DNA from: Oscillospiraceae bacterium
Lineage (GTDB): Bacteria > Bacillota > Clostridia > Oscillospirales > Oscillospiraceae
Length of the DNA stretch: 64,000 nucleotides
Assembly (NCBI GenBank): GCA_015067725.1
Contig: SVLX01000012.1
Coordinates: forward strand, 1 to 64,000
Reading direction: 5' to 3'
Position numbers and translations under genes: made by a program. The notes beneath the pieces are model-generated. The model was given only the letters and a program-made list of their open reading frames with translations, searched no databases and was not told where the DNA came from. This document shows positions 1 through 64,000 of the stretch, piece by piece; positions within the stretch are counted from its first letter, which is position 1; every line of letters begins with the position of its first letter.

Positions 1-143
1 TAACTCAAGAATTTTCGTTGGCTGTTTTTCGCTCTTCGCTTAAACAACTTATCATAAATTGTCCAAGGTGTTTGTTTGTATCACGTTATTCAATTTACAA
101 GGTACATCTTTTCTTCGCCGCCGCTCTTGCAGACAGCCAGATT

Positions 144-172
144 ATCTTATCACAAAACCTCCCGTTTGTCAA
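144..172 (-). promoter_or_regulatory. Leftward sigma-A promoter, proximal of a tandem pair
   Basis: On the minus strand TTGACA (172-167), a 17-bp spacer and TAAGAT (149-144). T-tracts starting at 177, 187 and 198 lie just upstream, so the minus strand carries phased A-tracts like an UP element. It reads out of the left edge of the window; no gene of this transcript is visible here. The sequence that follows has the look of an rRNA leader, which is inference. Confidence 0.75.
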
Positions 173-302
173 GACCTTTTTTCAAGTTTTTTCAAACTTT
201 TTTCTTGACCGCTCAGCGTCAAGGCCGATCTCCCGAGCCCTTGTGCCTGGGCGTTTATCCGCTTCGATTTTGTGTTTTCGCCGCTCTCCCGAGCGCTCGC
301 AT

Positions 303-331
303 ATATTAACAGATACATTCCAATTTGTCAA
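303..331 (-). promoter_or_regulatory. Leftward sigma-A promoter, distal of a tandem pair
   Basis: Minus-strand TTGACA (331-326), 17-bp spacer, TAATAT (308-303). Five T-tracts beginning at 336, 345, 356, 367 and 376, about one helical turn apart, sit immediately upstream and should curve the DNA. Together with the copy at 144-172 this is the arrangement typical of strong stable-RNA promoters. The rest of 1-455 holds no gene that I can support. Confidence 0.75.
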
Positions 332-455
332 GCACTTTTTTTACTTTTTTTCCACTTTTTTCCGGATTTTTTCGCTTTTCTGTGTTTTGTGGTTGCTTTT
401 CCCCAAAATACACCATATCTTGTGGTCAGCCTGCAAAGTCCCCTTTGTCCATTTT

Positions 456-1400
456 CTATTGTTTTTTCCTTCTGGCCAGCAAAGCCCTGGTCACCGGGAT
501 GCCATACCACAAAATTGCCGCCAATACCGCCATGGGCCACATGGAAATCCGTTTCCCCACCAGATAGATCCCGGCACCCAGTCCTGCCGCCGCCCAGACC
601 GGCACTGCCCTGCTCCCGCCATAGATTTTGTTGCCCATTTCCCCTGCACCGGTCAATAGCAGGCTCAACAGGCTAAACCACCCCAAGGTCATTATCGCTG
701 CCACCAGTGCCTCAAACCGCTCAGCCACGCCCAATATCTCCAGCCCCCGGACCATCTGCACAAACGCGCCGGGCGTTTTCGCCGCCACAGCAGGCGACAG
801 ACTGCCCGCCGTCAGCACGGAAATGAGTCCTGCGCTCACCGCAATGCCAAGTGCCCAGGGCCATGGTTCTTTTCCTCTCTGCCGGGAAAGCAGCAGTGTC
901 GCGCCGGGAATGAGCAGTACGCCAATATCCGCCCCATAAGAATTCATCCGTCCGGGATAGAGATTGCTCACTTCCACATCCGGCAGAGCGAATACTGCCA
1001 GCACCACGAAGCCCATGGCGATAAACCAAAATAAGGTCGCCCCGCTCCGGACGGCTTTTTCCGCACCCCGGTCTGCCGCGCAGGCCGCCAGAACCAGCAC
1101 CACCACCGGAATCACCCAGCCGGACTTTGCGCCCAGCCAGCATTCATCGACCCAGTTCGCCACCATGCCCACACACAGCACCAGAAACAGGTACTCCGCC
1201 GCCGCCAAAACTTTGCCGCAGGGCCACCCCGGAGCGGTGACCATTTGCGCACAGAGGAATACCGCCATTGCCCCCAAAGCCAGCGCCAATGTCCATGGCC
1301 ACGGGGCACTGCCCAGACTTTGGCAGGCAGGCGCAAACATGGCCGCCGCCAGCCACGGCCAGAGACTGCCACCGTTAACCCTTTCCTGTTTCAAGGTCAT
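456..1400 (-). CDS. GerAB/GerKB-type spore germination permease
   Basis: A membrane protein of about 314 residues made almost entirely of hydrophobic helices, roughly nine or ten, ending in a basic tail (RRKKQ). It is the last gene of a three-gene gerA-type operon and should be the amino-acid/polyamine-permease-like subunit of the germinant receptor in the inner spore membrane. The ATG at 1400 is chosen because the protein then begins MTLKQERVNGGSLWPW, matching the short polar N-terminus of the family; GGGAGGT touches the ATG. An ATG at 1409 is also possible. The start overlaps the end of the preceding gene by 26 bp. The sequence is divergent from classical GerKB, so the family call rests on operon position as much as on sequence. 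Confidence 0.7.
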   Translation of the reverse strand: MTLKQERVNGGSLWPWLAAAMFAPACQSLGSAPWPWTLALALGAMAVFLCAQMVTAPGWPCGKVLAAAEYLFLVLCVGMVANWVDECWLGAKSGWVIPVVVLVLAACAADRGAEKAVRSGATLFWFIAMGFVVLAVFALPDVEVSNLYPGRMNSYGADIGVLLIPGATLLLSRQRGKEPWPWALGIAVSAGLISVLTAGSLSPAVAAKTPGAFVQMVRGLEILGVAERFEALVAAIMTLGWFSLLSLLLTGAGEMGNKIYGGSRAVPVWAAAGLGAGIYLVGKRISMWPMAVLAAILWYGIPVTRALLARRKKQ

Positions 1401-1860
1401 ACCTCCCATCCCGACCAATGAGCCGGGGCAATTGCTCCACTTCACCTGCCCGGATACGACGCAGGCTGCTCTCCGGTCTGTGGGTATTCAGATAGGCCCC
1501 GGCTTCTGCGGGGTCAGCATCCCCTTCCACCAGACAAACTATGGTATTGGGGTTCAGGGTATGGTTTTCCAGCAGGGCAGGCAACAGATGATCATTGTCC
1601 AGCAGGATATAACTCACTGTCCCCTGAAAGATGACGCCTGCTGAAGCTTTCTCCATATCTTCCATTGCCCGGGACCAGTCCTGCCCTACACCGGAGTCCC
1701 CGGTATCCGCAGTCAGGCACACCTGTCCGGCGGCATACTCTGCCAAAATGGTCTCCACCGGGTGCAGTTTTGCCACGTCCTGCCCGGAAAACGGCACTGA
1801 CCCGGTGAGAATTACCACCAGGGCCAGCAGACCATAGATTATCCCATGCTTCAACTCCAT
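1375..1860 (-). CDS. Short GerC-like germination protein (N-terminal domain only)
   Basis: 161 residues with an N-terminal hydrophobic segment (IIYGLLALVVILTG) and a region (LHPVETILAEYAAGQV, then TDTGDSGVGQ) that resembles the start of Ger(x)C proteins. In gerA operons the subunit between GerKA and GerKB is a lipoprotein of about 350-400 residues; here only about the first 40 percent is present. There is no lipobox cysteine after the hydrophobic segment, so it may be anchored by the helix or secreted instead. The start codon overlaps the stop of the GerKA gene as TGATG, which indicates translational coupling. I read it as an intact small gene rather than a frameshift remnant because it ends cleanly inside the start of the permease gene. 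Confidence 0.6.
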   Translation of the reverse strand: MELKHGIIYGLLALVVILTGSVPFSGQDVAKLHPVETILAEYAAGQVCLTADTGDSGVGQDWSRAMEDMEKASAGVIFQGTVSYILLDNDHLLPALLENHTLNPNTIVCLVEGDADPAEAGAYLNTHRPESSLRRIRAGEVEQLPRLIGRDGRYDLETGKG

Positions 1861-3299
1861 CACCTCTGATTCCGTTTGTCCCGGGTATTGAGCGCACTGT
1901 CCCGGTATTTGTCTCTGGAGAGTCTGGGGCGCAGAATTCCCGGCGGATTCCCACGGGAAAAGGGCAGCAGATAGCCAAGGCCCATGGACTCCAGTCCCGA
2001 CAAATGAATGACCAGAGCAATGAACCCGGCGCTGAGGCCAAAAAGCCCGGCCACAGCCGCCGTCAGCGTTAACCCCAGCCGCCACAGCCGGATTGCGTCA
2101 GCAAAGTCCCGTCCCGGCAGAGCAAAGCCGCAAATTCCCGCCACCGCCACGGCAATCAGTGCCGCCGGAGAAATTAGCTTCGCCTCTACCGCCGCCGAGC
2201 CCACCACCAAACCGCCAATGATGGACACGGTCTGTCCAATGGACTGGGGCAGATTGATGCCCGCCTCCTGCAACAGTTCAAAGGACAACAGCAGTGCCAA
2301 TACCTCTATGATCGTCGGAAAAGGCACGGCCTGTTTACTCTCAATCATGGCATTGAGTAACGGCAGCGGAATCATCTCCTGATGATAGGTTGCCATTGCC
2401 ACATAGAATCCGGGCAGGAGCAGACTGAGCAGCAAAGCAATATACCGGAGTACCCGTACTGCCGAAGCCGCCAGATAGCTCATTCCTCTGTCCTCCGGGC
2501 TGGTCATCAGATAGCCCAAATCCACCGGTGCCAAATAACCCTGGGGCAGACCATCCACCAGAAGACCCACCCGTCCTGCCAGCAGACCCTGACAGAATTT
2601 GTCCGCCCGCTGGGTATATTGTAACAGAGGGAACGCGGTGGGGCGGGAGCCGGTGACATATTCTTCCACCGATGCCGGGGTGATGAGTCCGTCAATGTCG
2701 ATTTCGTCCAGTCTTCGGCACATTTCCTCCACCAATTCCGGCGAGGTCAGTCCGTCCAGATAGGCTACGGTCACATTGGTCAGACTGCGCTGACCCACCA
2801 CGGTCTGATACAGCCGCAAATCCGGGGTGCGCATATGGCGGCGAATCAGGCTGGTATTGGTTCTCACGGTCTCGGTGAAGGCATCTTTTGGTCCTTTGAC
2901 GGTATTTTCCACCTCCGGGGCAGCGGGACTGCGTTTTTCCCCGGTTTTGACCTCAAAGGCAATGGCCCCAACCTCCGGAAACAGCACGACACAAAAGCCA
3001 TTGACCAGTTTCATGGCAATGGTATCCAGATCTTTACAGGGGTCTGCCACCGCATTATAGACCGCCCCGCTCAGCGACTGGTCATAGAGTGCCTTCAGGC
3101 TGTCTCCCTGCAAATCCTGAGCGATGGGCTTCAGCACATATTCTGAAGCGTCACCGCCGGAAACCAGGCCATCGATCATGTAAGCATAAAGGGTCATCCC
3201 CCGGCAGGAAAGGACACGGCGGACAAAGTCCCCTGCGCCCTGAAAGATGTTCCGGATACTTTCATCGGTCATGGGGTTGGGATACATGGGCTGCGTCAT
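1860..3299 (-). CDS. GerA/GerKA-type spore germination protein
   Basis: 479 residues. The N-terminal half is soluble and contains the typical stretch with VSGGDASEYVLKPI, VVLFPEVG-like segments and the RDPLTNANV-type region (here RSLTNVTVAYLDGL); the C-terminal half has about five membrane helices, as in GerAA/GerKA. It should be the first subunit of a germinant receptor in the inner membrane of the spore. An upstream in-frame GTG exists at 3308, but AGAGGTGAT lies six bases before the ATG at 3299, so the ATG is preferred. The gene heads an operon with the GerC-like and permease genes. No clear sigma-G promoter was found in the 55 bp upstream. Confidence 0.9.
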   Translation of the reverse strand: MTQPMYPNPMTDESIRNIFQGAGDFVRRVLSCRGMTLYAYMIDGLVSGGDASEYVLKPIAQDLQGDSLKALYDQSLSGAVYNAVADPCKDLDTIAMKLVNGFCVVLFPEVGAIAFEVKTGEKRSPAAPEVENTVKGPKDAFTETVRTNTSLIRRHMRTPDLRLYQTVVGQRSLTNVTVAYLDGLTSPELVEEMCRRLDEIDIDGLITPASVEEYVTGSRPTAFPLLQYTQRADKFCQGLLAGRVGLLVDGLPQGYLAPVDLGYLMTSPEDRGMSYLAASAVRVLRYIALLLSLLLPGFYVAMATYHQEMIPLPLLNAMIESKQAVPFPTIIEVLALLLSFELLQEAGINLPQSIGQTVSIIGGLVVGSAAVEAKLISPAALIAVAVAGICGFALPGRDFADAIRLWRLGLTLTAAVAGLFGLSAGFIALVIHLSGLESMGLGYLLPFSRGNPPGILRPRLSRDKYRDSALNTRDKRNQR

Positions 3300-3359
3300 G
3301 GATATCACCTCTGGGGTAGTTTGTCCGGGGTTGTGGGGGATTATACTTGGAAATACAGT

Positions 3360-3398
3360 AAGACCGCCTTCTGCGGCGGGTGGCAGGAAGGCGGTCTT
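3360..3398 (-). terminator. Hairpin terminator after the zinc-ribbon membrane gene
   Basis: A perfect 12-bp inverted repeat, 3360-3371 with 3387-3398 (AAGACCGCCTTC and its complement), lies between two genes on the minus strand. The tail on that strand is only moderately T-rich, so termination is likely but not certain. Confidence 0.6.
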
Positions 3399-3454
3399 GG
3401 TGTATGTAGTTGGTGGGCAACCTATAATTCAGAAAAAGGCTGTGCGGGTGCAAC

Positions 3455-4228
3455 CTATCTGGAGGCATCACGTTCCGCGCCACAAAAGGCGCAATAACGC
3501 ATTATCCCAGAGTTTTCCTGTTCACAGGACTGGCATTGCCATGTCTTATTCCTGAGATAGCGCTGTTGTGCTTCTGCGGAGACAAATTTTGTTCCGCAGT
3601 TACGGCAGGTGTTCCGGAAAGTTCCTTGCATAATGCCACAGACCGGGCAAACAACCTGTTCGCTGATAATCTTAGCTTGTTTCGCATCACCAACGGCCGT
3701 TCTGGGCTCATACTTTTTGGTGCCACACTCCACGCATTGCTGCTCATCATTTTTATTGGCTTGACCGCAACATATGCACTTCCAGCCGTCGTTCACTATG
3801 CGCATCTTCACCACGTTTTCAATGACCGAAGAGTTCTCCCCAGCAGCCCTTTTCCCAGTCTCTGCGTCGCTCTTTTTCTCTTCTTCATCAGGCTTAACCG
3901 GGTATGTCAGCGCACGTGCCATATTTTTAATCTCTTCTATGTATTTCAGCAAATTGAAGCAACAATCTGCAATTCCACCAACGCCAAGAACCATCGACAG
4001 GTAGCAGTTAAGCATCCACTCCATTCCTTCATCCGTTAGCTCTCCATGCCAATCGTACATATCAATTTCCTCTCTACCCATCAAGAGGAGAAACACCCAA
4101 GCAAGGCCAACTGTGCTTTGAATGATATTCAGTATCACCAGTTTCTTAAAGCGATCCGTTCCCGATTGTCTTCTGAAATAAATCCCTGTAATAACCGCAA
4201 CCAACAAAACAGTAATCAATACAGCCAT
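3455..4228 (-). CDS. Two-helix membrane protein with three zinc ribbons
   Basis: 257 residues. Two hydrophobic segments (about 2-16 and 31-50) are followed by a charged linker and then three zinc-ribbon modules, each with paired CxxC motifs: CICCGQ with CVECG, CPVCG with CRNCG, and CQSCEQ with CAFCG. The ribbons should face the cytoplasm if the second helix re-enters. Zinc ribbons of this kind usually bind protein or nucleic acid partners; no enzymatic domain is visible. A consensus promoter (4280-4308) and GGAGGCG upstream of the ATG support the start. It is transcribed alone, divergent from the XRE regulator next to it. Function unknown. Confidence 0.8.
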   Translation of the reverse strand: MAVLITVLLVAVITGIYFRRQSGTDRFKKLVILNIIQSTVGLAWVFLLLMGREEIDMYDWHGELTDEGMEWMLNCYLSMVLGVGGIADCCFNLLKYIEEIKNMARALTYPVKPDEEEKKSDAETGKRAAGENSSVIENVVKMRIVNDGWKCICCGQANKNDEQQCVECGTKKYEPRTAVGDAKQAKIISEQVVCPVCGIMQGTFRNTCRNCGTKFVSAEAQQRYLRNKTWQCQSCEQENSGIMRYCAFCGAERDASR

Positions 4229-4279
4229 AATTTACGCCTCCAGTTAATAACATTATCATTTGGCATATCGTCCACGATT

Positions 4280-4308
4280 ACTATACCATAGTATTTCTAT
4301 TTTGTCAA
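4280..4308 (-). promoter_or_regulatory. Promoter of the zinc-ribbon membrane gene
   Basis: Minus strand TTGACA (4308-4303), exactly 17 bp, TATAGT (4285-4280). Its -35 box shares bases with a weaker rightward promoter (4302-4331), so the two divergent genes probably compete for polymerase. Confidence 0.8.
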
Positions 4309-4331
4309 GGCATGGTTGATAATGGTATTGT
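4302..4331 (+). promoter_or_regulatory. Possible promoter of the XRE gene
   Basis: TTGTCA (4302-4307), 18-bp spacer, TATTGT (4326-4331). Weaker than the opposing promoter; its -35 overlaps that of the opposing promoter almost completely. Confidence 0.35.
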
Positions 4332-4357
4332 TATTCTGGACTCACGGAGGGATATCC

Positions 4358-4663
4358 ATGTTAAATGAACGCATTCGTGACCTGCGGGTCTCTTTCGGCT
4401 GGAGTCAGGTGGAGCTGGCCCGCCGACTCTGTGTCTCCAAGCAGGCCGTCTCCAATTGGGAAAACAACAATATTCAGCCCTCGATTGACATTCTTGTTCA
4501 CCTGTCCGATATCTTTGGCGTCTCCACCGACTATCTTCTGGGGCGGGAGTCCATTCCCCGGCTCAGCACCCAGGGTCTCCCCCCGCAGGTCTGCGCCCAT
4601 CTGGAGTTGCTGATTGCGGATTTTTTGTCCGGCGGGGAATCTTCCGAACCTGCCACCGATTGA
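4358..4663 (+). CDS. XRE-family transcriptional regulator
   Basis: 101 residues. Residues 1-60 form an XRE helix-turn-helix (RIRDLRVSFGWSQVELARRL, then SKQAVSNWENN, then DIFGVSTDYLLG), the standard layout of small clostridial repressors. The short C-terminal part has no recognised ligand domain. GGAGGG precedes the ATG at 4358; an upstream in-frame ATG at 4316 has no ribosome site and lies in the promoter region. Divergent from the zinc-ribbon gene, which may be its target (inference). Confidence 0.85.
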   Translation: MLNERIRDLRVSFGWSQVELARRLCVSKQAVSNWENNNIQPSIDILVHLSDIFGVSTDYLLGRESIPRLSTQGLPPQVCAHLELLIADFLSGGESSEPATD

Positions 4664-4693
4664 ATCAATCCAATACCACATAAACCGCCTGAG

Positions 4694-4737
4694 CCCGACA
4701 CGCCTCTTGACAACGCGCACCGTGTCGGGTTGTTTTT
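4694..4737 (+). terminator. Rho-independent terminator of the XRE gene
   Basis: Stem CCCGACACG (4694-4702) with CGTGTCGGG (4721-4729), followed by TTGTTTTT. The remainder of the 4664-4967 gap holds only the NUDIX promoter. Confidence 0.8.
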
Positions 4738-4892
4738 GCGCTTTGTTCCGCTCGACCGCATATCTCACACCCGGAACGGAATACCACAGACATAACCGCA
4801 GACAAACACACCGGTTAAGCCGCAGAAATCCTGCCCATGATTCACAGACACCTCTCCGGCAAAGCCATTTCTCCGGCAGCGCTAACTTCAAA

Positions 4893-4921
4893 TTGCATTT
4901 TCCCCCATATTGTGCTATAGT
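4893..4921 (+). promoter_or_regulatory. Promoter of the NUDIX gene
   Basis: TTGCAT (4893-4898), 17-bp spacer, TATAGT (4916-4921); the ATG follows 47 bp later. Confidence 0.75.
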
Positions 4922-4967
4922 AATCCATATATATAGTGTATCTGTCCAAATCTCAGGAGGAATACCC

Positions 4968-5579
4968 ATGCGCCGAATCAAGAATGTCAAAAAACTGACC
5001 AACAACCCCTATCTGAACCTTTATGAATTGCAAGCCACCGGCAGAAGTGGCGGGGAATTTCCCTATTATGTGGCCTCCCGAAGAAAGAACGAGGGGCAAA
5101 TCAAAGCCGTCACCAAAGACAACCGGGCAGACGGGGTGATTCTCTATGGGGTCTATGGCGAAGCCCGGGACAGGGTCGTCCTGATTCGGCAGTACCGCTA
5201 CCCCATTGGGGACTATGTCTATGAATTCCCCGCCGGTCTGGTGGAGCAGGGAGAGGACCTCTGCGCCGCCGGCATCCGGGAGATGAAAGAGGAAACCGGG
5301 CTGGCCTTCACCCCTGTCCCCGCCGGGGCATTCAGCCGCCCGTTTTTTACCACCGCAGGACTCACGGACGAGAGTTGCGCCATGCTCTTTGGCTACTGCG
5401 AAGGTATTCCCACCTCCGCAGGGCAGGAAGATACCGAGGACATTCAGGTCATTCTGGCCGACCGGGAGGAATGCCGAAGAATTCTGGAGGAAGAAAAGGT
5501 GGCATTGATGTGCGCTTATATGTTGATGCACTTTATTTCCTCGCCGGAGGAGCCTTTCCGGTTTTTGAACGCCGATTGA
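4968..5579 (+). CDS. NUDIX hydrolase, ADP-ribose pyrophosphatase-like
   Basis: 203 residues. The NUDIX box is complete at residues 90-112: G-x5-E-x7-REMKEETGL, giving the metal-binding glutamates. The residues before it (VVLIRQYRYPIGDYVYEFPAG) match ADP-sugar pyrophosphatases, which hydrolyse ADP-ribose and similar nucleoside diphosphates in the cytoplasm. AGGAGG lies nine bases before the ATG at 4968; the longer open frame upstream crosses the promoter and terminator and is not coding. Transcribed alone. The exact substrate cannot be read from the sequence. Confidence 0.9.
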   Translation: MRRIKNVKKLTNNPYLNLYELQATGRSGGEFPYYVASRRKNEGQIKAVTKDNRADGVILYGVYGEARDRVVLIRQYRYPIGDYVYEFPAGLVEQGEDLCAAGIREMKEETGLAFTPVPAGAFSRPFFTTAGLTDESCAMLFGYCEGIPTSAGQEDTEDIQVILADREECRRILEEEKVALMCAYMLMHFISSPEEPFRFLNAD

Positions 5580-5619
5580 ACCGCACAACCTTCCCGATTA
5601 TTCGTTGGGAACGCAATTG

Positions 5620-5865
5620 GCTGTTCCTCCTGCCGTGTCCGGGGGCTGCTGATGAACACGTATCATCCCCACTTCCCCTGTAGCGCGCGGCATCCTTGAC
5701 GCGCATTGGTAGGCGGTTGCGGATTCGCCGGGAGGTTTCTGCTTGCTGGCAGGTGGTACTGCACTCCCTCAGCCTCGCTTCGCTCGGCAGCTCCCTCGGG
5801 GAGGGAGCCAAGGGGTTGGTGCGGATTCGCCGGAAGGTATGCAGGCAACCTCCATCAAAAATCAC
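5620..5865 (+). repeat. Composite intergenic repeat, copy A
   Basis: Contains, in order, TAGCGCGCGGCATCC (from 5682), GCGGATTCGCCGG, the word TTGCTGGCAGGTGGTACTGC, a palindromic core CTTCGCTCGGCAGCTCCCTC, and a second GCGGATTCGCCGG ending near 5832. The same modules recur near 7480-7775, 9031-9395, 50200-50340, 56460-56925 and at the right edge. Copy A is almost the exact reverse complement of part of the copy at 7543-7695. Short proteins can be translated through it in several frames, but these frames are by-products of the repeat. Confidence 0.9.
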
Positions 5866-6027
5866 TTCCCCAAAGGGAAAACATCACTGCCGAAGGCAAC
5901 ATCACGCCGAAGCTCGCTCACTGGCGAAGCCCCCTCCCCAATAAAATCACTTCCCAAAGGGAAATTTCACTGCCGCAGGCAATTTCACAACGAAGTTATT
6001 TCACCGCCGAAGGCTACTTCACTATAC
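5866..6027 (+). repeat. Mini-hairpin array upstream of mnmE
   Basis: A run of about seven tiny palindromes separated by TCAC-type linkers: TTCCCCAAAGGGAA, TGCCGAAGGCA, a degenerate unit, TTCCCAAAGGGAA, TGCCGCAGGCA, AACGAAGTT and GCCGAAGGC. The array ends about 10 bp before the ribosome site of mnmE. Related arrays occur near 8950, 11060, 11215, 50390, 56930 and 59715. Confidence 0.85.
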
Positions 6028-6046
6028 TATTATGGAGGATTCTCCC

Positions 6047-7408
6047 ATGTCTGACATCATCGCCGCCGTATCCACCGGCAACCAAATCAGTGCCATTGGC
6101 ATTATCCGTCTCTCCGGCCCCGGCTGTGCCCAGGTGGCAGGGAGCGTCTTTACCCCCATGAACCGAAAGCCTCTGTGCGAAGCCCCCACCCGGAAACTGA
6201 TCCTGGGTGACCTGCGGGACGCTCAGGGCAGAGTCATTGACCAGTGCATGGCGGTCTTCACCCCCGGCCCTAACAGCTACACCGGAGAAGATACCGTGGA
6301 ATTCCACTGCCATGGCTCGCCCGCCGTCCTGTCTGCCGGGCTCACCTCTTTGTATCAGGCGGGGGCAAGACCTGCCCGCCGGGGCGAATTCACCAAGCGG
6401 GCCTTCCTCAATGGGCGCATGGATTTGACACAGGCCGAGGCCGTCATTGACCTGATCGAAGCCGAGACCGCCGATGCCGCCGCCAACGCCGCCGGACAAG
6501 TCAGCGGGGTATTGCAGAAAAAGCTGTCCCCCATCTACAGCGACCTGACCGACATTTGCAGTCACTTCCACGCCGTGCTGGACTATCCCGACGAGGATAT
6601 TGAGGACTTCGGCCTGGAGAATTACGAAGGACTTCTGAAGAAAGATGCCAAGGCCCTCTATGCCCTGCTCAGCACCTATGGTCAGGGACGCATCCTGCGG
6701 CAGGGTGTGGCGGTGGCCATTGTGGGCAAGCCCAACGTGGGTAAATCCAGTCTGCTCAATGCCCTTGCCGGATACGAGCGGGTCATCGTCACCGACATTC
6801 CCGGTACCACCCGGGACACGGTGGAAGAATCGGTGATGCTGGGCGGCGTCCGTCTGCGACTCATCGACACCGCCGGTATCCGGGAAACCGAAGACAAGGT
6901 GGAGGCACTGGGCGTGGAGCGTTCCCGTCAGGCTCTGGAAAACTGCGACCTGGCCATCTTCGTCTGCGACGGTTCTCAGGCCTTGACCGAAGAAGATCAG
7001 GCCATTATGGATTTGTGCCTGGATGCCCCCAACGCCATTGCCCTGATCAACAAGATTGATGTGGGTCTGTGGGTCGAGCCCAGCGATTTGCCCTTTATGG
7101 ATGTAATTCCGGTCTGTGTCAAAACCGGTGAGGGACTGGATTTGCTGGCCAATGCGGTAGAAGTCATGTTTGAGGGCGAGACCCCCTGTGACGGTTCTGT
7201 TTTGACCAATGCCCGGCAGTTCGATGCGGTTCGCCGGGCCTATGAAGCCATGCTCGCCGCCCTGCAGGGACTGAAGCTGTCCCTGACTCCCGATGCGGTG
7301 CTGACCGATGTGGAAACCGCCATGGAAGCCATGGGCGAAGTCACCGGCGGCACGGTTCGTGAAGACATCACCGCCCGGATTTTCGAGCGGTTCTGTGTGG
7401 GAAAATAA
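6047..7408 (+). CDS. mnmE: tRNA modification GTPase MnmE
   Basis: 453 residues, the usual length. N-terminal formyl-THF-binding/dimerisation domain with TPGPNSYTGEDTVEFHCHG; inserted G domain with P-loop GKPNVGKS (227-234), TTRD switch, DTAG (274-277) and NKID; C-terminal FCVGK carrying the conserved cysteine. With MnmG it installs the 5-carboxymethylaminomethyl group on wobble uridine of several tRNAs in the cytoplasm. GGAGG lies 9 bp before the ATG at 6047; an ATG at 6032 overlaps that site and is rejected. The usual neighbours (mnmG, rsmG, jag, yidC) are absent. Instead the gene is isolated between inverted copies of a long repeat. Confidence 0.97.
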   Translation: MSDIIAAVSTGNQISAIGIIRLSGPGCAQVAGSVFTPMNRKPLCEAPTRKLILGDLRDAQGRVIDQCMAVFTPGPNSYTGEDTVEFHCHGSPAVLSAGLTSLYQAGARPARRGEFTKRAFLNGRMDLTQAEAVIDLIEAETADAAANAAGQVSGVLQKKLSPIYSDLTDICSHFHAVLDYPDEDIEDFGLENYEGLLKKDAKALYALLSTYGQGRILRQGVAVAIVGKPNVGKSSLLNALAGYERVIVTDIPGTTRDTVEESVMLGGVRLRLIDTAGIRETEDKVEALGVERSRQALENCDLAIFVCDGSQALTEEDQAIMDLCLDAPNAIALINKIDVGLWVEPSDLPFMDVIPVCVKTGEGLDLLANAVEVMFEGETPCDGSVLTNARQFDAVRRAYEAMLAALQGLKLSLTPDAVLTDVETAMEAMGEVTGGTVREDITARIFERFCVGK

Positions 7409-7479
7409 GATAACGGACATTGACCCCATAACCACCCGCTCCCAGCGAATTCGCACCCAACGTGCAAAATCCGCACCAA

Positions 7480-7775
7480 CCGTAGCGCGCGGCATCCCTG
7501 ACGCGCCCTGCAGCAGGGCCTAATGGTAAGCAGAAACCCACCGGCGAATCCGCACCAACCCCTTGGCTCCCTCCCCGAGGGAGCTGCCGAGCGAAGCGAG
7601 GCTGAGGGAGTGCAGTACCACCTGCCAGCAAGTAAAAACCTCCCGGCGAATCCGCAACCACCTACCATTGCGCGTCAAGGATGCCGCGCGCTACAGGGAA
7701 TGCGGCGCATATTTGTCGCCAGTCCCCGGTTGCGGAACACGTTTTGGCGATTTATCCGGCGTTCCCGTTATTAGA
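7480..7775 (-). repeat. Composite intergenic repeat, copy B (inverted)
   Basis: Carries the modules of copy A in reverse orientation, including CCGGCGAATCCGC twice and GCGCGTCAAGGATGCC. From 7543 to about 7695 it matches the reverse complement of 5682-5832 with only a few differences. A partial module (from 7484, TAGCGCGCGGCATCC) precedes it in plus orientation. The end shares TTTATCCGGCGTTCCCG with copy C. The remaining bases to 7892 contain no gene that I can support. Confidence 0.9.
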
Positions 7776-7892
7776 AGTGCCCGGATGAGTCATGGCCCAT
7801 CCGTACGAATGTAGAACTACCCCATTCCGTCGGGGGACGCCGCCCCCGATGTCCCACCATCCCATAACGCAACCCAGAAAGAAAGGAACCCC

Positions 7893-8507
7893 ATGAACCT
7901 ATATCACATCAGCGACACCCTTCGCCTGGGCGAAACCATGTCCCAGGATTATAAACAAAATCTGGAGCTGGCACTTCCTTTTACCGAAGCTCTGGAACGT
8001 AGCGAGGACTGCTTCTATGCCATGCTCCTGAGCGCAAAGTATCTGAAGCGTGTATTGGGCAAATTTGGCCTGCGGGATATGCAGACCAACTATATTAAAT
8101 GGGCCACGGAGGGTATCTTTGAATTCATCCGCAAAACGGAATTCCCCGAAAGCTACAGCCGCCTGCTGAGCAACTACTTCTATGACCGCATGGAGGACAT
8201 CCGGCGGCTTTATGAAGTGGACTGGAACATGACCGAAAAGGAAGAACGTTTCAACTTCCACGTCTTCCAAATCCATCTGGAGGATGATGCGCCCCAGAAG
8301 CGGGATATGCTGCTTTTTGATGAAGCCTTTGATGCCATGTGGAATCGGGAGGATTTGCAGACTGCCATAACCTGCGCCCGGAGATACTTTTCCGGTGGGC
8401 AAAGCGAAACCCCGGTCTGGGAAATCCTCAGCGAAAAGCCCGCAAAAGCTGTGGCGGATTTGACCGGTTACCTGAGAGATGAGCCCCGGAGGGAGGATAC
8501 CCAATGA
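7893..8507 (+). CDS. Uncharacterised protein, possibly DUF2441-like
   Basis: 204 residues, soluble, mostly helical, no signal peptide or membrane segment. The start, YHISDTLRLGETMSQDYKQN, resembles the opening of DUF2441 proteins, which begin with a similar YH...L..G segment; I am not certain of the match. No catalytic motif can be recognised. The stop overlaps the start of the acetyltransferase gene (ATGA at 8504), so the two are translated together and may act on the same process. AGGAA precedes the ATG. The gene lies directly after repeat copy B. Confidence 0.75.
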   Translation: MNLYHISDTLRLGETMSQDYKQNLELALPFTEALERSEDCFYAMLLSAKYLKRVLGKFGLRDMQTNYIKWATEGIFEFIRKTEFPESYSRLLSNYFYDRMEDIRRLYEVDWNMTEKEERFNFHVFQIHLEDDAPQKRDMLLFDEAFDAMWNREDLQTAITCARRYFSGGQSETPVWEILSEKPAKAVADLTGYLRDEPRREDTQ

Positions 8508-8935
8508 TTCGGTTTGAAGACATTGACGAAAGCAACTGGCGACATCCCTTGAAAGTCGCCCAGTCCCAGACAAAGTATGTGGCAGGCAGTACCACCCTGC
8601 TGGCCAGAGCCTATGCCTACCGCCATTTCCGCAGCCGGGCTTTCCTGATTTGTGATGGCGAAACCCCGGTGGGTATGGGGCTGTATTATGACGAGCCGGA
8701 GCTGGGCTGCTATGACCTGAGCCAGCTCTTTATTGATGAACGCTACCAGGGCAAGGGTTACGGCAAAGCGGCCACCGCCCAAATTCTGGAAATCCTGCGA
8801 CAGGACGGGCGCTATCCCAAGGTCATCCTCTGCTATGTTGAGGGGAACGATGCCGCCAGAAACCTCTATCACCGGTTCGGCTTTCGGGAAACCGACCGTG
8901 ACGAAGACGAGATCGTGATGGAGCTGACCCTGTGA
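8504..8935 (+). CDS. GNAT-family N-acetyltransferase
   Basis: 143 residues, full GNAT length. Motif A, the acetyl-CoA pyrophosphate-binding segment, is seen as RYQGKGYGKAATAQIL, followed by motif B with NDAARNLYHRFGFRE. It transfers an acetyl group from acetyl-CoA to an amine; the acceptor cannot be told from sequence. Its ATG overlaps the stop of the preceding gene by four bases. It ends directly before repeat copy C. Confidence 0.9.
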   Translation: MIRFEDIDESNWRHPLKVAQSQTKYVAGSTTLLARAYAYRHFRSRAFLICDGETPVGMGLYYDEPELGCYDLSQLFIDERYQGKGYGKAATAQILEILRQDGRYPKVILCYVEGNDAARNLYHRFGFRETDRDEDEIVMELTL

Positions 8936-8944
8936 ATGCCCGAC

Positions 8945-9025
8945 CATGGCTTCACCGGTGATGCGCCTGAGGCTGTGATGTTGCTTCGCAGTGATGTTTC
9001 CCTTCGGGAAGTGATTTTTGATGGA
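8945..9025 (-). repeat. Mini-hairpin array, reverse orientation
   Basis: Short palindromes around GCGCCTGAGGC, TTGCTTCGCA and TTTCCCTTCGGGAA with GTGAT linkers, the reverse complement of the arrays near 5870 and 50390. It is joined to the tail of composite repeat copy C. Confidence 0.8.
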
Positions 9026-9030
9026 GGTTG

Positions 9031-9395
9031 ACTGCATACCTTCCGGCGAATCCGCACCAACCCCTTGGCTCCCTCCCCGAGGGAGCTGCCGAGCGAAGCG
9101 AGGCTGAGGGAGTGCAGTATCACCTATCCGCAAGCAGAACCCCCCCGGCGAATCCGCACCCAGCCCCCGCAACCTTGGCTCCCCCGTTGGGGGAGCTGCC
9201 GAGCGAAGCGAGGCTGAGAGGGTGCAGCAGAGTCTTTCCACAACCACCCACCATTGCGCGTCAAGGATGCCGCGCGCTACAGGGAATGCGGCGCATATTT
9301 GTCGCCAGTCCCCGGTTGCGGAACACGGAACACGCAAGCGTGTTCCCTACGAATCATGGGGAGGGTTTTGGTGGTTTATCCGGCGTTCCCGTTAT
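9031..9395 (-). repeat. Composite intergenic repeat, copy C (longest)
   Basis: Two core modules in reverse orientation (GAGCGAAGCGAGGCTGAG at about 9090 and 9208), three relatives of CCGGCGAATCCGC, and the end module GCGCGTCAAGGATGCC to the TTATCCGGCGTTCCCG word. Read on the minus strand it ends with AACCTCCATCAAAAATCAC and then the hairpin array, the same order as copy A, so module order is fixed. Confidence 0.9.
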
Positions 9396-9508
9396 TAGAA
9401 ACAAACGTAGAACCAGCGTGTATCGTGGAGGACAACGCCCCCAGAAACCTGTTTCTGTCTAATTTGAAATTATAAATTGTCCATTTACCACCCCAAAGGA
9501 GGCCCCCC

Positions 9509-9898
9509 ATGAAATTAGAAGGCTTTGGCATTTTCGCCAACCATATGCCCACCATGATCCGGTTTTACCGGGATGTGCTGGGTTTTCAGATTCAGGAAGA
9601 CGAGAACACAGAAAATGTGTATCTGGTTAAAGATGGCGTACTCTTCCTCCTCTATGGCCGTAAGGATTTTGAAACCATGACCAGCCGCCCCTATGGCTAC
9701 GCCCCCGGCGTAAACGGTCACTTTGAGGTAACATTACAAGCAGAAAACTTCGCTCAGGTGGATGAAGCTTTCCGGGATGCCGTGGCAAAGGGCGCAGAAG
9801 CCATCATGCCACCAAAAACCATGCCCTGGGGTCAGCGCACCTGCTATATTGCTGACCCGGAGGGAAATCTCATTGAAATCGGCTCTTTTACCCCATAA
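9509..9898 (+). CDS. VOC (glyoxalase/dioxygenase) family protein
   Basis: 129 residues with the two beta-alpha-beta-beta-beta halves of the vicinal oxygen chelate fold: FGIFANHMPTMIRFYRDVLG at the start and YIADPEGNLIEIGSF at the end. The terminal glutamate of DPEGNLIE is the usual metal ligand of the second half. Members act as glyoxalases, dioxygenases or resistance proteins; the substrate is not evident. AAAGGAGG precedes the ATG. It is followed after 24 bp by the cysteine desulfurase and is probably cotranscribed with it. Confidence 0.88.
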   Translation: MKLEGFGIFANHMPTMIRFYRDVLGFQIQEDENTENVYLVKDGVLFLLYGRKDFETMTSRPYGYAPGVNGHFEVTLQAENFAQVDEAFRDAVAKGAEAIMPPKTMPWGQRTCYIADPEGNLIEIGSFTP

Positions 9899-9922
9899 AA
9901 CCAACGCAAAGAAGGAATTTCC

Positions 9923-11050
9923 ATGTTCATCTATTTAGACAACTCCGCCACCACCCGCCCCTGCCCGGAGGCGGTATCTGCCATGACCGCCGCCCTGACC
10001 GAGTCCTGGGGCAACCCCAGCGCCCTGTACCGCTTCGGCATGGATGCCGCCCGGAGTCTGCGCACCGCCCGGGAGCAGGTCGCCAAAGCATTGGGCGCAG
10101 AAACCGACCAGGTATTCTTCACCTCCGGTGGCACGGAGGCGGATAACTGGGCCATTTTCTCCGCTATGGCCCGCATGGGCAAACGGGGGAAGCACGTCAT
10201 CACCACCGCCATTGAGCATCACGCCGTTTTGAACCCCATGAAGCGGCTGGAGGAACAGGGCTACTCCGTCACTTACCTGAAGCCTGACCAAGCCGGGCGA
10301 ATCACCCTCGACGCCCTCCGGGATGCCCTGCGCCCGGATACCGTCTTTATTTCCATTATGATGGTCAACAACGAGACCGGCGCGGTCATGCCCATTGCCC
10401 AAATGGCCAAGCTGATTCGCCGTATTGCCCCCAATGCCATCTTCCACACCGATGCGGTGCAGGGCTTTTTGAAGATTCCCTTCCAGGCAAAAACACTGGG
10501 CGCTGACCTGATTTCCGTTTCCTCCCACAAAGTCCATGGGCCAAAAGGCGCAGGGGCATTATACATCCGCAAAGGTCTGCCTCTGCCCGCCCATCTTCTG
10601 GGTGGCGGACAGGAGGGCGGCTACCGCAGCGGTACAGAAGCCGTCCCCGCCATTGTGGGTTTTGGGGCTGCCTGTCTTGCCGCCTTGCCCAGCTTAAAAG
10701 AGGACATCGCCCGGGAAGCCCAACTCCGGGACAGCATCATTGCCCGGCTGGCAGATTACCCCCGGATTCAGCTTTTGGGTGCCCATGAAGCCCCCCACAT
10801 TCTGGCTCTGTCCATCCCCGGTGTCCCCACCCAGAACACCATCAACATTTTGCAGGACAGCGGTATCTGTGTCTCTGCCGGTTCTGCCTGCGCCAAAGGC
10901 CACCGCAGTCATGTATTGGAAGCCATGAACCTTCCGCCTAAGGTCATAGACGGCGCATTCCGGGTGTCTTTGTCCCGGTACACTACAGTAGAAGAAGTGG
11001 ATGCCCTGATCACCGGCCTGGAAGCCGTCCTGACCAGAATGAGCCGATAA
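9923..11050 (+). CDS. Cysteine desulfurase (NifS/IscS family)
   Basis: 375 residues. PLP-dependent class V aminotransferase fold: starts with YLDNSATTRP, has the substrate loop TSGGTEADNW, histidine in TTAIEHHAV, PLP lysine in SVSSHKVHGPKG and the catalytic loop with cysteine in VSAGSACAKG. It takes sulfur from cysteine as an enzyme persulfide for Fe-S clusters or tRNA thiolation. No iscU or thiI is next to it, so its partner is elsewhere. GAAGGAA precedes the ATG; probably in one operon with the VOC gene. Confidence 0.93.
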   Translation: MFIYLDNSATTRPCPEAVSAMTAALTESWGNPSALYRFGMDAARSLRTAREQVAKALGAETDQVFFTSGGTEADNWAIFSAMARMGKRGKHVITTAIEHHAVLNPMKRLEEQGYSVTYLKPDQAGRITLDALRDALRPDTVFISIMMVNNETGAVMPIAQMAKLIRRIAPNAIFHTDAVQGFLKIPFQAKTLGADLISVSSHKVHGPKGAGALYIRKGLPLPAHLLGGGQEGGYRSGTEAVPAIVGFGAACLAALPSLKEDIAREAQLRDSIIARLADYPRIQLLGAHEAPHILALSIPGVPTQNTINILQDSGICVSAGSACAKGHRSHVLEAMNLPPKVIDGAFRVSLSRYTTVEEVDALITGLEAVLTRMSR

Positions 11051-11059
11051 ATCGCAACC

Positions 11060-11195
11060 ACCTGGGCTGTGTCAGTTATGTCGCCTTCGGCTGTTATGAT
11101 GCCTTCGGCAGTTATGATGCTTCGCCGTGATGATTCCCCTGCGGGGAAGTGATTTTGTGGGGGAAGTTGTCCAGTTATCTTCCGGCAAATCCCCA
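11060..11195 (-). repeat. Mini-hairpin array, reverse orientation
   Basis: Units GCCTTCGGC, TGCCTTCGGCA, GCTTCGCCG and TTCCCCTGCGGGGAA with GTTATGA or GTGAT linkers, ending in a degenerate form of the composite repeat tail (ATCTTCCGGC). Read on the minus strand it has the same order as the array at 56927-57055. Confidence 0.85.
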
Positions 11196-11212
11196 CCAGT
11201 ATACCCATGCAA

Positions 11213-11307
11213 AAATTACCCACCGAAGGTGGATTTCACCCGCCAACGGCGGATTTCACATTCAGCACAAGCTGAATATTTCACTGTCACACCGACTGGT
11301 GTGACCA
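11213..11307 (+). repeat. Four-hairpin leader array before the GH13 gene
   Basis: Four unrelated palindromes with the same spacer ATTTCAC: CCACCGAAGGTGG, CCGCCAACGGCGG, ATTCAGCACAAGCTGAAT and GTCACACCGACTGGTGTGAC. Stems differ in sequence but all are perfect or nearly so, meaning structure is kept rather than sequence. The array stops 4 bp before the AAAGGAGG of the next gene and so would lie in its 5' leader. Confidence 0.85.
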
Positions 11308-11321
11308 AAGGAGGATACCCT

Positions 11322-12635
11322 ATGGCCCTGCAAACCGATAAGCATTACCGCAACCAAGTCATGTATTCCGTCTTCGTCCGCAACCACAGTAAAGAGGGTA
11401 CGTTCACCGGTGTCCGCCGGGATTTGGATCGCATCCAGTCACTGGGCGTGGATATCATCTGGCTCATGCCCATCCATCCGCTGGGGGAGGTTGCCAGAAA
11501 GGGTACGCTGGGCAGTCCCTATGCCATCCGGGATTACCGGGCGGTGAACCCGGAGTACGGCACATTGGAGGACTTTGTCGCTCTGGTAGAGGATATCCAT
11601 TCGAGAGGCATGAAGTGTATCATTGACGTGGTCTATAACCACACCTCCCCCGACTCCCGGCTGGCGCAGGAGCATCCCGAATGGTTCTATCACAAGCCGG
11701 ATGGCGCTTTCGGCAACCGCATCGGAGACTGGACCGACATCATTGATTTGGATTACAGCCACCGGGAGCTGTGGGTATACCAGATTGAAACCCTGAAGCA
11801 GTGGGCGAGAATTGTGGACGGCTTCCGTTGTGATGTCGCCCCCCTCATTCCCCTGGAGTTCTGGCTGGAGGCCCGGCGACAGGTGGAGAAGGTGCGCCCC
11901 GGCTGTATCTGGCTGGCGGAATCCGTAGAGCCGGAATTTATCGTGGAGAATCGGGCCAGAGGGATGACCGCTCTGTCCGACGGTGAAATCTTTCAGGCTT
12001 TTGACATGGCCTATGACTATGATGTTCACGGCTTCTTTACCGCCTACCTGTCGGGAAAAATCCCCCTGTCCCGATATTTTGAAGCCCTGAACCAGCAGGA
12101 GGCCATTTACCCCGCCAACTATGTAAAGCTCCGTTTCCTGGAAAACCATGACCGTCCCCGGATTGCGGGCATGATTCACGACCGCAGGATGCTGGAAAAC
12201 TGGACCGCGTTCCTCTATTTCCAGAAGGGCATGACCCTCATTTATGCCGGGCAGGAAGTGGCAGATCCTCACCGTCCAGACCTGTTTGATGCTGACCCGG
12301 TGTGTTGGGCGGGTGGTTACCATTTCTCTCCCCTGCTGCGCCAGCTCTACTGGTTGAAGAAAGACCCCCTCTTTACCGACAGCCGCTATGATCTTCAGGC
12401 CCTGCCCTGGGACATTGCCCTCGTCACCCATGAGAAAGACGACCACAAGCTGGTGGGGCTCTTCTCTCTCCGGGGCGAAGAAGCCACCGCTGAGGTGGAT
12501 TTGCCGGACGGAGAATACGAAAACCTGCTGGGAACAAAGCCGGTGGAGGTCATTGCCGGTCAGATTTTCGTCCCCGGTAAGCCGGTCATCCTCCGGGTGA
12601 ATCCGGCAGACCATGGACAGACGGATGCGGACTGA
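11322..12635 (+). CDS. GH13 alpha-amylase-family glycosidase
   Basis: 437 residues with no signal peptide, so cytoplasmic. Conserved GH13 regions: DVVYNH (102-107), GFRCDVA with the nucleophile Asp171, the acid/base Glu200 in IWLAESVE, and ENHD with Asp277. The barrel is short and a small beta domain follows to the end. Such enzymes hydrolyse or rearrange alpha-1,4 glucans or maltodextrins; exact specificity is open. The ATG at 11322 is preceded by AAAGGAGG; the upstream frame crosses the hairpin array and is not coding. Confidence 0.9.
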   Translation: MALQTDKHYRNQVMYSVFVRNHSKEGTFTGVRRDLDRIQSLGVDIIWLMPIHPLGEVARKGTLGSPYAIRDYRAVNPEYGTLEDFVALVEDIHSRGMKCIIDVVYNHTSPDSRLAQEHPEWFYHKPDGAFGNRIGDWTDIIDLDYSHRELWVYQIETLKQWARIVDGFRCDVAPLIPLEFWLEARRQVEKVRPGCIWLAESVEPEFIVENRARGMTALSDGEIFQAFDMAYDYDVHGFFTAYLSGKIPLSRYFEALNQQEAIYPANYVKLRFLENHDRPRIAGMIHDRRMLENWTAFLYFQKGMTLIYAGQEVADPHRPDLFDADPVCWAGGYHFSPLLRQLYWLKKDPLFTDSRYDLQALPWDIALVTHEKDDHKLVGLFSLRGEEATAEVDLPDGEYENLLGTKPVEVIAGQIFVPGKPVILRVNPADHGQTDAD

Positions 12636-12798
12636 GCAAACCGGCTTTTCCGGAAAACCTCGGACAGGAAAACAAACCCGAAACCATTGCGCTCCACCAG
12701 ACCAAAGCCCAAGATCAACGATACAGAATGAATTACCCCGTCAAACACCATCCGCCCCGCAAAAGCAGCGCGAATATTAACATTTGGAGGTCCTCACC

Positions 12799-13902
12799 AT
12801 GATCCAGCTAAGCCAGCGGCTGAACCCCGCCGTGGAGTGCATCAGCATCCTTGCCCGACGTTTCTCCCAGCACCCGGGTGCCCCCAGAAGCCTCCGGGAG
12901 GAAATCCTGTATATCTGTCAAAAATACAAGCTCCCAACCGAGAGTCTTCTGCCCTTGCTGGACCCCCTGATTCAGATCGAGACCCATGTGCTGGAGGGGC
13001 TTTTGCCCATTGAGGAAAATGTGCAGTTGCTGTTCGCCTACCACAACAATCCGGATATTGCCAACTTAGCTTGGGGGATGTATTTTCTGGATCAGATGAA
13101 TATTACCCTTGCCGACCTTTCTCCGCAGGAGCGCCTGCCGTATCTGCATGTTCTGCTCTGCTTCTGTCTCGGTGGAACAAACGGAGATCTTGATGGCGTA
13201 GCAGATCTTGCCTCCCTGTCGCTTTATCTGGAGGATCTTAGTTGTCCGCCCTGCGTGAAGTGGATTTGTCAGTTATTCTGGTGTCAGCCGGAGAAATATC
13301 AAAGTCGCTACCGCCAGATTATGGCGCGGGGCATCGAATTGTTCCGGCAGGTAGAGCACCTGGCAGACCCGCTTCTGGAGCAGATGTTGCCGGGAATCCA
13401 GGAAGCGCTGAAGGATGAGACCCACAATTCCCATCTGCCCTTGCATTTCCAGCCGGACGAATCCATGCCCAGCTATCCCATGGCGATGAATTTCCACTGC
13501 TCGTCGGTGATTTATTGTTACAATCTCCCGGAAACCCATGAGCATCCCAGCTTTACCAAACTTCATCTGGTCGGTATGCTGCGCCAGTATCTTACGGAGT
13601 TGCTGGCCCAGTACAACAATGCCTGCGCTTCCATTGCAGGTTCTGCCCGGGCAATCAGTGATGTACACCGGGTAGAGATCCTTCAGGCCTTACAGGATGG
13701 CCCACTTTGCAATCTGGAGCTGGCACAAAAACTGGATTTCTCCGCGGCCACCGTTTCACATCACATGAGCTATCTCATCTCAGAACTTTTTGTCACCGCG
13801 GTAAAGCGGGGAAACCGGGTGGAGTATACCCTGAACAAGGACAAGCTTCGGCAATTCCTCCGGCTATTCCGTATCTCCATCCTTCAGGATGACGGCGAAT
13901 AA
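12799..13902 (+). CDS. ArsR-like winged-helix regulator with long N-terminal domain
   Basis: 367 residues. The C-terminal 80 residues form an ArsR-type winged helix (DVHRVEILQALQDG, then CNLELAQKLDFSAATVSHHM, then the wing VKRGNRVEYTL). The preceding 280 residues are helical without a known domain; similar long ArsR-like proteins exist in clostridia with unknown ligands. There is no obvious cysteine metal site around the recognition helix. GGAGGTCC precedes the ATG at 12799. It is transcribed alone between the amylase-like gene and the Trk genes. Confidence 0.82.
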   Translation: MIQLSQRLNPAVECISILARRFSQHPGAPRSLREEILYICQKYKLPTESLLPLLDPLIQIETHVLEGLLPIEENVQLLFAYHNNPDIANLAWGMYFLDQMNITLADLSPQERLPYLHVLLCFCLGGTNGDLDGVADLASLSLYLEDLSCPPCVKWICQLFWCQPEKYQSRYRQIMARGIELFRQVEHLADPLLEQMLPGIQEALKDETHNSHLPLHFQPDESMPSYPMAMNFHCSSVIYCYNLPETHEHPSFTKLHLVGMLRQYLTELLAQYNNACASIAGSARAISDVHRVEILQALQDGPLCNLELAQKLDFSAATVSHHMSYLISELFVTAVKRGNRVEYTLNKDKLRQFLRLFRISILQDDGE

Positions 13903-14110
13903 ATGGAATTGCCATGCATCCCGCCGCAAATCACAAGCATCGTCCGAATCCGGTTAGACGATTTGCACGGGAAGCCGCATATGTACCGGCCATGCGCACT
14001 GCTTTTGCTGATACCCCGGATTCAAAACCAGCGCCTTTTGTCCGCAAAACGCACCGGGTGGATTCAGGACTTTCACCCGTCAGAATGTGCGTTCGCCGGG
14101 CGCGTCAAAA

Positions 14111-14145
14111 AGACCCACGGCTCAAAAAAAGCCGCGGGTCTTTGT
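14111..14145. terminator. Bidirectional terminator
   Basis: Twelve-base arms 14111-14122 and 14130-14141 (AGACCCACGGCT and its near complement) around an A-rich loop, then TTTGTTT. It lies between the convergent regulator and trkH genes. The rest of the 13903-14151 gap shows nothing else. Confidence 0.8.
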
Positions 14146-14151
14146 TTAATC

Positions 14152-15603
14152 TTACCGATGTTTCCATGCCCCTTTGGAGAACAGCACCAAAATAGGGAAA
14201 ATTTCCAGTCTACCGGTGAGCATATCCAGACTCAGCACCAGCTTGGAGAAGGCACTGTAGCCACCAAAGTTGCAGGTGGGGCCAACTTCCGCCAAACCGG
14301 GACCAATGTTATTAAAGCAGGCCAGTACCGCCGTCACATTGGCCTCAGCAGAAAAATTGTCCACCGAGATCAGCAGAATACTCAGCAAAAGAATCACCAC
14401 ATACGCCGCCAAATAGGCATTGGCATTGTCCAGCACCCGCTCCGGGACGACCCGGCCATTATTTCTGACCACCTCCACCCGCTGGGGCTGGATGATCTGC
14501 CGGGTATTACGCCGCAGAGACTTCAGCAGAAGCAGTAACCGCCCGCACTTCAGACCGCCGCCGGTACTGCCTGCGCAGGCACCCACCACCATGAGCCCCA
14601 TAAGGATGGTCTTGGAAAAAGACGGCCACAGGTCAAAGTCCGTGGTGGCAAAGCCCGTGGTAGTGATGATGCTGGAGACCTGAAAAGCCGCATGGCGGAT
14701 GGTTTCGCCAAGCGTGTCATAATACTCCCGGACATTGAGGGCAACCAGGACAATCGCGCCCAAAACAATGCCCACATACAGCCGCAGTTCCTCATCCTTG
14801 ACCACATTTTTCACCTGCCGCAGAAGAAGCAGATAATAACAACTGAAGTTAATGCCAAAAAGGAACATGAAGACGGTGGTCACATTCTGGATATAGGGAC
14901 TGTAGCCGGCGAGGGAGTCATTCTTGGTGCCAAAGCCACCGGTGCCGGCAGTGCCAAAGGCGGTACACACCGCATCCAGCAGCGGCATCTTCCCAACCAG
15001 CAAAAAGATCAGGTCAGCGATTGTCATGACGATATAGATGATATAGAGGATGGCCGCCGTCTTGCGCATCCGGGGCACCAGCTTGCCCACATCAGGGCCT
15101 GGGCTCTCCGCCCGGAGCAGATGCATGGTAAAACCGGACTTCCCCTTACCCGGAGAAATGGCCAGAAGGAAAACCAGCACACCCATACCGCCCAGCCAGT
15201 GGGTAAAACTGCGCCAATAGAGAATGCCGCCGGAAAGAGACTCCACCTCGGGCAAAATGGATGCGCCGGTGGTGGTAAAGCCGGAAACCGCCTCAAAGAA
15301 GGCATCCACAAAATTGGGAATCTCCCCGGAGAAATAGAAGGGCAGACCACCCATAAGACTCAAGGCCACCCAACTGATGCCCACACAGACCAGACCCTCT
15401 TTGGCATAGAAGGCACTGGGTGCTTTCCTGCACAGCAGGAACAACCCCCCCGCCACCGCCGCAATCACAGCCAGCGCGCAGAGAAACCCCCGCACCGCCC
15501 CATATTCCCCACGGCAGAGGCTGAGGATCAGGGCAGGAATCATGAATACCGCCTCAATGGACAGAATTTGGGCAATGAAGCGGCCAACCATTTTATAATT
15601 CAT
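14152..15603 (-). CDS. trkH: TrkH-family potassium uptake channel protein
   Basis: 483 residues, four M1-P-M2 repeats. The selectivity-filter regions are recognisable as AVSGFTTTGASIL, GTAGTGGFGTKN, ITTTGFATTDFD and NNIGPGLAEVG. It forms the membrane pore for potassium, gated by the cytoplasmic TrkA subunit encoded just upstream. The gene starts 13 bp after the trkA stop, with GGGGTGGGG as ribosome site; a longer frame that begins inside trkA is rejected. Ends at a bidirectional terminator. Confidence 0.95.
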   Translation of the reverse strand: MNYKMVGRFIAQILSIEAVFMIPALILSLCRGEYGAVRGFLCALAVIAAVAGGLFLLCRKAPSAFYAKEGLVCVGISWVALSLMGGLPFYFSGEIPNFVDAFFEAVSGFTTTGASILPEVESLSGGILYWRSFTHWLGGMGVLVFLLAISPGKGKSGFTMHLLRAESPGPDVGKLVPRMRKTAAILYIIYIVMTIADLIFLLVGKMPLLDAVCTAFGTAGTGGFGTKNDSLAGYSPYIQNVTTVFMFLFGINFSCYYLLLLRQVKNVVKDEELRLYVGIVLGAIVLVALNVREYYDTLGETIRHAAFQVSSIITTTGFATTDFDLWPSFSKTILMGLMVVGACAGSTGGGLKCGRLLLLLKSLRRNTRQIIQPQRVEVVRNNGRVVPERVLDNANAYLAAYVVILLLSILLISVDNFSAEANVTAVLACFNNIGPGLAEVGPTCNFGGYSAFSKLVLSLDMLTGRLEIFPILVLFSKGAWKHR

Positions 15604-15616
15604 AGCCCCACCCCGC

Positions 15617-16975
15617 TTACTCGAAGATGTCGTTGAGCTGATGCAGAACGCCCCGGCCACTGGTGACAAGGACGATGGTGTCGCCCACATGGAATTGGGA
15701 ATCACCGTTGGGAATCTCCGTATCCGAGCCGTGGGCTATGCCGGCCACCAGCACATTGGGCCTCAGCTTGATTTTCTTCAGGGGTTCGCCACAGTGGAGG
15801 GTATTCTCGTCCACCAGAAATTCCACCGCCTCAGCCTGACCGTCGGCAATGGTGTGGACGGAAATGGCCGCACCGGTCTGATTCTGCATGGCCCGGACAT
15901 AGCGGATGATGGTATTACAGCTCAGCTCCTTGGGGCAGACCACACTGCCCAGAGGAAGATTGGCGATGAGCCCCCGGTTTTCCGTCCTGCCCAGCTTAGT
16001 GATAATCTGGGGAATCCCCTGACCGGAAGCCAGCAGGGAAATAATGATATTTTGCTCATCCATACCCGTCAGGCTGACCAGAGCGTCACAGTCCTGCAAA
16101 CCCTGACTCTCCAATTCCGACAGGTTGGCACTGTCTCCGCAGACCACATTGACCCCAGGGAGCTGACTGGCCAATTGGACACACCGGGCGGGGTCTTTCT
16201 CCACCATGCAGGTGTTGATGCCGTCCCGCTGGAGCATCTGCGCCAGATAGTAGGCCACCCGGCTGCCGCCGCAAATCATGACCCGGCGCACTCTGCGGGT
16301 GATGATGCCCAGATTCTTCAGCAGTACCGTCAGATTGTTGGTGGGCGCGGTGACGAAAATCCGATCCCCTTCCCGCAGAATGAAACTGCCGCTGGGTGCC
16401 ATAGCCGTGCCGCCCCGCAGGACAGCGCAGACCAGAACCTTACACTTGACGATTCCGGGCAGTTCCATCAGCGGCAGATTGCACAGCTTGCTCTTGCCGT
16501 CAACCCGGAGCTCCACAATTTCCGTCCGCCCCTTGGCGAAGGTATCTCTGTGGAGAAATCCGGGGTACTTCAGCAGTCGCTCGATTTCCGTTGCCGCCTG
16601 CTTCTCGGGATTCACCGCCAGCGACAGGGCGAAAACCTCCCGCAGGGCATAGATTTGGTCGGAATACTCCGGATTCCGAATCCGGGCAATGGTATGCAGA
16701 TCGGGGTTCAGTCCGTGAGCGGTAGTACAGCACAGCAGGTTGACTTCATCTTCATCGGTAGTAGCAATAAGCAAATCCGCATCTTTGATTCCCGCCTGAA
16801 GCAAAACCGGCATGGAGGCACAGTTACCTTCAACTGCCATCACATCATAGCGCTCCACGATAGAGCCAATCACTCTGGGGTCACTGTCAATCAACGTCAG
16901 GTCATATCCCTCAGCGGAGAGCTGTCGCACCAGAGTGGCACCCACCTTACCTCCGCCGGCAATAATGATATTCAT
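15617..16975 (-). CDS. trkA: Potassium transporter regulatory subunit TrkA
   Basis: 452 residues with the tandem RCK layout: N-terminal Rossmann domain with AGGGKVG (5-11), a TrkA-C domain, a second Rossmann domain (MICGGSRVAYYLAQML, where the GxGxxG is degenerate) and a second TrkA-C domain. It binds nucleotide in the cytoplasm and gates TrkH. First gene of the trkA-trkH operon, with a promoter at 17051-17079. The loss of canonical glycines in the second half suggests only the first half binds NAD(H), which is inference. Confidence 0.95.
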   Translation of the reverse strand: MNIIIAGGGKVGATLVRQLSAEGYDLTLIDSDPRVIGSIVERYDVMAVEGNCASMPVLLQAGIKDADLLIATTDEDEVNLLCCTTAHGLNPDLHTIARIRNPEYSDQIYALREVFALSLAVNPEKQAATEIERLLKYPGFLHRDTFAKGRTEIVELRVDGKSKLCNLPLMELPGIVKCKVLVCAVLRGGTAMAPSGSFILREGDRIFVTAPTNNLTVLLKNLGIITRRVRRVMICGGSRVAYYLAQMLQRDGINTCMVEKDPARCVQLASQLPGVNVVCGDSANLSELESQGLQDCDALVSLTGMDEQNIIISLLASGQGIPQIITKLGRTENRGLIANLPLGSVVCPKELSCNTIIRYVRAMQNQTGAAISVHTIADGQAEAVEFLVDENTLHCGEPLKKIKLRPNVLVAGIAHGSDTEIPNGDSQFHVGDTIVLVTSGRGVLHQLNDIFE

Positions 16976-17050
16976 GGTTATCCTCCCAGACCCCCTGCCA
17001 AATTTGGTTAAACAGCGAGTCTATGTCTTTATGTGGACGATTCATGTCTA

Positions 17051-17079
17051 TTATAGCAGGCTGTTGGGAGAATGGCAAC
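17051..17079 (-). promoter_or_regulatory. Promoter of trkA-trkH
   Basis: Minus strand TTGCCA (17079-17074), 17-bp spacer, TATAAT (17056-17051). Confidence 0.7.
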
Positions 17080-17110
17080 CGGAAATTCGCAGGTGCGGGT
17101 AATAAAAGAA

Positions 17111-17178
17111 GCGGGTTTCAAGTCCGTGTAAGCACGACCCGAATCTTCCGGTCGCATTTACCATGACCTGTAACCCGC
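17111..17178. other. Three-way inverted-repeat structure
   Basis: Outer arms 17111-17124 and 17165-17178 pair at 12 of 14 positions (GCGGGTT/AACCCGC at the ends). Inside are two smaller hairpins, CGTGTAAGCACG and CGACC...GGTCG (17135-17154). On the minus strand TTCTTTTATT follows. It lies between the divergent trkA and AraC promoters. It does not fold as a tRNA. Role unknown. Confidence 0.5.
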
Positions 17179-17213
17179 CTTCCCCTTCTTAACCGGAAAA
17201 CTTCGCTTCCCCC

Positions 17214-17242
17214 TTGCCCCCTCCGCTCCGCCGTGGTATAAT
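17214..17242 (+). promoter_or_regulatory. Promoter of the AraC-type gene
   Basis: TTGCCC (17214-17219), 17-bp spacer, TATAAT (17237-17242). Confidence 0.7.
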
Positions 17243-17274
17243 AGACCCAGTTTCCCCGGAAAGGAGAACGCACC

Positions 17275-18147
17275 ATGTCCAGACAAAACGCACCCCACAG
17301 GGGCTATCTCCATGAGGATTTTCGTCTGTTTCGGTTGACGGACGGCGCTATGGCACAGGTGGACTGGCACTATCACGACTTCCATAAGATTCTGTTTTTT
17401 CTGGCCGGTCATGCCGCCTATGCCATCGAAGGGCAGAGCTATGCTTTGGAGCCCGGGGATATGGTGCTGGTGCCCCGGGGCTGTATCCACCGGCCGGAGG
17501 TTCAGCCCGGCATTTCCTATGCCCGGTATATCCTCTATTTGAGCCCGGATTATCTGCGGCGGATTTCTACCCCGGAGTGGGATTTGTCTCTGTGCTTTAA
17601 GCTGGTGGCGGACAGCTATCACTTCGCCCTCCGCCCGCAGGAGCAGGATTTGCCCATGCCCCTGCTGAACCGCCTGCAGGAGGCCGGCGAACACGATGCC
17701 TTCGGGCGGGAGCTGTTGTGCCGGGCACTAATTACCCAACTCCTGGTGTCCGTGACCCGGAATCTGGAGGATGACCATCTGCGGTATATCACTTCCCGGG
17801 CTTGTGACGAGAAAATTGTGACCATCCTCAAGTATCTGAATCTCCATCTGACCCAGCGGATCTCCCTGGATGATTTGGCCAAACAGTTTTATATCAGCAA
17901 ATACTATATGATGCGCCGGTTTAAGGCAGAGACCGGCCATACCATCCACAATTACCTGACCGAGAAGCGGCTGTTTTTGGCCAGAGAGCAGATTGCCGCC
18001 GGAGAGCCCGCCAGTCAGGTCTGCTCCGCCTGCGGCTTTGGCGATTACTCCGCCTTCTCCCGGGCGTATAAGCGGCGATTTGGGGTGACCCCCAGTGTGC
18101 CGGTTGTGCAGAATGTGGACAGTGTGCCCGGGGGAAATATGGACTAA
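17275..18147 (+). CDS. AraC-family regulator with cupin sensor domain
   Basis: 290 residues. N-terminal cupin-like sugar/ligand domain (WHYHDFHKILFFLAG and YALEPGDMVLVPRG), C-terminal double helix-turn-helix (ISLDDLAKQFYISKYYMMRR, and VCSACGFGDYSAFSRAYKRR). Regulators of this shape usually respond to carbon compounds. AAAGGAGA precedes the ATG. It is transcribed alone, so its target operon is not indicated by context. Confidence 0.93.
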   Translation: MSRQNAPHRGYLHEDFRLFRLTDGAMAQVDWHYHDFHKILFFLAGHAAYAIEGQSYALEPGDMVLVPRGCIHRPEVQPGISYARYILYLSPDYLRRISTPEWDLSLCFKLVADSYHFALRPQEQDLPMPLLNRLQEAGEHDAFGRELLCRALITQLLVSVTRNLEDDHLRYITSRACDEKIVTILKYLNLHLTQRISLDDLAKQFYISKYYMMRRFKAETGHTIHNYLTEKRLFLAREQIAAGEPASQVCSACGFGDYSAFSRAYKRRFGVTPSVPVVQNVDSVPGGNMD

Positions 18148-18152
18148 ACCGG

Positions 18153-18428
18153 CTACAGGAGCATTTTCCCCATACCGCCCGGCAATACCAGTCCGTCAGC
18201 CAGCCGGTTCATCAGTATGGTGATTTTTGGACCAAAGGGGGTAATCCCCCGAACGGCTTGCGTGGTCAGCAGTCTGTCTTCCTCATAATGGGCAATCTTT
18301 GCGCCATAGATGTCCAGGCTGTTACAGCCGAAGAACACCCGGTCAATCAGCAGGTAGTATTCCAGTTGGTGGCAGTGTCCTTGCCGGTCATGATACTGGC
18401 GGTGATACATCAAAATGCTCTGGGTCAT
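18153..18428 (-). CDS. DUF6514-like small protein
   Basis: 91 residues, no signal or membrane segment. The pattern EYYLLIDRVFFG, YGAKI and TTQAVRGITPFG, then a C-terminal region ending in LVLPGGMGKMLL, resembles a family of small Oscillospiraceae proteins I know as DUF6514. Function unknown. AGGAGGCG is well placed before the ATG at 18428; an upstream extension to 18554 crosses a palindrome and is rejected. Convergent with the AraC gene with only five bases between the stops. Confidence 0.7.
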   Translation of the reverse strand: MTQSILMYHRQYHDRQGHCHQLEYYLLIDRVFFGCNSLDIYGAKIAHYEEDRLLTTQAVRGITPFGPKITILMNRLADGLVLPGGMGKMLL

Positions 18429-18514
18429 GGTCTTCGCCTCCTTTTCTCCATTGAACCACAAAACGTGCCTCTTGAACAGAGAAAAATATCGCAAAACCCA
18501 ACATTTAACCTGCA

Positions 18515-18548
18515 GAAACCCGGGATAATCCCGGGTTTCCTTTATTTT
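18515..18548. terminator. Strong palindrome, terminator-like
   Basis: GAAACCCGGGA (18515-18525) with its exact complement (18529-18539), followed on the plus strand by CTTTATTTTT. The plus strand has no gene directly before it; for the aspartokinase gene on the minus strand it is correctly placed, but the tail is T-poor on that strand. Confidence 0.55.
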
Positions 18549-18633
18549 TGGCATTTTTTACCGGAGTTGTGTCGAACGATTCTTCCCTCTCCCGGCAAGA
18601 ATCCCCTCCTCCGGGGCGTATGCTGGTACTATC

Positions 18634-19374
18634 CTATGGTCTGACCGACTCGGCGCAGACGATGGTGCCGGGATTGCCGGTAAAAGAGGACAGCACCTCC
18701 ACCGGCAGACCGAAGGCTTGCGCCAGCTCTACGCTCCGGTCATGGAGTACCTGCGCCCCGCCTGCAATCAGCCGCCGCATCTTCTCATAGGATATCCAAT
18801 CAAACTTCACCGCATCGGGATGAATCCGGGGGTCTTTGTCGTATATGCCGTCCACATCCGTATAAATCTGGCACAAATCCGCTTTCAGAAAGCCCGCCAA
18901 AGCCACTGCCGTGGTATCCGAACCGCCCCGGCCCAGTGTGGTGATATCCCCCTCCGGGTCTATACCCTGAAAACCGGTGACCAGCACAATCCGCCCCGTC
19001 TCCAGTTCCCGACGAATCCGCTCCCCGGTCAGAGACTGAATCCGGGCATTGCCGTGGACTCCATCGGTCTGCAGCCCCGCCTGCCAGCCGGTCAGAGATA
19101 CCACCGGAAAGCCCAAAGCCTCCACCGCCATAGCCAGCAGTCCGGTACTGAGCTGTTCCCCGGTAGCCAGATAGGCATCCATTTCCCGGGCGGAGCAGCG
19201 GGGGTTTACGGCGATGGCATCGGCAATCAGTTGGTCTGTGGTGTGACCCTGCGCCGAAGCAACAGCCACCACCTTTGAGCCCCGCTTAACCTCCCGGGTG
19301 ATGATTCTGGCGGCGGCAAACAATCGCTCCCGGTTGGCCAGAGAAGTACCACCGAATTTTTGTACAATCAGCAT
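18634..19374 (-). CDS. Aspartokinase catalytic domain without ACT domains
   Basis: 246 residues covering only the amino-acid kinase fold: VQKFGGTSLAN at the start, TGEQLSTGLLAM, GRGGSDTTAVALAG (aspartate and ATP site), TDVDGIYDKDPR and SSFTGNPGTIV at the end. Normal aspartokinases have about 400 residues, the rest being two ACT domains that bind lysine or threonine. Here the frame stops right after the kinase domain with no sign of a frameshift. It would phosphorylate aspartate, the first step to lysine, threonine and diaminopimelate, without its own feedback module. GGAGGTGAT precedes the ATG. The gene upstream encodes a free ACT protein. Confidence 0.88.
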   Translation of the reverse strand: MLIVQKFGGTSLANRERLFAAARIITREVKRGSKVVAVASAQGHTTDQLIADAIAVNPRCSAREMDAYLATGEQLSTGLLAMAVEALGFPVVSLTGWQAGLQTDGVHGNARIQSLTGERIRRELETGRIVLVTGFQGIDPEGDITTLGRGGSDTTAVALAGFLKADLCQIYTDVDGIYDKDPRIHPDAVKFDWISYEKMRRLIAGGAQVLHDRSVELAQAFGLPVEVLSSFTGNPGTIVCAESVRP

Positions 19375-19453
19375 AGGTAATCACCTCCAAAACTTTACCC
19401 GGGGTATTCTATGCCGATTCCCGGCGAAAGTGCGTCCCGCTCCACGGAAGAAA

Positions 19454-19490
19454 ACCCCACTGCGGAATCATCGGCAGTGGGGAGAATGGG
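19454..19490 (-). terminator. Terminator between the ACT-protein and aspartokinase genes
   Basis: CCCCACTGC (19454-19462) with GCAGTGGGG (19474-19482); on the minus strand TTTTCTT follows. The two genes may therefore be partly uncoupled, and the aspartokinase may have its own promoter in 19375-19450. Confidence 0.65.
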
Positions 19491-19499
19491 ACGAACGGA

Positions 19500-19940
19500 T
19501 TAACCAGCCAAAACCTCCGCCCGAATGACTCCGGGATTGGTCTTCAGAGAACCCAACATGGTCTCCAGAGACCCCTTGAGGTGCTTGGTATCCACAGTCA
19601 TGGAAATGGCGGCGCAACCATTGGTGGGAATGGATTGGTTGATGGTGAGTATATTTGCTCCATATTGGGTAAAGATATTCAGTATGGAGGCCAGAAGACC
19701 GGGCTGGTCATGGAGCGCAAGCTGGAAGGTGAGAATCCGTCCGGCCATGAGGCTCTGAAAGGACAGTACATGGTCCCGGTATTTATAGAAGGCACTGCGG
19801 CTGATCCCCACCAACTTGACGGCATCGCCCACCGTTGCGGCGGCTCCGGTATCCAGCAGTCGCTTTGCCTCAGCTACCTTCAGGAATACCTCCGGCAGAG
19901 CGGATGCTTCAATGAGATAATACTTGGGTTCCTGGAACAT
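19500..19940 (-). CDS. ACT-domain protein of the UPF0735/PheB family
   Basis: 146 residues. N-terminal helix-turn-helix-like region (TVGDAVKLVGISRSAFYKYR) and C-terminal ACT domain (LTFQLALHDQPGLLASILNI, then ILTINQSIPTNG). This is the layout of PheB/UPF0735 proteins, which often sit beside homoserine dehydrogenase and are thought to sense amino acids. Here no homoserine dehydrogenase is present and the neighbour is an aspartokinase lacking ACT domains. AGGAGG precedes the ATG at 19940; the longer frame is not supported. Confidence 0.88.
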   Translation of the reverse strand: MFQEPKYYLIEASALPEVFLKVAEAKRLLDTGAAATVGDAVKLVGISRSAFYKYRDHVLSFQSLMAGRILTFQLALHDQPGLLASILNIFTQYGANILTINQSIPTNGCAAISMTVDTKHLKGSLETMLGSLKTNPGVIRAEVLAG

Positions 19941-19981
19941 AAATAAGCCTCCTGGAGAATATAATGGTTGATTTTGACTTA

Positions 19982-20009
19982 ATTGTACCATATTTTCCGT
20001 AAAAATCAA
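19982..20009 (-). promoter_or_regulatory. Promoter of the ACT-protein gene
   Basis: Minus strand TTGATT (20009-20004), 16-bp spacer, TACAAT (19987-19982). An overlapping rightward candidate (TTGATT at 19966, TATTTT at about 19989) may serve the YtvI-like gene. Confidence 0.55.
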
Positions 20010-20028
20010 GTGGATTCGAGGTGGAGCA

Positions 20029-21093
20029 ATGAAAATGACAATCTCCTGGGGGCGGGTTGCGCTGTGGGTATTGGGGTTTATCGTGGGCATCGTGGTGCTG
20101 GGCTATGGTCTGCCGCTGGTTCTGCCTTTCCTGGTTGGGTTGGCGGTGGCACTGGTGGCAGAACCCCTGACCCGACTGCTGAGCAGGCGGCTGCCCCGGG
20201 CGCTGTCTTCCGGCGTGGCCATCAGCGGGGTCTATGGGCTGGTCTGTCTGGGGCTCTGGTTTTTGGGACGCACTGCCCTTTTGGAGCTGAGCCGGCTGTC
20301 GGAGCAACTGCCCGAGCTGGCGCAGGGCGCGCAGCGAGCTGTAGCGCAGGCAGAGCAGTGGCTCTATCGTCTGGCAGCGGATGCTCCACCCAATCTCCGG
20401 GGGCAAATGGAGCAGAGCATCACCCAGCTCCTGTCCAATTCCGCCCAACTGGCCCAGGATGCCGCCGGAAAAGTTCTGGGGGCGGTCTCCCGGATGGTGC
20501 TGAAGTTACCGGATACCCTGATTTTTCTGGTGACGGCGGTGACCTCCGGCTTCCTGATTTCTGCCCGGTTGCCCAAGTTAAAGCCATGGCTGAGACAGCG
20601 GCTACCGGAAAAATGGCGGGTCAAGGCTTTGCAGGTACTAAGTAACCTGAAGAAGAATCTGGGTGGCTGGCTCAGCGCCCAGGCAAAGCTGGTGGCGGTG
20701 ACCTTTGGGGTGCTGACTGTGGGCTTTTTTGTCCTGCGGGTGGACAGACCTCTTTTGCTGGCGGTACTGATTGCGCTGGTGGATGCCCTGCCTATGCTGG
20801 GGACAGGGACGGTGCTGATTCCCTGGGCGGTCTATGCCCTGATGCGGGGGGAGCAGGCGCTGGCCATTGGATTGGGCGCGCTTTATGGGGTGGTGGTCTT
20901 GCTCCGGTCTGCCCTTGAGCCCCGGCTGATTGGCAGACAATTGGGGCTGAGTCCGCTGGTGACTCTGGGCGCGCTCTATGTTGGTTATCGGCTGTGGGGT
21001 GTGCTGGGAATGATTCTTGCCCCGGTGCTGGTCATTACGGCAGGAGAACTGCTGGCCATGGCGAAGGGAGAAAAGGGTGTTGCAAGTTCCTGA
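20029..21093 (+). CDS. AI-2E/PerM-family membrane protein, YtvI-like
   Basis: 354 residues. Two N-terminal helices, a long soluble helical loop (about 85-165), then six more helices with the family segment LIALVDALPMLGTGTVLIPW. The size and helix pattern match the sporulation membrane protein YtvI and AI-2E-type transporters. Substrate unknown. GGTGGAG precedes the ATG. The promoter of the next gene lies inside its last codons, so the pair is only partly coupled. Confidence 0.88.
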   Translation: MKMTISWGRVALWVLGFIVGIVVLGYGLPLVLPFLVGLAVALVAEPLTRLLSRRLPRALSSGVAISGVYGLVCLGLWFLGRTALLELSRLSEQLPELAQGAQRAVAQAEQWLYRLAADAPPNLRGQMEQSITQLLSNSAQLAQDAAGKVLGAVSRMVLKLPDTLIFLVTAVTSGFLISARLPKLKPWLRQRLPEKWRVKALQVLSNLKKNLGGWLSAQAKLVAVTFGVLTVGFFVLRVDRPLLLAVLIALVDALPMLGTGTVLIPWAVYALMRGEQALAIGLGALYGVVVLLRSALEPRLIGRQLGLSPLVTLGALYVGYRLWGVLGMILAPVLVITAGELLAMAKGEKGVASS

Positions 21094-21107
21094 GTTATGG
21101 GTATAAT
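21080..21107 (+). promoter_or_regulatory. Promoter of the pseudouridine synthase gene
   Basis: TTGCAA (21080-21085), 16-bp spacer, TATAAT (21102-21107); the -35 box lies within the end of the preceding gene. Confidence 0.65.
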
Positions 21108-21138
21108 ATAGAGAGAACAACACAGAGAGGAGAATCCC

Positions 21139-22044
21139 ATGGAACTGACCCACAGAGCCCAACGAGCCGGGCGGCTCTCCGGCTTCCTCCGGGGAGAGAT
21201 GGCCATGTCCACCGGCCTGATGAACCGGCTGAAATGGACCGGCGCTTTGCTGGTCAACGGCGAGCGCGCCCGCACCAATTACCCGGTTCAGCCCGGGGAT
21301 GTGATCTGTGTGGTGCTGGATGAGCCCCAACCGGAGTATCCTGCGGAGGATGTCCCCCTCCGGATCATTTATGAAGACCAGCATATTCTGGTGGCAGATA
21401 AGCCCGCCGGGATGCTGATTCACCCCTCGCCCCACCGGAATACCGGGACATTCGCCAATGCGGTGCTGGGGCATTATGTCCGGACTGGGCAACACTCTGC
21501 CTTTCATCCGGCAACCCGACTGGACCGGGATACCTTTGGTCTGGTTCTGTTGGGGAAGAATTCCCATGTCCACCAGCGGCTCAGCGACCTCCACGGGCAG
21601 GGGCTGTTGATTAAGACATATCATGGGCTGATTTTCGGTGCCATGCCGGAACATTCCGGGCGCATCGATTTGCCCATTGGCAGGAGGCCAAAGCCCAGCC
21701 TCCTGCGATACATCGACCCCCAGGGACAGCCCAGCCTGACGGAGTATCAGACCATCCGGCAGAGCGGGAAGTGGAGTCTTCTGTCCCTGCGCCCCGTCAC
21801 CGGCAGGACCCATCAGCTCCGGGTGCATTGCGCCGCTTTGGGCTGTCCCATTTTGGGTGACCCTCAGTATGGCAGTCCGGAGAGTTTGGCGCTGTCGCAG
21901 GAGTTGGGACTGGAAACCCAGCAGCTCTGCGCCCACCGGCTGGTTTTCCCCCATCCCATGACCGGGGAGAATATGGATTTGGTGTCCGGCATGGAGGTTT
22001 GGCAAGAGAAAACTGAAGAAAATGGCGACCGGAGAGATTCATAA
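21139..22044 (+). CDS. RluA-family RNA pseudouridine synthase
   Basis: 301 residues. N-terminal S4-like segment (MNRLKWTGALLVNGERARTN), then the catalytic motif HPATRLDRDTFGLVLLGK, in which the aspartate after ATRL is the nucleophile, followed by LLSLRPVTGRTHQLRVHCA and ILGDPQYG. It isomerises specific uridines in rRNA or tRNA; the target cannot be told. GAGGAG precedes the ATG. A bidirectional terminator overlaps its stop codon. Confidence 0.93.
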   Translation: MELTHRAQRAGRLSGFLRGEMAMSTGLMNRLKWTGALLVNGERARTNYPVQPGDVICVVLDEPQPEYPAEDVPLRIIYEDQHILVADKPAGMLIHPSPHRNTGTFANAVLGHYVRTGQHSAFHPATRLDRDTFGLVLLGKNSHVHQRLSDLHGQGLLIKTYHGLIFGAMPEHSGRIDLPIGRRPKPSLLRYIDPQGQPSLTEYQTIRQSGKWSLLSLRPVTGRTHQLRVHCAALGCPILGDPQYGSPESLALSQELGLETQQLCAHRLVFPHPMTGENMDLVSGMEVWQEKTEENGDRRDS

Positions 22045-22064
22045 ATTCTCCGGTCGCCGGTTAT
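22024..22064. terminator. Bidirectional terminator overlapping a stop codon
   Basis: GGCGACCGGAGA (22024-22035) with its exact complement (22047-22058), then GGTTATTTT. It contains the last codons of the pseudouridine synthase gene and serves the convergent reductase gene as well. Confidence 0.8.
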
Positions 22065-22070
22065 TTTCAC

Positions 22071-23249
22071 TTAGAAGGGAATCAGTTTTCTCGACAGCTT
22101 GCAGGCCATGCGGTACAGTGGCCCTTCCATTTCTTTCCGGGCTTCTTTCAAATACTGACGGATGGGCAGGCTCTGGGGGCAGTGGGTTTCGCATTTGCCG
22201 CAACCGATGCAGTTGGAGGCTGAGGTGGGGCTTCTGCGCAGGGCGGTACACATGGCGTACTCCTTGAGTCCGGTGAATTTGCCATCGGTATGGTAGCGGT
22301 TATAGGCGGCAAACGTGCCGGGAATGTCCACATTTTTTGGGCAGGGCATACAATAGCTGCAGCCGGTACAGCCCACCTTAATCCCGGCATTGATGACCGC
22401 CACCGCCTGCCGGTACATCTCCATTTCCCGCTCGCCCAACTGGTCAACCCGGGTTTCGGCGGCGGTTTGGGCATTCTGTCGGAGCATATCCTCAGACCGC
22501 ATCCCGGACAGGACGCAGGTGACCTCTTTCTGATTCCAGAGCCAGCTAAGCCCCCACTGGGCAGGGGTTTTCCGGTCGGGATGCTCCAAAAAAATCTGCG
22601 CCGCCCGATTGGGCAGCCGGTCTGCCAGTCTGCCGCCCCGGAGAGGCTCCATAATGATGACCGGCAGACCCTTCCCGTGGGCATATTGAAGACCACGGCG
22701 ACCGGCCTGGCTGTGCTCATCGAGATAGTTGTACTGGATCTGGCAGAAGTCCCAGGGATAGGCATCCACCAGACGGCAGAACATCTCGGAATTGCCATGA
22801 TAGGAGAAGCCCACCTGACGGATTGCGCCGCTGCGCCGTTTTTCTTCCAGCCAGGACTCGATCCCCAGTGCCTTCAGCCGTGCCCAGGAATCCACATCGG
22901 TGAGCATATGCATCAGATAGTAGTCCACATGGTCTGTCCGGAGTCTGCGGAGTTGCTCATGGAAGCTGGTTTCCAGACTCTCCCGGCTCTTAATCAGGTA
23001 CTGGGGCAGTTTTGTGGCGATATAGACTTTCTCCCGGAGTTGCAGGGTTTCCAGTGCTTCTCCCAGAGCGGCTTCGTTGCCGGGGTAGATATACGCGGTA
23101 TCAAAATAGTTGATGCCCAGCTCCACCGCCAGGGCAATTAGTTTTTTGACAGTCGCCATATCCACCTTGCCCCTGATTCGGGGAAAGCGCATACAGCCAA
23201 AGCCAAGGGCGGAGATTCGGTTGCCATATTTGTCAAGACGGTATTCCAT
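22071..23249 (-). CDS. Aldo/keto reductase with two 4Fe-4S clusters
   Basis: 392 residues. TIM-barrel reductase with the catalytic set FDTAYIY (Asp, Tyr), ATKLP (Lys) and YYLMHML (His), followed by a C-terminal ferredoxin-like domain with CTGCSYCMPCP and CIGCGKCETHCP. Members of this type couple NAD(P)H and Fe-S electron transfer in anaerobes; the substrate is unknown. TTTGGAG precedes the ATG. Not obviously in an operon with the lipid genes upstream (109-bp gap without features). Confidence 0.93.
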   Translation of the reverse strand: MEYRLDKYGNRISALGFGCMRFPRIRGKVDMATVKKLIALAVELGINYFDTAYIYPGNEAALGEALETLQLREKVYIATKLPQYLIKSRESLETSFHEQLRRLRTDHVDYYLMHMLTDVDSWARLKALGIESWLEEKRRSGAIRQVGFSYHGNSEMFCRLVDAYPWDFCQIQYNYLDEHSQAGRRGLQYAHGKGLPVIIMEPLRGGRLADRLPNRAAQIFLEHPDRKTPAQWGLSWLWNQKEVTCVLSGMRSEDMLRQNAQTAAETRVDQLGEREMEMYRQAVAVINAGIKVGCTGCSYCMPCPKNVDIPGTFAAYNRYHTDGKFTGLKEYAMCTALRRSPTSASNCIGCGKCETHCPQSLPIRQYLKEARKEMEGPLYRMACKLSRKLIPF

Positions 23250-23358
23250 AGTTGCTCCAAAGGGTGAGGGGATTATGTTGAGATTCGCCGGAGATGAACG
23301 GGGCGGTTACTGAAGCCCTGGGGCGTTTCCTTGCGAAATCGCTTCTTCAAAGAGGAAT

Positions 23359-24036
23359 TTACTTTGCGGCAGTCTTCCGGCGGAGCCATCTTTTCCGGTA
23401 AGCAATCAACTCCGCCAGCAGGCACATGGGCAGGGCGGCAAAGACATCCACCATGGAGTGTTGCTTGATGAAGGCAACGGACAGGCACACCAGAATGACC
23501 GCCACCACCATGAAGATTTTCCAGCCCACGGCTACGCCCTTCTCCTTGAGCCAGGCCGAAGCCAGGCCCAAAGAATAGCCCACATGGAGAGAGGGGCAGA
23601 CATTGGTACTGGTGTCAAAAGAATAGAGGAAGCCAACGATTCGGGTCAGCACATTGTCCCGGAGGAATTCATCGGGGCGCAGGTCCTGCCGGTTGGGGAA
23701 GATGATATACACCGCCATCGCCACCACCTGGGTAACAATGATATAGGTCATCAGCTCCCGGAAACTCTGGGTATTGTACAGGGCAAAATACAGCAGTGAC
23801 CCCGCCACCATAAAATACCAGAACACATAGGGAATCACAAAAACTTCACAGAAGGGAATCAGGTCGTCCAACGCACAGTGTACCGGGTAACACGCCTCCC
23901 GGGGAATGAGATTCTCCGTCAGCAGATACATCAGGAAATACCCCACCCAGCCCAAGAGCAACTTCAGGTGGGAGAATTGGGGGTCATTGACTTTGGACAG
24001 CCGGAATTGCCGGTAATCAACCACAGGTTTCTTCAT
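23359..24036 (-). CDS. PAP2-family membrane phosphatase
   Basis: 225 residues with about six membrane helices. The phosphatase signature is CPSLHVGYSL (motif 2 histidine) and KQHSMVDV (motif 3 histidine and aspartate); motif 1 (KxxxxxxRP) is weak, with RQDLRPDE as candidate. Such enzymes remove phosphate from lipid phosphates or transfer phospho-headgroups, as in inositol-phosphorylceramide synthase-like proteins. Overlaps the upstream acyltransferase gene by 20 bp, so both act in one membrane-lipid operon. Confidence 0.85.
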   Translation of the reverse strand: MKKPVVDYRQFRLSKVNDPQFSHLKLLLGWVGYFLMYLLTENLIPREACYPVHCALDDLIPFCEVFVIPYVFWYFMVAGSLLYFALYNTQSFRELMTYIIVTQVVAMAVYIIFPNRQDLRPDEFLRDNVLTRIVGFLYSFDTSTNVCPSLHVGYSLGLASAWLKEKGVAVGWKIFMVVAVILVCLSVAFIKQHSMVDVFAALPMCLLAELIAYRKRWLRRKTAAK

Positions 24037-24793
24037 GGGGTTTCGCCTCCAGCGGGGTATTTTGGGGATAGTCCTTCCGGGGGATATTCCGGTAAGGTAC
24101 TACGGTATGAGCGGGGAGGGTATAGGCGATGGCTTCAATTTCGGTCATCAGATACTGACGAATGCGCTCCCGTTCTTCATCCATGGGTGCGTCGGGGTTA
24201 AAATAAGTGGGTTTTCCCAAGTGTACCTGCTTCAGCTTAGGGGCAATGTACATGGGGACAAAGGGCAGAGCTTTTCCGGTTTTCTTGTGGTACAGCCGGG
24301 CGACATCAATAAACTTGTCCTGAAAATCATAGATGATGTTGCTGCGCTTGCAGTTGTGCTCCGGGAAAATGACGATATCTGCCCCATCCTGCAGGGCACT
24401 GATGGTTTTTTTGAAGGTCGCCAGCCCTCTGGCATCCCGGTAGACCGGGAGGGTATCGGCATTGTTGAAGATACAGACCGACAGCGGAGCGATGAGGTAC
24501 GAGGCAATTTTGAACAGCCAGCGACTGCGCTTTGGCTTAAAGGACCAGAAATCCTGAAAGGCATAGTCGGGAACATCCTTCAGCTTGAACATGGCGCCGG
24601 CGGTCCAGATATATTTCCTGCCGGGGAAATAGAACTGGCAGGACAGCGGGCCATTGTTCTGGCTGTGGTTGCCGATGTAGAGCGCCGGTTCGTCAGGCTT
24701 GTTCTCCAGCCCCAGAAACTGAATCCGGGGGTATACTGCCCGGACAATGGGCTCAATGATTCGATAGGTGAGGGTGGTTTTCTTCTTTTCCAT
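24017..24793 (-). CDS. PlsC-like lysophospholipid acyltransferase, degenerate motif
   Basis: About 258 residues. The PlsC-type block begins YIGNHSQNNGPL, where the family motif HxxxxD has glycine instead of aspartate, and later FPEHNCKR instead of FPEGTR. Downstream FVPMYIAPKL matches the family. The substitutions suggest altered catalysis or a divergent subfamily. GGAG is spaced suitably for the ATG at 24793; an ATG at 24823 has no ribosome site. First gene of an operon with the PAP2 gene. Confidence 0.78.
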   Translation of the reverse strand: MEKKKTTLTYRIIEPIVRAVYPRIQFLGLENKPDEPALYIGNHSQNNGPLSCQFYFPGRKYIWTAGAMFKLKDVPDYAFQDFWSFKPKRSRWLFKIASYLIAPLSVCIFNNADTLPVYRDARGLATFKKTISALQDGADIVIFPEHNCKRSNIIYDFQDKFIDVARLYHKKTGKALPFVPMYIAPKLKQVHLGKPTYFNPDAPMDEERERIRQYLMTEIEAIAYTLPAHTVVPYRNIPRKDYPQNTPLEAKPHEETCG

Positions 24794-24847
24794 GGGCTGT
24801 GACTCCGTTTCTGGTTTTGGCATGGCGCTGTCCGGGTGACATAATCC

Positions 24848-24876
24848 ATTATAATCCTTTTGGGGGCAGATTGCAA
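24848..24876 (-). promoter_or_regulatory. Promoter of the acyltransferase-PAP2 operon
   Basis: Minus strand TTGCAA (24876-24871), 17-bp spacer, TATAAT (24853-24848). Confidence 0.8.
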
Positions 24877-25268
24877 CAGGTGTTTTTTGCGCAATGCGGT
24901 GGATTTGTGCCGAAGAATGGGAGATAAGTGTTATTTTCGTGCTGTGATTCTGGGGACTGGTGTATAGAACCTTAAATTCAGCCCATTTGCCTGCAGGGTG
25001 AGGTTGTTCGTTTATAGATTGTTTACATCTTGAGACTTGCCTTTTGTGTTGTAGAAGAAATCAGGCAAGATATGGTTTATGCGTGGGCAGTCTTCCTCCG
25101 ACCCGGTTCTTTCCGGTTGTGTACTTGTTCGCCATTCCGGGTCAAATCACCTCTGCGGCGGACCACAGGCAATCTGCCTTGTGTTATGGCACAGGCAGAC
25201 CAAAGCAGTGCAACAGGCAACAGGCTGCGCTCACGCAAAAAAGCGCAAGGATATATGTCCTGTTCCCC
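24877..25268. other. Intergenic DNA without recognisable gene
   Basis: About 390 bp. Open frames here have no ribosome sites and extend as shadows into the LRR gene. Apart from a small hairpin around 25170-25200 I see nothing. Confidence 0.5.
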
Positions 25269-25300
25269 AAAAAAAGAGCCCGGGCAGTACGCCCAGGCTC
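25269..25300 (-). terminator. Terminator of the LRR-SLH gene
   Basis: On the minus strand GAGCCTGGGC (25300-25291) pairs with GCCCGGGCTC (25285-25276) and is followed by seven T. Confidence 0.9.
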
Positions 25301-25349
25301 GAAGGATGTTCAATTGGGGAAGGCGTGTGCCGGTCAGAGACCTGTCGCA

Positions 25350-27464
25350 TTACAGAACCATATCCCGGTAGAGGAAGGTGGCAATCTGTCCCCGGGTGCA
25401 GGTGCGGTTGGGCTCAAAGGTGGTGGGCGTCATACCGTTGGTGATTTCATTCTCCACCGCCCAGGCAATGGCCTTACTATAGTACTCCGTGGCGTTCAGA
25501 TCGGTAAAGCCGTGGTTGTTGGCTTTGGGCTCGGGACTGCCGGCAGCACGCCAGAGGAAGGTCACAATCTGGGCTCTGGTGCAGGCGGCGTTGGGGCTGA
25601 AGGTGGTAGCGGTCGTACCGGTGGTGATTCCATTTTCCACTGCCCAGAGGACGGCGTCATAATAGTATTCCCCACGCTTCACGTCGGTGAAGGGGTTCCG
25701 GCCACTGGGTGCAGGCTCTCCCATTGCCCGCCAGAGGAAGGTCACAACCTGGGCTCTGGTACAGGCGGAGTTGGGGGCAAATGTGGTCGGCGCGGTGCCG
25801 GTGGTAATCTCCCGGGAAGCCGCCCACAGAACGGGGGCATAGAAATAGTCAGCAGGCTTAATGTCTGTGAACGCGCCACGCAGCCGACCAATCTCTCTGG
25901 TCTCCTCCAGACCGCAATCTGTGCAGACCCGCTTCTTCATGCCACGCTGGGTGGCAGTGGCTTCCTCCAGAATCTCCCAGGGGCCGTAGGTATGGGGGGT
26001 ATAGGTCGTCCATTCGGAGCCCTTTGCGCACGACAAATCCAGATCCTCGACACCTGCCCAGGTATTGTTATTGGCGGGATAATACACCTTCACCACGGTG
26101 TCACTGAAGGCGAGCCGGATTCCTTCCGGCATATCCCCCAGGAACTCGATGACCTTGGGCGGGTTGGGATATCCATCCTGAGGGCTAAGGAACTGACCCC
26201 AGCCGATCGTCTCAAGGCTGGCCGGGAAAACCACTTTCTCCAGCCGGATACATTCCACAAGACTGCGCTCATCGATGGTCGTAACGCCCTCCGGGATTTC
26301 CAGAACGGAGATATTGTCGCAACCGGAGAAGGAATAGAGCATGATGGTTCTTACGCTGGAGGGAATTTCAAACTCCACATCCGCACCGCCGGGCGCAGCC
26401 AGCAGATTCTTTCCATCCTTGCTCAGCAGTACGCCATTGGTGCTGCGATAATTGGGATTATCCGGGTGAACCGTAATGGCGCGGAGAGATGAGCAACGCA
26501 TGAATGCGGTGCACCAATCTCCGGGGCCAATGGTGGTTACGCTGGCCGGAATCTCAATCTGCATCAGGCTGCGGCAGCCATAGAAGGCAGATGGGCCGAT
26601 TTCCTTTACCCCCTCAGGGATAACAAAGCTGGTCAGTTTGTGGCAGTTGTTAAATACATCGGAAGGGATGGTGTCCAAGCCCTCCGGGAAAGTGTATCCA
26701 CCTTCGTAGGCATGCGGCATACGGTAGGGGCAGCCGTCTGCTTTGGTGTAGATGATACCCCGGGAATCGCTATAGTAATTCTTATTCGCCTTATCCACAT
26801 CAAAGAAAGTCAGGCTGTTGCAATCATCGAAGGCTTTGCGATTGACGTGGTCCATGGAAGCCGGGATATTGATGCTGACCAGACCGGAATTGCAAAATGC
26901 CCAGTCGCCCAGCGAGCTTACCCGATCAGGGAGCTCAATATGCTCCAGTGCGGTGCAATCCATAAAGCTTCTGTATCCAATGCGCGTCAGGGTGGAGGGC
27001 AGCGTAATCTCCGTCAGACCACTGCAGTCCTCAAAGGCCCAATCTTCGATAAGGCTTACGCCCTCAGGGATGACCACATGGTCCAGACTGGTGGAGCTAT
27101 GGAAAGCGCTTGTGCCGATATACGTCACGCTGTCCGGGATGGTGATTTTTTCCATCGCCGTTAAGCCGCTGAAGTTGGCGTGTCCAATGCCGGTAATACC
27201 GTCCTGGATGACCACCTCAACAATTTGCTCCGCATAGTCTGCCCAATCAGGCCGTACATACTCGTGGTACATACTGGGCATTCTTCCCTCACCGCTGACG
27301 GTCAGGACGCCGGTCTCTTCATCAAAGGTCCAGGTGATGTTCTCACCGAACGATCCCTCTGCTGTCGGTTGCACTCCGGCGCTCTGTGCGTTGGGCAGAG
27401 CAAATCCGCAGAGCCCGAGGGTCAGGCAAAGGGTCAAGAGCAGGGATAGCACTCGTTTTTTCAT
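25350..27464 (-). CDS. Leucine-rich-repeat surface protein with three SLH domains
   Basis: 704 residues. N-terminal signal peptide (MKKRVLSLLLTLCLTLGLCG). Residues about 60-450 are BspA-type leucine-rich repeats (units such as ITIPDSVTYIGTSAFHSSTS). The last 180 residues hold three S-layer homology domains (FTDIKPADYFYAPVLWAA and two relatives, each with a TRAQVVTFLWRA-type segment). It should be exported and held on the cell wall through pyruvylated polymers, acting in adhesion or binding. AAGGAGG precedes the ATG; own consensus promoter and terminator. Confidence 0.93.
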   Translation of the reverse strand: MKKRVLSLLLTLCLTLGLCGFALPNAQSAGVQPTAEGSFGENITWTFDEETGVLTVSGEGRMPSMYHEYVRPDWADYAEQIVEVVIQDGITGIGHANFSGLTAMEKITIPDSVTYIGTSAFHSSTSLDHVVIPEGVSLIEDWAFEDCSGLTEITLPSTLTRIGYRSFMDCTALEHIELPDRVSSLGDWAFCNSGLVSINIPASMDHVNRKAFDDCNSLTFFDVDKANKNYYSDSRGIIYTKADGCPYRMPHAYEGGYTFPEGLDTIPSDVFNNCHKLTSFVIPEGVKEIGPSAFYGCRSLMQIEIPASVTTIGPGDWCTAFMRCSSLRAITVHPDNPNYRSTNGVLLSKDGKNLLAAPGGADVEFEIPSSVRTIMLYSFSGCDNISVLEIPEGVTTIDERSLVECIRLEKVVFPASLETIGWGQFLSPQDGYPNPPKVIEFLGDMPEGIRLAFSDTVVKVYYPANNNTWAGVEDLDLSCAKGSEWTTYTPHTYGPWEILEEATATQRGMKKRVCTDCGLEETREIGRLRGAFTDIKPADYFYAPVLWAASREITTGTAPTTFAPNSACTRAQVVTFLWRAMGEPAPSGRNPFTDVKRGEYYYDAVLWAVENGITTGTTATTFSPNAACTRAQIVTFLWRAAGSPEPKANNHGFTDLNATEYYSKAIAWAVENEITNGMTPTTFEPNRTCTRGQIATFLYRDMVL

Positions 27465-27506
27465 GGGATAATCCTCCTTTAGTCATTTATAGTGCTTTCT
27501 ACAATA

Positions 27507-27535
27507 ATTATACCAGATAGTTAGGCGTGTGTCAA
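27507..27535 (-). promoter_or_regulatory. Promoter of the LRR-SLH gene
   Basis: Minus strand TTGACA (27535-27530), 17 bp, TATAAT (27512-27507): a perfect consensus promoter, so high expression is expected. Confidence 0.9.
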
Positions 27536-27748
27536 CTGTCTTTTCTCTGATTTTCGCATATTTTTGTTTTTTGCGGTGTCTTCTTCCTTAAGCTACGGTT
27601 TACCTGATTGTATTGTGGCAGGCAGAAAAAAGTCTCCGCCGGCGCAATGGTGTTCTTGACAAACGGGAAAAACCTGATAATCTATAGGTAAGCAGATTCT
27701 CCGGGATTTTCCCCGGGTACCATCTATTCCCACAAGGAGGAACACAAT

Positions 27749-29128
27749 ATGAATTATCTTGGCATCAATCTTGAGGTAAAGCATCTGCCTGAGCTGGACC
27801 CCGGATTTATCCCTCTAGGCCGATTCTTTGAAGCGTTCTCTGCCACGGCCAAAGAACCTTTTGGCATTGCGGTGGAGCGCTCCTGCGGACAGGTGGCTGT
27901 GCAGGAAACCTGCATCCATGGGACGGAAGAATACTTTGCCGCCGATGTCTACTATATTGACCGCATGGTCAAGACCCTTCTTTGGATGAAGGGCGGCTTC
28001 CGGGTCTATCTCCGGGGCAACGAAAAAGTAGCCCAGACCATCCGGGAGCGGTACAGCCTCACCGGTCAGCGGGCTTTTGATGCCGACTTCATGGCCGGTG
28101 TCTATGAGCGCCCCTTTGAGGTGCTTCTGGTGGATGAACTGCCTCAGGAGAAGGGGGCGGCGCAGGCCATTGGCCGCCATCTGTCCGGCTGTCGCATTGG
28201 TTTTGATGCCGGTGGTTCTGACCGGAAGGTCTCTGCGGTCATTGACGGCGAGAGCGTCTTCAGCGAAGAAGTGGTCTGGTTCCCCAAGACTACCGCCGAC
28301 CCCCAGTATCACTATGACGGCATTGTCTCTGCTTTGAAAGCCGCCGCCGCCCATATGCCCCGGGTGGATGCGGTGGGTGTCAGCTCTGCCGGTGTGTACA
28401 TTGATGACCGGGCCATGATCGCCTCCCTTTTCCTCAGTGTTCCCAAGGAAATCTATGACGAAAAGGTCAAGGACATCTATATCCGTGCCATCACCGACAC
28501 CTTTGGCCACATTCCCTATGCGGTGGCCAATGACGGCGATGTGACCGCTCTGGCCGGTGCCATGAGTCTGGAGGACAACAACGTTCTGGGCATTGCCATG
28601 GGCACCAGTGAGGCCGCCGGTTTCGTGGATGCGGACGGCAACATCACCGGTTGGCTCAATGAGCTGGCCTTTGCGCCGGTGGATGCCAGCCCCGAGGCCA
28701 TGATGGACGAATGGAGCGGCGACATTGGCTGTGGGGTCAAGTATTTCTCTCAGGATGGCATCATCAAGCTGGCTCCCGTTGCGGGAATCGAGCTGGAGGA
28801 GAGCCTGTCCCCCGCCGAGAAGCTGAAGGTGGTGCAGGGACTTATGGAGTCCGGCGACAGCCGAGCCGCCCGGGTCTATGAGAGCATTGGCGTATATCTG
28901 GCCCACACTCTGGCGTTCTACCACCAGCTTTACGGTTATCGGCACGTTTTGCTGCTGGGTCGGGTCATGTCCGGCAAGGGTGGCGACAAACTGCTGGAGA
29001 CCTGCAAAGCGGTGCTTCAGGACGAGTATTCAGACCTCTATGGGCGGATTCATCTGGCACTTCCCGATGAGAAGTTCCGCCGGGTGGGTCAGTCTGCGGC
29101 GGCGGCCAGCTTGCCGGAGGTTAAGTAA
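27749..29128 (+). CDS. ROK-family (sugar kinase-like) protein with extra N-terminal domain
   Basis: 459 residues. A ROK/ASKHA fold starts only at about residue 150 with IGFDAGGSDRKVSAVIDG (phosphate-1 motif) and continues with VGVSSAGVYID and LGIAMGTSEAAGFVD. The first 150 residues have no clear domain. The cysteine zinc motif of typical ROK kinases is absent. It may phosphorylate a sugar or act as a non-catalytic regulator. AAGGAGG precedes the ATG; TTGACA at 27656 may be its -35 box but the -10 is unclear. Transcribed alone. Confidence 0.78.
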   Translation: MNYLGINLEVKHLPELDPGFIPLGRFFEAFSATAKEPFGIAVERSCGQVAVQETCIHGTEEYFAADVYYIDRMVKTLLWMKGGFRVYLRGNEKVAQTIRERYSLTGQRAFDADFMAGVYERPFEVLLVDELPQEKGAAQAIGRHLSGCRIGFDAGGSDRKVSAVIDGESVFSEEVVWFPKTTADPQYHYDGIVSALKAAAAHMPRVDAVGVSSAGVYIDDRAMIASLFLSVPKEIYDEKVKDIYIRAITDTFGHIPYAVANDGDVTALAGAMSLEDNNVLGIAMGTSEAAGFVDADGNITGWLNELAFAPVDASPEAMMDEWSGDIGCGVKYFSQDGIIKLAPVAGIELEESLSPAEKLKVVQGLMESGDSRAARVYESIGVYLAHTLAFYHQLYGYRHVLLLGRVMSGKGGDKLLETCKAVLQDEYSDLYGRIHLALPDEKFRRVGQSAAAASLPEVK

Positions 29129-29158
29129 GGTTATTTTGCGCAGAGTATGAATATGGGT

Positions 29159-29196
29159 TCACCCGGGAGACGGTTGGTCTTCCGGGTGAGGTTTTT
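29159..29196 (+). terminator. Terminator of the ROK gene
   Basis: Twelve-base arms 29159-29170 and 29178-29189 (TCACCCGGGAGA type, one mismatch), followed by GTTTTT. A close relative of this hairpin lies at 30402-30436. Confidence 0.8.
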
Positions 29197-29273
29197 GGGG
29201 GTGTGACCTTAGGGGAGTGGGGTTGCCCTTATTTTATTGATAAAAATAAGGGTGTTTTGAAGGAGTGAGGGAA

Positions 29274-30320
29274 TCAGTTCAGGCGGTAATAGCAGGTGGA
29301 TTTGCCTGTCCCCTCCCGCTTCAACTCTCCGGCGGCGACCAACTTACGCAGTGCGCCCTCTACGGTGCTGAGACTCAGTGCAGGGCAGAGGGTTAGAATG
29401 TCCTGCTTGGTGAAACGGCCGATTTTCTGTTTGGTGGCATCCCGCACCGTCTCCAAAGCGGGACGTTTGGTTTCCACCAGTGCAAAGCGGTCGCTGAAAT
29501 CCCGGTATGCCGCCAGAATTGTGCCCAACAGATACTTGATAAACGGTACAGCATTCCCATTACTTTCATGCCAGCCGGTTTGTGCCTGACTGAGGGCATC
29601 GTAATAGAGGTCTTTGTTTTTTGCGATCTTTGCTTCCAGGGAGATATATCTGCCCACATAAAAACCGCTCCGATAAAGCAAGAGCGTTGTCAGCAGACGG
29701 CTCATTCTGCCGTTGCCGTCATTGAAAGGGTGGATGCAGAGAAAATCGTGAATAAAAACAGGGATGACAATAAGCGGATCAACCTCCATATTCCCGATGA
29801 CGCGATTATACTCCTCACAGATTCTGTCCAGTGCCTCCGGTGTTTCCCATGGAGCAAGGGGTGTAAACAGGGTCTCTACATGGCCGTCCGGGTAAGTGGC
29901 ACTGATATAATTCTGGACACTTTTGGTTTTGCCGGCCATGGGGTTGCCAATGTGGCTGTACAAAATCTTGTGGAGTTGCAGGATATCGTTCCGGGTAATG
30001 GGGATGGCATCGAAACTCTCGTGAATGATGTTTAGGGCATCCCGGTAGCCTGCAATTTCCTGCTCATCCCGGTTGCGGGGAGCAGTCTTCTCTGCCACCA
30101 GTTGCCGGATTCGGGTGCTGGTGGTGACAATGCCCTCGATGGCATTGGAGGATTCGGTACTCTGGATTTTGGCAATTTCTACCAGTTTTTCCAATTCCTC
30201 CGGGCGCTGTTTCAGGTAGAGTTCTTCCTTTCCGGCTTCTTTGTAAATGGCGGCAATCAGCGCCAGAATCTCCGAGTCCCATTTCTGCTTTCTCAATTCG
30301 GAATAGTTGAATGTTTTCAT
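29274..30320 (-). CDS. Fic-domain protein with intact inhibitory motif
   Basis: 348 residues. FIC motif HPFNDGNGRMSR (197-208) is complete. An inhibitory helix motif SNAIEG (58-63), with Glu62, lies in the N-terminal region, so this is a self-inhibited enzyme of the N-terminal class. The C-terminal 70 residues form a winged-helix domain (ILTLCPALSLSTVEGALRKL). Such enzymes AMPylate hydroxyl side chains of target proteins. ATG at 30320 with GGAGTGAGG before it. Aligns residue for residue in its first 210 residues with a second Fic protein at 52454-53515. Confidence 0.93.
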   Translation of the reverse strand: MKTFNYSELRKQKWDSEILALIAAIYKEAGKEELYLKQRPEELEKLVEIAKIQSTESSNAIEGIVTTSTRIRQLVAEKTAPRNRDEQEIAGYRDALNIIHESFDAIPITRNDILQLHKILYSHIGNPMAGKTKSVQNYISATYPDGHVETLFTPLAPWETPEALDRICEEYNRVIGNMEVDPLIVIPVFIHDFLCIHPFNDGNGRMSRLLTTLLLYRSGFYVGRYISLEAKIAKNKDLYYDALSQAQTGWHESNGNAVPFIKYLLGTILAAYRDFSDRFALVETKRPALETVRDATKQKIGRFTKQDILTLCPALSLSTVEGALRKLVAAGELKREGTGKSTCYYRLN

Positions 30321-30349
30321 TGCCCTCACTCCTTTGCACTTGCCCTTAA

Positions 30350-30378
30350 ATTATAGCGGAAAATAAGGGAAAATGCAA
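30350..30378 (-). promoter_or_regulatory. Promoter of the first fic gene
   Basis: Minus strand TTGCAT (30378-30373), 17-bp spacer, TATAAT (30355-30350). Confidence 0.8.
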
Positions 30379-30401
30379 GGGGATTGGGACTGGTGCGGGA
30401 A

Positions 30402-30436
30402 AAAGCTACCCGGGAGATCTTGTTGGTCTTCCGGGT
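30402..30436 (-). terminator. Terminator of the small membrane-protein gene
   Basis: Arms 30408-30417 and 30427-30436 (ACCCGGGAGA type, one mismatch); on the minus strand AGCTTTTT follows. Confidence 0.75.
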
Positions 30437-30446
30437 GGTGCGTTTA

Positions 30447-30830
30447 TTATGGATTACAGTTTTTGCAGGGGGAATAGCCCATGCTAAGCAGCTCATCTCT
30501 GGTTCCAGTGAAGGAACTCCTGTTGCCCTCCTTGATTTGGTCGGCACTGAAACAATCTTGCATATGGAATTTCATTGTGTTGGTGTTCAATACGTAGGTA
30601 GTCTCCAGCGGGTCGCTTGCTGCTGGGTGGGCTAACGCAGTTGTGGGTGAGGTTGCCTTCGTTGGTTCTGGAAGCTGTGTTGGGGGATTCTGCGTAGCCA
30701 GCAAAAAACACATGATTATAATGGTCAAAACTGCCACAGCAACTCCGACGCAGACCAGTTTGCCTGCAGAGGACGCGTTTTTCTGAGGGGCAACGTTATT
30801 GCTCGATTCAGTGTCATTGTTCTGTGCCAT
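30447..30830 (-). CDS. Membrane-anchored protein with Ada-like cysteine module
   Basis: 127 residues. Short polar N-terminus, one membrane helix (about 24-44), a Pro/Thr-rich linker and an outside module: YVLNTNTMKFHMQDC, then FTGTRDELLSMGYSPCKNC. This module, with one cysteine then CxxC, is common at the ends of secreted nucleases and other exported clostridial proteins and resembles the metal-binding fold of Ada; it probably binds a metal. AAGGAGA precedes the ATG at 30830. Function unknown. Confidence 0.8.
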   Translation of the reverse strand: MAQNNDTESSNNVAPQKNASSAGKLVCVGVAVAVLTIIIMCFLLATQNPPTQLPEPTKATSPTTALAHPAASDPLETTYVLNTNTMKFHMQDCFSADQIKEGNRSSFTGTRDELLSMGYSPCKNCNP

Positions 30831-30907
30831 AGCCTGTCTCCTTGATGAATGATGCATACGCCAGCCCCAAAACCGGGCGCATAGAACATCATTCTGTATA
30901 ATAGCCC

Positions 30908-30936
30908 ATTTTATATCCTATAATTCCATTTGTCAA
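30908..30936 (-). promoter_or_regulatory. Promoter of the Ada-like-module gene
   Basis: Minus strand TTGACA (30936-30931), 17-bp spacer, TAAAAT (30913-30908). Confidence 0.8.
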
Positions 30937-31010
30937 GAAAAATATATCCTTATTTTCCGTGGAATTCGCTGTATACGGATTTATACTATATATCTGTGGA
31001 GGTGAGCGGC

Positions 31011-31337
31011 ATGGATTACACCGAATGGTTTTGTCAGCGACTGACGGTACTGCGGATGCAAAAAGGCGTATCTGCCAGAGACATGAGTCTTTCTCTGGGA
31101 CAAAGCGAAAGCTATATCAACAAGATCGAGAATCGGCGTGCACTGCCCTCATTCACCGGATTTATTTATATCTGCGAGTATTTTGGACTCACTCCGCAGG
31201 AGTTTTTTGACGATGGTGTTGTTGCACCTCGGGAAACGAAGGAGCTTTTGCAGGAGATGAAGAAACTGACCCCGGAACAGACCGCACATATTTTGCAGAT
31301 CGTAAAAGACTTGGCGGGAAACAATACCGGAAGATAA
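31011..31337 (+). CDS. XRE-family regulator
   Basis: 108 residues. Helix-turn-helix at about 8-65 (LRMQKGVSARDMSLSLGQSE, SYINKIENRRA, CEYFGLTPQEFF), followed by a short helix (KLTPEQTAHILQIVKDL). GGAGGTGAG precedes the ATG. The gene is divergent from the membrane-protein gene at 30447. Its target is unknown. Confidence 0.87.
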   Translation: MDYTEWFCQRLTVLRMQKGVSARDMSLSLGQSESYINKIENRRALPSFTGFIYICEYFGLTPQEFFDDGVVAPRETKELLQEMKKLTPEQTAHILQIVKDLAGNNTGR

Positions 31338-31416
31338 AGGATGGCACTTGGCATTTGAGGCTGTTTTTACGAAGGAATAGCGCTGCAGTGCAGGGTGTTA
31401 TGCGTATAATTGACTT

Positions 31417-31454
31417 TGCCCCCACCCTCCGATCACTCCCGGAAGGTGGGGGCA
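31417..31454. terminator. Bidirectional hairpin terminator
   Basis: TGCCCCCACC (31417-31426) with GGTGGGGGCA (31445-31454) between the convergent XRE and peptidase genes; the tails are only weakly T-rich. Confidence 0.6.
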
Positions 31455-31491
31455 TCTTCACTCATCCCATCTTATCTTATCTCATCAACCA

Positions 31492-32565
31492 TCAAAACGA
31501 CCCAATCTTCTCCCCCGTCAACCCCAACAACAACTCCACAACCACATCCACCGCGGCCTCAAAATCAAACCTCGATGCCATGCAATTGGGCGTATGGATA
31601 TACCGCACCGGCACACCCGCCACAATTGCCGGGGCACCCAGCAGAGCAGTGTTGATGACGGCTGCATTGTTGCCGCCGCCCTCCCGGACAGAAGCCTGCA
31701 CCGGAATGCCCTTTTCTGCGGCCAACTCCAGAGCATACCGCTGGAATCGGGGGTTGCAAATGGCAGATACGTCCATAAACCGGAACATGGGGCCTTTCTT
31801 CAGGGCGGTCTGAATGGCATAGGGTTCGGTAAAGGTATCGTCAGCAGGACAACCCTCCAACACAATGGCAATGTCAGGCTTCACATGGTTTACCGCCACC
31901 TTACAGCCCCGCTCGCCCACTTCTTCCTGCGCGGACAGTACGCCCACCACATCGCAGGGTAGTTCCTTCCCCTCCAGCCGCTTCAGGGCGGTGAGCAGGA
32001 CGGCGCAACCAATGCGGCAGTCAAAAGCCTTGCCAAAAATCACATCCCGCTCTGCATCATAGGCGAATTTGGTGGCCGGGACTGCAGGCTCGCCAATGCG
32101 GATGCGGAAACGCTCCACTGCCTCCTGTGCAGAGGTGGCGCCAATGTCAATGACCATGTCCTTTATCTCCATGGTGGGGTTGGCTTTCTCTGCCGCAGAC
32201 ATGAAGTGGACAGGCTTCGCCGCAATGATCCCGGGGATGTATTCGCCGTCGGCATTGCGCACCAGCACCTTGGTCGACGGCAGAGCACTCTTGTTCCAGG
32301 AGCCCAGAGACACAAAGCGCAGTGTCCCGTTGGGCTTGATGGAGTGAATCATCAACCCCACCTCGTCGCTGTGGGCATCGACCATAATCACCGGCCGGTT
32401 GCCGGTGTTTTCTTTGCGATAAATATAGAAATTCCGCAGGCAGTCCTCCTCCAGCCGACCCAGACCCTCAGCATAGCGGCGGGCAACATCCACCACCGCA
32501 TCCTCAAATCCGGATGCACCGGGGGCATCGGAGAGCGCCTGTAACAGTTCCATGGATTCGTTCAT
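31492..32565 (-). CDS. M42-family metallo-aminopeptidase
   Basis: 357 residues. Metal-site segments MVDAHSDEVGLMI, the bridging aspartate in FGKAFDCRIGCAVL, catalytic glutamates in VLSAQEEVGERG, and the final ligand in VPVRYIHTPNCMASR are all in place. These enzymes form large tetrahedral cytoplasmic complexes that trim peptides or act as glutamyl aminopeptidase/endoglucanase-like proteins. GGGAGGAAG precedes the ATG at 32565. Transcribed alone. Confidence 0.93.
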   Translation of the reverse strand: MNESMELLQALSDAPGASGFEDAVVDVARRYAEGLGRLEEDCLRNFYIYRKENTGNRPVIMVDAHSDEVGLMIHSIKPNGTLRFVSLGSWNKSALPSTKVLVRNADGEYIPGIIAAKPVHFMSAAEKANPTMEIKDMVIDIGATSAQEAVERFRIRIGEPAVPATKFAYDAERDVIFGKAFDCRIGCAVLLTALKRLEGKELPCDVVGVLSAQEEVGERGCKVAVNHVKPDIAIVLEGCPADDTFTEPYAIQTALKKGPMFRFMDVSAICNPRFQRYALELAAEKGIPVQASVREGGGNNAAVINTALLGAPAIVAGVPVRYIHTPNCMASRFDFEAAVDVVVELLLGLTGEKIGSF

Positions 32566-32645
32566 GTTTCTTCCTCCCTTGTATAGATGGATACCGATGT
32601 GCCTGGATAACAATCAGTATATTAAGAATGTATACGGCATGGCGA

Positions 32646-33305
32646 CTATGTCCGAAGTTTCTTCTCCAAATACCATAGCAAAATACCCACAAACGGCACA
32701 AGTCTTCCGTCTTCACCGGATTTTAGTCCGCTGTACATTCTTTGTAGTGCTGCTTTTGTGGCAGTTTTGTCACCAAAAGAACGATAAATTCTCTTTTTCA
32801 ATTCGTCCAGCGCCATTTTGCGGCTGGCAGGAAGGTAAGCCTGCACACAATTGAGATTCAAAACCACTTGTAAGTCACGATCAATTACAGGGTCATCCGA
32901 GAAAATTCGTCCGTTGTCGCTATATCTAATCCGTGCCACCAGCTCCTGACGCTGGGGATTGATGGTTAGGGGCGTGTTTCCCCGGCTTTGATCGCAGGTC
33001 AGCCCTTTGCTTCCGGCTTCATTCCCTTTGTTGCCGGGGCATACACCAAGCATATTGTGGTAGTCGATGGTCATGGCTGGATCATAATCATTATCCAGAG
33101 GATGCTGGGCCACATAGTGTTCAACCTGCATGGTCCTCAGGTCAAGCCTGCGCATACAGTATGCACACAGATATCCTTGCTCTCTGATGAGTTGCTCCCG
33201 AAGCGAATCTTTTACCTCGGCGGTCATATCGTCGTAGTGCTCCAATCCGGTTCGCTTTGCCTGAACCAGCATCTCCGGCTCCTGCCCTTTTTGAATATAC
33301 AGCAA
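32646..33305 (-). CDS. ptuB: PtuB-like HNH nuclease of a Septu system
   Basis: 219 residues. HNH fold with CAYC (47-50), VEH (61-63), DYHNMLGVC and CDQSRGN, the zinc/HNH pattern of nucleases associated with Septu and type Ec78 retrons (TIGR02646-like). The start is TTG at 33305: AAGGAGGG, which begins in the stop codon of the preceding gene, is spaced seven bases before it, and no better ATG exists. It should cut DNA when freed or activated by PtuA on phage infection. Twelve bases separate it from ptuA. Confidence 0.85.
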   Translation of the reverse strand: MLYIQKGQEPEMLVQAKRTGLEHYDDMTAEVKDSLREQLIREQGYLCAYCMRRLDLRTMQVEHYVAQHPLDNDYDPAMTIDYHNMLGVCPGNKGNEAGSKGLTCDQSRGNTPLTINPQRQELVARIRYSDNGRIFSDDPVIDRDLQVVLNLNCVQAYLPASRKMALDELKKRIYRSFGDKTATKAALQRMYSGLKSGEDGRLVPFVGILLWYLEKKLRT

Positions 33306-33317
33306 GCCGAACCCTCC

Positions 33318-34607
33318 TTAAATCCGCTCCAAAGCCAGCGATACCCTTGCTCCAACCAACTCCGGATCTTCGGCGCCGATGAGATACTCGATTTCATCCA
33401 GAGTTCTTGCGGCTTTTTCCAGTTCGCCGGAGTCAATCGCTTGGTAGAAACGGCCAAACAGTGATTGTATCTCCGCTGGGCGGGGACTTGCGTCCATCAC
33501 TCCTGTCAAAATCGAATTGGCATCCTTGCCGTAGACCTCTGCCGGGACGGTACTGCTCTGCTTTTCTCCAGACAAGATGCGGAGATTATCCTGCCGAACA
33601 GAGCTGATTACGGCAGGAGCATGGGTGGAAACAATAAACTGCACCTGCGGAAAAACCGCCTGCAAGTCACCAATGATGCGCTGTTGCCAGCGGGGGTGCA
33701 GGTGTAAATCCACTTCGTCAATCAGAATGATGCCAGGGGTCTTCTGCAGGACATCCCCCAGAAGCTGCGGATTCAGAATGGCCATACGGTAGGCAATATC
33801 CGCAATCATACCCAGGGTATTTCTGTAGCCATCGCTGAGATTCTTCATGGGCATCCGGCTGTGCTGACCTGTTGCGCTGGTATAGAGAACATCCAGACTA
33901 TGGGTGTCCAGATTGAACTGGATGTCGACATCATCTGCACCGGTAATTCCGGCAAAACAGCAGGCAATCGCTTGCCGGGCGGCATTTAGCTCAGGACTGA
34001 TTTTGCCCTGTTGCGCTTGCTGAATAGTCATTTTCTCAAACCATTTCAACATGAGCTTCTCATTGGATTCTGCGGCAAGGCAGTCCGTATAACCGGAGAG
34101 ACGGTTGAATTGTGCAAGTTGCTCCAGGGCGCGCTTTTCTTTTTTTTGTGCCCACAATCTGCCTGTGCCATAGTAGGAAATCACTGGTAAGATTGCGCTG
34201 GTATCCCCTTGACGAATCCGCTTCAGATAATGCTCTGCCACAGAAATAATCGACTTGGCATTAATGGTTGTGGTTCGCCCGGCGGGGCTGTTGAGCGAAC
34301 GACTCCACGTCAGGCTTTCTCCGTCAATTTCTCCCCTGACCGCAATGACAGCAGGGTACTGATGCTGCAAATCAATCACTGTACCCAGGTGAAAGCTTTT
34401 GCAGGTCACATCTTCTCTGGCAATGCCGTTGCTGGGGACGCCGTCTAATCCGGAGAAGAATGTGCCGGCGGCAATAGCCAGCGCATCCAATATGGCACTT
34501 TTTCCGCTACCATTGTTTCCAACAAAAACCGTCAGCTTTGGATGCAAACGCACTGCGAATTCTTCAAACCCTCGGAAGTTCCTGAGTGCAATCTCGTCAA
34601 TCCTCAT
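33318..34607 (-). CDS. ptuA: PtuA-like ATPase of a Septu anti-phage system
   Basis: 429 residues. SMC/ABC-type ATPase: Walker A GNNGSGKS (30-37), signature-like NLSDGYRN, Walker B GIILIDEVDLHLHP, and the D/H-loop STHAPAVISS. In Septu the ATPase PtuA oligomerises and controls the PtuB nuclease to stop phage growth. No reverse transcriptase gene is next to it, so this is the two-gene form and not a retron. ATG at 34607 with GGAAAGG upstream; consensus-like promoter at 34657-34685. Confidence 0.87.
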   Translation of the reverse strand: MRIDEIALRNFRGFEEFAVRLHPKLTVFVGNNGSGKSAILDALAIAAGTFFSGLDGVPSNGIAREDVTCKSFHLGTVIDLQHQYPAVIAVRGEIDGESLTWSRSLNSPAGRTTTINAKSIISVAEHYLKRIRQGDTSAILPVISYYGTGRLWAQKKEKRALEQLAQFNRLSGYTDCLAAESNEKLMLKWFEKMTIQQAQQGKISPELNAARQAIACCFAGITGADDVDIQFNLDTHSLDVLYTSATGQHSRMPMKNLSDGYRNTLGMIADIAYRMAILNPQLLGDVLQKTPGIILIDEVDLHLHPRWQQRIIGDLQAVFPQVQFIVSTHAPAVISSVRQDNLRILSGEKQSSTVPAEVYGKDANSILTGVMDASPRPAEIQSLFGRFYQAIDSGELEKAARTLDEIEYLIGAEDPELVGARVSLALERI

Positions 34608-34656
34608 CACTATCAACCTTTCCAAATTTCACAGCCGAATGGATATCGATGTTCCT

Positions 34657-34685
34657 ATTATACCCTTAAACGGATGCAAAGGCAA
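34657..34685 (-). promoter_or_regulatory. Promoter of ptuA-ptuB
   Basis: Minus strand TTGCCT (34685-34680), 17-bp spacer, TATAAT (34662-34657). Confidence 0.7.
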
Positions 34686-34960
34686 GTCTCCATTGGCAAA
34701 AAACGGTTATTTTTCCCCCGGGGTTGCAGCAGACCAGCAAACACGCCTATTGCGGTTCTGCGCCAAGTCAAACGGTCTTCGTCAGGCACATAGTCTGATG
34801 TTCTGTCTGCTGTGTTTTGTGCCCGGTGTTTTTTGTGGCTGTGTCCTCCGTTTTGCCCAATTTGGAGTCAGGGTATCACCGCAGAGCTGATTTTCTGTGA
34901 TGTTTGCGGCACTGTCATTGTCACTTTCCCCACTTTTTATCCCAATATCACAGAAAGCAG

Positions 34961-34989
34961 TTGCAAAATCCCCGGACTTTGGCTATAAT
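34961..34989 (+). promoter_or_regulatory. Promoter of minD
   Basis: TTGCAA (34961-34966), 17-bp spacer, TATAAT (34984-34989). An ATG at 34988 lies inside the -10 box, which shows that the long upstream frame is not translated. No other feature is seen in 34690-34960. Confidence 0.8.
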
Positions 34990-35029
34990 GATAGGCAGGA
35001 TATTGTGCTTTCCCCTGGAGGTGAGGGAT

Positions 35030-35770
35030 TTGGGGATTATTGTTTCGGTATTGTCCGGTAAGGGCGGCACCGGTAAGACTTCCGTCTGTGCCGGTCTGGC
35101 TACCGCTCTGGCAAGGCACGGGCAGAAGGTGCTGTGCGTGGATCTGGATGTGGGTCTGCGGAATCTGGACATTGCCCTGGGGATGTCCGGCGAGCCGGTG
35201 CTGTCCTTTGCCGATGTGAGCGAAGGGGAGGCCCGGCTGGAAGATGCCGCCACCCACCCCAGAATCCCGGGATTGCAACTGCTGACCGCCCCCATTGGCC
35301 GTCAGCCGGAGGAGCTGAATGCACCCGCCTTCCGGAAGATGCTTCTCCGCGCCCGGCGACATTTTGACTATGTCCTGCTGGATGCCCCCGCCGGTGTGGG
35401 GACAGGTTTCCGTCTGGCGGCGGAGAATGCCAGCATTCAGCTTCTGGTCACCGGACCGGACCCCGGGGCTCTGCGCGATGGCGCCCGAACCGGAGAAATT
35501 CTGGAGCTTATGGGGAAAGAAGATGTGCGCCTGGTGGTGAACCGGGTAAATCCCAAACTTTATGCCTCCATGAGGCTGACTGTGGATGATGTAATGGATT
35601 GTGTGGGCTACCGGCTGTTGGGGCTCGTTCCGGAGGATCATCATGTGACTCTGGCCGCCGCCGGAGACAAGGCACTTTTGGAGTATACCCACAGGGGTGC
35701 CGCCGCCGCCATAGAGCGGATTGCCCTTCGCTTGTCGGGGCACAGCGTACCCATGCAAAAGTTGAAGTAA
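35030..35770 (+). CDS. minD: MinD/ParA-family ATPase
   Basis: 246 residues from a TTG at 35030, placed eight bases after GGAGG and downstream of the promoter. Deviant Walker A SGKGGTGKT near the N-terminus, CVDLDVGLRNLDIALG and YVLLDAPAGVGTG as in MinD. The methylglyoxal-synthase-like gene follows directly; in clostridia minC-minD-minE, rodA and mgsA often cluster, so this looks like a reduced min locus. minC and minE are missing and the membrane-targeting tail typical of MinD is not obvious, so another ParA-type role (flagella, chromosome) cannot be excluded. Confidence 0.8.
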   Translation: MGIIVSVLSGKGGTGKTSVCAGLATALARHGQKVLCVDLDVGLRNLDIALGMSGEPVLSFADVSEGEARLEDAATHPRIPGLQLLTAPIGRQPEELNAPAFRKMLLRARRHFDYVLLDAPAGVGTGFRLAAENASIQLLVTGPDPGALRDGARTGEILELMGKEDVRLVVNRVNPKLYASMRLTVDDVMDCVGYRLLGLVPEDHHVTLAAAGDKALLEYTHRGAAAAIERIALRLSGHSVPMQKLK

Positions 35771-35795
35771 TTCAGAGAATGGAGTGATCCTATCC

Positions 35796-36212
35796 ATGAA
35801 TATTGCGTTTTTGGCCCACGACAAGAAGAAAGAACTGATGGTACAGTTTTGCACCGCTTATAAAAGTGTACTGTCCAGACACAATCTCTTTGCCACTGCC
35901 ACCACCGGTAAATTGATTCAGGATGCCACCGGTCTGCCCATGACTCTGCTTTTGTCCCACCGGCAGGGCGGTCATCAGCAGGTCAATGCCCGCATCGCCT
36001 ATAACGAGATCGATTTGGTGGTGCTGTTTACCAATCCCGATTCTCTGGAGTCCTGTGATGGGCAGTTGATTTTGGAGACCATCCGCTTCTGTGACCGCAA
36101 TAATGTACCCATTGCCACCAATCTGGCCAGTGCGGAGATGCTGGTGCTGGGCTTACAGCGGGGCGATTTGGACTGGCGGGAAGTGGCCAGAGGCAGAAAC
36201 AATGTGCGCTGA
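35796..36212 (+). CDS. Methylglyoxal-synthase-like protein lacking catalytic residues
   Basis: 138 residues with the full MgsA fold: FLAHDKKKEL (conserved His8), TATTGKLIQDATGL, IDLVVLFTNPDS and VPIATNLASAE. The signature GPxGGDQQ is changed to HRQGGHQQ, so His60 replaces the catalytic aspartate (Asp71 of E. coli MgsA). The second catalytic region (HDPD in E. coli) is also not kept (SCDGQL). Conversion of dihydroxyacetone phosphate to methylglyoxal is thus doubtful. GGAG lies before the ATG at 35796; a GTG at 35784 is possible. Cotranscribed with minD. Confidence 0.8.
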   Translation: MNIAFLAHDKKKELMVQFCTAYKSVLSRHNLFATATTGKLIQDATGLPMTLLLSHRQGGHQQVNARIAYNEIDLVVLFTNPDSLESCDGQLILETIRFCDRNNVPIATNLASAEMLVLGLQRGDLDWREVARGRNNVR

Positions 36213-36418
36213 TTCAGGAGAAATATACGTCTCTATGCCCCGCAGGGGTTGTTGTGCGCAAAACAACGATTTTTGTGATACGGTATGAACCGCAGACATG
36301 GGGCAGGTTATGGTCGGAGACGGGATCCCTCTTGCCGGATGCGGCTGAATGATCCTGTCCCGGGTCTATTCTGTGGTTAAGCGGCAAGTTTACCAATATT
36401 GGAAAGGATGTTTTCAAC

Positions 36419-37774
36419 ATGGAACGGATTAAACCCCGGACACTGTCCGGTTTTATGGAATTGCTCCCCGCTCCCCAGATGCAGATGGAGCGGATGATGG
36501 AGACTTTGCGGAAAACCTATAGCCTTTATGGGTTCTCCCCGCTGGATACCCCGGTGATTGAGTCTGCCGATGTGCTTCTGGCCAAGGGTGGCGGCGAGAC
36601 GGAGAAGCAGATTTACCGCTTCACCAAGGGCGATGCGGATTTGGCGATGCGCTTCGACCTGACTGTGCCTCTGGCCAAATATGTGGCGCTCCATGCCGGT
36701 GAGTTGCAATTCCCCTTCCGGCGGTATCAGATTGGCAAGGTCTACCGTGGAGAAAGAGCCCAGAGAGGTCGCTTCCGGGAGTTCTATCAGGCGGATATTG
36801 ATATCATTGGTGATGGCAAACTGGATATCCTCAACGAAGCAGAGATTCCCTCCATCATCTATCGCACCTTCCGGGCCTTCGGTCTGACCCGATTCCAGAT
36901 TCGGGTCAACAACCGGAAGATTCTCAGTGGCTTCTATGCCATGGAGGGCCTGAGCGAAAAGTCCGGCGACATCATGCGCACCGTGGACAAGCTGGATAAG
37001 ATCGGTCCGGAGAAGGTGGGCGTGATTCTCATGGAGGATTGCGGGCTGACCGAACAGCAGAAAGATGAGATTCTCCGCTTCATCGCCATTTCCGGCAGTA
37101 ACGGAGAAGTGCTCACCGCTTTGGAAGGTTACCGGGGCAGAAATGACCTCTTTGATCAGGGTCTGGAGGAATTAAAGGCGGTCACCGGGTATCTGACCCA
37201 GTTTGGTGTGCCGGAGGAGAATTTTGCCGTTGACCTGACCATTGCCCGTGGTTTGGACTACTACACTGGTACTGTTTACGAGACCACGCTTCTGGATCAT
37301 CCGGAGATTGGCTCGGTCTGTTCCGGCGGCCGGTATGACAATCTGGCCGGATACTATACCGAGCGTCAGCTTCCCGGCGTGGGCATTTCCATTGGTCTGA
37401 CCCGGCTGTTCTATGTGCTGGGTGAGCAGAAACTGCTGAATGATGGGCTTCCCACCGCTCCCGCTGATGCGCTGGTTCTGCCCATGACTGCCGACCCCGG
37501 TCCCGCCATTGCGCTGGCGACCTCCCTCCGGGAAGCAGGTATCCGCACCCAGGTCTATATGGAGCAGAAGAAGTTCAAGCAGAAGATGGCTTATGCCGAC
37601 AAGCTGGGCATTCCCTATGCCGTTTTGCTGGGCGAGGATGAGATTGCCGCCGGAAAGTGTTCCGTCAAGGATTTGTCCACCGGTGAACAGGTGACCGTGA
37701 CGGCGCAGGAGGCCGCGGAGATGATTTCTGCCGGGATGCAGAAACGCAATGCGGGGGCTTTGATTTTGGAGTAA
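36419..37774 (+). CDS. hisS: Histidyl-tRNA synthetase
   Basis: 451 residues. Class II core: FDLTVPLAKYVA, motif 2 region RRYQIGKVYRGERAQRGRFR, the HisA motif GLDYYTGTVYE, motif 3 LPGVGISIGLTRL, and a C-terminal anticodon-binding domain. It charges tRNA-His. The C-terminal domain is complete, so this is the enzyme and not the HisZ regulator. GGAAAGGATG lies upstream. The 206 bp before it hold a small CCCC/GGGG hairpin but no T-box. Confidence 0.95.
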   Translation: MERIKPRTLSGFMELLPAPQMQMERMMETLRKTYSLYGFSPLDTPVIESADVLLAKGGGETEKQIYRFTKGDADLAMRFDLTVPLAKYVALHAGELQFPFRRYQIGKVYRGERAQRGRFREFYQADIDIIGDGKLDILNEAEIPSIIYRTFRAFGLTRFQIRVNNRKILSGFYAMEGLSEKSGDIMRTVDKLDKIGPEKVGVILMEDCGLTEQQKDEILRFIAISGSNGEVLTALEGYRGRNDLFDQGLEELKAVTGYLTQFGVPEENFAVDLTIARGLDYYTGTVYETTLLDHPEIGSVCSGGRYDNLAGYYTERQLPGVGISIGLTRLFYVLGEQKLLNDGLPTAPADALVLPMTADPGPAIALATSLREAGIRTQVYMEQKKFKQKMAYADKLGIPYAVLLGEDEIAAGKCSVKDLSTGEQVTVTAQEAAEMISAGMQKRNAGALILE

Positions 37775-37796
37775 ACCCGATAAGATAAATGATTAA

Positions 37797-37830
37797 CCCC
37801 CGGAACCTGAGGGATGGTTCCGGGGGATTC
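37797..37830 (+). terminator. Terminator of hisS
   Basis: Eleven-base arms 37797-37807 and 37816-37826 (CCCCCGGAACC and complement). Confidence 0.75.
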
Positions 37831-37931
37831 GTCCGTTTACAAGCCAGAAGAAATGGGGATACAGCAATTCCGCAACCCAATCCGATAGATTTCACATTTT
37901 CAACCCGAGAGATTTCATTCCCAATACCGCC

Positions 37932-37973
37932 AAAATCAAAAGCCCTGCATCACCAGTACCGGTCATGCAGGGC
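37932..37973 (-). terminator. Terminator of the gene at 38036
   Basis: GCCCTGCAT (37942-37950) with ATGCAGGGC (37965-37973); on the minus strand TTTTGATTTTGG follows. Confidence 0.75.
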
Positions 37974-38035
37974 AGTATTATGGCATAATGATTTTGGGTC
38001 TGCGCGGGAAGTCCATGGGTCGCTGTTGGGCTGAT

Positions 38036-38512
38036 TCAGCCCTCCTCCGCCTCCATCTCCACCGCCATAAACCCGGGGAACTTCAACCCCGCCGCCAAAG
38101 CGCAAGCCTGGGCATAGGGGTCAGCGCACTGGTTGTGGAGCTTGTAGCCCAGTGCCTTGGGCCAATCTCTGGGGGACAGGCTCATGGCTTCATTCTTGGG
38201 ATAGCCATTTTTGTCCAGCCGGAAGCCTTTGGTATCGGCGACCATGGCAATATACCAGGTGCTTGCCCCCTCGTCTTCGTCTTCGTCGATGGATTCCAGG
38301 GTATAGACCAGCCGGTTGGGGTTTTCTTCGGTGGTGTCTGCCTTGACTTCGCCCAAAAATGCCAGCAGAGCCACCGACAGCCGGGCTCTCAACTCATATT
38401 CCGGCACACCCGCATTTTCTTCGGACAGCTTCAGCGAGGAAACATATTCCCCGGCATAATGCTCGGCCATGGTATTGGGGTCTAAAGATAAGAAGAATTC
38501 TTTCAGGGTCAT
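38036..38512 (-). CDS. Uncharacterised acidic protein
   Basis: 158 residues, soluble and acidic, with a run of Asp/Glu (DEDEDEG) in the middle and an acidic end. No domain recognised. Starts with MTLKEFFLSLDPNTMAEHYA, a helical opening seen in several small clostridial proteins. AGGAGG precedes the ATG. It lies 100 bp downstream of murA on the same strand but after a terminator, so it is probably expressed separately or by read-through. Confidence 0.75.
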   Translation of the reverse strand: MTLKEFFLSLDPNTMAEHYAGEYVSSLKLSEENAGVPEYELRARLSVALLAFLGEVKADTTEENPNRLVYTLESIDEDEDEGASTWYIAMVADTKGFRLDKNGYPKNEAMSLSPRDWPKALGYKLHNQCADPYAQACALAAGLKFPGFMAVEMEAEEG

Positions 38513-38567
38513 GGGAAATACCTCCTGTATGTTGTCATCATCCGGCAGTTTTTCTGCCATATGGAGT

Positions 38568-38600
38568 AAAAACCCCGGCCGTGCCATTGCAAAGCCGGGG
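38568..38600 (-). terminator. Terminator of murA
   Basis: CCCCGGC (38573-38579) with GCCGGGG (38594-38600); on the minus strand TTTTTAC follows. Confidence 0.8.
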
Positions 38601-38612
38601 TGATGATTATGG

Positions 38613-39878
38613 TCAGTCCTCTACCCGGCGGATTTTGGCGCCCAGAGCGGTGAGCTTGCCCACCAGATTCTCATAGCCACGCTCAATGTAGTGGATATTG
38701 TCCACGAAGGTCTGCCCCTCGGCGGCCAATCCGGCAATGACCAGCGCCGCGCCCGCCCGCAGGTCATGGGCGGCGACCGATGCGCCATAGAGCTTCTCCA
38801 CACCGGTGATGGTGGCGGTCTTACCGTTTACCTGAATGTTGGCACCCATGGCGGTAAATTCGTCGCAGTAAGCAAAGAACCGGGTCTCATAAATGCTCTC
38901 GGTAATGCGGCTTACGCCCTCAGCCAGCGTCATACACACGCCAATCTGCCCCTGCATATCCGTGGGAAATCCGGGATAGGGCAAAGTCTTGACCGTAGCC
39001 CGGCGCAGTCTTCCGGTACGCTGAACCCGGATGGCATCTTCATACTCGGTGACGGTGGCACCCATCTCCCGCAACTTGGCGGTGATGCACTCCATGTGCT
39101 TGGGGATCACATTGTTGACCATCACGTTGCCACCGACAGCGGCAACCGCGGCCATATAAGTACCGGCCTCAATCTGGTCGGGGATGATGGAATAGAATCC
39201 ACCCCGCAGGGACTTAACGCCCTTAATGCGAATCACATCCGTACCTGCGCCGGAGATACGGGCACCCATGGTATTGAGGAAATTGGCCAGATCCACGATA
39301 TGGGGCTCTTTGGCGGCATTCTCAATGATGGTCTGCCCAGGGACCAGGACGGCGGCAATGATGATATTGATGGTTGCACCCACGGAAACCACATCCAGAT
39401 TCACCCGGTTGCCCCTGAGCCCATCGGGACCGGGGCGGGCATCCACCATGCCGTCTTCTTCCAGCACCGTTGCGCCCAGAGCGGTAAAGCCCTTGACGTG
39501 CTGGTCGATGGGGCGGGGGGCGAAGTTACAGCCGCCGGGCATAGCCACCTTAGCCTTCCCATAGCGACCCAACTGGGCGCCGATCAGATAGTAGCTGGCC
39601 CGAATTTTCCGCACCAAATCGGCATCGGGCTCCGTATAGGGGACATCGGTGCAGTCGATTTCCACAATACCGCCGGCCTCTCTGCGGATTCTTGCGCCCA
39701 TTTGGGTCAGAATGTTCAGCAGATTATGGACATCGGAAATATCGGGGACATTCTCAATGCGGCAAACGCCATTGACCAGCAGGGCGGCAGGGATGATGGC
39801 AACGGCGGCATTCTTCGCGCCGCTGATGGTGACACTGCCCTCAAGGGGTGTGCCGCCATGAATTTCATATCTAGGCAT
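38613..39878 (-). CDS. murA: UDP-N-acetylglucosamine 1-carboxyvinyltransferase
   Basis: 421 residues. EPSP-synthase fold, starts with MPRYEIHGGTPLEGSVTISG-type sequence with the KNAA substrate motif. The catalytic cysteine is in MPGGCNFAPRPIDQH. Transfers enolpyruvate from PEP to UDP-GlcNAc, the first committed step of peptidoglycan synthesis, in the cytoplasm. GGAGG before the ATG at 39878 fixes the start; the frame stays open for another 102 codons upstream, through the promoter, and that part is not counted. Confidence 0.95.
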   Translation of the reverse strand: MPRYEIHGGTPLEGSVTISGAKNAAVAIIPAALLVNGVCRIENVPDISDVHNLLNILTQMGARIRREAGGIVEIDCTDVPYTEPDADLVRKIRASYYLIGAQLGRYGKAKVAMPGGCNFAPRPIDQHVKGFTALGATVLEEDGMVDARPGPDGLRGNRVNLDVVSVGATINIIIAAVLVPGQTIIENAAKEPHIVDLANFLNTMGARISGAGTDVIRIKGVKSLRGGFYSIIPDQIEAGTYMAAVAAVGGNVMVNNVIPKHMECITAKLREMGATVTEYEDAIRVQRTGRLRRATVKTLPYPGFPTDMQGQIGVCMTLAEGVSRITESIYETRFFAYCDEFTAMGANIQVNGKTATITGVEKLYGASVAAHDLRAGAALVIAGLAAEGQTFVDNIHYIERGYENLVGKLTALGAKIRRVED

Positions 39879-39944
39879 GGAATTTCCTCCCATGTGAATG
39901 GTTTGTCGTATCGCACGGCATAAATCGCCATTAGACCACGTATA

Positions 39945-39973
39945 ACTATACCATGACCGGGAGGAAAAGTAAA
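39945..39973 (-). promoter_or_regulatory. Proximal promoter of murA
   Basis: Minus strand TTTACT (39973-39968), 17-bp spacer, TATAGT (39950-39945). Confidence 0.6.
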
Positions 39974-40119
39974 GGTGGAACATTCGTTCGGGAAGCAGAG
40001 TGTGCGGACTGGCTTCGGTTTCCCGGGCGCGCCGTTGTTCTTGCCGGTATTTTCTGCCGGATTCGGCAAAGGCTCTGGCGCAGAAAAGAAGAATGACCGC
40101 AACGATTACCATCAGAAGA

Positions 40120-40295
40120 CAATAATCATCCCAATCATTCAGCTTGTCCTGTTTTGCAAACGGAACAAGTGAGGGCGATCCCACTTGTTATCAACAAACT
40201 GACAAGAGACTCGCTCCGTCCCAACCTCTACCAAAGGAAAACGGAGCAAGTCTCTAATCCTTAGGGGAGGGTAACCGTTCGTCGGTATCCCTCTG
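40120..40295 (-). ncRNA. Structured leader or small RNA upstream of murA
   Basis: Starts at a good promoter (40301-40329). On the minus strand it folds into GAGGGATACCG...CGGTTACCCTC (40288-40263), a long hairpin with GAGACTTGCTCCGT arms (about 40254-40190), and a third with CTTGTTCCGTTT...AAACAGGACAAG (about 40170-40144). The AACAAG/CTTGTT words can pair in more than one way. No matching Rfam family comes to mind, and no T-rich end is evident, so it may be a 5' leader that continues into murA. Confidence 0.5.
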
Positions 40296-40300
40296 GTTTT

Positions 40301-40329
40301 ATTCTATCACGCCCGGTCCGGATTTGCAA
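40301..40329 (-). promoter_or_regulatory. Distal promoter, murA leader
   Basis: Minus strand TTGCAA (40329-40324), 17-bp spacer, TAGAAT (40306-40301). Confidence 0.65.
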
Positions 40330-40348
40330 AAGAAACCTGCCGGAATCC

Positions 40349-40384
40349 ATAAAAATCTCCTCCGATGCAGACCGGAGGAGATTT
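40349..40384 (-). terminator. Terminator of the membrane-protein gene at 40390
   Basis: AAATCTCCTCCG (40353-40364) with its exact complement (40373-40384); T-run on the minus strand side. Confidence 0.85.
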
Positions 40385-40389
40385 CTTGT

Positions 40390-40944
40390 TTACAGTTCAG
40401 GGCCCGTATAGTTGTTGTTGACAGGCTCAGCAGTGGGAACGGGATTCTCTGCGGCGGCTTTTCTGGCCTTGTTTGCCTTCAGGGCGAAGTAAGCGCCCAC
40501 AGCAACCAGCAACATCACAGCAGCGTGACCAAGGGCCAGCTTGATGTCAGAGAAGCCATAGCTGGAGAAGAAGTAGATGCAGTCCACGGCATAGAGGACG
40601 GTGGCAATGATGGGCCATGCGGGATGCTTCTTCCAGAAGATGGCGGTCAGGATGCCCACCACCATATAGACGGCGGCGATGGCATAAAGCACGGTGGTAA
40701 CGGCGGAGGAACCAAACTCACCGGTCAGCAACTTAGCACCCATGAAGAAATCCAGCGGGATATAAGAGGACAGGAGATAGACGCTGACTTCCTCAAGGTT
40801 ACTGCTGGTCAAGAGCGAGACAACATTGATGACGGACAGGAACAGGGAGAGAATCCAGAAAATCCGGCCAGTTCTGCTCTGTGCCTCAAAATATTCCAGT
40901 GTCCCTTTGGCGGGACCTGTGCCACGGTTTCTTGCGAATGCCAT
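40390..40944 (-). CDS. Multi-helix membrane protein of unknown function
   Basis: 184 residues with about five membrane helices, a charged cytoplasmic N-terminus (MAFARNRGTGPAKG) and a Pro/Asn-rich C-terminal tail. No transporter or enzyme motif is seen. Clear promoter (40978-41006), GGAG before the ATG at 40944, and a perfect terminator, so it is a well-defined single-gene unit. Confidence 0.8.
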   Translation of the reverse strand: MAFARNRGTGPAKGTLEYFEAQSRTGRIFWILSLFLSVINVVSLLTSSNLEEVSVYLLSSYIPLDFFMGAKLLTGEFGSSAVTTVLYAIAAVYMVVGILTAIFWKKHPAWPIIATVLYAVDCIYFFSSYGFSDIKLALGHAAVMLLVAVGAYFALKANKARKAAAENPVPTAEPVNNNYTGPEL

Positions 40945-40977
40945 AAAAATATAGCTCCTTTCATTTTCTCTTGCCAT

Positions 40978-41006
40978 ATCATAACATATGAGTCGGCAAA
41001 TTGCAA
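40978..41006 (-). promoter_or_regulatory. Promoter of the membrane-protein gene
   Basis: Minus strand TTGCAA (41006-41001), 17-bp spacer, TATGAT (40983-40978). Confidence 0.7.
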
Positions 41007-41167
41007 GAGATATTTCCGGTTTTGTCAAATATAGCCAATCATTCTTTCTTTAACGACAGCAGGTCCAATCCACAGACGGAACGGACAACACACATGAAAA
41101 AACACCCATAAGCCCTCCAATCCAACCACCGGTTGGATATCCAACCCCATAATCAACCAACACTCCA

Positions 41168-41196
41168 TTGTAAAAACCCCGCTCAACTGTTATGAT
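41168..41196 (+). promoter_or_regulatory. Promoter of the solenoid XRE gene
   Basis: TTGTAA (41168-41173), 17-bp spacer, TATGAT (41191-41196). Confidence 0.65.
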
Positions 41197-41231
41197 ATAC
41201 CCATCAAGAAACCGCAAAGGAGATAAAAACC

Positions 41232-41888
41232 ATGAGTCTGGGCAATCAGATCGCAAGATTCCGCAAGGAGAAATCCATGACCCAGGAGGCACTGGCCAAT
41301 GCCCTGGGTGTCACCAATCAGGCCGTATCCAAATGGGAGCTGGACCAGTCCTGCCCCGACATTCAACTCCTGCCCAAGCTGGCTGATCTGTTCGGCATTT
41401 CTCTGGACAGACTGTTTGAGCGGCAGGAAAAAGCCCCGGCACAGCCGCAGGTCATCCGGGTGGCCGATCTGCCATGGGAAGACGACGGCAACCTGCGGGC
41501 GGTGTTTTATATCGGACACACCCTGCGCAAGCACTGGCGTTTTCCCGGCGGTCCCGGTCCTAAGCAGGTGGAGTTCGTCTACGATGGCCCTGCCCTGAAT
41601 GTGCACAGCGACTTCTCCGTCACCTGCAAGCGGGACGTGGAGGGGTATGTCAACGCCGGGGACAGCGTCAACTGTGGCAATGTGGGCGGCTATGTCAATG
41701 CCGGAGACGGGGTCAACTGCGGCAACGTGGTGGGCACGGTCAACGCCGGAGACGGAGTCAACTGTGGTAACATCGGCGGCAATGCCCGGGCCGGTGATTC
41801 CATCCACTGCGGCGACATCGCAGGCGATGCCACTGCCGGAGACCGGGTAATCTGCAATGGCGTTGCCGGTCGCATCAGGAACGGATGA
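41232..41888 (+). CDS. XRE regulator with repeated Gly/Cys solenoid tail
   Basis: 218 residues. N-terminal XRE helix-turn-helix (FRKEKSMTQEALANALGVTN, QAVSKWELDQS, LFGISLDRLF), a middle domain, then five tandem repeats of about 14 residues from residue 137 on, of the form GYVNAGDGVNCGNV. The periodic Gly-Asp-Val-Asn-Cys pattern suggests a beta-solenoid that displays one cysteine per turn, possibly metal or redox sensing; this is inference. AAGGAG precedes the ATG. Proteins of this layout are common in clostridia; their targets are unknown. Confidence 0.87.
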   Translation: MSLGNQIARFRKEKSMTQEALANALGVTNQAVSKWELDQSCPDIQLLPKLADLFGISLDRLFERQEKAPAQPQVIRVADLPWEDDGNLRAVFYIGHTLRKHWRFPGGPGPKQVEFVYDGPALNVHSDFSVTCKRDVEGYVNAGDSVNCGNVGGYVNAGDGVNCGNVVGTVNAGDGVNCGNIGGNARAGDSIHCGDIAGDATAGDRVICNGVAGRIRNG

Positions 41889-42010
41889 ACCGGTGCAAAC
41901 GTCAAATTTCCAGTAGATTGCGCAGCGTACCAACAACTGAGACAATGCACGAAAACCGCCAAGCTGCCCGGCATCAGTGCCAAGGGCAGCTTGGAAGCGG
42001 AGGTAAACTG

Positions 42011-42727
42011 ATGAACAAAATCATGATACTGGGAACTTTCCATATGCAGGCCCAAAATGATGTAAAAAACTTTCAACAATCGGATAGAATTGCGGAGCAT
42101 GAAAGCGAGATACGCAAAATCGTAGAGGCACTTGCCAAGTTCGATCCGACAAAGATTGCGGTCGAGTGCGGAAAACGTCACCAAAATGCATTGGACGAAA
42201 GGTACGAACGCTATCTCTCGTTCGGATCGGATTCGCCAAACGAAATCACACAAATCGCGTTCCGCCTGGCTAAGTTGCTGGGCCTCAAACGAGTAAATGC
42301 CATTGACTGGATGGATCGAGGCGCGGCAGAACGGGGTTGTGGGGATGTGCTTGAATATCTTTATGCGAATCAGCCAGAACTGTCCCGGGAAATAGACGCT
42401 TTGGAAATGCCTGCAGTGGATTTGGACAAAGAGACGCTTTATGATGCCATTCTTCGCCTTAATTCCGAGAAAAGCGTAAGAGATACATTGGCCTATTATA
42501 TGAACTACGCAAGAATCGGCAGTGCGGAATACTATGGCAATGGCTGGCTGATTTGGTGGTACCAAAGGAACTTAAACATCTTCACAAATGTGTCCGCATT
42601 ATCCGAGGGAGTCAATGACGAAAGAATTTTGCTTGTCATCGGTGCCGCGCACAAAGGAATTTTGGAGCAATTTTTCCGAAACAGTTTAGCGTTTGATGTA
42701 ATCGATGTATCTTCGTTCTTGTGCTGA
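42011..42727 (+). CDS. TraB/DUF5694-like protein
   Basis: 238 residues. Starts MNKIMILGTFHM, with KFDPTKIAVECG and a late VIGAAHKGILEQF: the GTFH, E and GaAH elements of the TraB/TIKI-like superfamily, to which DUF5694 belongs. Some members are proteases, but function here is unknown. GGAGGTAAAC precedes the ATG. The gene is richer in AT than its neighbours and may be a later arrival. It ends at a strong terminator shared with rny. Confidence 0.78.
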   Translation: MNKIMILGTFHMQAQNDVKNFQQSDRIAEHESEIRKIVEALAKFDPTKIAVECGKRHQNALDERYERYLSFGSDSPNEITQIAFRLAKLLGLKRVNAIDWMDRGAAERGCGDVLEYLYANQPELSREIDALEMPAVDLDKETLYDAILRLNSEKSVRDTLAYYMNYARIGSAEYYGNGWLIWWYQRNLNIFTNVSALSEGVNDERILLVIGAAHKGILEQFFRNSLAFDVIDVSSFLC

Positions 42728-42823
42728 CCCGGCAGCAACAAACAGCCGGAGCAGGCGCAACCGCTATTGGACCGATACACGGAACCGGCCGCCGCACAGC
42801 AAACGCTACCGCAAAAAAAGTGC

Positions 42824-42872
42824 AAACAGAATGCCCGGAGCGGAAGAAATCCCTTCTGCTCCGGGCGTTTTG
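42824..42872. terminator. Bidirectional terminator (rny and DUF5694-like gene)
   Basis: GCCCGGAGC (42833-42841) with GCTCCGGGC (42858-42866), extended on both sides by GTGCAAA/TTTGCAC-type pairing. The minus strand ends in seven T (from the A-run 42813-42819), the plus strand in GTTTTG. Confidence 0.85.
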
Positions 42873-42876
42873 CACT

Positions 42877-44427
42877 TTACTTGGCGTATTCCACTGCCTT
42901 GGTTTCTCGGATGACATTGACCTTAATCTGGCCGGGGTATTCCAGCTCAGCTTCCAGCTTCCGGGCAATATCCCGGGCAAGAATGATCATGTTGTCCTCA
43001 GTGACTTCCTCAGGCTTGACCATGATGCGAACCTCACGACCGGCCTGAATGGCGAATGCCTTCTCAACGCCGGGATAAGAACCGGTCAGCTCCTCCAGCT
43101 TCTGCAGGCGGCGGATGTAGTTCTCCACATTCTCTCTCCGGGCGCCGGGGCGGGCGGCGGAGATGGCATCAGCGGCCTGCACCAGACAGGCGATGACGGT
43201 CTTGGGCTCTACATCGCCATGGTGTGCCTCAATGGCATTGACCACCACGGCATTTTCCTTATATTTCCGGGCCAGTTCCACGCCCAACTGGACATGGCTA
43301 CCCTCCATCTCGTGGTCAACAGCTTTGCCCAGGTCATGCAGGAGACCTGCCCGCTTGGCCAGAGCCACATCCAGACCCAACTCTGCGGCCATCAGACCGG
43401 CGATATGGGCAACCTCGATGGAGTGGTTCAGCACATTCTGACCATAGGAGGTGCGGTACTTCTGGCGGCCGAGAATCTTAATCAGCTCAGGATGGAGATT
43501 ATGGACACCGGTCTCATAGCAGGCGCGTTCGCCTTCTTCTTTAATGGTGCGGTCCACATCCCGGCGAGCCTTCTCCACGGTATCTTCGATACGGGTGGGA
43601 TGGATACGGCCGTCTGCAATAAGTTTTTCCAGAGCAAGACGGGCAATTTCCCGGCGGACGGGGTCAAAGGAGGAGACGGTAATGGCTTCGGGGGTATCAT
43701 CAATGATGAGGTCTACGCCGGTGATGGTCTCCAGAGTACGGATGTTGCGGCCTTCACGACCGATGATTCGGCCCTTCATCTCGTCATTGGGCAGGGGCAC
43801 AACAGATACGGTGGCCTCCGCGGCATGGTCTGCGGCACAGCGCTGGATGGCGGTGGCGATGATTTCCCGGGCGGTCTGCTCCGCCTCTTCTTTCATCTGC
43901 GCCTCAATCTCCTTGATCTTCATGGCGGTCTCGTGACGGACCTGAGACTCTACGCTCTGCAGCAGGTACTTCTTAGCCTCGTCCTGAGACAGACCGGAAA
44001 TCTTCTCCAGAACTTCCAGCTGGCTGCGCTTCAGCAGCTCAACTTCGGCTTCTTTTGCGGTGACGGCGGCCTGACGCTTAGCCAGTTCTTCTTCCTTGCG
44101 CTCATAGGCTTCCATCTTCTTATCCAGGGATTCTTCTTTTTGTTGCAGACGGCGCTCTTGTTTGGTGAGCTCGCTGCGGCGCTCTTTGACTTCTTTGTCG
44201 TGTTCCGTGCGGGATTTATGGATTTCGTCTCGGGCTTCGAGCAACATTTCTTTCTTCTTGCTTTCGCCACTGCGGATAGCTTCATTGATAATCTTAGTGG
44301 CCTCGTCTTCGGCACTGCTGATTTCCCGCTCGGCAACACGCTTGCGATAGCCAATGCCGACAAAGAAGAAAATCAGGGCACCCAGAAGAAAGCCGCCAAT
44401 CATGACAATAATCTGCCAAGTTTCCAT
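42877..44427 (-). CDS. rny: Ribonuclease Y
   Basis: 516 residues. N-terminal membrane helix ([17 protein letters not shown]), long coiled coil (about 30-200), KH domain with [17 protein letters not shown] domain with [13 protein letters not shown] and [12 protein letters not shown]. It starts mRNA decay by endonucleolytic cleavage at the membrane, as in B. subtilis. The ATG at 44427 starts right before the membrane helix; a GTG at 44442 touches the ribosome site and is unlikely. Confidence 0.96.
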
Positions 44428-44683
44428 AATTCTGCAACACACCTCCTTGATTGAGATTTGTGCTCAGGAGGCTGCCTTGCGCAGACAGACTGCCCCTATG
44501 ACGGAGGGCATTCAATTTTCAGAAAGATAAGTGGTAATCACCACGAAAAGTTCTAAAAAACCGGCAAAAACCGGGAAAATCCACATGCGTACAGGACATA
44601 CCTACCAATTTTGCACAGAAAAAGTAAGACCGGGTGGGATACTCATCGGTCAGGGATTCCATCCGGATACCAATCCAACGTCT

Positions 44684-44712
44684 ATTTTATACGGTGTAGC
44701 GGAGAATGTCAA
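44684..44712 (-). promoter_or_regulatory. Promoter of rny
   Basis: Minus strand TTGACA (44712-44707), 17-bp spacer, TAAAAT (44689-44684). It implies a leader of about 250 nt, which shows no strong fold to my eye; otherwise the 44428-44776 gap is empty. Confidence 0.75.
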
Positions 44713-44776
44713 GACAAATTGCACGAAAACCGGAAAAATTTCCGCCAGTTTTAGACACAATGCCATAAACATACCA

Positions 44777-45208
44777 TCAGAAATACAAGTCAGCCGCCAG
44801 ATTCCCATGGGTATACCAGCAGACCACCTTGCGCATGAAGCCCTCAGTGACTCCAAAATGCTCTGCCAGCATCCACAGATCCGTGCAGCCAAGGGCCACG
44901 GCATCGTCCAGCTCTCCGGGGGAAATCAGCGTCTCAATGGCCCAGCGGTCAGCCCGGTTTTCCTGCTTCTGCCGCAAATCCCGGGCGGCGTAACGGTTAT
45001 AGAAGCTACCGGTCACGCAATGCCCCAGCTCATGGGCCAGATGGACCTTCTTATCCCGCTCGGAGGAAACCACTGCCTCATCCAGTCCCACCACACAGCC
45101 CCTGCCCGGCAAATCCAGAGAAACCGAGCCGGTTTGCGGCAGAGGAAAGGGGAGAATGGGAATCCTGGACGATTCAGCCAAACGATAAAGCCCCAGTGTA
45201 TCTACCAT
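44777..45208 (-). CDS. ImmA/IrrE-family metallopeptidase
   Basis: 143 residues. Zinc protease motif HLAHELGHCV and the third ligand in ENRADRWAIETL. In ICEBs1 and many phages ImmA cuts the cognate XRE repressor (ImmR) to start induction. The gene starts four bases after the XRE gene and is coupled to it. The pair is the regulatory half of a phage-like switch here. Confidence 0.92.
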   Translation of the reverse strand: MVDTLGLYRLAESSRIPILPFPLPQTGSVSLDLPGRGCVVGLDEAVVSSERDKKVHLAHELGHCVTGSFYNRYAARDLRQKQENRADRWAIETLISPGELDDAVALGCTDLWMLAEHFGVTEGFMRKVVCWYTHGNLAADLYF

Positions 45209-45211
45209 AGG

Positions 45212-45547
45212 CTATCCCTTCTTTTCCTGCTCCCGTTGCATGACGAAGGCAGCAAACCGCTTCACCTCGTCAAACATCTCGTCAGTGATTTCTCCTTCAC
45301 CGCCGAACAGAGCAAATTTCAGGTCATCATCGGAAACCTGTTTGCCGGGTGCGGCGCTCTCTGTTCCCAAAAGGAAGCCCACGGATACCCCAAAGTAATC
45401 CGCCAGTTTTGCGGCTGTAGCTCCATTGGGCACAGCGCCGGATTTCCATTTGGCAACGGCAGAGCGGTTCAGCCCCACATCGGTGCAAACCTTGTAGGCA
45501 CTGAGTCCGGCTTTTTGGCACAGTCCGGTAAAGACCTCATAAAACAT
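45212..45547 (-). CDS. XRE repressor of a phage-like switch
   Basis: 111 residues. Helix-turn-helix at about 5-62 (LCQKAGLSAYKVCTDVGLNR, SAVAKWKSGAVP, YFGVSVGFLLG) and a C-terminal helical tail rich in charged residues that would be the ImmA target. It should bind the four 16-bp operators found at 45583-45714. Its own promoter (45685-45713) has an operator over the -35 box, so it represses itself. GGGGGCG precedes the ATG. Confidence 0.88.
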   Translation of the reverse strand: MFYEVFTGLCQKAGLSAYKVCTDVGLNRSAVAKWKSGAVPNGATAAKLADYFGVSVGFLLGTESAAPGKQVSDDDLKFALFGGEGEITDEMFDEVKRFAAFVMQREQEKKG

Positions 45548-45582
45548 AGTTTCGCCCCCTGTTGGTACGGTATGGCGGTTAA

Positions 45583-45598
45583 GGTGACTAAAGTATAC
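45583..45598. promoter_or_regulatory. Operator site 1
   Basis: GGTGACTAAAGTATAC, a copy of the imperfect palindrome whose consensus is GATTACCAAAGTAATC-like. It lies upstream of the -35 box of the rightward promoter. Confidence 0.65.
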
Positions 45599-45608
45599 GT
45601 TTTACCCC

Positions 45609-45637
45609 TTGACAGGCTACCAAAGTATGCGTATAAT
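45609..45637 (+). promoter_or_regulatory. Rightward consensus promoter of the phage-like operon
   Basis: TTGACA (45609-45614), 17 bp, TATAAT (45632-45637): a perfect sigma-A promoter. Operator 2 fills its spacer exactly, so a bound repressor must block it. Confidence 0.9.
45615..45630. promoter_or_regulatory. Operator site 2
   Basis: GGCTACCAAAGTATGC, inside the spacer of the rightward promoter. Confidence 0.7.
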
Positions 45638-45646
45638 AGCCGCAGA

Positions 45647-45662
45647 GGTTACTCAAGTAATC
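45647..45662. promoter_or_regulatory. Operator site 3
   Basis: GGTTACTCAAGTAATC, close to a perfect palindrome, lying just after the expected start of the rightward transcript (about 45644). Confidence 0.7.
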
Positions 45663-45684
45663 TCTCCCCGCCTCTTATGGGTAT

Positions 45685-45713
45685 ATTTTAGCATGAGTGA
45701 TTACCAAAGTCAA
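45685..45713 (-). promoter_or_regulatory. Leftward promoter of the repressor gene
   Basis: Minus strand TTGACT (45713-45708), 17-bp spacer, TAAAAT (45690-45685); expected start near 45678. It faces the rightward promoter, so the two transcripts overlap by about 35 bp at their 5' ends. Confidence 0.75.
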
Positions 45714-45714
45714 C
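45699..45714. promoter_or_regulatory. Operator site 4
   Basis: GATTACCAAAGTCAAC, covering the -35 box of the leftward repressor promoter. Confidence 0.7.
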
Positions 45715-45806
45715 AACTATTTATATCGGGGGCGAAAAAAGTATACCACAGGGACTGTGCAAAAAATTGCACCATCTCAGGACAGGACAGAAAGGAGCGG
45801 ATTTTT

Positions 45807-46022
45807 ATGGCAACCAGTTGGGACGCCGTCAATGTGCAGTGCCCTTTTTACCGGCAAAATGACGGTCTGCATATCTTGTGTGAGGGGATTTTCCCGGACA
45901 GCGGCATCACCACCACCTTCACCAGCCGGAAGAAACGGGCGGCGCTGATGGAAAGCTACTGCATGAGCTGTTATACCCAGTGCGGACTCTACCGGCAGAT
46001 TGAGCGAAAATATGAGGGGTGA
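45807..46022 (+). CDS. Small Cys-rich protein of phage type
   Basis: 71 residues. Cysteines in VQCPFYRQNDGLHILCEG and YCMSCYTQCGLYR suggest one zinc-binding unit. Similar short proteins with a CPFY...CEG...C..CY..C pattern are common in clostridial prophages, function unknown. AAAGGAG precedes the ATG. First gene behind the operator-controlled promoter. Confidence 0.8.
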   Translation: MATSWDAVNVQCPFYRQNDGLHILCEGIFPDSGITTTFTSRKKRAALMESYCMSCYTQCGLYRQIERKYEG

Positions 46023-46026
46023 TGAC

Positions 46027-46974
46027 ATGGCGGCACAAAACAACACCCCCAAACCGGGATTACCCGCCCAAAACCGGGAGAATATGCCGGAAACTGCCCG
46101 CCTGACGCCCGATGACGCGCCGGTGATTCTGGGTGCAGACCCGGAGAAAAGCGCATACACCCTCTGGGCGGAAAAGCGGAATCTGCTTCCTCCAGAAAAA
46201 ACCGGGGTATCCTGTTCCCTTGACCGGGGGCTGGAAGACTGGATTGTCCGGCGATTCCGGGAGATAACCGGCTTCAAAACCCGGCGCGTCTGGCATTGGG
46301 GCGAAAACCGGGCATACCCCCAGCTATGCGCCCATCCGGCGCATTTGGTGGTACAGCAGGGCGCAGGGCTGACCTGCCGGGTAGTACCGACAGAGGCGAT
46401 GCTCTCCGGGCAGACAAAAGCCCTTCTCCGGCGGCACAGATACCACTGTTTCCACCAAATGCTGGTCACCGGGCGGGAGAATTGGTATCTGGCGCTTCTG
46501 ATTCCGGGGAAAGACATCCAAATCCACCCGCTGACCCCGACCCGGGAGGAGCTTTTGTCTTTGGCGCAGGCGGAATTGCAGTTTTGGCAGAGGGTCAAAG
46601 ACAATCAACCGCCCATGCCTGACGGCTCGGATTCCACCCTGCGGACACTGCAGCGGCTGTATCCGGCGGCGGAGGGAAAATCCGTAGACCTGAGCCCGGT
46701 CAGCCTGCAACTCCACGACTATATCCGATGCCGACTGCAGGAAAAGGAATTGGCCGAAGCCGCCCGCCGAAAAGCGGGCATCATCAAGGCCTATTTGGCC
46801 AATGCCGGGAGCGGTCAACTGGGCAGTATCCGGGTGCATTGGTTGCCGGAAGACGGTGCTCTGCCCGACGGGGGAATCCCGAATCGTGACCACCCGGCAA
46901 TGGCCGCCGGTGCGGAACACCCCCGGATTTTCCGGGTATTTTCCCCGGAATATGGCATTTTGGAAGAAACCTGA
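46027..46974 (+). CDS. YqaJ-like recombination nuclease homologue, active site replaced
   Basis: 315 residues. The segments ILGADPEKSAYTLWAEKRN, GLEDWIVRRF (Glu70), HQMLVTGRENWYLALLI and AELQFWQRVKDNQPPMPDGS match phage YqaJ/lambda-exonuclease-type proteins. At the metal site, where active members have an aspartate and an ExK motif, this protein has HPAH (Ala105) and TCR (116-118). It is therefore probably unable to cut DNA but may still bind it or a partner. About 85 residues follow the nuclease-like domain. GAGGGGTGA precedes the ATG at 46027; four bases after the preceding stop. Confidence 0.78.
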   Translation: MAAQNNTPKPGLPAQNRENMPETARLTPDDAPVILGADPEKSAYTLWAEKRNLLPPEKTGVSCSLDRGLEDWIVRRFREITGFKTRRVWHWGENRAYPQLCAHPAHLVVQQGAGLTCRVVPTEAMLSGQTKALLRRHRYHCFHQMLVTGRENWYLALLIPGKDIQIHPLTPTREELLSLAQAELQFWQRVKDNQPPMPDGSDSTLRTLQRLYPAAEGKSVDLSPVSLQLHDYIRCRLQEKELAEAARRKAGIIKAYLANAGSGQLGSIRVHWLPEDGALPDGGIPNRDHPAMAAGAEHPRIFRVFSPEYGILEET

Positions 46975-47013
46975 GCCCCGGCAACCGGGATGAACAGAAA
47001 GGAAGCGACGACG

Positions 47014-47349
47014 ATGACGAACGAAAGATACACCCACGAGACCAATCTCTCCCCCTGCGAGGGTTGCGAAAGGCCCTGCAACTATATTCAGTGCCGGGAT
47101 TACCGGCTGTGGCTGAATCGATGCTGGAATCGCTACCGCCACTGGCAGGATAGGAAAATGCCCCAACCCCGCCGGGAGAATGTATGGCGGTATCCCTCTC
47201 CGGCCATGGTGCAGCGGTATCTGGACAACAGCCCCTGCACCGGTTGCCCCATCCGTCCATACTGTCCCGATGACCGGAGCTGTGAGACATACGACCAGTG
47301 GCAGAGCCTGCGTTGGGAGAGACTGCGGCGCAGGCTTGGTGTCAATTGA
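47014..47349 (+). CDS. Protein with two Cys-cluster modules
   Basis: 111 residues. Two copies of a zinc-binding-like module: SPCEGCERPCNYIQCRDYRLW and SPCTGCPIRPYCPDDRSC followed by ETYDQW. Single modules of this kind occur in small clostridial prophage proteins. AAAGGAAG is spaced eight bases before the ATG at 47014; an ATG at 46990 lacks a site. Last gene of the operator-controlled operon. Confidence 0.8.
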   Translation: MTNERYTHETNLSPCEGCERPCNYIQCRDYRLWLNRCWNRYRHWQDRKMPQPRRENVWRYPSPAMVQRYLDNSPCTGCPIRPYCPDDRSCETYDQWQSLRWERLRRRLGVN

Positions 47350-47496
47350 TTGACCCCGGCGAAGCCGGCACTTCCTAGGTTCGGGGCGGTTGATGCCGAC
47401 CAACAACAGCGGCACAACCGTTTAAGTCCACCGCACTGGTTTTTGGCGTGGCTTTGCCGGGAAAGCCATCCTTTGGAGAAAATAGCGGTTTCCCAT

Positions 47497-47524
47497 TTAC
47501 AAGACTCTCCGGTCATGGTATAAT
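47497..47524 (+). promoter_or_regulatory. Promoter of the sugar transferase gene
   Basis: TTACAA (47497-47502), 16-bp spacer, TATAAT (47519-47524). Confidence 0.65.
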
Positions 47525-47593
47525 AACCAAAAAGAGGACAATTCCCCGCCAACATCCGGCGGGTGTGCCTCAGAATGTACAGGTGAACGGACA

Positions 47594-48277
47594 ATGACAA
47601 CCACGATTCCCAAAATAACGCCCCGGGTGCTGAGCAAGCGTGCGCGGCGTTATATGATGGTAAAGGATATTCTGGACCGGCTGTTGGCCTTGATTTTGTT
47701 GCTGCTGTTGTGGTGGCTGTTGGCGATTGTGGCTTTGGTGGTCATTCTTGACGATGGCAGACCGGCTATCTTCACCCAGGAGCGGGTGGGACAGCATGGC
47801 AAGACCTTCCGCATCTATAAATTCCGCACCATGAAGCGGTCAGCACCCAAGAGCCAACCCACCCACCTGCTGGGAGACCCCCGGCAATACCTGACCCGAA
47901 GCGGCGCGTTCCTCCGGCGGAGCTCGCTGGACGAATTGCCTCAGCTTGTGAATATTCTTTTAGGGCAGATGTCCTTTGTCGGTCCCCGCCCCGTTGTCCC
48001 CAATCAGGGTGACCTGCTGGCTCTGCGGCATGAGAACATGGCTGAGCAAGTGCGCCCCGGACTCACCGGATGGGCACAAATCAACGGCCGGGACGAGGTC
48101 ACTGAGGAAGAAAAGGCCTGGCTGGACGGAGAATATGTGGCCCACATGGGATTTTGGATGGATATCCGCTGTTTCTTCGGCACAGTCCTCCCGGTGCTCC
48201 GGCAACAGGGCGTGGCCGAAGGAAAGCGCAAGGAGAAGCAGGCATCCGGCAGGCACAATCCCACCAAACATCCTTGA
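47594..48277 (+). CDS. Polyprenyl-phosphate sugar-1-phosphate transferase
   Basis: 227 residues, bacterial sugar transferase family. One membrane helix (about 28-52), then the catalytic domain: FTQERVGQHGKTFRIYKFRTM, RSSLDELPQLVNIL, MSFVGPRPV and RPGLTGWAQINGRD. It adds the first sugar phosphate to a lipid carrier for exopolysaccharide or wall glycan synthesis at the inner face of the membrane. AGGTGA precedes the ATG. No other polysaccharide genes are adjacent. Confidence 0.93.
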   Translation: MTTTIPKITPRVLSKRARRYMMVKDILDRLLALILLLLLWWLLAIVALVVILDDGRPAIFTQERVGQHGKTFRIYKFRTMKRSAPKSQPTHLLGDPRQYLTRSGAFLRRSSLDELPQLVNILLGQMSFVGPRPVVPNQGDLLALRHENMAEQVRPGLTGWAQINGRDEVTEEEKAWLDGEYVAHMGFWMDIRCFFGTVLPVLRQQGVAEGKRKEKQASGRHNPTKHP

Positions 48278-48347
48278 CCCTTAGCATAACTTGGTATAAC
48301 CGAGCCGAATGGGTGCCGCCGACAGACTGCCTGTCCCCATAACCGTT

Positions 48348-48400
48348 ACAGGAAGTAACCGCACCGGTGGTGTCCGGGTGGTTGCTTCCTGTTTCTTCTT
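48348..48400 (+). terminator. Terminator of the sugar transferase gene
   Basis: ACAGGAAGTAACC (48348-48360) with GGTTGCTTCCTGT (48380-48392), one mismatch, then TTCTTCTTT. Confidence 0.75.
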
Positions 48401-48502
48401 TGTTCATGGGGGGGTTGGCTTCAACTGCCCGGACACCGGGTTTTCGCCCATGGTTATGCCATTTCCGACACAATATGTCGAAAAATAATCAGGTTGTCCC
48501 GA

Positions 48503-48531
48503 TTGCATTTTTGGGCCTTAGGTATTATAAT
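48503..48531 (+). promoter_or_regulatory. Promoter before the NYN gene leader
   Basis: TTGCAT (48503-48508), 17-bp spacer, TATAAT (48526-48531). Confidence 0.75.
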
Positions 48532-48536
48532 AGAGG

Positions 48537-48618
48537 GCAGGAGGAGCGACGAAACGTTCCCATTTCCCTGCACCGGTCAGACGATTCCAGGCCCTCCCAT
48601 CCGGGAGGGTTTTTCTGT
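48537..48618 (+). ncRNA. Short leader RNA with early terminator
   Basis: Begins at the expected start of the promoter above. GCAGG (48537-48541) pairs with CCTGC (48567-48571), enclosing the stem GGAGCG/CGTTCC. A rho-independent terminator follows: CCCTCCC (48592-48598), GGGAGGG (48603-48609), TTTTT. The NYN-domain gene starts 90 bp later, so this is either an attenuator or a separate small RNA of about 80 nt. Confidence 0.6.
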
Positions 48619-48707
48619 TGGGCGAAAAAAATTCTGCCGGCCCGGTGCGGTATACTGGCCCCACGGCCTTTGGCCGAATAATATCATCAGAAAGGAAGAA
48701 TCATCCC

Positions 48708-50114
48708 ATGCAAACTTATACCGAAGAATTATTAGCCGCTTATGCAGACGTAGAAGGCGAAGAAGAAAAGGTCCGATATAAAGACAGTACCTATGACATC
48801 ATTTCCAAGGTCGCTTACTTAATCGGTGTCCCCACCAGAATCTTTGAAAATGAGCATGAGCCGCCAAAAATGGAAGTCCTGGAGCGGCTGGACAAAGACA
48901 AGAATTGCCGCATCATCCGTCACCTGTGCATTGTCCGCACCGCCATTGAGCGGGGGTTCAAGCACATTTCGGAGAAGATGAAGTATCAGTATCTCAGCAT
49001 TCTCTCCATGCCGGAGCATATTCCCCAGGAGTCTTTGCGGCAACTGGCTATGGACGGCGTGGAATTCTACAAGAAGTCCAGCACCAAGCTGAACCATCAC
49101 ATTATCGAAATTAACCGCATTATCTCCGACCGCATCAACAACTGCAAGCACGTTTTCCCCATCTGGATCAACTGGGACTATATCCGGGAAATGTTCATCA
49201 TGCCCAATGGTCTGACGGAGATCGGCACAAAATATGCCGCCAATACCTACTTTGAGAATCTGGATCTCTATCCCTATCAGGTCTATATCAACTGGGTCCC
49301 TCAGCCCAATGGCAATATCCTCTATAACGACAAGAAGTTTGTCACTCTGCTCTACCAGTGGCACAACGACTACTTCACCGATTACAGCCGGGTCTCCGAT
49401 GCCGGCGACTTCGTCAAGAGCAACATTTATGACTTCGTGGACGAGGCCGAGCGGGTGGTCATGGCGGTGGACTGCGAAAACTCCGACCCCTATCGGCTCT
49501 GCGCCACCCTGAAGGGCTTAGACCCGGACATTCTGCGGAAAATCCGGAAAATCATGCTCTTTGACGACGTGAATACGGTCAATGCCTGGCGAATTCTGGA
49601 TGGTTATACCAATATCCCCGTGGAGCACATCATGACCGAGCGGGTCAAGCAGAACAAGTCTCTGGTGGACATCAAGCTGACTGCCCAGACCTGTCTGGAG
49701 CATTACCGGAACAATGTGGACTCCTTCATTATCGTCTCCAGTGATTCCGACTATTGGGGGCTGATTTCCTCCATGCCCGATGCCCGGTTCCTGGTGATGA
49801 TCGAGCGGGAGAAGTGCGGCCCGGACATGAAGGCGGCCATGGCCAACAGCGGCATTTTCTATTGTTACATCGACGACTTCTACTCCGGCAACAGCGAAGA
49901 CATCAAGCAAAACGCCCTGTTCACGGAGCTGTACCGCTATCTGGACAATGCCCTCCACCTGAATGTCAATGAGATGCTGGAGTCGGCCATGAAAGCCACC
50001 CGCATCACCATGAACCCCGCAGAGCGGCAGCGGTTCTATGACAAGCATATCCGGCAGATGCAACTGGTCATTGATGAGGAGGGCAATGTGTCTATTGAGC
50101 TTAAGCGGAAATGA
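48708..50114 (+). CDS. NYN/PIN-like-domain protein
   Basis: 468 residues, soluble. The region from about 245 to 400 has the NYN/PIN nuclease layout: VVMAVDCENSD (first acidic site), DIKLTAQTCLEHYRN and IIVSSDSDYWGLIS (second and third acidic sites). The N-terminal 240 residues are helical with no known domain. This suggests an RNase that acts on structured RNA, with target unknown. AAGGAAG precedes the ATG at 48708. Expression may depend on read-through of the upstream terminator. Confidence 0.8.
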   Translation: MQTYTEELLAAYADVEGEEEKVRYKDSTYDIISKVAYLIGVPTRIFENEHEPPKMEVLERLDKDKNCRIIRHLCIVRTAIERGFKHISEKMKYQYLSILSMPEHIPQESLRQLAMDGVEFYKKSSTKLNHHIIEINRIISDRINNCKHVFPIWINWDYIREMFIMPNGLTEIGTKYAANTYFENLDLYPYQVYINWVPQPNGNILYNDKKFVTLLYQWHNDYFTDYSRVSDAGDFVKSNIYDFVDEAERVVMAVDCENSDPYRLCATLKGLDPDILRKIRKIMLFDDVNTVNAWRILDGYTNIPVEHIMTERVKQNKSLVDIKLTAQTCLEHYRNNVDSFIIVSSDSDYWGLISSMPDARFLVMIEREKCGPDMKAAMANSGIFYCYIDDFYSGNSEDIKQNALFTELYRYLDNALHLNVNEMLESAMKATRITMNPAERQRFYDKHIRQMQLVIDEEGNVSIELKRK

Positions 50115-50155
50115 GCGCCGATGCAGGCTGTCTCCGCACATCCGCAGGGAACTGC

Positions 50156-50375
50156 CTTGGCTGTTCCATGTTGCGCAATTGGGGGCTTGTGATAAATACA
50201 CACCCCCGTCCCCTGTAGCGCGCGGCATCCCTGACGCGCTTGGTGGGCTTTTGCGGATTCGCCGGAAGACTTTCGCTTGCTGGCAGGTTCTACTGCCGGT
50301 GCGACGGGGACGTCCACCCTGCAGGGGGTTCGCCGGAGGGTGGGTAGTTGCGGGGGGATAGGGACGTCGAGAGCA
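50156..50375 (+). repeat. Composite intergenic repeat, copy E (partial)
   Basis: Carries the left-end module (GTTGCGCAATTGGGGGC), CCCTGTAGCGCGCGGCATCC, GCGGATTCGCCGG and CGCTTGCTGGCAGGT in the order of copy A, without the long palindromic core. Confidence 0.85.
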
Positions 50376-50385
50376 ACCTCTCCGC

Positions 50386-50505
50386 AATATCACTTCCCGA
50401 AAGGAATCATCACTGCAAAGCAACATCACTGCCGAAGGCATCATCACAGCCGAAGGCGCATAACTGGCTAAGCCCTGTGTTCCCCACGAAGTTATTTCCC
50501 CACAG
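50386..50505 (+). repeat. Mini-hairpin array before srtB
   Basis: Units TTCCCGAAAGGAA, TGCAAAGCA, TGCCGAAGGCA, AGCCGAAGGC and ACGAAGT with TCATCAC-type linkers, directly upstream of the sortase gene. Confidence 0.8.
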
Positions 50506-50519
50506 AAAGAAGGCATCCC

Positions 50520-51338
50520 ATGAGACGTGCCATCCGTGCCATCGCCTTTCTCTTTTTCCTCGCCGTCTTCGGCGTGTCGCTGTGGAAGGTCATCGACATT
50601 CAGCGCGCCTATGAGACCGGCGAAAATACCTACTCCGACCTGCAGCAGTTTGTCCAGATTCCGGAGACACTGCCGGATTCCCCGGACACTTCGCCCAGCC
50701 CCATGAACCCCCTCCACGACAGACCGGAATTCTTCTATGACGACGATACCCCATGGCCCAATGTGGATTTTGATGCCCTCCGGGAAATCAATCCGGACAT
50801 TGTGGGCTGGATTTACATCGAAGGGACAGACGTGAATTACCCGGTGGTGCAGGGCGAGGACAACAAATACTACCTGAATCATCTGGTGGACGGCAAGTGG
50901 AACAGCTCCGGCTCTATCTTTCTGGATGCGGAATGTACCGATGTCTTCACCGACTGGCACAGCATCATTTATGGTCACCATATGCTCAATGATTCCATGT
51001 TCTCCGCTCTGATGGACTATAAGCAGCAGGAATTCTATGATGCCCACCCGGTTGCCCTGTATGTGACCCCGGAGCGGCGGGCGAAAATCGTGCTGTTCTC
51101 CGCCTATGTGGCCAAGCCCACGGAAAGCGCGTGGCAGCGGGAATTTGGGTTGCGGGAGTTTGACCGGTGGCTGGAGGAAATCGGAGGCAAGTCGCTGTTT
51201 GTTCCCAAATATACCCCCAACAGCAATGACCAAATCGTGACCCTGTCCACCTGCAGTTATGAATTCGACGGTGCCCGGTTCGTGGTGCATGGATTCTTGC
51301 TGGATTATACACAGGTGGTTGGGGCGCAGACACCATAA
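50520..51338 (+). CDS. srtB: Class B sortase
   Basis: 272 residues. N-terminal membrane anchor (IRAIAFLFFLAVFGVSLW). Sortase core with catalytic His in IIYGHHML (153/154), Cys245 in TLSTCSYEF and Arg253 in GARFVVHG. It links surface proteins to peptidoglycan at the outer membrane face. Class B is indicated by the N-terminal helices and TLSTC. No sortase substrate gene is nearby, so it is a housekeeping or pilus-independent enzyme here. AAAGAAGG precedes the ATG. Confidence 0.93.
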   Translation: MRRAIRAIAFLFFLAVFGVSLWKVIDIQRAYETGENTYSDLQQFVQIPETLPDSPDTSPSPMNPLHDRPEFFYDDDTPWPNVDFDALREINPDIVGWIYIEGTDVNYPVVQGEDNKYYLNHLVDGKWNSSGSIFLDAECTDVFTDWHSIIYGHHMLNDSMFSALMDYKQQEFYDAHPVALYVTPERRAKIVLFSAYVAKPTESAWQREFGLREFDRWLEEIGGKSLFVPKYTPNSNDQIVTLSTCSYEFDGARFVVHGFLLDYTQVVGAQTP

Positions 51339-51386
51339 TTCTGCCCCGCCAACCCTGCGGGAGCCATATCCTTCCGGCTACGGCAG

Positions 51387-52187
51387 TCAATCACATGGCA
51401 CATCTCCCAGAGCCATCCCCTTGCGCCGCTCCAGCCATGCAGACCACAGCCGCTGTACATTTTCCCCGTCAGCGGAGGTAAAGGACGGATTCCGGTATCT
51501 CCACCGGGTACACAGCTCCACCAGTGGCAAAAAGGCATAGCCCGGCACATCCCTGCCCAGTTTTTCCGCCACCGCCGCTTTGTCCGAACAGCTCCTGCCT
51601 GTGGCGAAATAGTAGTCCAGCAACGCCCTGACCAGCACAGACTGGACAATCAGTCGCATTGGCAGGTCTTCCGGGGCAATGGGCTGAAATCCGGTCTGCT
51701 CCTGTATGGCTTCTGACCAGCGGCGCTCCTCCTCTTTCCCCGCCAGCACGTCTTCCCGGCTGGGATAGTCGATGGTGTCCAGAATGTCCCGCCCCCAGAC
51801 GGTCTGACCGGAGTCCTTCATCCGCATAATCTCAATGGGCAACTCTGCATAATCTTTGTACACCACCTGCCCGGCTAACCCCTTGGGATAGGGGGAAAAC
51901 AAGTCCCTGTACCGATAAACACAGCGGGAAATGGGAATATCCCGCCCGGTGGTCGCTTCTGTCCGGGCAATCGCCTCCAGCACCTGTTGCCGGCTTTCCT
52001 CCGGCGCGTCGTCCCGGAGAATGTGAATCAGGTCAATATCACTGCCGTCATCGCCGGTATAACTGCCGGTGGTCAGACTGCCCACCAAAACCACAGACAG
52101 CAGTCCCAGCTCCGGTTTCTCCTCCAGTGCATTCAGGTGAAGCCGGAGAATCTGTCGGGCTCTGGCTTCGGATTTGTTTTTCTCCAT
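51387..52187 (-). CDS. Pol-beta-type nucleotidyltransferase
   Basis: 266 residues. Motif GSLTTGSYTGDDGSDIDLIH is the GS...DxD metal site of pol-beta nucleotidyltransferases; a helical C-terminal domain follows, as in aminoglycoside nucleotidyltransferases. It would transfer a nucleotide to a small molecule or protein; the acceptor is unknown, and resistance is not implied. AAGGAAG before the ATG; promoter at 52236-52264. Confidence 0.82.
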   Translation of the reverse strand: MEKNKSEARARQILRLHLNALEEKPELGLLSVVLVGSLTTGSYTGDDGSDIDLIHILRDDAPEESRQQVLEAIARTEATTGRDIPISRCVYRYRDLFSPYPKGLAGQVVYKDYAELPIEIMRMKDSGQTVWGRDILDTIDYPSREDVLAGKEEERRWSEAIQEQTGFQPIAPEDLPMRLIVQSVLVRALLDYYFATGRSCSDKAAVAEKLGRDVPGYAFLPLVELCTRWRYRNPSFTSADGENVQRLWSAWLERRKGMALGDVPCD

Positions 52188-52235
52188 GATGTTCTTCCTT
52201 TCTGTTCGTCCGTTCCGCGCATGAGAATCAGCGTT

Positions 52236-52264
52236 ATTCTAGCGGGCGAAAAAGGAAAGAACAA
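52236..52264 (-). promoter_or_regulatory. Promoter of the nucleotidyltransferase gene
   Basis: Minus strand TTGTTC (52264-52259), 17-bp spacer, TAGAAT (52241-52236). It is back to back with a rightward promoter at 52268. Confidence 0.65.
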
Positions 52265-52267
52265 GCC

Positions 52268-52296
52268 TTGTTTTTTGGATGGTTTTCTGCTATAAT
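52268..52296 (+). promoter_or_regulatory. Distal promoter upstream of the second fic gene
   Basis: TTGTTT (52268-52273), 17-bp spacer, TATAAT (52291-52296), followed at once by a terminator. Confidence 0.7.
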
Positions 52297-52303
52297 ATCA
52301 CTA

Positions 52304-52336
52304 AGGTCATGGGGTACTGCTCCTTGACCTGTTTTT
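52304..52336 (+). terminator. Early terminator directly after a promoter
   Basis: AGGTCATGG (52304-52312) with CCTTGACCT (52322-52330), one mismatch, then GTTTTT. The stem starts at about +1 of the transcript. Confidence 0.7.
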
Positions 52337-52400
52337 CTGCCCGCACCCCCGCTTTTCTGTGCGTAATCCGGAGAAAAACAGACAGAAAAAGAGCCAGCCC

Positions 52401-52430
52401 TTGATTTTTCTGCACATCTTATGGTAAACT
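52401..52430 (+). promoter_or_regulatory. Proximal promoter of the second fic gene
   Basis: TTGATT (52401-52406), 18-bp spacer, TAAACT (52425-52430). Confidence 0.5.
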
Positions 52431-52453
52431 ATATGCAAAAAGGAGGCCGACCC

Positions 52454-53515
52454 ATGAGAATGTTTGATTATTCTTTTTTGCGAAACGGACTGCTCCCGGC
52501 CGGATTGGTGAACCTGGTTTCCGGCATTGTCCAGCTCAAAACCACGGTAGGATTCCGGAAAGTAGACCGCAGGCAGGAATTCGCCGCCCTGGAATCTGTG
52601 GCGCGTATCCAGTCCATAAAAAGTTCCAATGCCATTGCGGGTATTGTCACCGGCGACCAACGGATTGCCGACATCGTCAACGGCAACAGCGCTCCCCTGA
52701 ACCGCAACGAAGCCGAAATTGCCGGATACCGGGATGCGCTGAACCTGATTCATCTGTGCCATGACGAATTCGACTTCCGGGAGCAGGATGTCCGCAAATT
52801 CCATGCCATAATGCTGTCCTTTGCCGGATATGACCATGGCGGGCAGTATAAAACCGAGGACAATGTGATTCCGGAGGTGGATGCCGACGGCAGCCGGCGG
52901 GTACGATTCTGTCCCACGCCTGCCGCCGAGACGAAGGCGGCTATGGAGCAGCTCACCTTGGCCTATCTGGTGGCCAGAGACGACAGTGCCATTCACCCGC
53001 TTTTGCTGATTCCCTGTGTGATTCTGGACTTTTTGTGTGTCCACCCCTTCAAAGACGGAAACAATCGGTTAGCCCGGCTGCTGTCCCTGCTTTTGCTCTG
53101 CAAAAATGGCTATGACGTGGGCAAATATATCTCCTTCGAGGAGCGGATCAACCGGTATCAGGAGTTGTTCAACGGTGCCCTGCAACGTTCTTCCCGGGAT
53201 TGGGCGCAGGGTGGGAATGATTACTTCCCCTTTGTGGAGAATTTCCTGACGATACTGCATATCTGTTACCTGGAGTTGGAGCAAGAGTTCTCCGTGGTGA
53301 GTGGCCGGGGAATCACCAAGAGAGCCCAGATTGAAGCCACCGTCCGCAACAGTCTGACCCCTTTGTCCAAAGCGGAGATTTGCCGGCTTCTGCCGGATGC
53401 GAGCCCCTCCACTGTAGAAGCTGTACTCGGTGCCATGGTGCGCTCAGGGATGGCCAAAAAGCTGGGGCAGGGACGTTCCTGCCGATACATCGCCGGAGAT
53501 GGCAATCTCCCCTAA
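52454..53515 (+). CDS. Fic-domain protein with altered inhibitory motif
   Basis: 353 residues, colinear with the Fic protein at 29274-30320. FIC motif HPFKDGNNRLAR (197-208) has Asn where GNG is usual. The inhibitory motif reads SNAIAG (58-63): alanine replaces the glutamate that normally blocks ATP binding. C-terminal winged helix (LLPDASPSTVEAVLGAM). The enzyme may be constitutively active as an AMPylase, or the double change may mark another nucleotide or inactive state. AAGGAGG before the ATG at 52454. Confidence 0.9.
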   Translation: MRMFDYSFLRNGLLPAGLVNLVSGIVQLKTTVGFRKVDRRQEFAALESVARIQSIKSSNAIAGIVTGDQRIADIVNGNSAPLNRNEAEIAGYRDALNLIHLCHDEFDFREQDVRKFHAIMLSFAGYDHGGQYKTEDNVIPEVDADGSRRVRFCPTPAAETKAAMEQLTLAYLVARDDSAIHPLLLIPCVILDFLCVHPFKDGNNRLARLLSLLLLCKNGYDVGKYISFEERINRYQELFNGALQRSSRDWAQGGNDYFPFVENFLTILHICYLELEQEFSVVSGRGITKRAQIEATVRNSLTPLSKAEICRLLPDASPSTVEAVLGAMVRSGMAKKLGQGRSCRYIAGDGNLP

Positions 53516-53718
53516 AATCAGAAATGACCCTTGACCGCCGCATCTTACGATGACTGAGCAGCCAAGGGTCATTTCTGTGAATTCTTGATATCTAACATCC
53601 TTGGTTAACCTCTCTTTCTACGGATTTGGTCTCTGCATAACCCCGAGTTTTGTGAATCCAGCCTCTGCGTCGCCGGACTCTGAAGGCGCTCACCAGGAGG
53701 AGGAGTGAGTTCCTTTGT
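53515..53718 (-). ncRNA. Non-coding RNA of about 200 nt
   Basis: A perfect promoter (53725-53753) and a strong terminator (AGAAATGACCCTTG arms, 53520-53533 and 53563-53576, then ATTTT on the minus strand) bound a region with no open frame of note. Internal folds include CTCAC...GTGAG (about 53707-53687), GTCCGGC...GCTGGAT with all seven pairs (53675-53653) and GGATT...AATCC. Length and single-gene layout recall 6S, raiA or similar structured RNAs, but I cannot match it to a family by eye. Confidence 0.7.
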
Positions 53719-53724
53719 GGCTAT

Positions 53725-53753
53725 AGTATAGCATAGCTCATTGGGGTTGTCAA
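53725..53753 (-). promoter_or_regulatory. Promoter of the 200-nt RNA
   Basis: Minus strand TTGACA (53753-53748), 17 bp, TATACT (53730-53725). Confidence 0.85.
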
Positions 53754-53828
53754 TCCGGAATACTGCACAAAATTACCTCAGAAAAGTTGTTAAAAGGGGA
53801 GAAATATCTCTGCTAACGCAGAAAATCG

Positions 53829-53857
53829 TTGACAGAAGCAGTGTGGTGTGTTATACT
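53829..53857 (+). promoter_or_regulatory. Promoter of the RACo-like gene
   Basis: TTGACA (53829-53834), 17 bp, TATACT (53852-53857). Confidence 0.8.
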
Positions 53858-53867
53858 TAGAATGTTG

Positions 53868-53893
53868 GGCCGGTCAGTTGATCGGCCTTTTCT
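53868..53893 (+). terminator. Early terminator directly after a promoter
   Basis: GGCCGGTC (53868-53875) with GATCGGCC (53880-53887), then TTTTCT. It starts about four bases after the expected transcript start and 70 bp before the gene, so it acts as an attenuator or makes a tiny RNA. Confidence 0.7.
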
Positions 53894-53963
53894 GCCCTCA
53901 TTTATGGAGGAAAAGATTGCACCCAACGGATAAATTATCTTGAAATAAAGGACAGAACCGCCC

Positions 53964-55508
53964 ATGAAAACCTTCAGCGAAAAAGTCTATCTGACCATTG
54001 CTCCCCCCACCGAGGACGACTCCCTCAGTGACCAACAGCGCATCTGTGAGGCACTGTCTCAACGGGGGTATGACAAAGTAAAAATTCCCCTCCCCCTTCT
54101 GCGCCGCCTATACCCCCAATGCCGGGACTGGGGCTACCGGTTCACCGCAACCTTAGTCTACCGGGAGGAGGACTGGCTCATGACCGCCATCGAGCCGGGA
54201 GATACCACCGCCACCCATTATGGTCTGGCCATGGACTATGGCTCCACCACCATGCTGATGCAATTGGTGGACCTGACCAGCGGGGCGGTCATTGCCCAGG
54301 CCCGGGAGATGAACGGACAAATCCGCTATGGCACAGACATTCTGACCCGCATCACCTATACCATGGAAGACCCCCAACATCCGGAGGATCTGCGCCGTGT
54401 CACCGCGGAGACCATCTCCCTGCTTCTGGACGACCTGACCGAAGAATCCGGAATCGATGCCCGGCAGTGCCCGGTGCTGATTGTCTCCGGCAACACCACC
54501 ATGATTCACTTCCTGCTGAAGCTCAATGCATGGACGGTTTTTGCCTCCCCCTTCGCCCCGGTGACCAATGCCCCGGGGTGGTTTGACGGCGGGGAGCTGG
54601 GGCTGGATTTCCCCGGGGTGGTCTATATCATCCCCTCTGCCTCCAACTATATCGGCGGCGACATCGTCAGCGGGCTTCTGGTACTGGGCATGGAAAAGAG
54701 CGAGGGCATCCGGCTGTTCTTCGACATCGGCACCAATGGGGAACTGGTCATCGGCAACCGGGAGTGGATTATGGGCGGCGCAGGCGCGGCAGGTCCGGCA
54801 CTTGAGGGCTACATCAGCCGCTATGGCATTCAGGCACAAGATGGCGCAATCGATACCGTGACCATTAACGGCGCTTCCCTGCGCTTTACCACCATCGGCA
54901 ACCAAAAGCCGGTGGGCATTTGTGGCTCAGGCATCATTGATTTGCTGGCGCAAATGCGGCTCAATGGCTGGATTGATATTGCCGGGCAATTAGACCCCGC
55001 CGCCTCAGACCGGATTGTCTATCTGGAGGAGGAGGCGCAATATGTGGCGGTCTATGCCCATAGAGAGGAATCCGGCATTGGTCAGCCCCTGTACTTCTCC
55101 CAGACGGATATTGATCAGTATCTGGACACCAAGGCGGCGGCCTATACCATGATTCAGTGTCTGCTGGAGACGGCGGGTTGCGGCATTGCGGACATTGCGG
55201 ACATTTGTCTCTCCGGCTCTTTCAGTGCCCACTCGGATTTGGAGTCGGCCATTACCATCGGCATCTTCCCGGATTTGCCCCGGGAGAAATACAGCCTCAT
55301 CGCCAATGCCTCTCTGGATGGGGCAAGGACACTGCTGTTAAACCGGGAGCGGATGGCCGACATTCACCGCTACGCCGAGACCATGTACTGTGTCCAGTTC
55401 GCCTCTGTCCCCGATTTTCTGGTTCGGATGCAGGCGGCCAAGTTCATTCCCCACACGGACATGGACACATTCCCCAGCATACAGAAGAAACTAACCCACC
55501 AAAACTGA
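53964..55508 (+). CDS. RACo-like ASKHA protein (DUF4445) without ferredoxin domain
   Basis: 514 residues. ASKHA fold: LAMDYGSTTMLMQLVDL (phosphate-1), LIVSGNTTMIHFLL, FFDIGTNGELVIGN and GAGAAGPALEG, PVGICGSGIIDLLAQM. It matches the C-terminal part of reductive activators of corrinoid Fe-S proteins (RACo, RamA). The N-terminal 2Fe-2S domain of RACo is replaced by about 80 residues without its cysteine pattern. It may bind ATP and act on a corrinoid protein not encoded here. GGACAG before the ATG is a weak ribosome site. Confidence 0.83.
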   Translation: MKTFSEKVYLTIAPPTEDDSLSDQQRICEALSQRGYDKVKIPLPLLRRLYPQCRDWGYRFTATLVYREEDWLMTAIEPGDTTATHYGLAMDYGSTTMLMQLVDLTSGAVIAQAREMNGQIRYGTDILTRITYTMEDPQHPEDLRRVTAETISLLLDDLTEESGIDARQCPVLIVSGNTTMIHFLLKLNAWTVFASPFAPVTNAPGWFDGGELGLDFPGVVYIIPSASNYIGGDIVSGLLVLGMEKSEGIRLFFDIGTNGELVIGNREWIMGGAGAAGPALEGYISRYGIQAQDGAIDTVTINGASLRFTTIGNQKPVGICGSGIIDLLAQMRLNGWIDIAGQLDPAASDRIVYLEEEAQYVAVYAHREESGIGQPLYFSQTDIDQYLDTKAAAYTMIQCLLETAGCGIADIADICLSGSFSAHSDLESAITIGIFPDLPREKYSLIANASLDGARTLLLNRERMADIHRYAETMYCVQFASVPDFLVRMQAAKFIPHTDMDTFPSIQKKLTHQN

Positions 55509-55584
55509 CCCGCACACATCCCAAAATCCCCCCAAAAAACAGGATAACCATCAGAAAACCAAGAACCGGAAAGGAAGACCAGTT

Positions 55585-56403
55585 ATGCGTCAATCCATTC
55601 AGGACATCATCCGCAGTCGGCGGAGCGTCAGAACCTACAACCCCAAGCCCCTGGCCCAAGAGGACCGGCAAAAACTGGAAGCCTTCCTCCCAACCGCAGA
55701 CAATCCCTATGGTCTGGCGGTGGAGTTCCGTTTTCTGGAGAAGAAGACGCACGGACTTCACTGCCCGGTGACGGTGGGTGATGCGCTCTATATTGGCGCA
55801 AAGGCCGCATTGACCCCCCACATGGAGGCGGCTGTGGGCTACAGCTTTGAGCGACTGGTGCTGTTTGCGGAATCCTTGGGGCTGGGCACGGTGATTTTGG
55901 GCGGCACCATGAACCGTCCTGCCTTTGAGAAAGCCATGGCGCTGAACGATGGCGAGGTCATGCCGCTGGCCACACCCATTGGCTATCCGGCAGAGAAAAT
56001 GTCCCTCCGGGAGACGATGATGCGCAAGGGAGTTCAGGCGGATATGCGAATGGACTTCCGGAAGCTGTTCTTTGACGATACATTTGACCGCCCCCTGACC
56101 ATGGAGCGGGCGGGGATTTTCGCCCAGCCGCTGGAGATGGTGCGGCTTGCTCCCTCTGCGGTAAACCGCCAGCCATGGCGGGTGCTGGTGCGGGATGGAT
56201 TTGCCCACTTCTACGAAAAGCCCAGCAAAGGTATGGGCGGTGGAGCATGGGATATCCAGAAAATTGATGTAGGCATTGCCATGGCCCATTTTGCCCTGAC
56301 CCTGGAGGAACAGGGATTCACGCCCCGGTTCAGGACAGACGAGCCGCAAACGGCAGGAGATGCCGAGGGCATGGTGTATATCGGGTCTTATGGGGTGGAG
56401 TAA
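55585..56403 (+). CDS. Nitroreductase-family protein (TM1586-type)
   Basis: 272 residues. Starts with IRSRRSVRTYNPKPL, the nitroreductase FMN-site arginines, and has two half-domains as in TM1586-like proteins, with LAPSAVNRQPWRVLV in the second half (FMN/dimer segment). FMN-dependent oxidoreductase using NAD(P)H; substrate unknown. It follows the RACo-like gene by 76 bp and may be cotranscribed. GGAAAGGAAG lies upstream. Confidence 0.9.
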   Translation: MRQSIQDIIRSRRSVRTYNPKPLAQEDRQKLEAFLPTADNPYGLAVEFRFLEKKTHGLHCPVTVGDALYIGAKAALTPHMEAAVGYSFERLVLFAESLGLGTVILGGTMNRPAFEKAMALNDGEVMPLATPIGYPAEKMSLRETMMRKGVQADMRMDFRKLFFDDTFDRPLTMERAGIFAQPLEMVRLAPSAVNRQPWRVLVRDGFAHFYEKPSKGMGGGAWDIQKIDVGIAMAHFALTLEEQGFTPRFRTDEPQTAGDAEGMVYIGSYGVE

Positions 56404-56460
56404 GGAAACGGCGACCGGCAAACGCAGGATTTCCCTGATTGTCTGTAGGGAGCGGTCTTG

Positions 56461-56925
56461 ACCGTTCCGTGTTCCGCAACCGGGGACTGTCGGTGAGCAC
56501 ACCGCATCTGCAACACCCGCCTGCGCCCGGAGAGCTTCTTGCCTCTCCCTTTGGGAGAGGTGGGACGGCAAAGCCGTGTCGGAGAGGGCATTTGGCGGAT
56601 TCGCCGGGAGGCTGTCAGTTGCTGGCTGGTTCTGCTGCAACTCCCTCCGCCCCTTCGGGGCACCTCCCTCGGTGAGGGAGGCATTGATTGGGGAGGTTTT
56701 GCGGATTCGCCGGGGGGTTGGTGGTTACTGTTAGCCGCTACTGCGCCCTCTCAGCCGCTGCGGCGGCAGCTCCCCCAGCGGGGGAGCCAAGGGTGGTGCG
56801 GATTCGCCGGAGGGTTGGTGGTTACTGGTAGGTTCTACCGCCGGGCGGGTCATGACCCGCCCCTACGACCCTGTGATAAACGGTGTGCGGATTCGCCGTA
56901 AGATAACCGGGCAACCTCCCCCACA
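56461..56925. repeat. Composite intergenic repeat, copy F (several modules)
   Basis: Four relatives of GCGGATTCGCCGG (about 56593, 56701, 56798, 56887), three different palindromic cores (including CCGCCCCTTCGGGGCACCTCC and GCAGCTCCCCCAGCGGGGGA), and TGTTCCGCAACCGGGGACT at the left end. Cores differ while junction words are kept, as if modules were exchanged. Confidence 0.85.
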
Positions 56926-56926
56926 A

Positions 56927-57055
56927 AATCACTTCCCCGCAGGGGAATCATCACTGCGAAGCATCATAACTGCGAAGCATCATAACTGCCGAAGGCATCA
57001 TAACTGCCGAAGGCATCATAACTGCCGAAGGCATCATAACTGCCAAAGGCAAAAA
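56927..57055 (+). repeat. Mini-hairpin array of seven units
   Basis: TTCCCCGCAGGGGAA, TGCGAAGCA twice, TGCCGAAGGCA three times and TGCCAAAGGCA, all spaced by TCATAAC or TCATCAC. Directly before the CsoR-type gene promoter. Confidence 0.9.
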
Positions 57056-57071
57056 TATCCCCCGCCCCCGC

Positions 57072-57100
57072 TTGCACATCCGGGGACTTCCTGCTATAAT
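57072..57100 (+). promoter_or_regulatory. Promoter of the CsoR-type gene
   Basis: TTGCAC (57072-57077), 17-bp spacer, TATAAT (57095-57100). Confidence 0.75.
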
Positions 57101-57128
57101 AGAGAAACCACCAAAAGGAGGCGAAGCC

Positions 57129-57509
57129 ATGGAAGACCATCACGACCATATTCCCCATGATGGTGCCAGCGACCACCACGACCACGATTCAGCACCTCAG
57201 AACCACGAATATCTCCATGCCCACGGTATTCCCCATGAGCACGGTCATGTTCACGAAAATCAGCGGGCAGTGGTCAATCGTCTCGCCCGGGCCATTGGCC
57301 ACCTGGAAAAGGTGAAGCGAATGGTGGAAGAGGGCTGTGACTGCGCCGATGTGCTGACCCAGTTGGCGGCGGTGCGCTCCGCTCTGGACAATACGGGCAA
57401 GGTCATTCTCCGGGATCATATGCGCCACTGCATGGTGGATGCGGTGGCCGCCGGGGATATGGATGCCATTGATGAGTTGTGTAAAGCCGTAGACAAGCTG
57501 ATTCGATGA
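57129..57509 (+). CDS. CsoR/FrmR-family metal regulator with His-rich N-terminus
   Basis: 126 residues. Residues 45-126 are the four-helix DUF156/CsoR fold with the Cu-site set Cys72, His97 and Cys101 (DCADVL, RDHMRHC). The first 43 residues hold about 14 histidines (HHDH, HDHD, HAHG, HEHGHVHE) and are unusual for the family; they may bind Ni, Zn or Cu in addition. CsoR proteins release DNA when Cu(I) binds. AAAGGAGG precedes the ATG. No metal exporter is adjacent. Confidence 0.9.
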   Translation: MEDHHDHIPHDGASDHHDHDSAPQNHEYLHAHGIPHEHGHVHENQRAVVNRLARAIGHLEKVKRMVEEGCDCADVLTQLAAVRSALDNTGKVILRDHMRHCMVDAVAAGDMDAIDELCKAVDKLIR

Positions 57510-57520
57510 GGGATGATGCC

Positions 57521-57754
57521 ATGAAGTTCAAAACCTATAAATTGATTATGCAGACCATGTATATCGTGATGCTCCTGCTGGCGGTTGTCACTGTGATGAC
57601 CGGGAAGTATGTGTTTCTTGGCGTTGCGCTGGCGGTGATGCTGGCGTATATGGTCTTCCGGTATAAATTCTGGCGCTGCCCCAAATGCGGGGCGTTGCTG
57701 GCCCGTGGCACCGGAATCCACTGCAACGAGTGCCACTGGGATGACCCCAATTGA
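57521..57754 (+). CDS. Two-helix membrane protein with zinc ribbon
   Basis: 77 residues: two membrane helices (about 8-30 and 32-50), then WRCPKCGALLARGTGIHCNEC, a four-cysteine zinc ribbon. Directly after the CsoR-type gene and probably cotranscribed. GAGGG lies before the ATG at 57521; an ATG at 57506 overlaps the previous stop and is an alternative. Function unknown. Confidence 0.78.
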   Translation: MKFKTYKLIMQTMYIVMLLLAVVTVMTGKYVFLGVALAVMLAYMVFRYKFWRCPKCGALLARGTGIHCNECHWDDPN

Positions 57755-57839
57755 TGCATTTTGCCGCCGTCTCCGGGGAAAAGGAGGCGGCGGTCTTTGG
57801 CTTTTGGGGCTGGTGGAGGAATTTCCGGCAACACCCCAC

Positions 57840-57869
57840 TTGACAGGCGGCGTTCTTCTGTGGTATAAT
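57840..57869 (+). promoter_or_regulatory. Promoter of the preQ1-controlled queT unit
   Basis: TTGACA (57840-57845), 18-bp spacer, TATAAT (57864-57869). Confidence 0.75.
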
Positions 57870-57882
57870 GCACCCAACCGAA

Positions 57883-57924
57883 TAAGACAGTTCGTGACCA
57901 TCCTGTCTATAAACAAAACTAGGG
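57883..57924 (+). promoter_or_regulatory. preQ1-I riboswitch
   Basis: P1 is AGACAG (57885-57890) with CTGTCT (57903-57908), the loop starts TTCGTGACC, and the A-rich tail is ATAAACAAAACTAGG, the layout of the small preQ1-I aptamer (compare the tails AAAACTAA or AAAACAAGG in known members). It lies upstream of queT, a preQ1/queuosine-precursor transporter gene, and two terminators follow. Ligand binding should favour termination. Confidence 0.8.
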
Positions 57925-57954
57925 ACCGCCGCCGGAATGACTCCGGGGGCACAG

Positions 57955-57978
57955 ATGGGCGCATTGCGTCCATTTTTT
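57955..57978 (+). terminator. First riboswitch terminator
   Basis: ATGGGCGC (57955-57962) with GCGTCCAT (57965-57972), then TTTTTT. Confidence 0.75.
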
Positions 57979-57981
57979 GTT

Positions 57982-58014
57982 GGGACAGGGTTACTATGCC
58001 TGTCCCATTTTTTT
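57982..58014 (+). terminator. Second riboswitch terminator
   Basis: GGGACAGG (57982-57989) with CCTGTCCC (57999-58006), then ATTTTTTT. The ribosome site GGAGG follows directly. Confidence 0.85.
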
Positions 58015-58026
58015 GGAGGAAATGCC

Positions 58027-58569
58027 ATGAAAAGGTGCAACAAAAACCTGCAATATGTGATTCACGCCGGTGTTTTGGGGGCGATGTATGTGGCGTTGAC
58101 CACATTGCAAAATCTGATTTGGCCGGACTCTGCCACCATGGCCGTACAAATGCGGCTGGCGGAGGTGCTGTGCGTCTGCGCGTTCTTCACCCCGGCGGCG
58201 ATTCCCGGGCTGACTCTGGGCTGTCTGATTTTTAATCTCACCTGGTCTCAGAGCTTGCCTCTGGACTTTCTGGTGGGCGCATTGGCGACACTGGGGGCAA
58301 CCTGGTGTATGCGGCGATTGCGGGACGTCCGGCTGAAGGGAATCCCTTGGCTGGGGCTGTTGATGCCCGCCGTCTGGAATGCGGTGCTGGTGGGTTGGGA
58401 ACTGACGGTGTATTTGAGTCCCAATGGATTTACCTGGACGCTCTATGGAATCAATGCTTTCTTCGTCTTTTTGGGGGAGACCATTGTGCTTCTTATCCCC
58501 GGCACGGCGCTTTATGGTGCGGTGGTTCGGCGGGGACTCAATCAGCGGCTCTTTCCCGAGGGAGAATGA
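58027..58569 (+). CDS. queT: QueT-family queuosine-precursor transporter
   Basis: 180 residues with five or six membrane helices; TLQNLIWPDSATMAVQMRLA and ALATLGATWC match QueT (COG4708), the substrate-binding subunit of ECF-type uptake of preQ1 or queuine. The preQ1-I riboswitch upstream supports this. GGAGG before the ATG at 58027. It lets the cell salvage a precursor for queuosine in tRNA. Confidence 0.93.
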   Translation: MKRCNKNLQYVIHAGVLGAMYVALTTLQNLIWPDSATMAVQMRLAEVLCVCAFFTPAAIPGLTLGCLIFNLTWSQSLPLDFLVGALATLGATWCMRRLRDVRLKGIPWLGLLMPAVWNAVLVGWELTVYLSPNGFTWTLYGINAFFVFLGETIVLLIPGTALYGAVVRRGLNQRLFPEGE

Positions 58570-58591
58570 GGCGTGTGCTTTGGCATAAATC

Positions 58592-58635
58592 AAGGCGAGA
58601 TGCAATCGGAATGGGTTGCATCTCGCCTTTTGGTT
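58592..58635. terminator. Bidirectional terminator
   Basis: AAGGCGAGATGCAA (58592-58605) with its exact complement (58616-58629), T-rich on both sides, between queT and the hydrolase gene. Confidence 0.85.
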
Positions 58636-59573
58636 TATTCTGCCGCTGCAGCTTGGCTCAGCAACCACTGGCGCAGGATTGTCCGGGCTTTTTGGGCGGC
58701 ACCACAGGCTTCTTCGTGGAACAGGTCATGGCGGGCGTGGGGCAGGAGCTCCATGGTAACCTGTCGCAGACCGGCTTTGTGCAGTGTCCGGTATAGCTTC
58801 TTGACCCCTGTGCCAAAATTGCCCACCGGGTCCTGCTCACCGGAGAGCAGGAGAATGGGCATGGACTTGTTCCAGCTTTTGCAAGGTTTATAGCCGCCGG
58901 TGCGCTTCATGGAAGACAGCAGCTCCCAAAATAGCCCGGCAGAGATGTCCTCCCGGCACAAAGCGTCCGCCCGGTAAGCATCCAGTTGCCCGATGTCACT
59001 GCACAACCAGTCAGAGGGGGTGCGGTTGGGCTTAAACTTCTGGTTATAGACCCCAAAGGAGAGCCGGCGAATCAGGGGCGTGGTGGCATCCATACCCACC
59101 CGCTTCACCTGACCCCTGACCACCGGGAGCATCACCGTCAACAAGGCTTTGGCGGGGAAGCCTGTGCCAGAAATCGCCGCTCCCGCAATTCCGTCCGGAT
59201 GCAGTCCCAGATACTCCCGCAGGAGAAACGAGCCCAGAGAGAAGCCAAGCATCACATGGGGCACACCCGGGAACCGCTCCCGCAGGAGCAGGAAAAAGCA
59301 CCGCATATCCTCCAGAGCGGCCGCCCAACCATGTTCGCCAAAGGAGGCGCAGTGGGGATCGCCGGGGTTTAAGCCATGCCCCCGCAAATCAAAGCCCGCC
59401 ACAGCAATCCCGCTCTCCGTGAGGAATTCAGCCAGAGCGGTATAACGGCCAAAATGCTCGGTCATGCCGTGGGTGACCTGCAAAACCAGTTTGGGCGCAG
59501 TCTCAGGCAAGTGGATAGCGGCGGGGAGCAGTGTGCCGCCGGATGCGGGGAAGGTAAAGGTTTCGGTTTTCAT
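58635..59573 (-). CDS. Alpha/beta hydrolase, monoacylglycerol-lipase-like
   Basis: 312 residues. QVTHGMTEHFGRY (oxyanion region), FDLRGHGLNPGD, nucleophile serine in MLGFSLGS, aspartate in LSGEQDPVGN and histidine in PHARHDLFHE form the complete triad of the monoacylglycerol-lipase-type subgroup. No signal peptide, so cytoplasmic lipid or ester hydrolysis. GGAGGTCACC precedes the ATG at 59573; an ATG at 59651 lacks a site. Confidence 0.9.
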   Translation of the reverse strand: MKTETFTFPASGGTLLPAAIHLPETAPKLVLQVTHGMTEHFGRYTALAEFLTESGIAVAGFDLRGHGLNPGDPHCASFGEHGWAAALEDMRCFFLLLRERFPGVPHVMLGFSLGSFLLREYLGLHPDGIAGAAISGTGFPAKALLTVMLPVVRGQVKRVGMDATTPLIRRLSFGVYNQKFKPNRTPSDWLCSDIGQLDAYRADALCREDISAGLFWELLSSMKRTGGYKPCKSWNKSMPILLLSGEQDPVGNFGTGVKKLYRTLHKAGLRQVTMELLPHARHDLFHEEACGAAQKARTILRQWLLSQAAAAE

Positions 59574-59699
59574 GGTGGTGACCTCCGTGGATAAGATTTG
59601 TGTGGGGCAGGGTGTGTGTTGAGGTAAAAGGGCATTGGACTTTGTGTTCACTAAAAGATGGTTTATCCTTTAATTGAGCGGAAAGGCAGACCAAACTAG

Positions 59700-59818
59700 A
59701 CAACCTCTCCCATAAAATCACTTCCCCGCAGGGGAAATTTCACTGCGCAAGCATCATAACTGCCGCAAGCACTATAACTGCCGCAGGCACCATAACTGCC
59801 GCAGGCATCATCACTGGC
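59700..59818 (+). repeat. Mini-hairpin array between hydrolase and dehydrogenase genes
   Basis: Tail word AACCTCTCCCATAAAATCAC, then TTCCCCGCAGGGGAA, TGCGCAAGCA, TGCCGCAAGCA and TGCCGCAGGCA twice, with CATAAC linkers. Ends at the stop of the dehydrogenase gene. Confidence 0.85.
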
Positions 59819-60850
59819 TCAGCCCAGGGCAATCTTCATCACCCCGTCCAGTTTGTGTTCAAATATCCGGTAGGCTTCTTCGATTTCTTCCAGCGGGAAT
59901 CGGTGGGTGATCAGGGGCGTGGTGTCCAGTTTTCCCGCCGCAATCAAAGACAGAATCTCCCCGCAGTCGCAACCATCCACGCCGCCGGTCTTAAAGGTCA
60001 GATTCTTCCCGTACATCTCCGGCAGGGGCAATACCTGCGGCTGGTCATAGAGCGCCACCACAGTGACCACGGCATTGGCTCTGGCACAGTCCCAGGCCAG
60101 ACGGAAGGTATCGGCAGAGCCTGCCACCTCCAGTACCACATCGGCACCGCCGTGGTCAGAATTGTCCAGCACGACAGCTTTGCAGTCCTCCGGAGCGCAG
60201 ACCAGTACACCGGGATAATGATTCCGCACAAACCGGGCCCGGGCTTCGTCCTTCTCGCAGACGATGACCCGCCGGGGTGCTTTCAACAAAACGCACAGCA
60301 ATGTGCAGATTCCGGTGGGTCCTGCGCCGATAATCAGCACCGTATCCTCCGGGCCAATCTCCGAAATCCGGGCCGCCCAAAAACCGGTGGCCAGTACATC
60401 GCCCACGAAAAGGGCCTGCTCATCGGTGACAGTATCGGGAATCTTGTTCAGCCCCTGATCGGCATAGGGCACGCGGACATATTCTGCCTGACCGCCGTCA
60501 ATGCGACAGCCCAGCGCCCAGCCCCCATGGGGATCGGTGCAGTTATTGACATAACCATGCCGACAGAAGAAACATTCCCCGCAGAAGGTCTCCACATTCA
60601 CCGTCACCCGGTCGCCGGGCTTGACTGTGGTAATGTCCTGACCCACTTCCTCCACAATGCCCACCATCTCATGCCCCACGGTGATGCCGGGGATAGCCCG
60701 GGGGACAGAGCCATGCTTGATGTGCAAATCGCTGGAGCAAATGCTGCTTAAGGTCACCCGGACGATGGCGTCCCGGGGGTGCAGGAGCTCGGGGCGGGGC
60801 TTGTCCAAAAGGCGGAATTTGCCGTGTTCGGTGTAGGTGTAGGCGAGCAT
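59819..60850 (-). CDS. Zinc-dependent alcohol dehydrogenase (MDR family)
   Basis: 343 residues. GHEMVGIVEEVG with catalytic zinc residues, the structural zinc lobe CFFCRHGYVNNC, and the Rossmann motif VLIIGAGPTGICTL. The protein is related to threonine/sorbitol dehydrogenases; substrate not certain. It uses NAD(P) to oxidise alcohols or reduce aldehydes in the cytoplasm. AAGGAGG precedes the ATG. TATAAT at about 60886-60881 (minus strand) may be its -10, with a poor -35. Confidence 0.93.
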   Translation of the reverse strand: MLAYTYTEHGKFRLLDKPRPELLHPRDAIVRVTLSSICSSDLHIKHGSVPRAIPGITVGHEMVGIVEEVGQDITTVKPGDRVTVNVETFCGECFFCRHGYVNNCTDPHGGWALGCRIDGGQAEYVRVPYADQGLNKIPDTVTDEQALFVGDVLATGFWAARISEIGPEDTVLIIGAGPTGICTLLCVLLKAPRRVIVCEKDEARARFVRNHYPGVLVCAPEDCKAVVLDNSDHGGADVVLEVAGSADTFRLAWDCARANAVVTVVALYDQPQVLPLPEMYGKNLTFKTGGVDGCDCGEILSLIAAGKLDTTPLITHRFPLEEIEEAYRIFEHKLDGVMKIALG

Positions 60851-60917
60851 GATGTTGCCTCCTTGTGCTTTTTGGGTATATTATAGCGGTTTTTTGAGAA
60901 AAAGGGAAGGGATAACC

Positions 60918-60946
60918 TTGTTTTTCTTTTGACAATGTGCTAAAAT
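60918..60946 (+). promoter_or_regulatory. Promoter of the DUF4299-like gene
   Basis: TTGTTT (60918-60923), 17-bp spacer, TAAAAT (60941-60946). Confidence 0.65.
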
Positions 60947-60974
60947 GGTTCAAAACGAGCCTGGAGGGGTTATC

Positions 60975-61853
60975 ATGTCAACCTGGATTGTCATCAAACA
61001 GACCGGCCTGCTGAAGAAGCCTATGCCGCTGGAGGTCATTTTGGGCGAAAACCTGTGTTATGGCCGCTTCGATGGTCTGCGGCTGGAACCGGAGGAGCTG
61101 GGGGAGCGGGACTTCATCCTCTACCACCCGGATCACATTGGCCGGGGCTGTGTTGTTACCTGGAATCCCAGGGAAAAGCATGAAATTGAAATTCAGCTTC
61201 CTGTGCCGATGCCAGAGGATGAGCTGCGGGAGGTTTACGATGCGGTAAAGCGGATGACGGAATACTGGCATTGTACCCTCGAAGTGGACGGTGAAAAGCA
61301 GAGCCCCGACCATTTCCTGGCTGGGTTTGGGGATATGGCGCAATTCCATCTCCGTGCCTTGACCGATTTTGCGCAGAAGGTTGTCCGGGGCGAGCTGGGC
61401 CCCTTGACCCTGATGTCTGCCATGTGGCCTGTAGTCATGGGTAAAGCGGAGGCCCAGGAGATTGCGGAGAATCCCCGGTACTTTGGACTCTGGCTCCATG
61501 AGGTTCAGTCTGTGGATGCCTATTTTGTAGGCCCTACATTCTATAAGTTAGGCGAAGACATCGTCGGCAAATATCTGTTGCTGGACAATTGCCCAGGCAT
61601 CTACCCCCTGAAGCCCTATGTCCCCTTGGGCTGTATCGACCCCGCAACCGGGAAACAGATGCAGTGTTTGACCTTTGGAGCAATGCTGGCACTGGAGGCG
61701 CAGCAGGGTCTGCTGGGCGAGCTGACCTATGCAGAATTCCTCGCCCGTCTGGCACCCCATAAGGTGCACCGTCTTGATGCCGGGCATATCCTGGTGGATG
61801 CCCTGACCGAGCAGGAAATCCGTGCCATGTTGCAAACAGACACTACCCCATAA
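60975..61853 (+). CDS. DUF4299-like protein
   Basis: 292 residues, soluble, no signal. Opening MSTWIVIKQTGLLKKPMPLE and the mix of short beta and helical stretches recall DUF4299 proteins of clostridia; not certain. No catalytic motif. GGAGGGG precedes the ATG at 60975. Own promoter and a strong terminator. Confidence 0.72.
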   Translation: MSTWIVIKQTGLLKKPMPLEVILGENLCYGRFDGLRLEPEELGERDFILYHPDHIGRGCVVTWNPREKHEIEIQLPVPMPEDELREVYDAVKRMTEYWHCTLEVDGEKQSPDHFLAGFGDMAQFHLRALTDFAQKVVRGELGPLTLMSAMWPVVMGKAEAQEIAENPRYFGLWLHEVQSVDAYFVGPTFYKLGEDIVGKYLLLDNCPGIYPLKPYVPLGCIDPATGKQMQCLTFGAMLALEAQQGLLGELTYAEFLARLAPHKVHRLDAGHILVDALTEQEIRAMLQTDTTP

Positions 61854-61863
61854 AACAAAAAAC

Positions 61864-61905
61864 CAACAGGCACGAAGTGGGCAATCCCTAACTTCGTGCC
61901 TGTTT
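61864..61905. terminator. Bidirectional terminator
   Basis: AACAGGCACGAAGT (61864-61877) with its exact complement (61890-61903), then TTT. Between the convergent DUF4299-like and AlkZ-like genes. Confidence 0.88.
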
Positions 61906-62913
61906 TTACACATATTGCACCTTTCCCAAATCCGGCCACAGTGCCGGCGCAGAGGATTCCACCAGATGCCGCTCCGCCGAAGAAAGAAGCTTCACCTGCA
62001 GTGTCTTTCCCTGCTTCTTCCACCAGCCCGCCACCTGACCACGGATGAGCAGGGCGGGTCGGACAATGCCGGAGAGGGTGAAGATTTCCCGCAGATATTC
62101 CCGGGGCAAAATCAGGCTCTCCGTCTTCTCATAGCCCAAGAGCAGCTGGTCAAAGCCCGCCAGAAACAGGCACTCCGGCAAGTTCCCGGCAGGTGCTGAA
62201 CCGAGGTCCAGGTTATAATAGGCTCGCCCATCCAGCACCGTCTCCTGCACCGGCAACTGACGCAGCCAGAACTTGACCCGCTTCTGGGTACAGCCGAAAA
62301 AATAGGCGGCATCTCTGATGGTGGCGGGGCCAAAATGGGTGAAATACCGCCGTGCCATCTCCAGCCGTGCCGGTTCTTCTTCCATGGGGGTAAAGGACGG
62401 GCAGAGCCGGTAGGCTTTCTTCTCCTGCGCCTTATGGCAGAGTTTTCCTTCTTCGCACAGTGCCCGGATGAGTCCACCCCAGGGGTCAAAGAGACTCCGG
62501 CTCTCGGTTTCTGTTATGCCTTTCTCCTGACAGTATATCTTTAACGACTCCCGCTGGTCCATGCCCCCGGCAACGGCGGCGAGAATGTGTTCGGCAAAAT
62601 ATGCCTTCCGGGTGGCGGTGCAGAACCGGTCCTCGTCCATGGTGTCCACCGGACGAAGGAAATGTGTCCTGCCCTTGTGGAGAAATAAGGGCAAGTCCTC
62701 CGGGGAGAACAGGTGCATCGTCCCCCGGATGGTCCAGCTCTTAACCAAAGCGCTGGTTTCTATATCCTGACAACGGATGGTAAGTCCATGGAGCGCATGG
62801 GACAGAAACTGGGCCTGCACTCCGCACAAGTCCTGAATCACGGTTTTGCAGTCCCCGGGGGAGAGCAAATATTGTCCCCTGAGGCGGCGCAGGAGAATTT
62901 CTTCTCTGGTCAT
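61906..62913 (-). CDS. AlkZ/YcaQ-like winged-helix DNA glycosylase-family protein
   Basis: 335 residues. Starts MTREEILLRRLRGQYLL and has LCGVQAQFLSHALHGLTIR, the QxQ region that holds catalytic glutamines in AlkZ-type glycosylases (HTH_42 family), with RGTMHLFSPEDL and ECLFLAGFDQLLLGYE later. Known members unhook DNA cross-links or remove alkylated bases. Whether this one is a repair enzyme is inference. AGGAGG before the ATG; overlaps the upstream gene by four bases. Confidence 0.83.
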   Translation of the reverse strand: MTREEILLRRLRGQYLLSPGDCKTVIQDLCGVQAQFLSHALHGLTIRCQDIETSALVKSWTIRGTMHLFSPEDLPLFLHKGRTHFLRPVDTMDEDRFCTATRKAYFAEHILAAVAGGMDQRESLKIYCQEKGITETESRSLFDPWGGLIRALCEEGKLCHKAQEKKAYRLCPSFTPMEEEPARLEMARRYFTHFGPATIRDAAYFFGCTQKRVKFWLRQLPVQETVLDGRAYYNLDLGSAPAGNLPECLFLAGFDQLLLGYEKTESLILPREYLREIFTLSGIVRPALLIRGQVAGWWKKQGKTLQVKLLSSAERHLVESSAPALWPDLGKVQYV

Positions 62914-63800
62914 GGGGTTATACCTCCTTTTGGGCTGTACCAAGTGGGAACAATGCGCCCCATTTGGTCATACCAGCTTAAGATTTCTTCGGCCTGCTTC
63001 TCCATGACCTGAATCTCCCCATCGCCAAAGGGAATGGCCCAGGGCAGGGAACTCAGGGTATTGGCGCAGATATACAGGGCCAAAAGAGACCAGAATTCCT
63101 CCGGCACAGCAGCGTCAAAGTATCCATCCACCATACCACTGGCAAACCGGGGGGCGACCTGCGCGCACCAGACAATGCGGTTGAATTCCTCCCAGGGGTC
63201 ACCAAAGTCGTCCCGGTCAAAGTCGATGATGGTGAGCTGACCGGTGGAGGCAAGCATCATATTGCCGATGTGGTAATCTCCATGCTGATAACTCTGGGGG
63301 CGACCCCGCAACAGATGGCGGTTTTTCTCAATATAGTCCAAGAAGGCCTGCCCATTGGGATATTTCATGGGGCAGTCGATATACATGGCGATTTTTCGGT
63401 CAATTTTCCGGCCGAAGCGGTCTGCCCAAGGCTCTGCACCCGCTGGAGCGGGGAGCGTATGGATACGGCGAAGGATTCGCCCGGCCTCCAGACCATAGGC
63501 ATATTGCCGGTTTTTGGGCAAAGTGACCATGACCGGCTCGGCGTCCTGACCGTCAACCCAGCTCTGGAGACTGTAGACCCCTTCGCTGCAACAGCCGAAT
63601 TCCACCGGCAGGCACATGGGAATGCCCAGCTCTGCCACCTGCTCCTGTTGCCGGAATTGGCGCAGTTTGCGGTCATGGGCTTCGGCGGGACTGATGCGCA
63701 GGAGATAGGATATACCCTGTCGGTCGGTAACACGGTACTTTTGATCCCCCGACCAGCCCCGCTGAACGGGGGTTCTGGTAGCAAGGCGGTGGTAGAGCAT
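62910..63800 (-). CDS. Aminoglycoside/choline-type phosphotransferase
   Basis: 296 residues. Kinase-like APH fold: YRVTDRQGISYLLRI (nucleotide strand), catalytic loop YQHGDYHIGNMM and metal site TIIDFDRDDFGDPWEE. It would phosphorylate a small molecule; similarity to resistance enzymes does not show resistance. GGAG before the ATG. Stop overlaps the start of the AlkZ-like gene (ATGA), so the two form an operon. Confidence 0.9.
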   Translation of the reverse strand: MLYHRLATRTPVQRGWSGDQKYRVTDRQGISYLLRISPAEAHDRKLRQFRQQEQVAELGIPMCLPVEFGCCSEGVYSLQSWVDGQDAEPVMVTLPKNRQYAYGLEAGRILRRIHTLPAPAGAEPWADRFGRKIDRKIAMYIDCPMKYPNGQAFLDYIEKNRHLLRGRPQSYQHGDYHIGNMMLASTGQLTIIDFDRDDFGDPWEEFNRIVWCAQVAPRFASGMVDGYFDAAVPEEFWSLLALYICANTLSSLPWAIPFGDGEIQVMEKQAEEILSWYDQMGRIVPTWYSPKGGITP

Positions 63801-63884
63801 GGGAACACTCCTTTCTGCGTGAATGGACGATTGGTGTCAGACAATTTGTGCAGTTGGGGACAATGCCACATTGGTGGTTGAGCC

Positions 63885-64000
63885 CGACTATAAGCAGAAA
63901 CCCTCCGGCGAATCCGCAAAACCTCCCCAATCAATGCCTCCCTCACCGAGGGAGGTGCCCCGAAGGGGCGGAGGGAGTCAACCAGCAAAGCACTCCCGCA
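63885..64000 (-). repeat. Composite intergenic repeat at the right edge
   Basis: CCGGCGAATCCGC, then CAATCAATGCCTCCCTCACC and a core CCCCGAAGGGGCGGAGGGAG, the reverse of modules near 56640-56710. It runs out of the window. Confidence 0.85.

Follow-up and report, generated by a model that had tools for sequence, protein, structure and literature searches.

The window analysed here is a 64,000-nucleotide stretch of contig 3 of a 2.66-Mb genome, and it contains a small islet of five genes (Table 1). Three of them lie consecutively on the plus strand with closely spaced ends and a good ribosome-binding site (RBS) each, and they encode a YqaJ/RecE-type exonuclease homologue between two small Cys proteins. 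The earlier note had proposed these three open reading frames as an operon held under a phage-like switch, and we confirmed both the genes and the arrangement, the switch consisting of xre and immA and lying divergent to the operon. The frames of all five islet genes are open.

Table 1 Features of the islet (positions in the window)
Feature	Positions	Strand	Evidence
immA, ImmA/IrrE-type metallopeptidase (anti-repressor)	44777..45208	-	PF06114 9e-8; phrog_87 metallo-protease 6.5e-24
xre, XRE/Cro-CI type repressor	45212..45547	-	HTH_3 4e-7
Operator array	45583..45746		repeat search and comparison of xre-divergent intergenic regions
Operon promoter	45609..45637	+	TTGACA-17-TATAAT, overlaps operator 2
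xre-immA promoter	45685..45713	-	TTGACT-17-TAAAAT with TG, overlaps 45699 operator
znA, 71-aa Cys protein	45807..46022	+	invariant C12, C25, C52 and C59 kept
YqaJ/RecE-type exonuclease homologue, catalytic residues replaced	46027..46974	+	profiles, alignment, predicted model
znB, 111-aa protein with two 4-Cys clusters	47014..47349	+	six family-invariant Cys kept

The neighbours within 0.5 kb of the islet are genes that we take, from their sequences, to be host rny on the left and a host sugar transferase gene on the right. No integrase, terminase, annealase or structural genes were found in or around the islet, no tRNA lies beside it, and no convincing att-like repeats flank it. The phage-like switch and gene families could be explained if the islet belonged to an intact, inducible prophage, but the host genes so close by and the lack of the integrase, packaging and structural genes and att sites of an active prophage make this extremely improbable. 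The earlier note had named restriction of the operon to active prophages as evidence against its reading, whereas the operon here lies outside any prophage. A search of the host genome (98.9% complete) that was limited to RecT did not detect it. An empty site beside rny was also sought in the genus and none was identified, the gene order around rny not being conserved there. Close to the islet, positions 48708-50114 of the window encode a 468-aa protein with an NYN nuclease domain (PF01936, 2.4e-5).

In the switch, the ImmA/IrrE peptidase has an intact HELGH motif and is the sole copy of its class in the host genome. Operator sites with the consensus GATTACTWAAGTAATC were located at 45583, 45615 and 45647, in 32-bp steps, and at 45699, where the site overlaps the xre promoter; a weaker copy lies at 45731. 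The operon promoter matches the consensus at 12 of 12 positions, and operator-like sites with a spacing of 32 bp overlap and flank it. As in switches of the ImmR-ImmA type, an HTH repressor stands in tandem with an HExxH peptidase and, at the sequence level, multiple operators overlap divergent promoters.

The same repressor class was found (E<=1e-40) at 24 loci in 23 of the 136 genus genomes, and the palindrome recurs as variants at these 24 loci. At 22 of them a stand-alone gene for the Spo0A C-terminal domain (Spo0A_C) is divergent from the switch, an assignment that was made for one of the 22 loci by PF08769 (1.9e-33). The two exceptions, the window and a locus of another species (genome G034), carry phage early genes instead, and G034 also has the nearest relative of the window's ImmA by identity (68%, in a tree that is poorly resolved and includes some partial rows). 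The arrangement of xre-immA divergent to Spo0A_C with a conserved operator array can be seen at L040:5489-7012 (also L037-L039, L041-L043, L045-L052, L056 and L385-L390), the Spo0A_C protein being about 159 aa long without a receiver domain, and a Spo0A_C gene also occurs in a phage-like early region (L393:5024-5500). Related switches were found in prophages and beside integrase-less clusters of head genes as well, which makes a phage origin the most likely one for the XRE-ImmA switch. Two such head modules, with terminase, P22-like portal, capsid and internal virion protein genes, lie beside xre-immA at L193:1110-12590 and L192:433-16066, and integrase and recognisable tail and lysis genes are absent from the stretch examined. 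Conservation of switch and operators over 24 loci with differing cargo would fit a functional core made of the switch alone, serving superinfection immunity or stress regulation (compare the 22 Spo0A_C loci) with incidental cargo; but the cargo genes of the window keep their RBSs, frames, ligands and the perfect promoter, and we consider this explanation very unlikely.

The central protein (315 aa) was matched over residues 23-280 by PHROG 434, "RecE-like recombination exonuclease", with an E-value of 9e-34, which bears out the resemblance to phage recombination exonucleases described in the earlier note. TIGR03033 (1e-4) fell under its cut-off and Pfam YqaJ PF09588 (0.0047) under its gathering score. 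A profile of the protein and eight relatives reached lambda exonuclease in the PDB (E 4e-4), and in this alignment the Asp and ExK of lambda Exo are in register with A105 and T116-R118 of the window protein. An AlphaFold2 model built from 66 sequences had a mean pLDDT of 89.6, and its top solved matches were lambda Exo (Foldseek 6e-8) and LHK-Exo (Z 17.9 over 178 residues, rmsd 4.8). Judged by profile match and predicted lambda-exonuclease fold, the protein is a genuine YqaJ/RecE-type homologue. Identity to intact relatives is 23-33%, single-protein scans of viral and genome contig collections gave no close relatives, and the disarmed gene is known from one copy only.

We then aligned 169 relatives from the genus, the order, IMG/VR and GTDB contigs, for which the best 80 loci were taken from each of the two contig collections. 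Seven positions, G66, E70, D105, E116, K118, Q140 and Y144, are near-invariant (166-169 of 169): D105 is Asp in 168 relatives with one gap, E116 is Glu in 169, and K118 is Lys in 166. In the window protein E70 (motif I) alone survives; the others read G66D, D105A, E116T, K118R, Q140H and Y144Q. Alanine in place of the metal aspartate and Thr-Cys-Arg (residues 116-118) in the ExK motif were exactly as the earlier note had claimed, and G66 and the motif III residues Q140 and Y144 are replaced in addition. This combination was seen in none of the 169 aligned relatives. Departures from an intact site were confined to one unreliable fragment (L148) and to two Romboutsia proteins with K118V. The two Romboutsia YqaJ-type exonucleases (L326 and L352) have the ExK lysine changed to Val and keep the remaining site residues. 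With the catalytic D, ExK and motif III Q/Y replaced by A105, T116, R118, H140 and Q144, the alignment places the protein in the family by descent and not as an enzyme. A sequencing or frameshift artefact was rejected because the alignment continues on both sides of the site and several separate codons differ.

Thus the proposal of a nuclease fold that lacks the metal site agreed with our data, the exonuclease fold being predicted and the site residues absent; the earlier note had named an intact metal site in the structure prediction as the outcome that would speak against it, and none was found. A protein that still cuts DNA through other residues, e.g., Thr, Arg or His, would be compatible with the kept E70 and the intact predicted fold, but the metal Asp, the ExK Glu and Lys and the motif III Gln and Tyr are all replaced, and K131A alone is described as inactivating lambda Exo (PMC7496540), which makes residual nuclease activity highly improbable. 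A non-cutting nuclease fold is well supported by the alignment and the predicted model. A conserved N-terminal Trp and GGS motif near the expected 5′-phosphate pocket is also changed, which weakens the alternative suggestion of the earlier note that the protein binds DNA ends. In lambda Exo this pocket is formed by Trp24 and Arg28 (PMC7496540), and the pocket of the window protein is probably lost too, a two-residue gap making the alignment there uncertain.

The loss is concentrated at the site. Catalytic columns were kept in 1 of 7 cases versus 35 of 48 other conserved columns (conserved at >=80%, position 30 onward; Fisher p=0.005), and three of the 13 lost other columns, 106, 119 and 137, adjoin catalytic motifs in sequence. 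In 800 simulated runs we let active relatives decay neutrally until they had lost the same catalytic residues. This needed about 0.73 substitutions per site and introduced 11 stops on average (minimum 2), with 31% of the other conserved residues kept on average, whereas the observed gene has 0 stops and keeps 73%. The comparison indicates that the altered protein has been under selection for its fold, which acted after, or during, the loss of the site, either in the bacterium or in a phage. With the cutting centre replaced and the rest of the protein kept, the pattern suggests conversion of a phage enzyme to a non-cutting form.

The strongest competing explanation is that the islet is a relic of a prophage left stranded: the exonuclease homologue would have changed in a phage, or after leaving one, and would now be functionless, and the repressor may still give superinfection immunity. 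Neutral decay does not match the concentration of loss in the catalytic motifs, and the five open frames, the Cys ligands and the consensus promoter are intact, which also argues against a relic; but the loss could have arisen under selection within a phage lineage with the islet stranded afterwards, and recent stranding of a phage gene that had already been altered is still compatible with the data. The locus was found in one species only, and a second phage fragment in the same genome, truncated to terminase and portal genes, shows that relics occur. That fragment lies among host genes at L402:8048-11653 (G000:C62) and adjoins an AbrB-like regulator and several similar secreted proteins in a row, whose start we take by eye to be TasA/camelysin-like.

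The two flanking proteins also have a phage background, which fits the relic reading too. Both carry the cysteine clusters ascribed to them by the earlier note, with 4 of 4 family-invariant cysteines kept in znA and 6 of 6 in znB, and from these cysteines alone they probably bind metal (zinc-type). Homologues of znA were found in 21 of 136 genus genomes and those of znB in 13 of 136, the latter mostly in phage regions (the znB alignment varied too much to serve in a scan of the contig collections). Most homologues of both sit in prophages, between replication genes and terminase genes; at 25 of the 182 relative loci znA lies downstream of an intact exonuclease gene, and in a prophage early region of genome G116 it adjoins znB. 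Both families are common in clostridial prophages, and these early-region locations indicate that the islet parts are phage early genes. The earlier note knew of no described system with this set, and its unusual character stood in part: the exact three-gene set of znA, exonuclease homologue and znB was seen nowhere else in our searches, but the Cys families are widespread and the switch is genus-wide. All considered, we regard the relic as possible but less than probable. Our preferred explanation, to which we give an even chance, is that the islet, about 2.6 kb long, derives from a phage: three genes that once belonged to a phage early region stand under a lysogeny-type switch, and the exonuclease has been kept after losing its catalytic centre.

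If the islet does work in this way, XRE would silence the strong operon promoter until ImmA, activated by DNA damage or by an infecting phage, cleaves XRE, an expectation based on relief of repression by ImmA upon DNA damage in the ICEBs1 ImmR-ImmA switch (PMC8960796). The disarmed exonuclease and the two Cys (probably zinc) proteins would then be made. The disarmed protein would act through protein contacts and not by cutting, and when a phage comes in it would most likely join that phage's exonuclease-annealase machinery or compete with it. We infer the induction, the oligomer or partner binding and any effect on phage. Lambda Exo is a trimer of identical subunits, and its activity falls when K131A subunits are mixed in (PMC7496540); a dead subunit could therefore interfere mechanically, and the role of decoy or inhibitor is plausible, but at 23-33% identity to intact relatives mixed rings or direct co-assembly are doubtful. 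We therefore hold this interference step, taken alone, as tentative and rather unlikely. A bolder proposal, which we consider unlikely, is that the genus deploys phage-derived DNA-metabolism proteins as interfering parts via a domesticated XRE-ImmA switch: in the window a disarmed exonuclease, shaped by selection and set between two zinc-type proteins, would poison the recombination machinery of infecting phages, and in G034 a helicase loader would take the corresponding place.

If confirmed, the islet would be a case in which a phage recombination nuclease became a non-cutting protein controlled by an immunity switch, and it would provide a way, open to testing, in which prophage genes become host functions. 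The loci of this genus-wide switch, whose cargo can be exchanged (Spo0A_C, disarmed exonuclease or helicase loader), form a natural comparison set for asking which phage genes persist and why.

Among known systems, PADLOC models gave no match for the three cargo proteins and only weak peptidase and HTH matches for the switch, and in the literature, with most subscription journals outside our coverage, no system with a disarmed YqaJ protein was described. The YqaJ/RecE-type exonucleases (PHROG 434, TIGR03033, PF09588; lambda Exo 1AVQ, LHK-Exo 3SYY) share fold, length and conserved core with the central protein, which reaches lambda Exo by fold at Z 16.5-16.9, but it differs from them in its replaced metal Asp, ExK and motif III and in the absence of an adjacent annealase. 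The ICEBs1 ImmR-ImmA switch (PMC8960796) likewise places an anti-repressor metallopeptidase after a small HTH repressor and has several operators in the divergent promoter region, whereas the switch of the window governs three genes in an islet that lacks integrase and transfer genes. The xre-immA/Spo0A_C loci of the genus have a repressor class 60-70% identical and the same operator palindrome, but their cargo is the Spo0A C-terminal domain and that of the window is phage early genes. In the G034 islet (L036:6153-8412), the divergent position under the same switch is occupied in the order znB, loader, znA, so both Cys families again flank one phage DNA-metabolism protein, which there is a DnaD-like helicase loader instead of an exonuclease homologue.

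Follow-up and report, generated by a model that had tools for sequence, protein, structure and literature searches.

A dispersed family of short genes in Oscillospiraceae and related families, with a conserved 8–11-codon reading frame that ends inside the terminator stem

At 53513–53719, the minus strand of the window, by which we mean the whole 64,000-nt stretch that was analysed (Oscillospiraceae bacterium, contig SVLX01000012.1), is, as judged from its sequence, a real, independently transcribed small gene with a predicted RNA product. The features of this gene, together with its two neighbours, are the following.

53964–55508, plus strand: divergent RACo-like gene (Pfam RACo_C_ter, E 1.9e-79); context, outside the system.
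53757–53772, minus strand: operator-like box TTTTGTGCAGTATTCC, located just ahead of the −35 element; family consensus TTTTGTAcAAtATTCC, from the promoter logo of 105 distinct copies.
53725–53753, minus strand: sigma-70-type promoter TTGACA-17-TATACT with an extended −10, from the promoter scan.
53513–53719, minus strand: predicted transcript of ~205 nt, with the start placed ~6–7 nt past the −10 element and the end at the U-run.
53701–53719, minus strand: degenerate 5′ module CACAAAGGAACTCACTCC, with the purine-rich tract kept and the ATG mini-ORF lost (family form ACACAAAGAGGTGATACCAATG plus 2–4 codons), from copy comparison.
53689–53709, minus strand: tentative small hairpin CUCAC...GUGAG of the body, from the body fold (body z −0.8).
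53654–53680, minus strand: predicted stem GAGUCCGG/CUGGAUUC, a tentative counterpart, by eye, of the family stem UUCCG...CGGAA.
53609–53619, minus strand: extended Shine-Dalgarno site AGAAAG-A-GAGG of the nano-ORF; its GAAA and GAGG columns are invariant in 109 aligned copies.
53569–53598, minus strand: nano-ORF MLDIKNSQK-stop, nine codons and UGA, from ORF comparison across copies.
53514–53577, minus strand: intrinsic terminator, a 21-bp stem and U-run (arms 53577–53557 and 53539–53519), with the UGA stop (53571–53569) in the 5′ arm.
52421–53515, plus strand: convergent fic gene (Pfam Fic, E 1.2e-12); context, outside the system.

The first-pass annotation had described a ~200-nt RNA gene with clear limits, set by a promoter and a terminator, between the fic and RACo-like genes. 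The predicted promoter and intrinsic terminator agree with that description, and both neighbours were confirmed by Pfam. The promoter TTGACA-17-TATACT was found at 53753–53725; it matched 11 of the 12 consensus positions, since its −10 element reads TATACT, and is hence not the perfect promoter that had been announced. Scanning 50000–57000 returned six sites with at least 9/12 (shuffle mean 3.9), so weak promoter sites are common; only two sites reached 11/12. The terminator was also present, with a stem longer than the 14 bp first given (21 bp at 53577–53519, followed by AUUUU); the consensus terminator scan missed this hairpin because its loop limit of 3–8 nt excludes it. The statement that the gene is antisense to nothing was nearly right, except that the terminal U-run of the RNA (53517–53514) overlaps the fic stop codon (53513–53515). 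The whole ~205-nt RNA folded better than all 200 shuffles (z = −4.4). The portion 5′ of the 3′ core was unexceptional (z = −0.8), and the several good internal stems of the first-pass annotation are thus not supported beyond chance in the window copy. On the plus strand, we also observed a second TTGACA-17-TATACT promoter (53829–53892), divergent to the RNA gene and directly followed by the hairpin GGCCGGTCAGTTGATCGGCC and TTTT; this may represent an attenuator ahead of RACo.

The RNA did not correspond to the known families that had been suggested for it. The Rfam scan that had been proposed, run with Rfam 15 on 53400–53960, gave no family at its gathering score; the highest score below threshold, 26.6 of 90 bits, belonged to a hairpin model of microRNA type. 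6S RNA (RF00013) is likewise a stand-alone RNA gene of ~200 nt in a gut Firmicute, but it had no match in the window, and the genome's own 6S RNA was located elsewhere (C76:41479–41680, 59.4 bits, above the cut-off). The raiA RNA (RF03072) matched neither in the window nor in the rest of its genome, in a search whose control genomes were also silent. Two Gut-1 RNAs (RF01706) lie ~5 kb apart on the minus strand of the window, at 11210–11286 and 5939–6006 (63.4 and 50.5 bits); compared with the gene, they were unrelated in sequence and structure. A 33-aa GTG frame at 53693–53592 was set aside, as it has no Shine-Dalgarno site.

No convincing frame had been reported in the gene. We found a nine-codon ORF behind the strong Shine-Dalgarno site AGAAAGAGAGG, and its counterparts were recognised in the other copies of the family. 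Each aligned copy contained an extended Shine-Dalgarno site AGAAAG-N-GAGG, and then ATG. An in-frame stop at the foot of the terminator stem closed an ORF of 8–9 codons (longer where an upstream in-frame ATG was present) in 152 of the 153 distinct copies of a set that was partly pattern-chosen, with the ATG required and the ORF start fixed, and the stop left free. The same held for 58 of 59 additional copies from other genera or families, this distant set being the core matches that were fetched. Overall, an ORF of 8–11 codons was kept in 210 of 212 copies; the two exceptions, L048 and L251, had UGG and UGU in place of the stop. The gene thus holds a conserved small reading frame that had been overlooked, and it does not appear to be a purely noncoding RNA.

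The peptides followed the consensus (M/MK/MT)LD[IFNT]K[SNT]E[QHE]K-stop and included MLDIKSEQK, MLDTKSEQK, MLDNKTEHK, MKLDIKTEEK, MTLDFKSEQK, MIEPKNSAK and MEPTFEKE, next to MLDIKNSQK in the window. The C-terminal residue was Lys in 121 of 152 genus copies, including that of the window. Stop usage was UGA 85, UAA 57 and UAG 10 in the genus set, and UAA 32, UGA 20 and UAG 6 in the set from other genera and families. Synonymous codons were exchanged at Leu (TTA/TTG/CTG/CTA/CTC), Ser (TCA/AGT), Lys (AAG/AAA) and Asp (GAT/GAC), and length changes within the ORF came as whole codons (8, 9 or 10), whereas the spacer between the Shine-Dalgarno site and the ATG varied by single bases. Taken together with the kept stop, these changes constitute a coding signal, and the nine-codon ORF is very probably translated. 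Within the genus, the first codons TTA GAT were more conserved at the nucleotide level than the peptide requires, which makes an additional role at the RNA level possible.

The covariation analysis that had also been proposed supported the terminator. Alignment A1 comprised 109 of the 153 copies, which had been thinned at 88% similarity and filtered by length (L048, counted among the 153, was not in A1), and showed double compensatory changes in 15 of its 17 consensus pairs, the stop-codon column included. The second base of the stop codon was paired in all 109 rows, by G-C in 61, A-U in 47 and G-U in one. From this geometry, a ribosome reaching the stop codon would have to open most of the terminator stem.

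The suggestion that the RNA is widespread was borne out. A BLAST search with the region brought the count in this genome to two copies, the match to the second covering the 3′ half only, and gave copies in 31 of 60 relatives, nearly all of the same genus. The exact pattern matched at least 119 stretches in the collection of named species; most of the 80 matches listed came from metagenome assemblies assigned to Oscillospiraceae or Clostridia, Candidatus Faecousia among them. The covariance model of the 3′ core, R1, gave 108.6 bits in the window (53627–53510), the window copy being one of the model's 109 sequences, and with a limit of E 1e-5 it matched 30 of the 37 genomes of the genus. In the order-wide sample, it matched 51 of 295 genomes at E 1e-3, and 45 of 295, representing 26 genera and 11 families, with more than 45 bits; six genomes with a top score under 40 bits (G175, G205, G258, G303, G333 and G046) are left out of the latter count. 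We must also note that R1 matches the reverse strand of the palindromic terminator with 20–48 bits, so the counts of 108/121 and 51/295 are upper bounds. In the phylum-wide sample, the window's own genome was the sole match among 398, which suggests a family limited to a single order of Clostridia (Oscillospiraceae and related families). We regard the existence of the family as practically certain. At five loci (L039, L058, L059, L060 and L061), copies were arranged in tandem (two or three) or as divergent pairs within 0.4–1.5 kb, sometimes with the MLD... and MIEP... subtypes mixed.

The promoter was conserved over 55 nt, as TTTTGTAcAAtATTCCaTCTTGaAAA, ~11 nt and TGTGnTATntTATAG in the logo of 105 distinct copies, with a TTTTGTACAATATTCC box upstream. 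The 55-nt profile scored 50.1 bits in the window copy, against a median of 48.9 in known copies, and found no match of at least 13 bits in 368,173 bases of shuffled sequence. A sequence model of the promoter, R2, matched the window at 53712–53774 and, at 36 bits or more, found 65 sites in the 37 genus genomes; by hand count, the R1 core followed on the same strand in 62 of the 65, one of the others lay at a contig end, and two were without the core. Copies with a good 5′-module score were the basis of both R2 and the profile, and R2 includes the window copy, so these models favour complete copies. The two core-less matches preceded a small protein gene, with no Pfam family for the one examined. 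The promoter box, as TTTTGTGCAATWTTCC..TTG, was seen ahead of a small protein of ~100 aa in two relatives (L311 and L312) and, as a weaker match, ahead of a secreted subtilase gene in the window's own genome (L313, C9:4852–4909). As the box occurs before protein genes as well, it is probably a regulator site and not merely a part of this element, and the box shared by L311–L313 suggests a wider regulon.

Comparison of the copies established the common build of the family, i.e. a putative promoter with its upstream box, an intrinsic terminator, a conserved 3′ peptide module with the stop codon in the stem, usually a 5′ mini-ORF, and a variable middle. Our preferred reading, to which we give a probability of about 0.4 with the whole mechanistic chain included, is a stand-alone nano-peptide gene in a dispersed multi-copy family, which would be translated repeatedly, as has been demonstrated in vitro for mccA. 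An activator would bind the upstream box and switch the gene on. The short RNA would capture ribosomes by near-complete pairing with the 3′ tail of 16S rRNA, for which the tail of other Firmicutes was assumed; extended Shine-Dalgarno pairing is reported to direct initiation in a Firmicute (PMC13009471). The shortness of the ORF would let a ribosome terminate and restart while still on the RNA (reiterative translation), which would yield many formylated nonapeptides per RNA. As the stop codon lies inside the terminator stem, the stem would have to be opened there, elongation and termination would be slow, and the 3′ end would be held by ribosomes. The 5′ mini-ORF would likewise hold ribosomes at the 5′ end, and its main effect would be to protect the RNA against degradation. 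Most likely the functional product is the peptide itself or a nascent, slowly terminating form of it.

The closest precedent is mccA, the seven-codon gene of the microcin C precursor in Escherichia coli, which shares with the family an ORF of fewer than ten codons, a strong Shine-Dalgarno site, a short mRNA and an intrinsic terminator (PMC6495379). As described in that source, ORFs of 2–8 codons can be translated repeatedly with the ribosome staying on the mRNA, and reiteration falls with length, the fitted numbers of cycles in vitro for mccA variants being 71 for 7 codons, 30 for 11 and 6 for 15 (PMC6495379). A ribosome on the ORF is further reported to induce termination and the accumulation of a ribosome-bound short mRNA (PMC6495379). 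The mccA RNA is reported to be ribosome-bound and reiteratively translated (PMC6495379), as is proposed here for the family. Several differences should be pointed out. The mccA peptides mostly have seven residues and end in Asn; those of the family have 8–11 and mostly end in Lys. Moreover, mccA is found beside mccB, while clustering the neighbours of the 153 copies by family gave no mccB-like cluster and no other recurrent modification gene. The stop codon within the terminator stem, and the second mini-ORF of most copies, are seen in the family only.

The main competing explanation is a structured regulatory RNA, whose body and terminator would act by base pairing or protein binding, with the ORFs mainly recruiting ribosomes for stability or decay and the peptide as an accessory (a dual-function sRNA). 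Such a role would be consistent with the bodies between the two modules, which are A-rich on the RNA strand, often structured, and folded better than shuffles (mean z −2.1; below −2 in 35 of 74). About a third of the copies have a hairpin of the UCCC-GCUGAU-GGGA type 70–95 nt before the core, and a subset shares UUCCG...CGGAA(G)UGAUUC, with compensated, variable arms of the first hairpin; the excess of first hairpins over shuffles was modest (43% vs 22%). One very large RNA of the same family (L314, G014:C19, between 30990 and 29521) has a middle of 1,477 nt (38% A, 24% T) that folded to −389 kcal/mol, against −312 ± 16 for ten mononucleotide shuffles. On the other hand, no consensus emerged when 62 bodies were aligned globally, and since the first hairpin was also mis-registered by sequence alignment, the structure of the body counts as evidence for a subset of copies only. 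Body lengths range from 20 nt to 1.5 kb, and the 5′ ATG and the core were 21–657 nt apart in 110 copies and ~1.5 kb apart in L314. In L029, L044, L046, L048, L049 and L054, the 5′ ATG end is just 21–24 nt before the core. The body can thus be reduced to ~20 nt, so that the minimal unit is two translation modules and a terminator. The LhrC RNAs of Listeria resemble the family in having several dispersed copies per genome, each with its own promoter and terminator; LhrC, as far as described in the source consulted, are regulatory RNAs, while the most conserved part of the family is a coding module. With the peptide conserved through synonymous changes over 11 families, and a window body no better than shuffles, we consider a regulatory RNA unlikely.

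Lambda bar is a minigene with an ORF of 2–3 codons behind a strong Shine-Dalgarno site, and ORFs of this type are present in most copies of the family, although not in that of the window. In most copies, the 5′ end of the RNA has a Shine-Dalgarno site of its own, ACACAAAGAGGTGATACCAATG, with an ORF of 2–4 codons; the 5′ module scored at least 13 in 110 of 153 copies, and the ORF was complete in 93 of these 110. Among the 110 copies, the commonest mini-ORFs were MYR* (40), MI* (14), MYT* (7), MRR* (7) and MY* (6). MF*, MYR*, MNK*, MRK*, MEK* and others were found in other families. A toxic or regulatory minigene would slow translation whenever the promoter is induced, by peptidyl-tRNA drop-off that drains tRNA or peptidyl-tRNA hydrolase, and the MI*, MF* and MYR* ORFs behind near-perfect Shine-Dalgarno sites would suit such a function. 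Two-codon minigenes reportedly can act in cis, for one of them possibly through stabilisation of its mRNA, or be toxic through release of peptidyl-tRNA, with toxicity increasing with shorter length, strong Shine-Dalgarno sites and UAA stops (PMC8708949). The axe-txe mg2 minigene, with 2–4 codons behind a strong Shine-Dalgarno site, is comparable to the 5′ module. However, mg2 and the lambda bar minigenes lie ahead of or inside larger genes, while the mini-ORF of the family heads a stand-alone RNA in which the next ORF encodes a nine-residue peptide. A recognisable mini-ORF was absent from the window copy and from about a quarter of the genus copies, so the 5′ module is dispensable; the window copy and several others retained the promoter and the 3′ ORF. 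Moreover, the amino-acid conservation of the nine-codon ORF exceeds what drop-off alone would need, which makes the minigene explanation improbable.

An ORF overlapping a terminator is the classic attenuator layout. Here, ribosomes at the stop codon, which almost all copies have in the terminator's 5′ arm, would block the stem, and the state of translation would set read-through into downstream genes. Leader-peptide attenuators share with the family a short translated ORF overlapping an intrinsic terminator, but the family has no consistent downstream gene, and many copies, including that of the window, face a convergent gene. Downstream genes of the 153 copies were on the same strand in 74 and on the opposite strand in 68, with none called in 11; among those within 60 nt, 37 were opposite and 16 on the same strand. 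When the neighbours were clustered, no family recurred in more than seven copies, and no enzyme, receptor or target gene was linked to the copies. Mixed orientation and the lack of a conserved neighbour point to a dispersed stand-alone gene and not a cis leader. In the window, read-through would run into fic in antisense. An attenuator of a downstream gene was rejected on these grounds and is very improbable. Least probable of all is a non-autonomous mobile or selfish repeat that carries promoter, ORF and terminator by chance, as its multiple dispersed copies, tandem and divergent pairs, variable length, palindromic 3′ end and absence upstream of all five RACo orthologues (L184–L188, 65–66% identical) would allow, but against which stand selection on the peptide, the stop-codon pairing and the promoter, an upstream flank conserved between species in some copies (L029, L049 and L054), and no match in the viral contigs or phage records that were scanned.

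Returning to the repeatedly translated nano-peptide gene, we found no literature match for five peptide strings, and topic searches gave nothing that describes the family by title or abstract, subscription papers and preprints lying outside their scope. The family is apparently undescribed, and apparently no known kind of gene combines its features, single ones of which have precedents in mccA, minigenes and attenuators. We tentatively propose, at somewhat less than even odds, an undescribed gene class: a multi-copy regulated RNA with two nano-ORFs (2–4 and 8–11 codons) that would trap and recycle ribosomes, a structured part of variable length (20 nt to 1.5 kb) in between and a terminator that incorporates the stop codon. 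Such genes might supply an entire order of gut bacteria with a peptide signal or with ribosome-loaded RNA particles. If this is correct, genomes of common gut bacteria contain up to several copies each of a kind of gene that escapes annotation, since the encoded proteins have 2–11 residues and no family model exists for the RNA. Conservation across 11 families would then be possible for peptides of about nine residues, and a regulator that switches these genes on jointly would be expected. The family would also be a natural system for studying repeated translation by one ribosome and ribosomes within a terminator hairpin.

Direct tests are possible, since a cultured carrier exists. Vescimonas fastidiosa MM35 has an unannotated copy (77.8 bits) on pMM35_01, flanked by a TetR regulator and spoVAC. 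A phage or plasmid origin of the family was rejected, the exact pattern having no match in viral contigs or phage records and one plasmid record, that of the cultured relative. The MM35 copy, at ~65.2 kb of NZ_AP023416.1 (within locus L278, 61234–69278), lies on an 861-kb replicon, a linear plasmid according to its record, and hemW and an elongation factor G gene are also found there.
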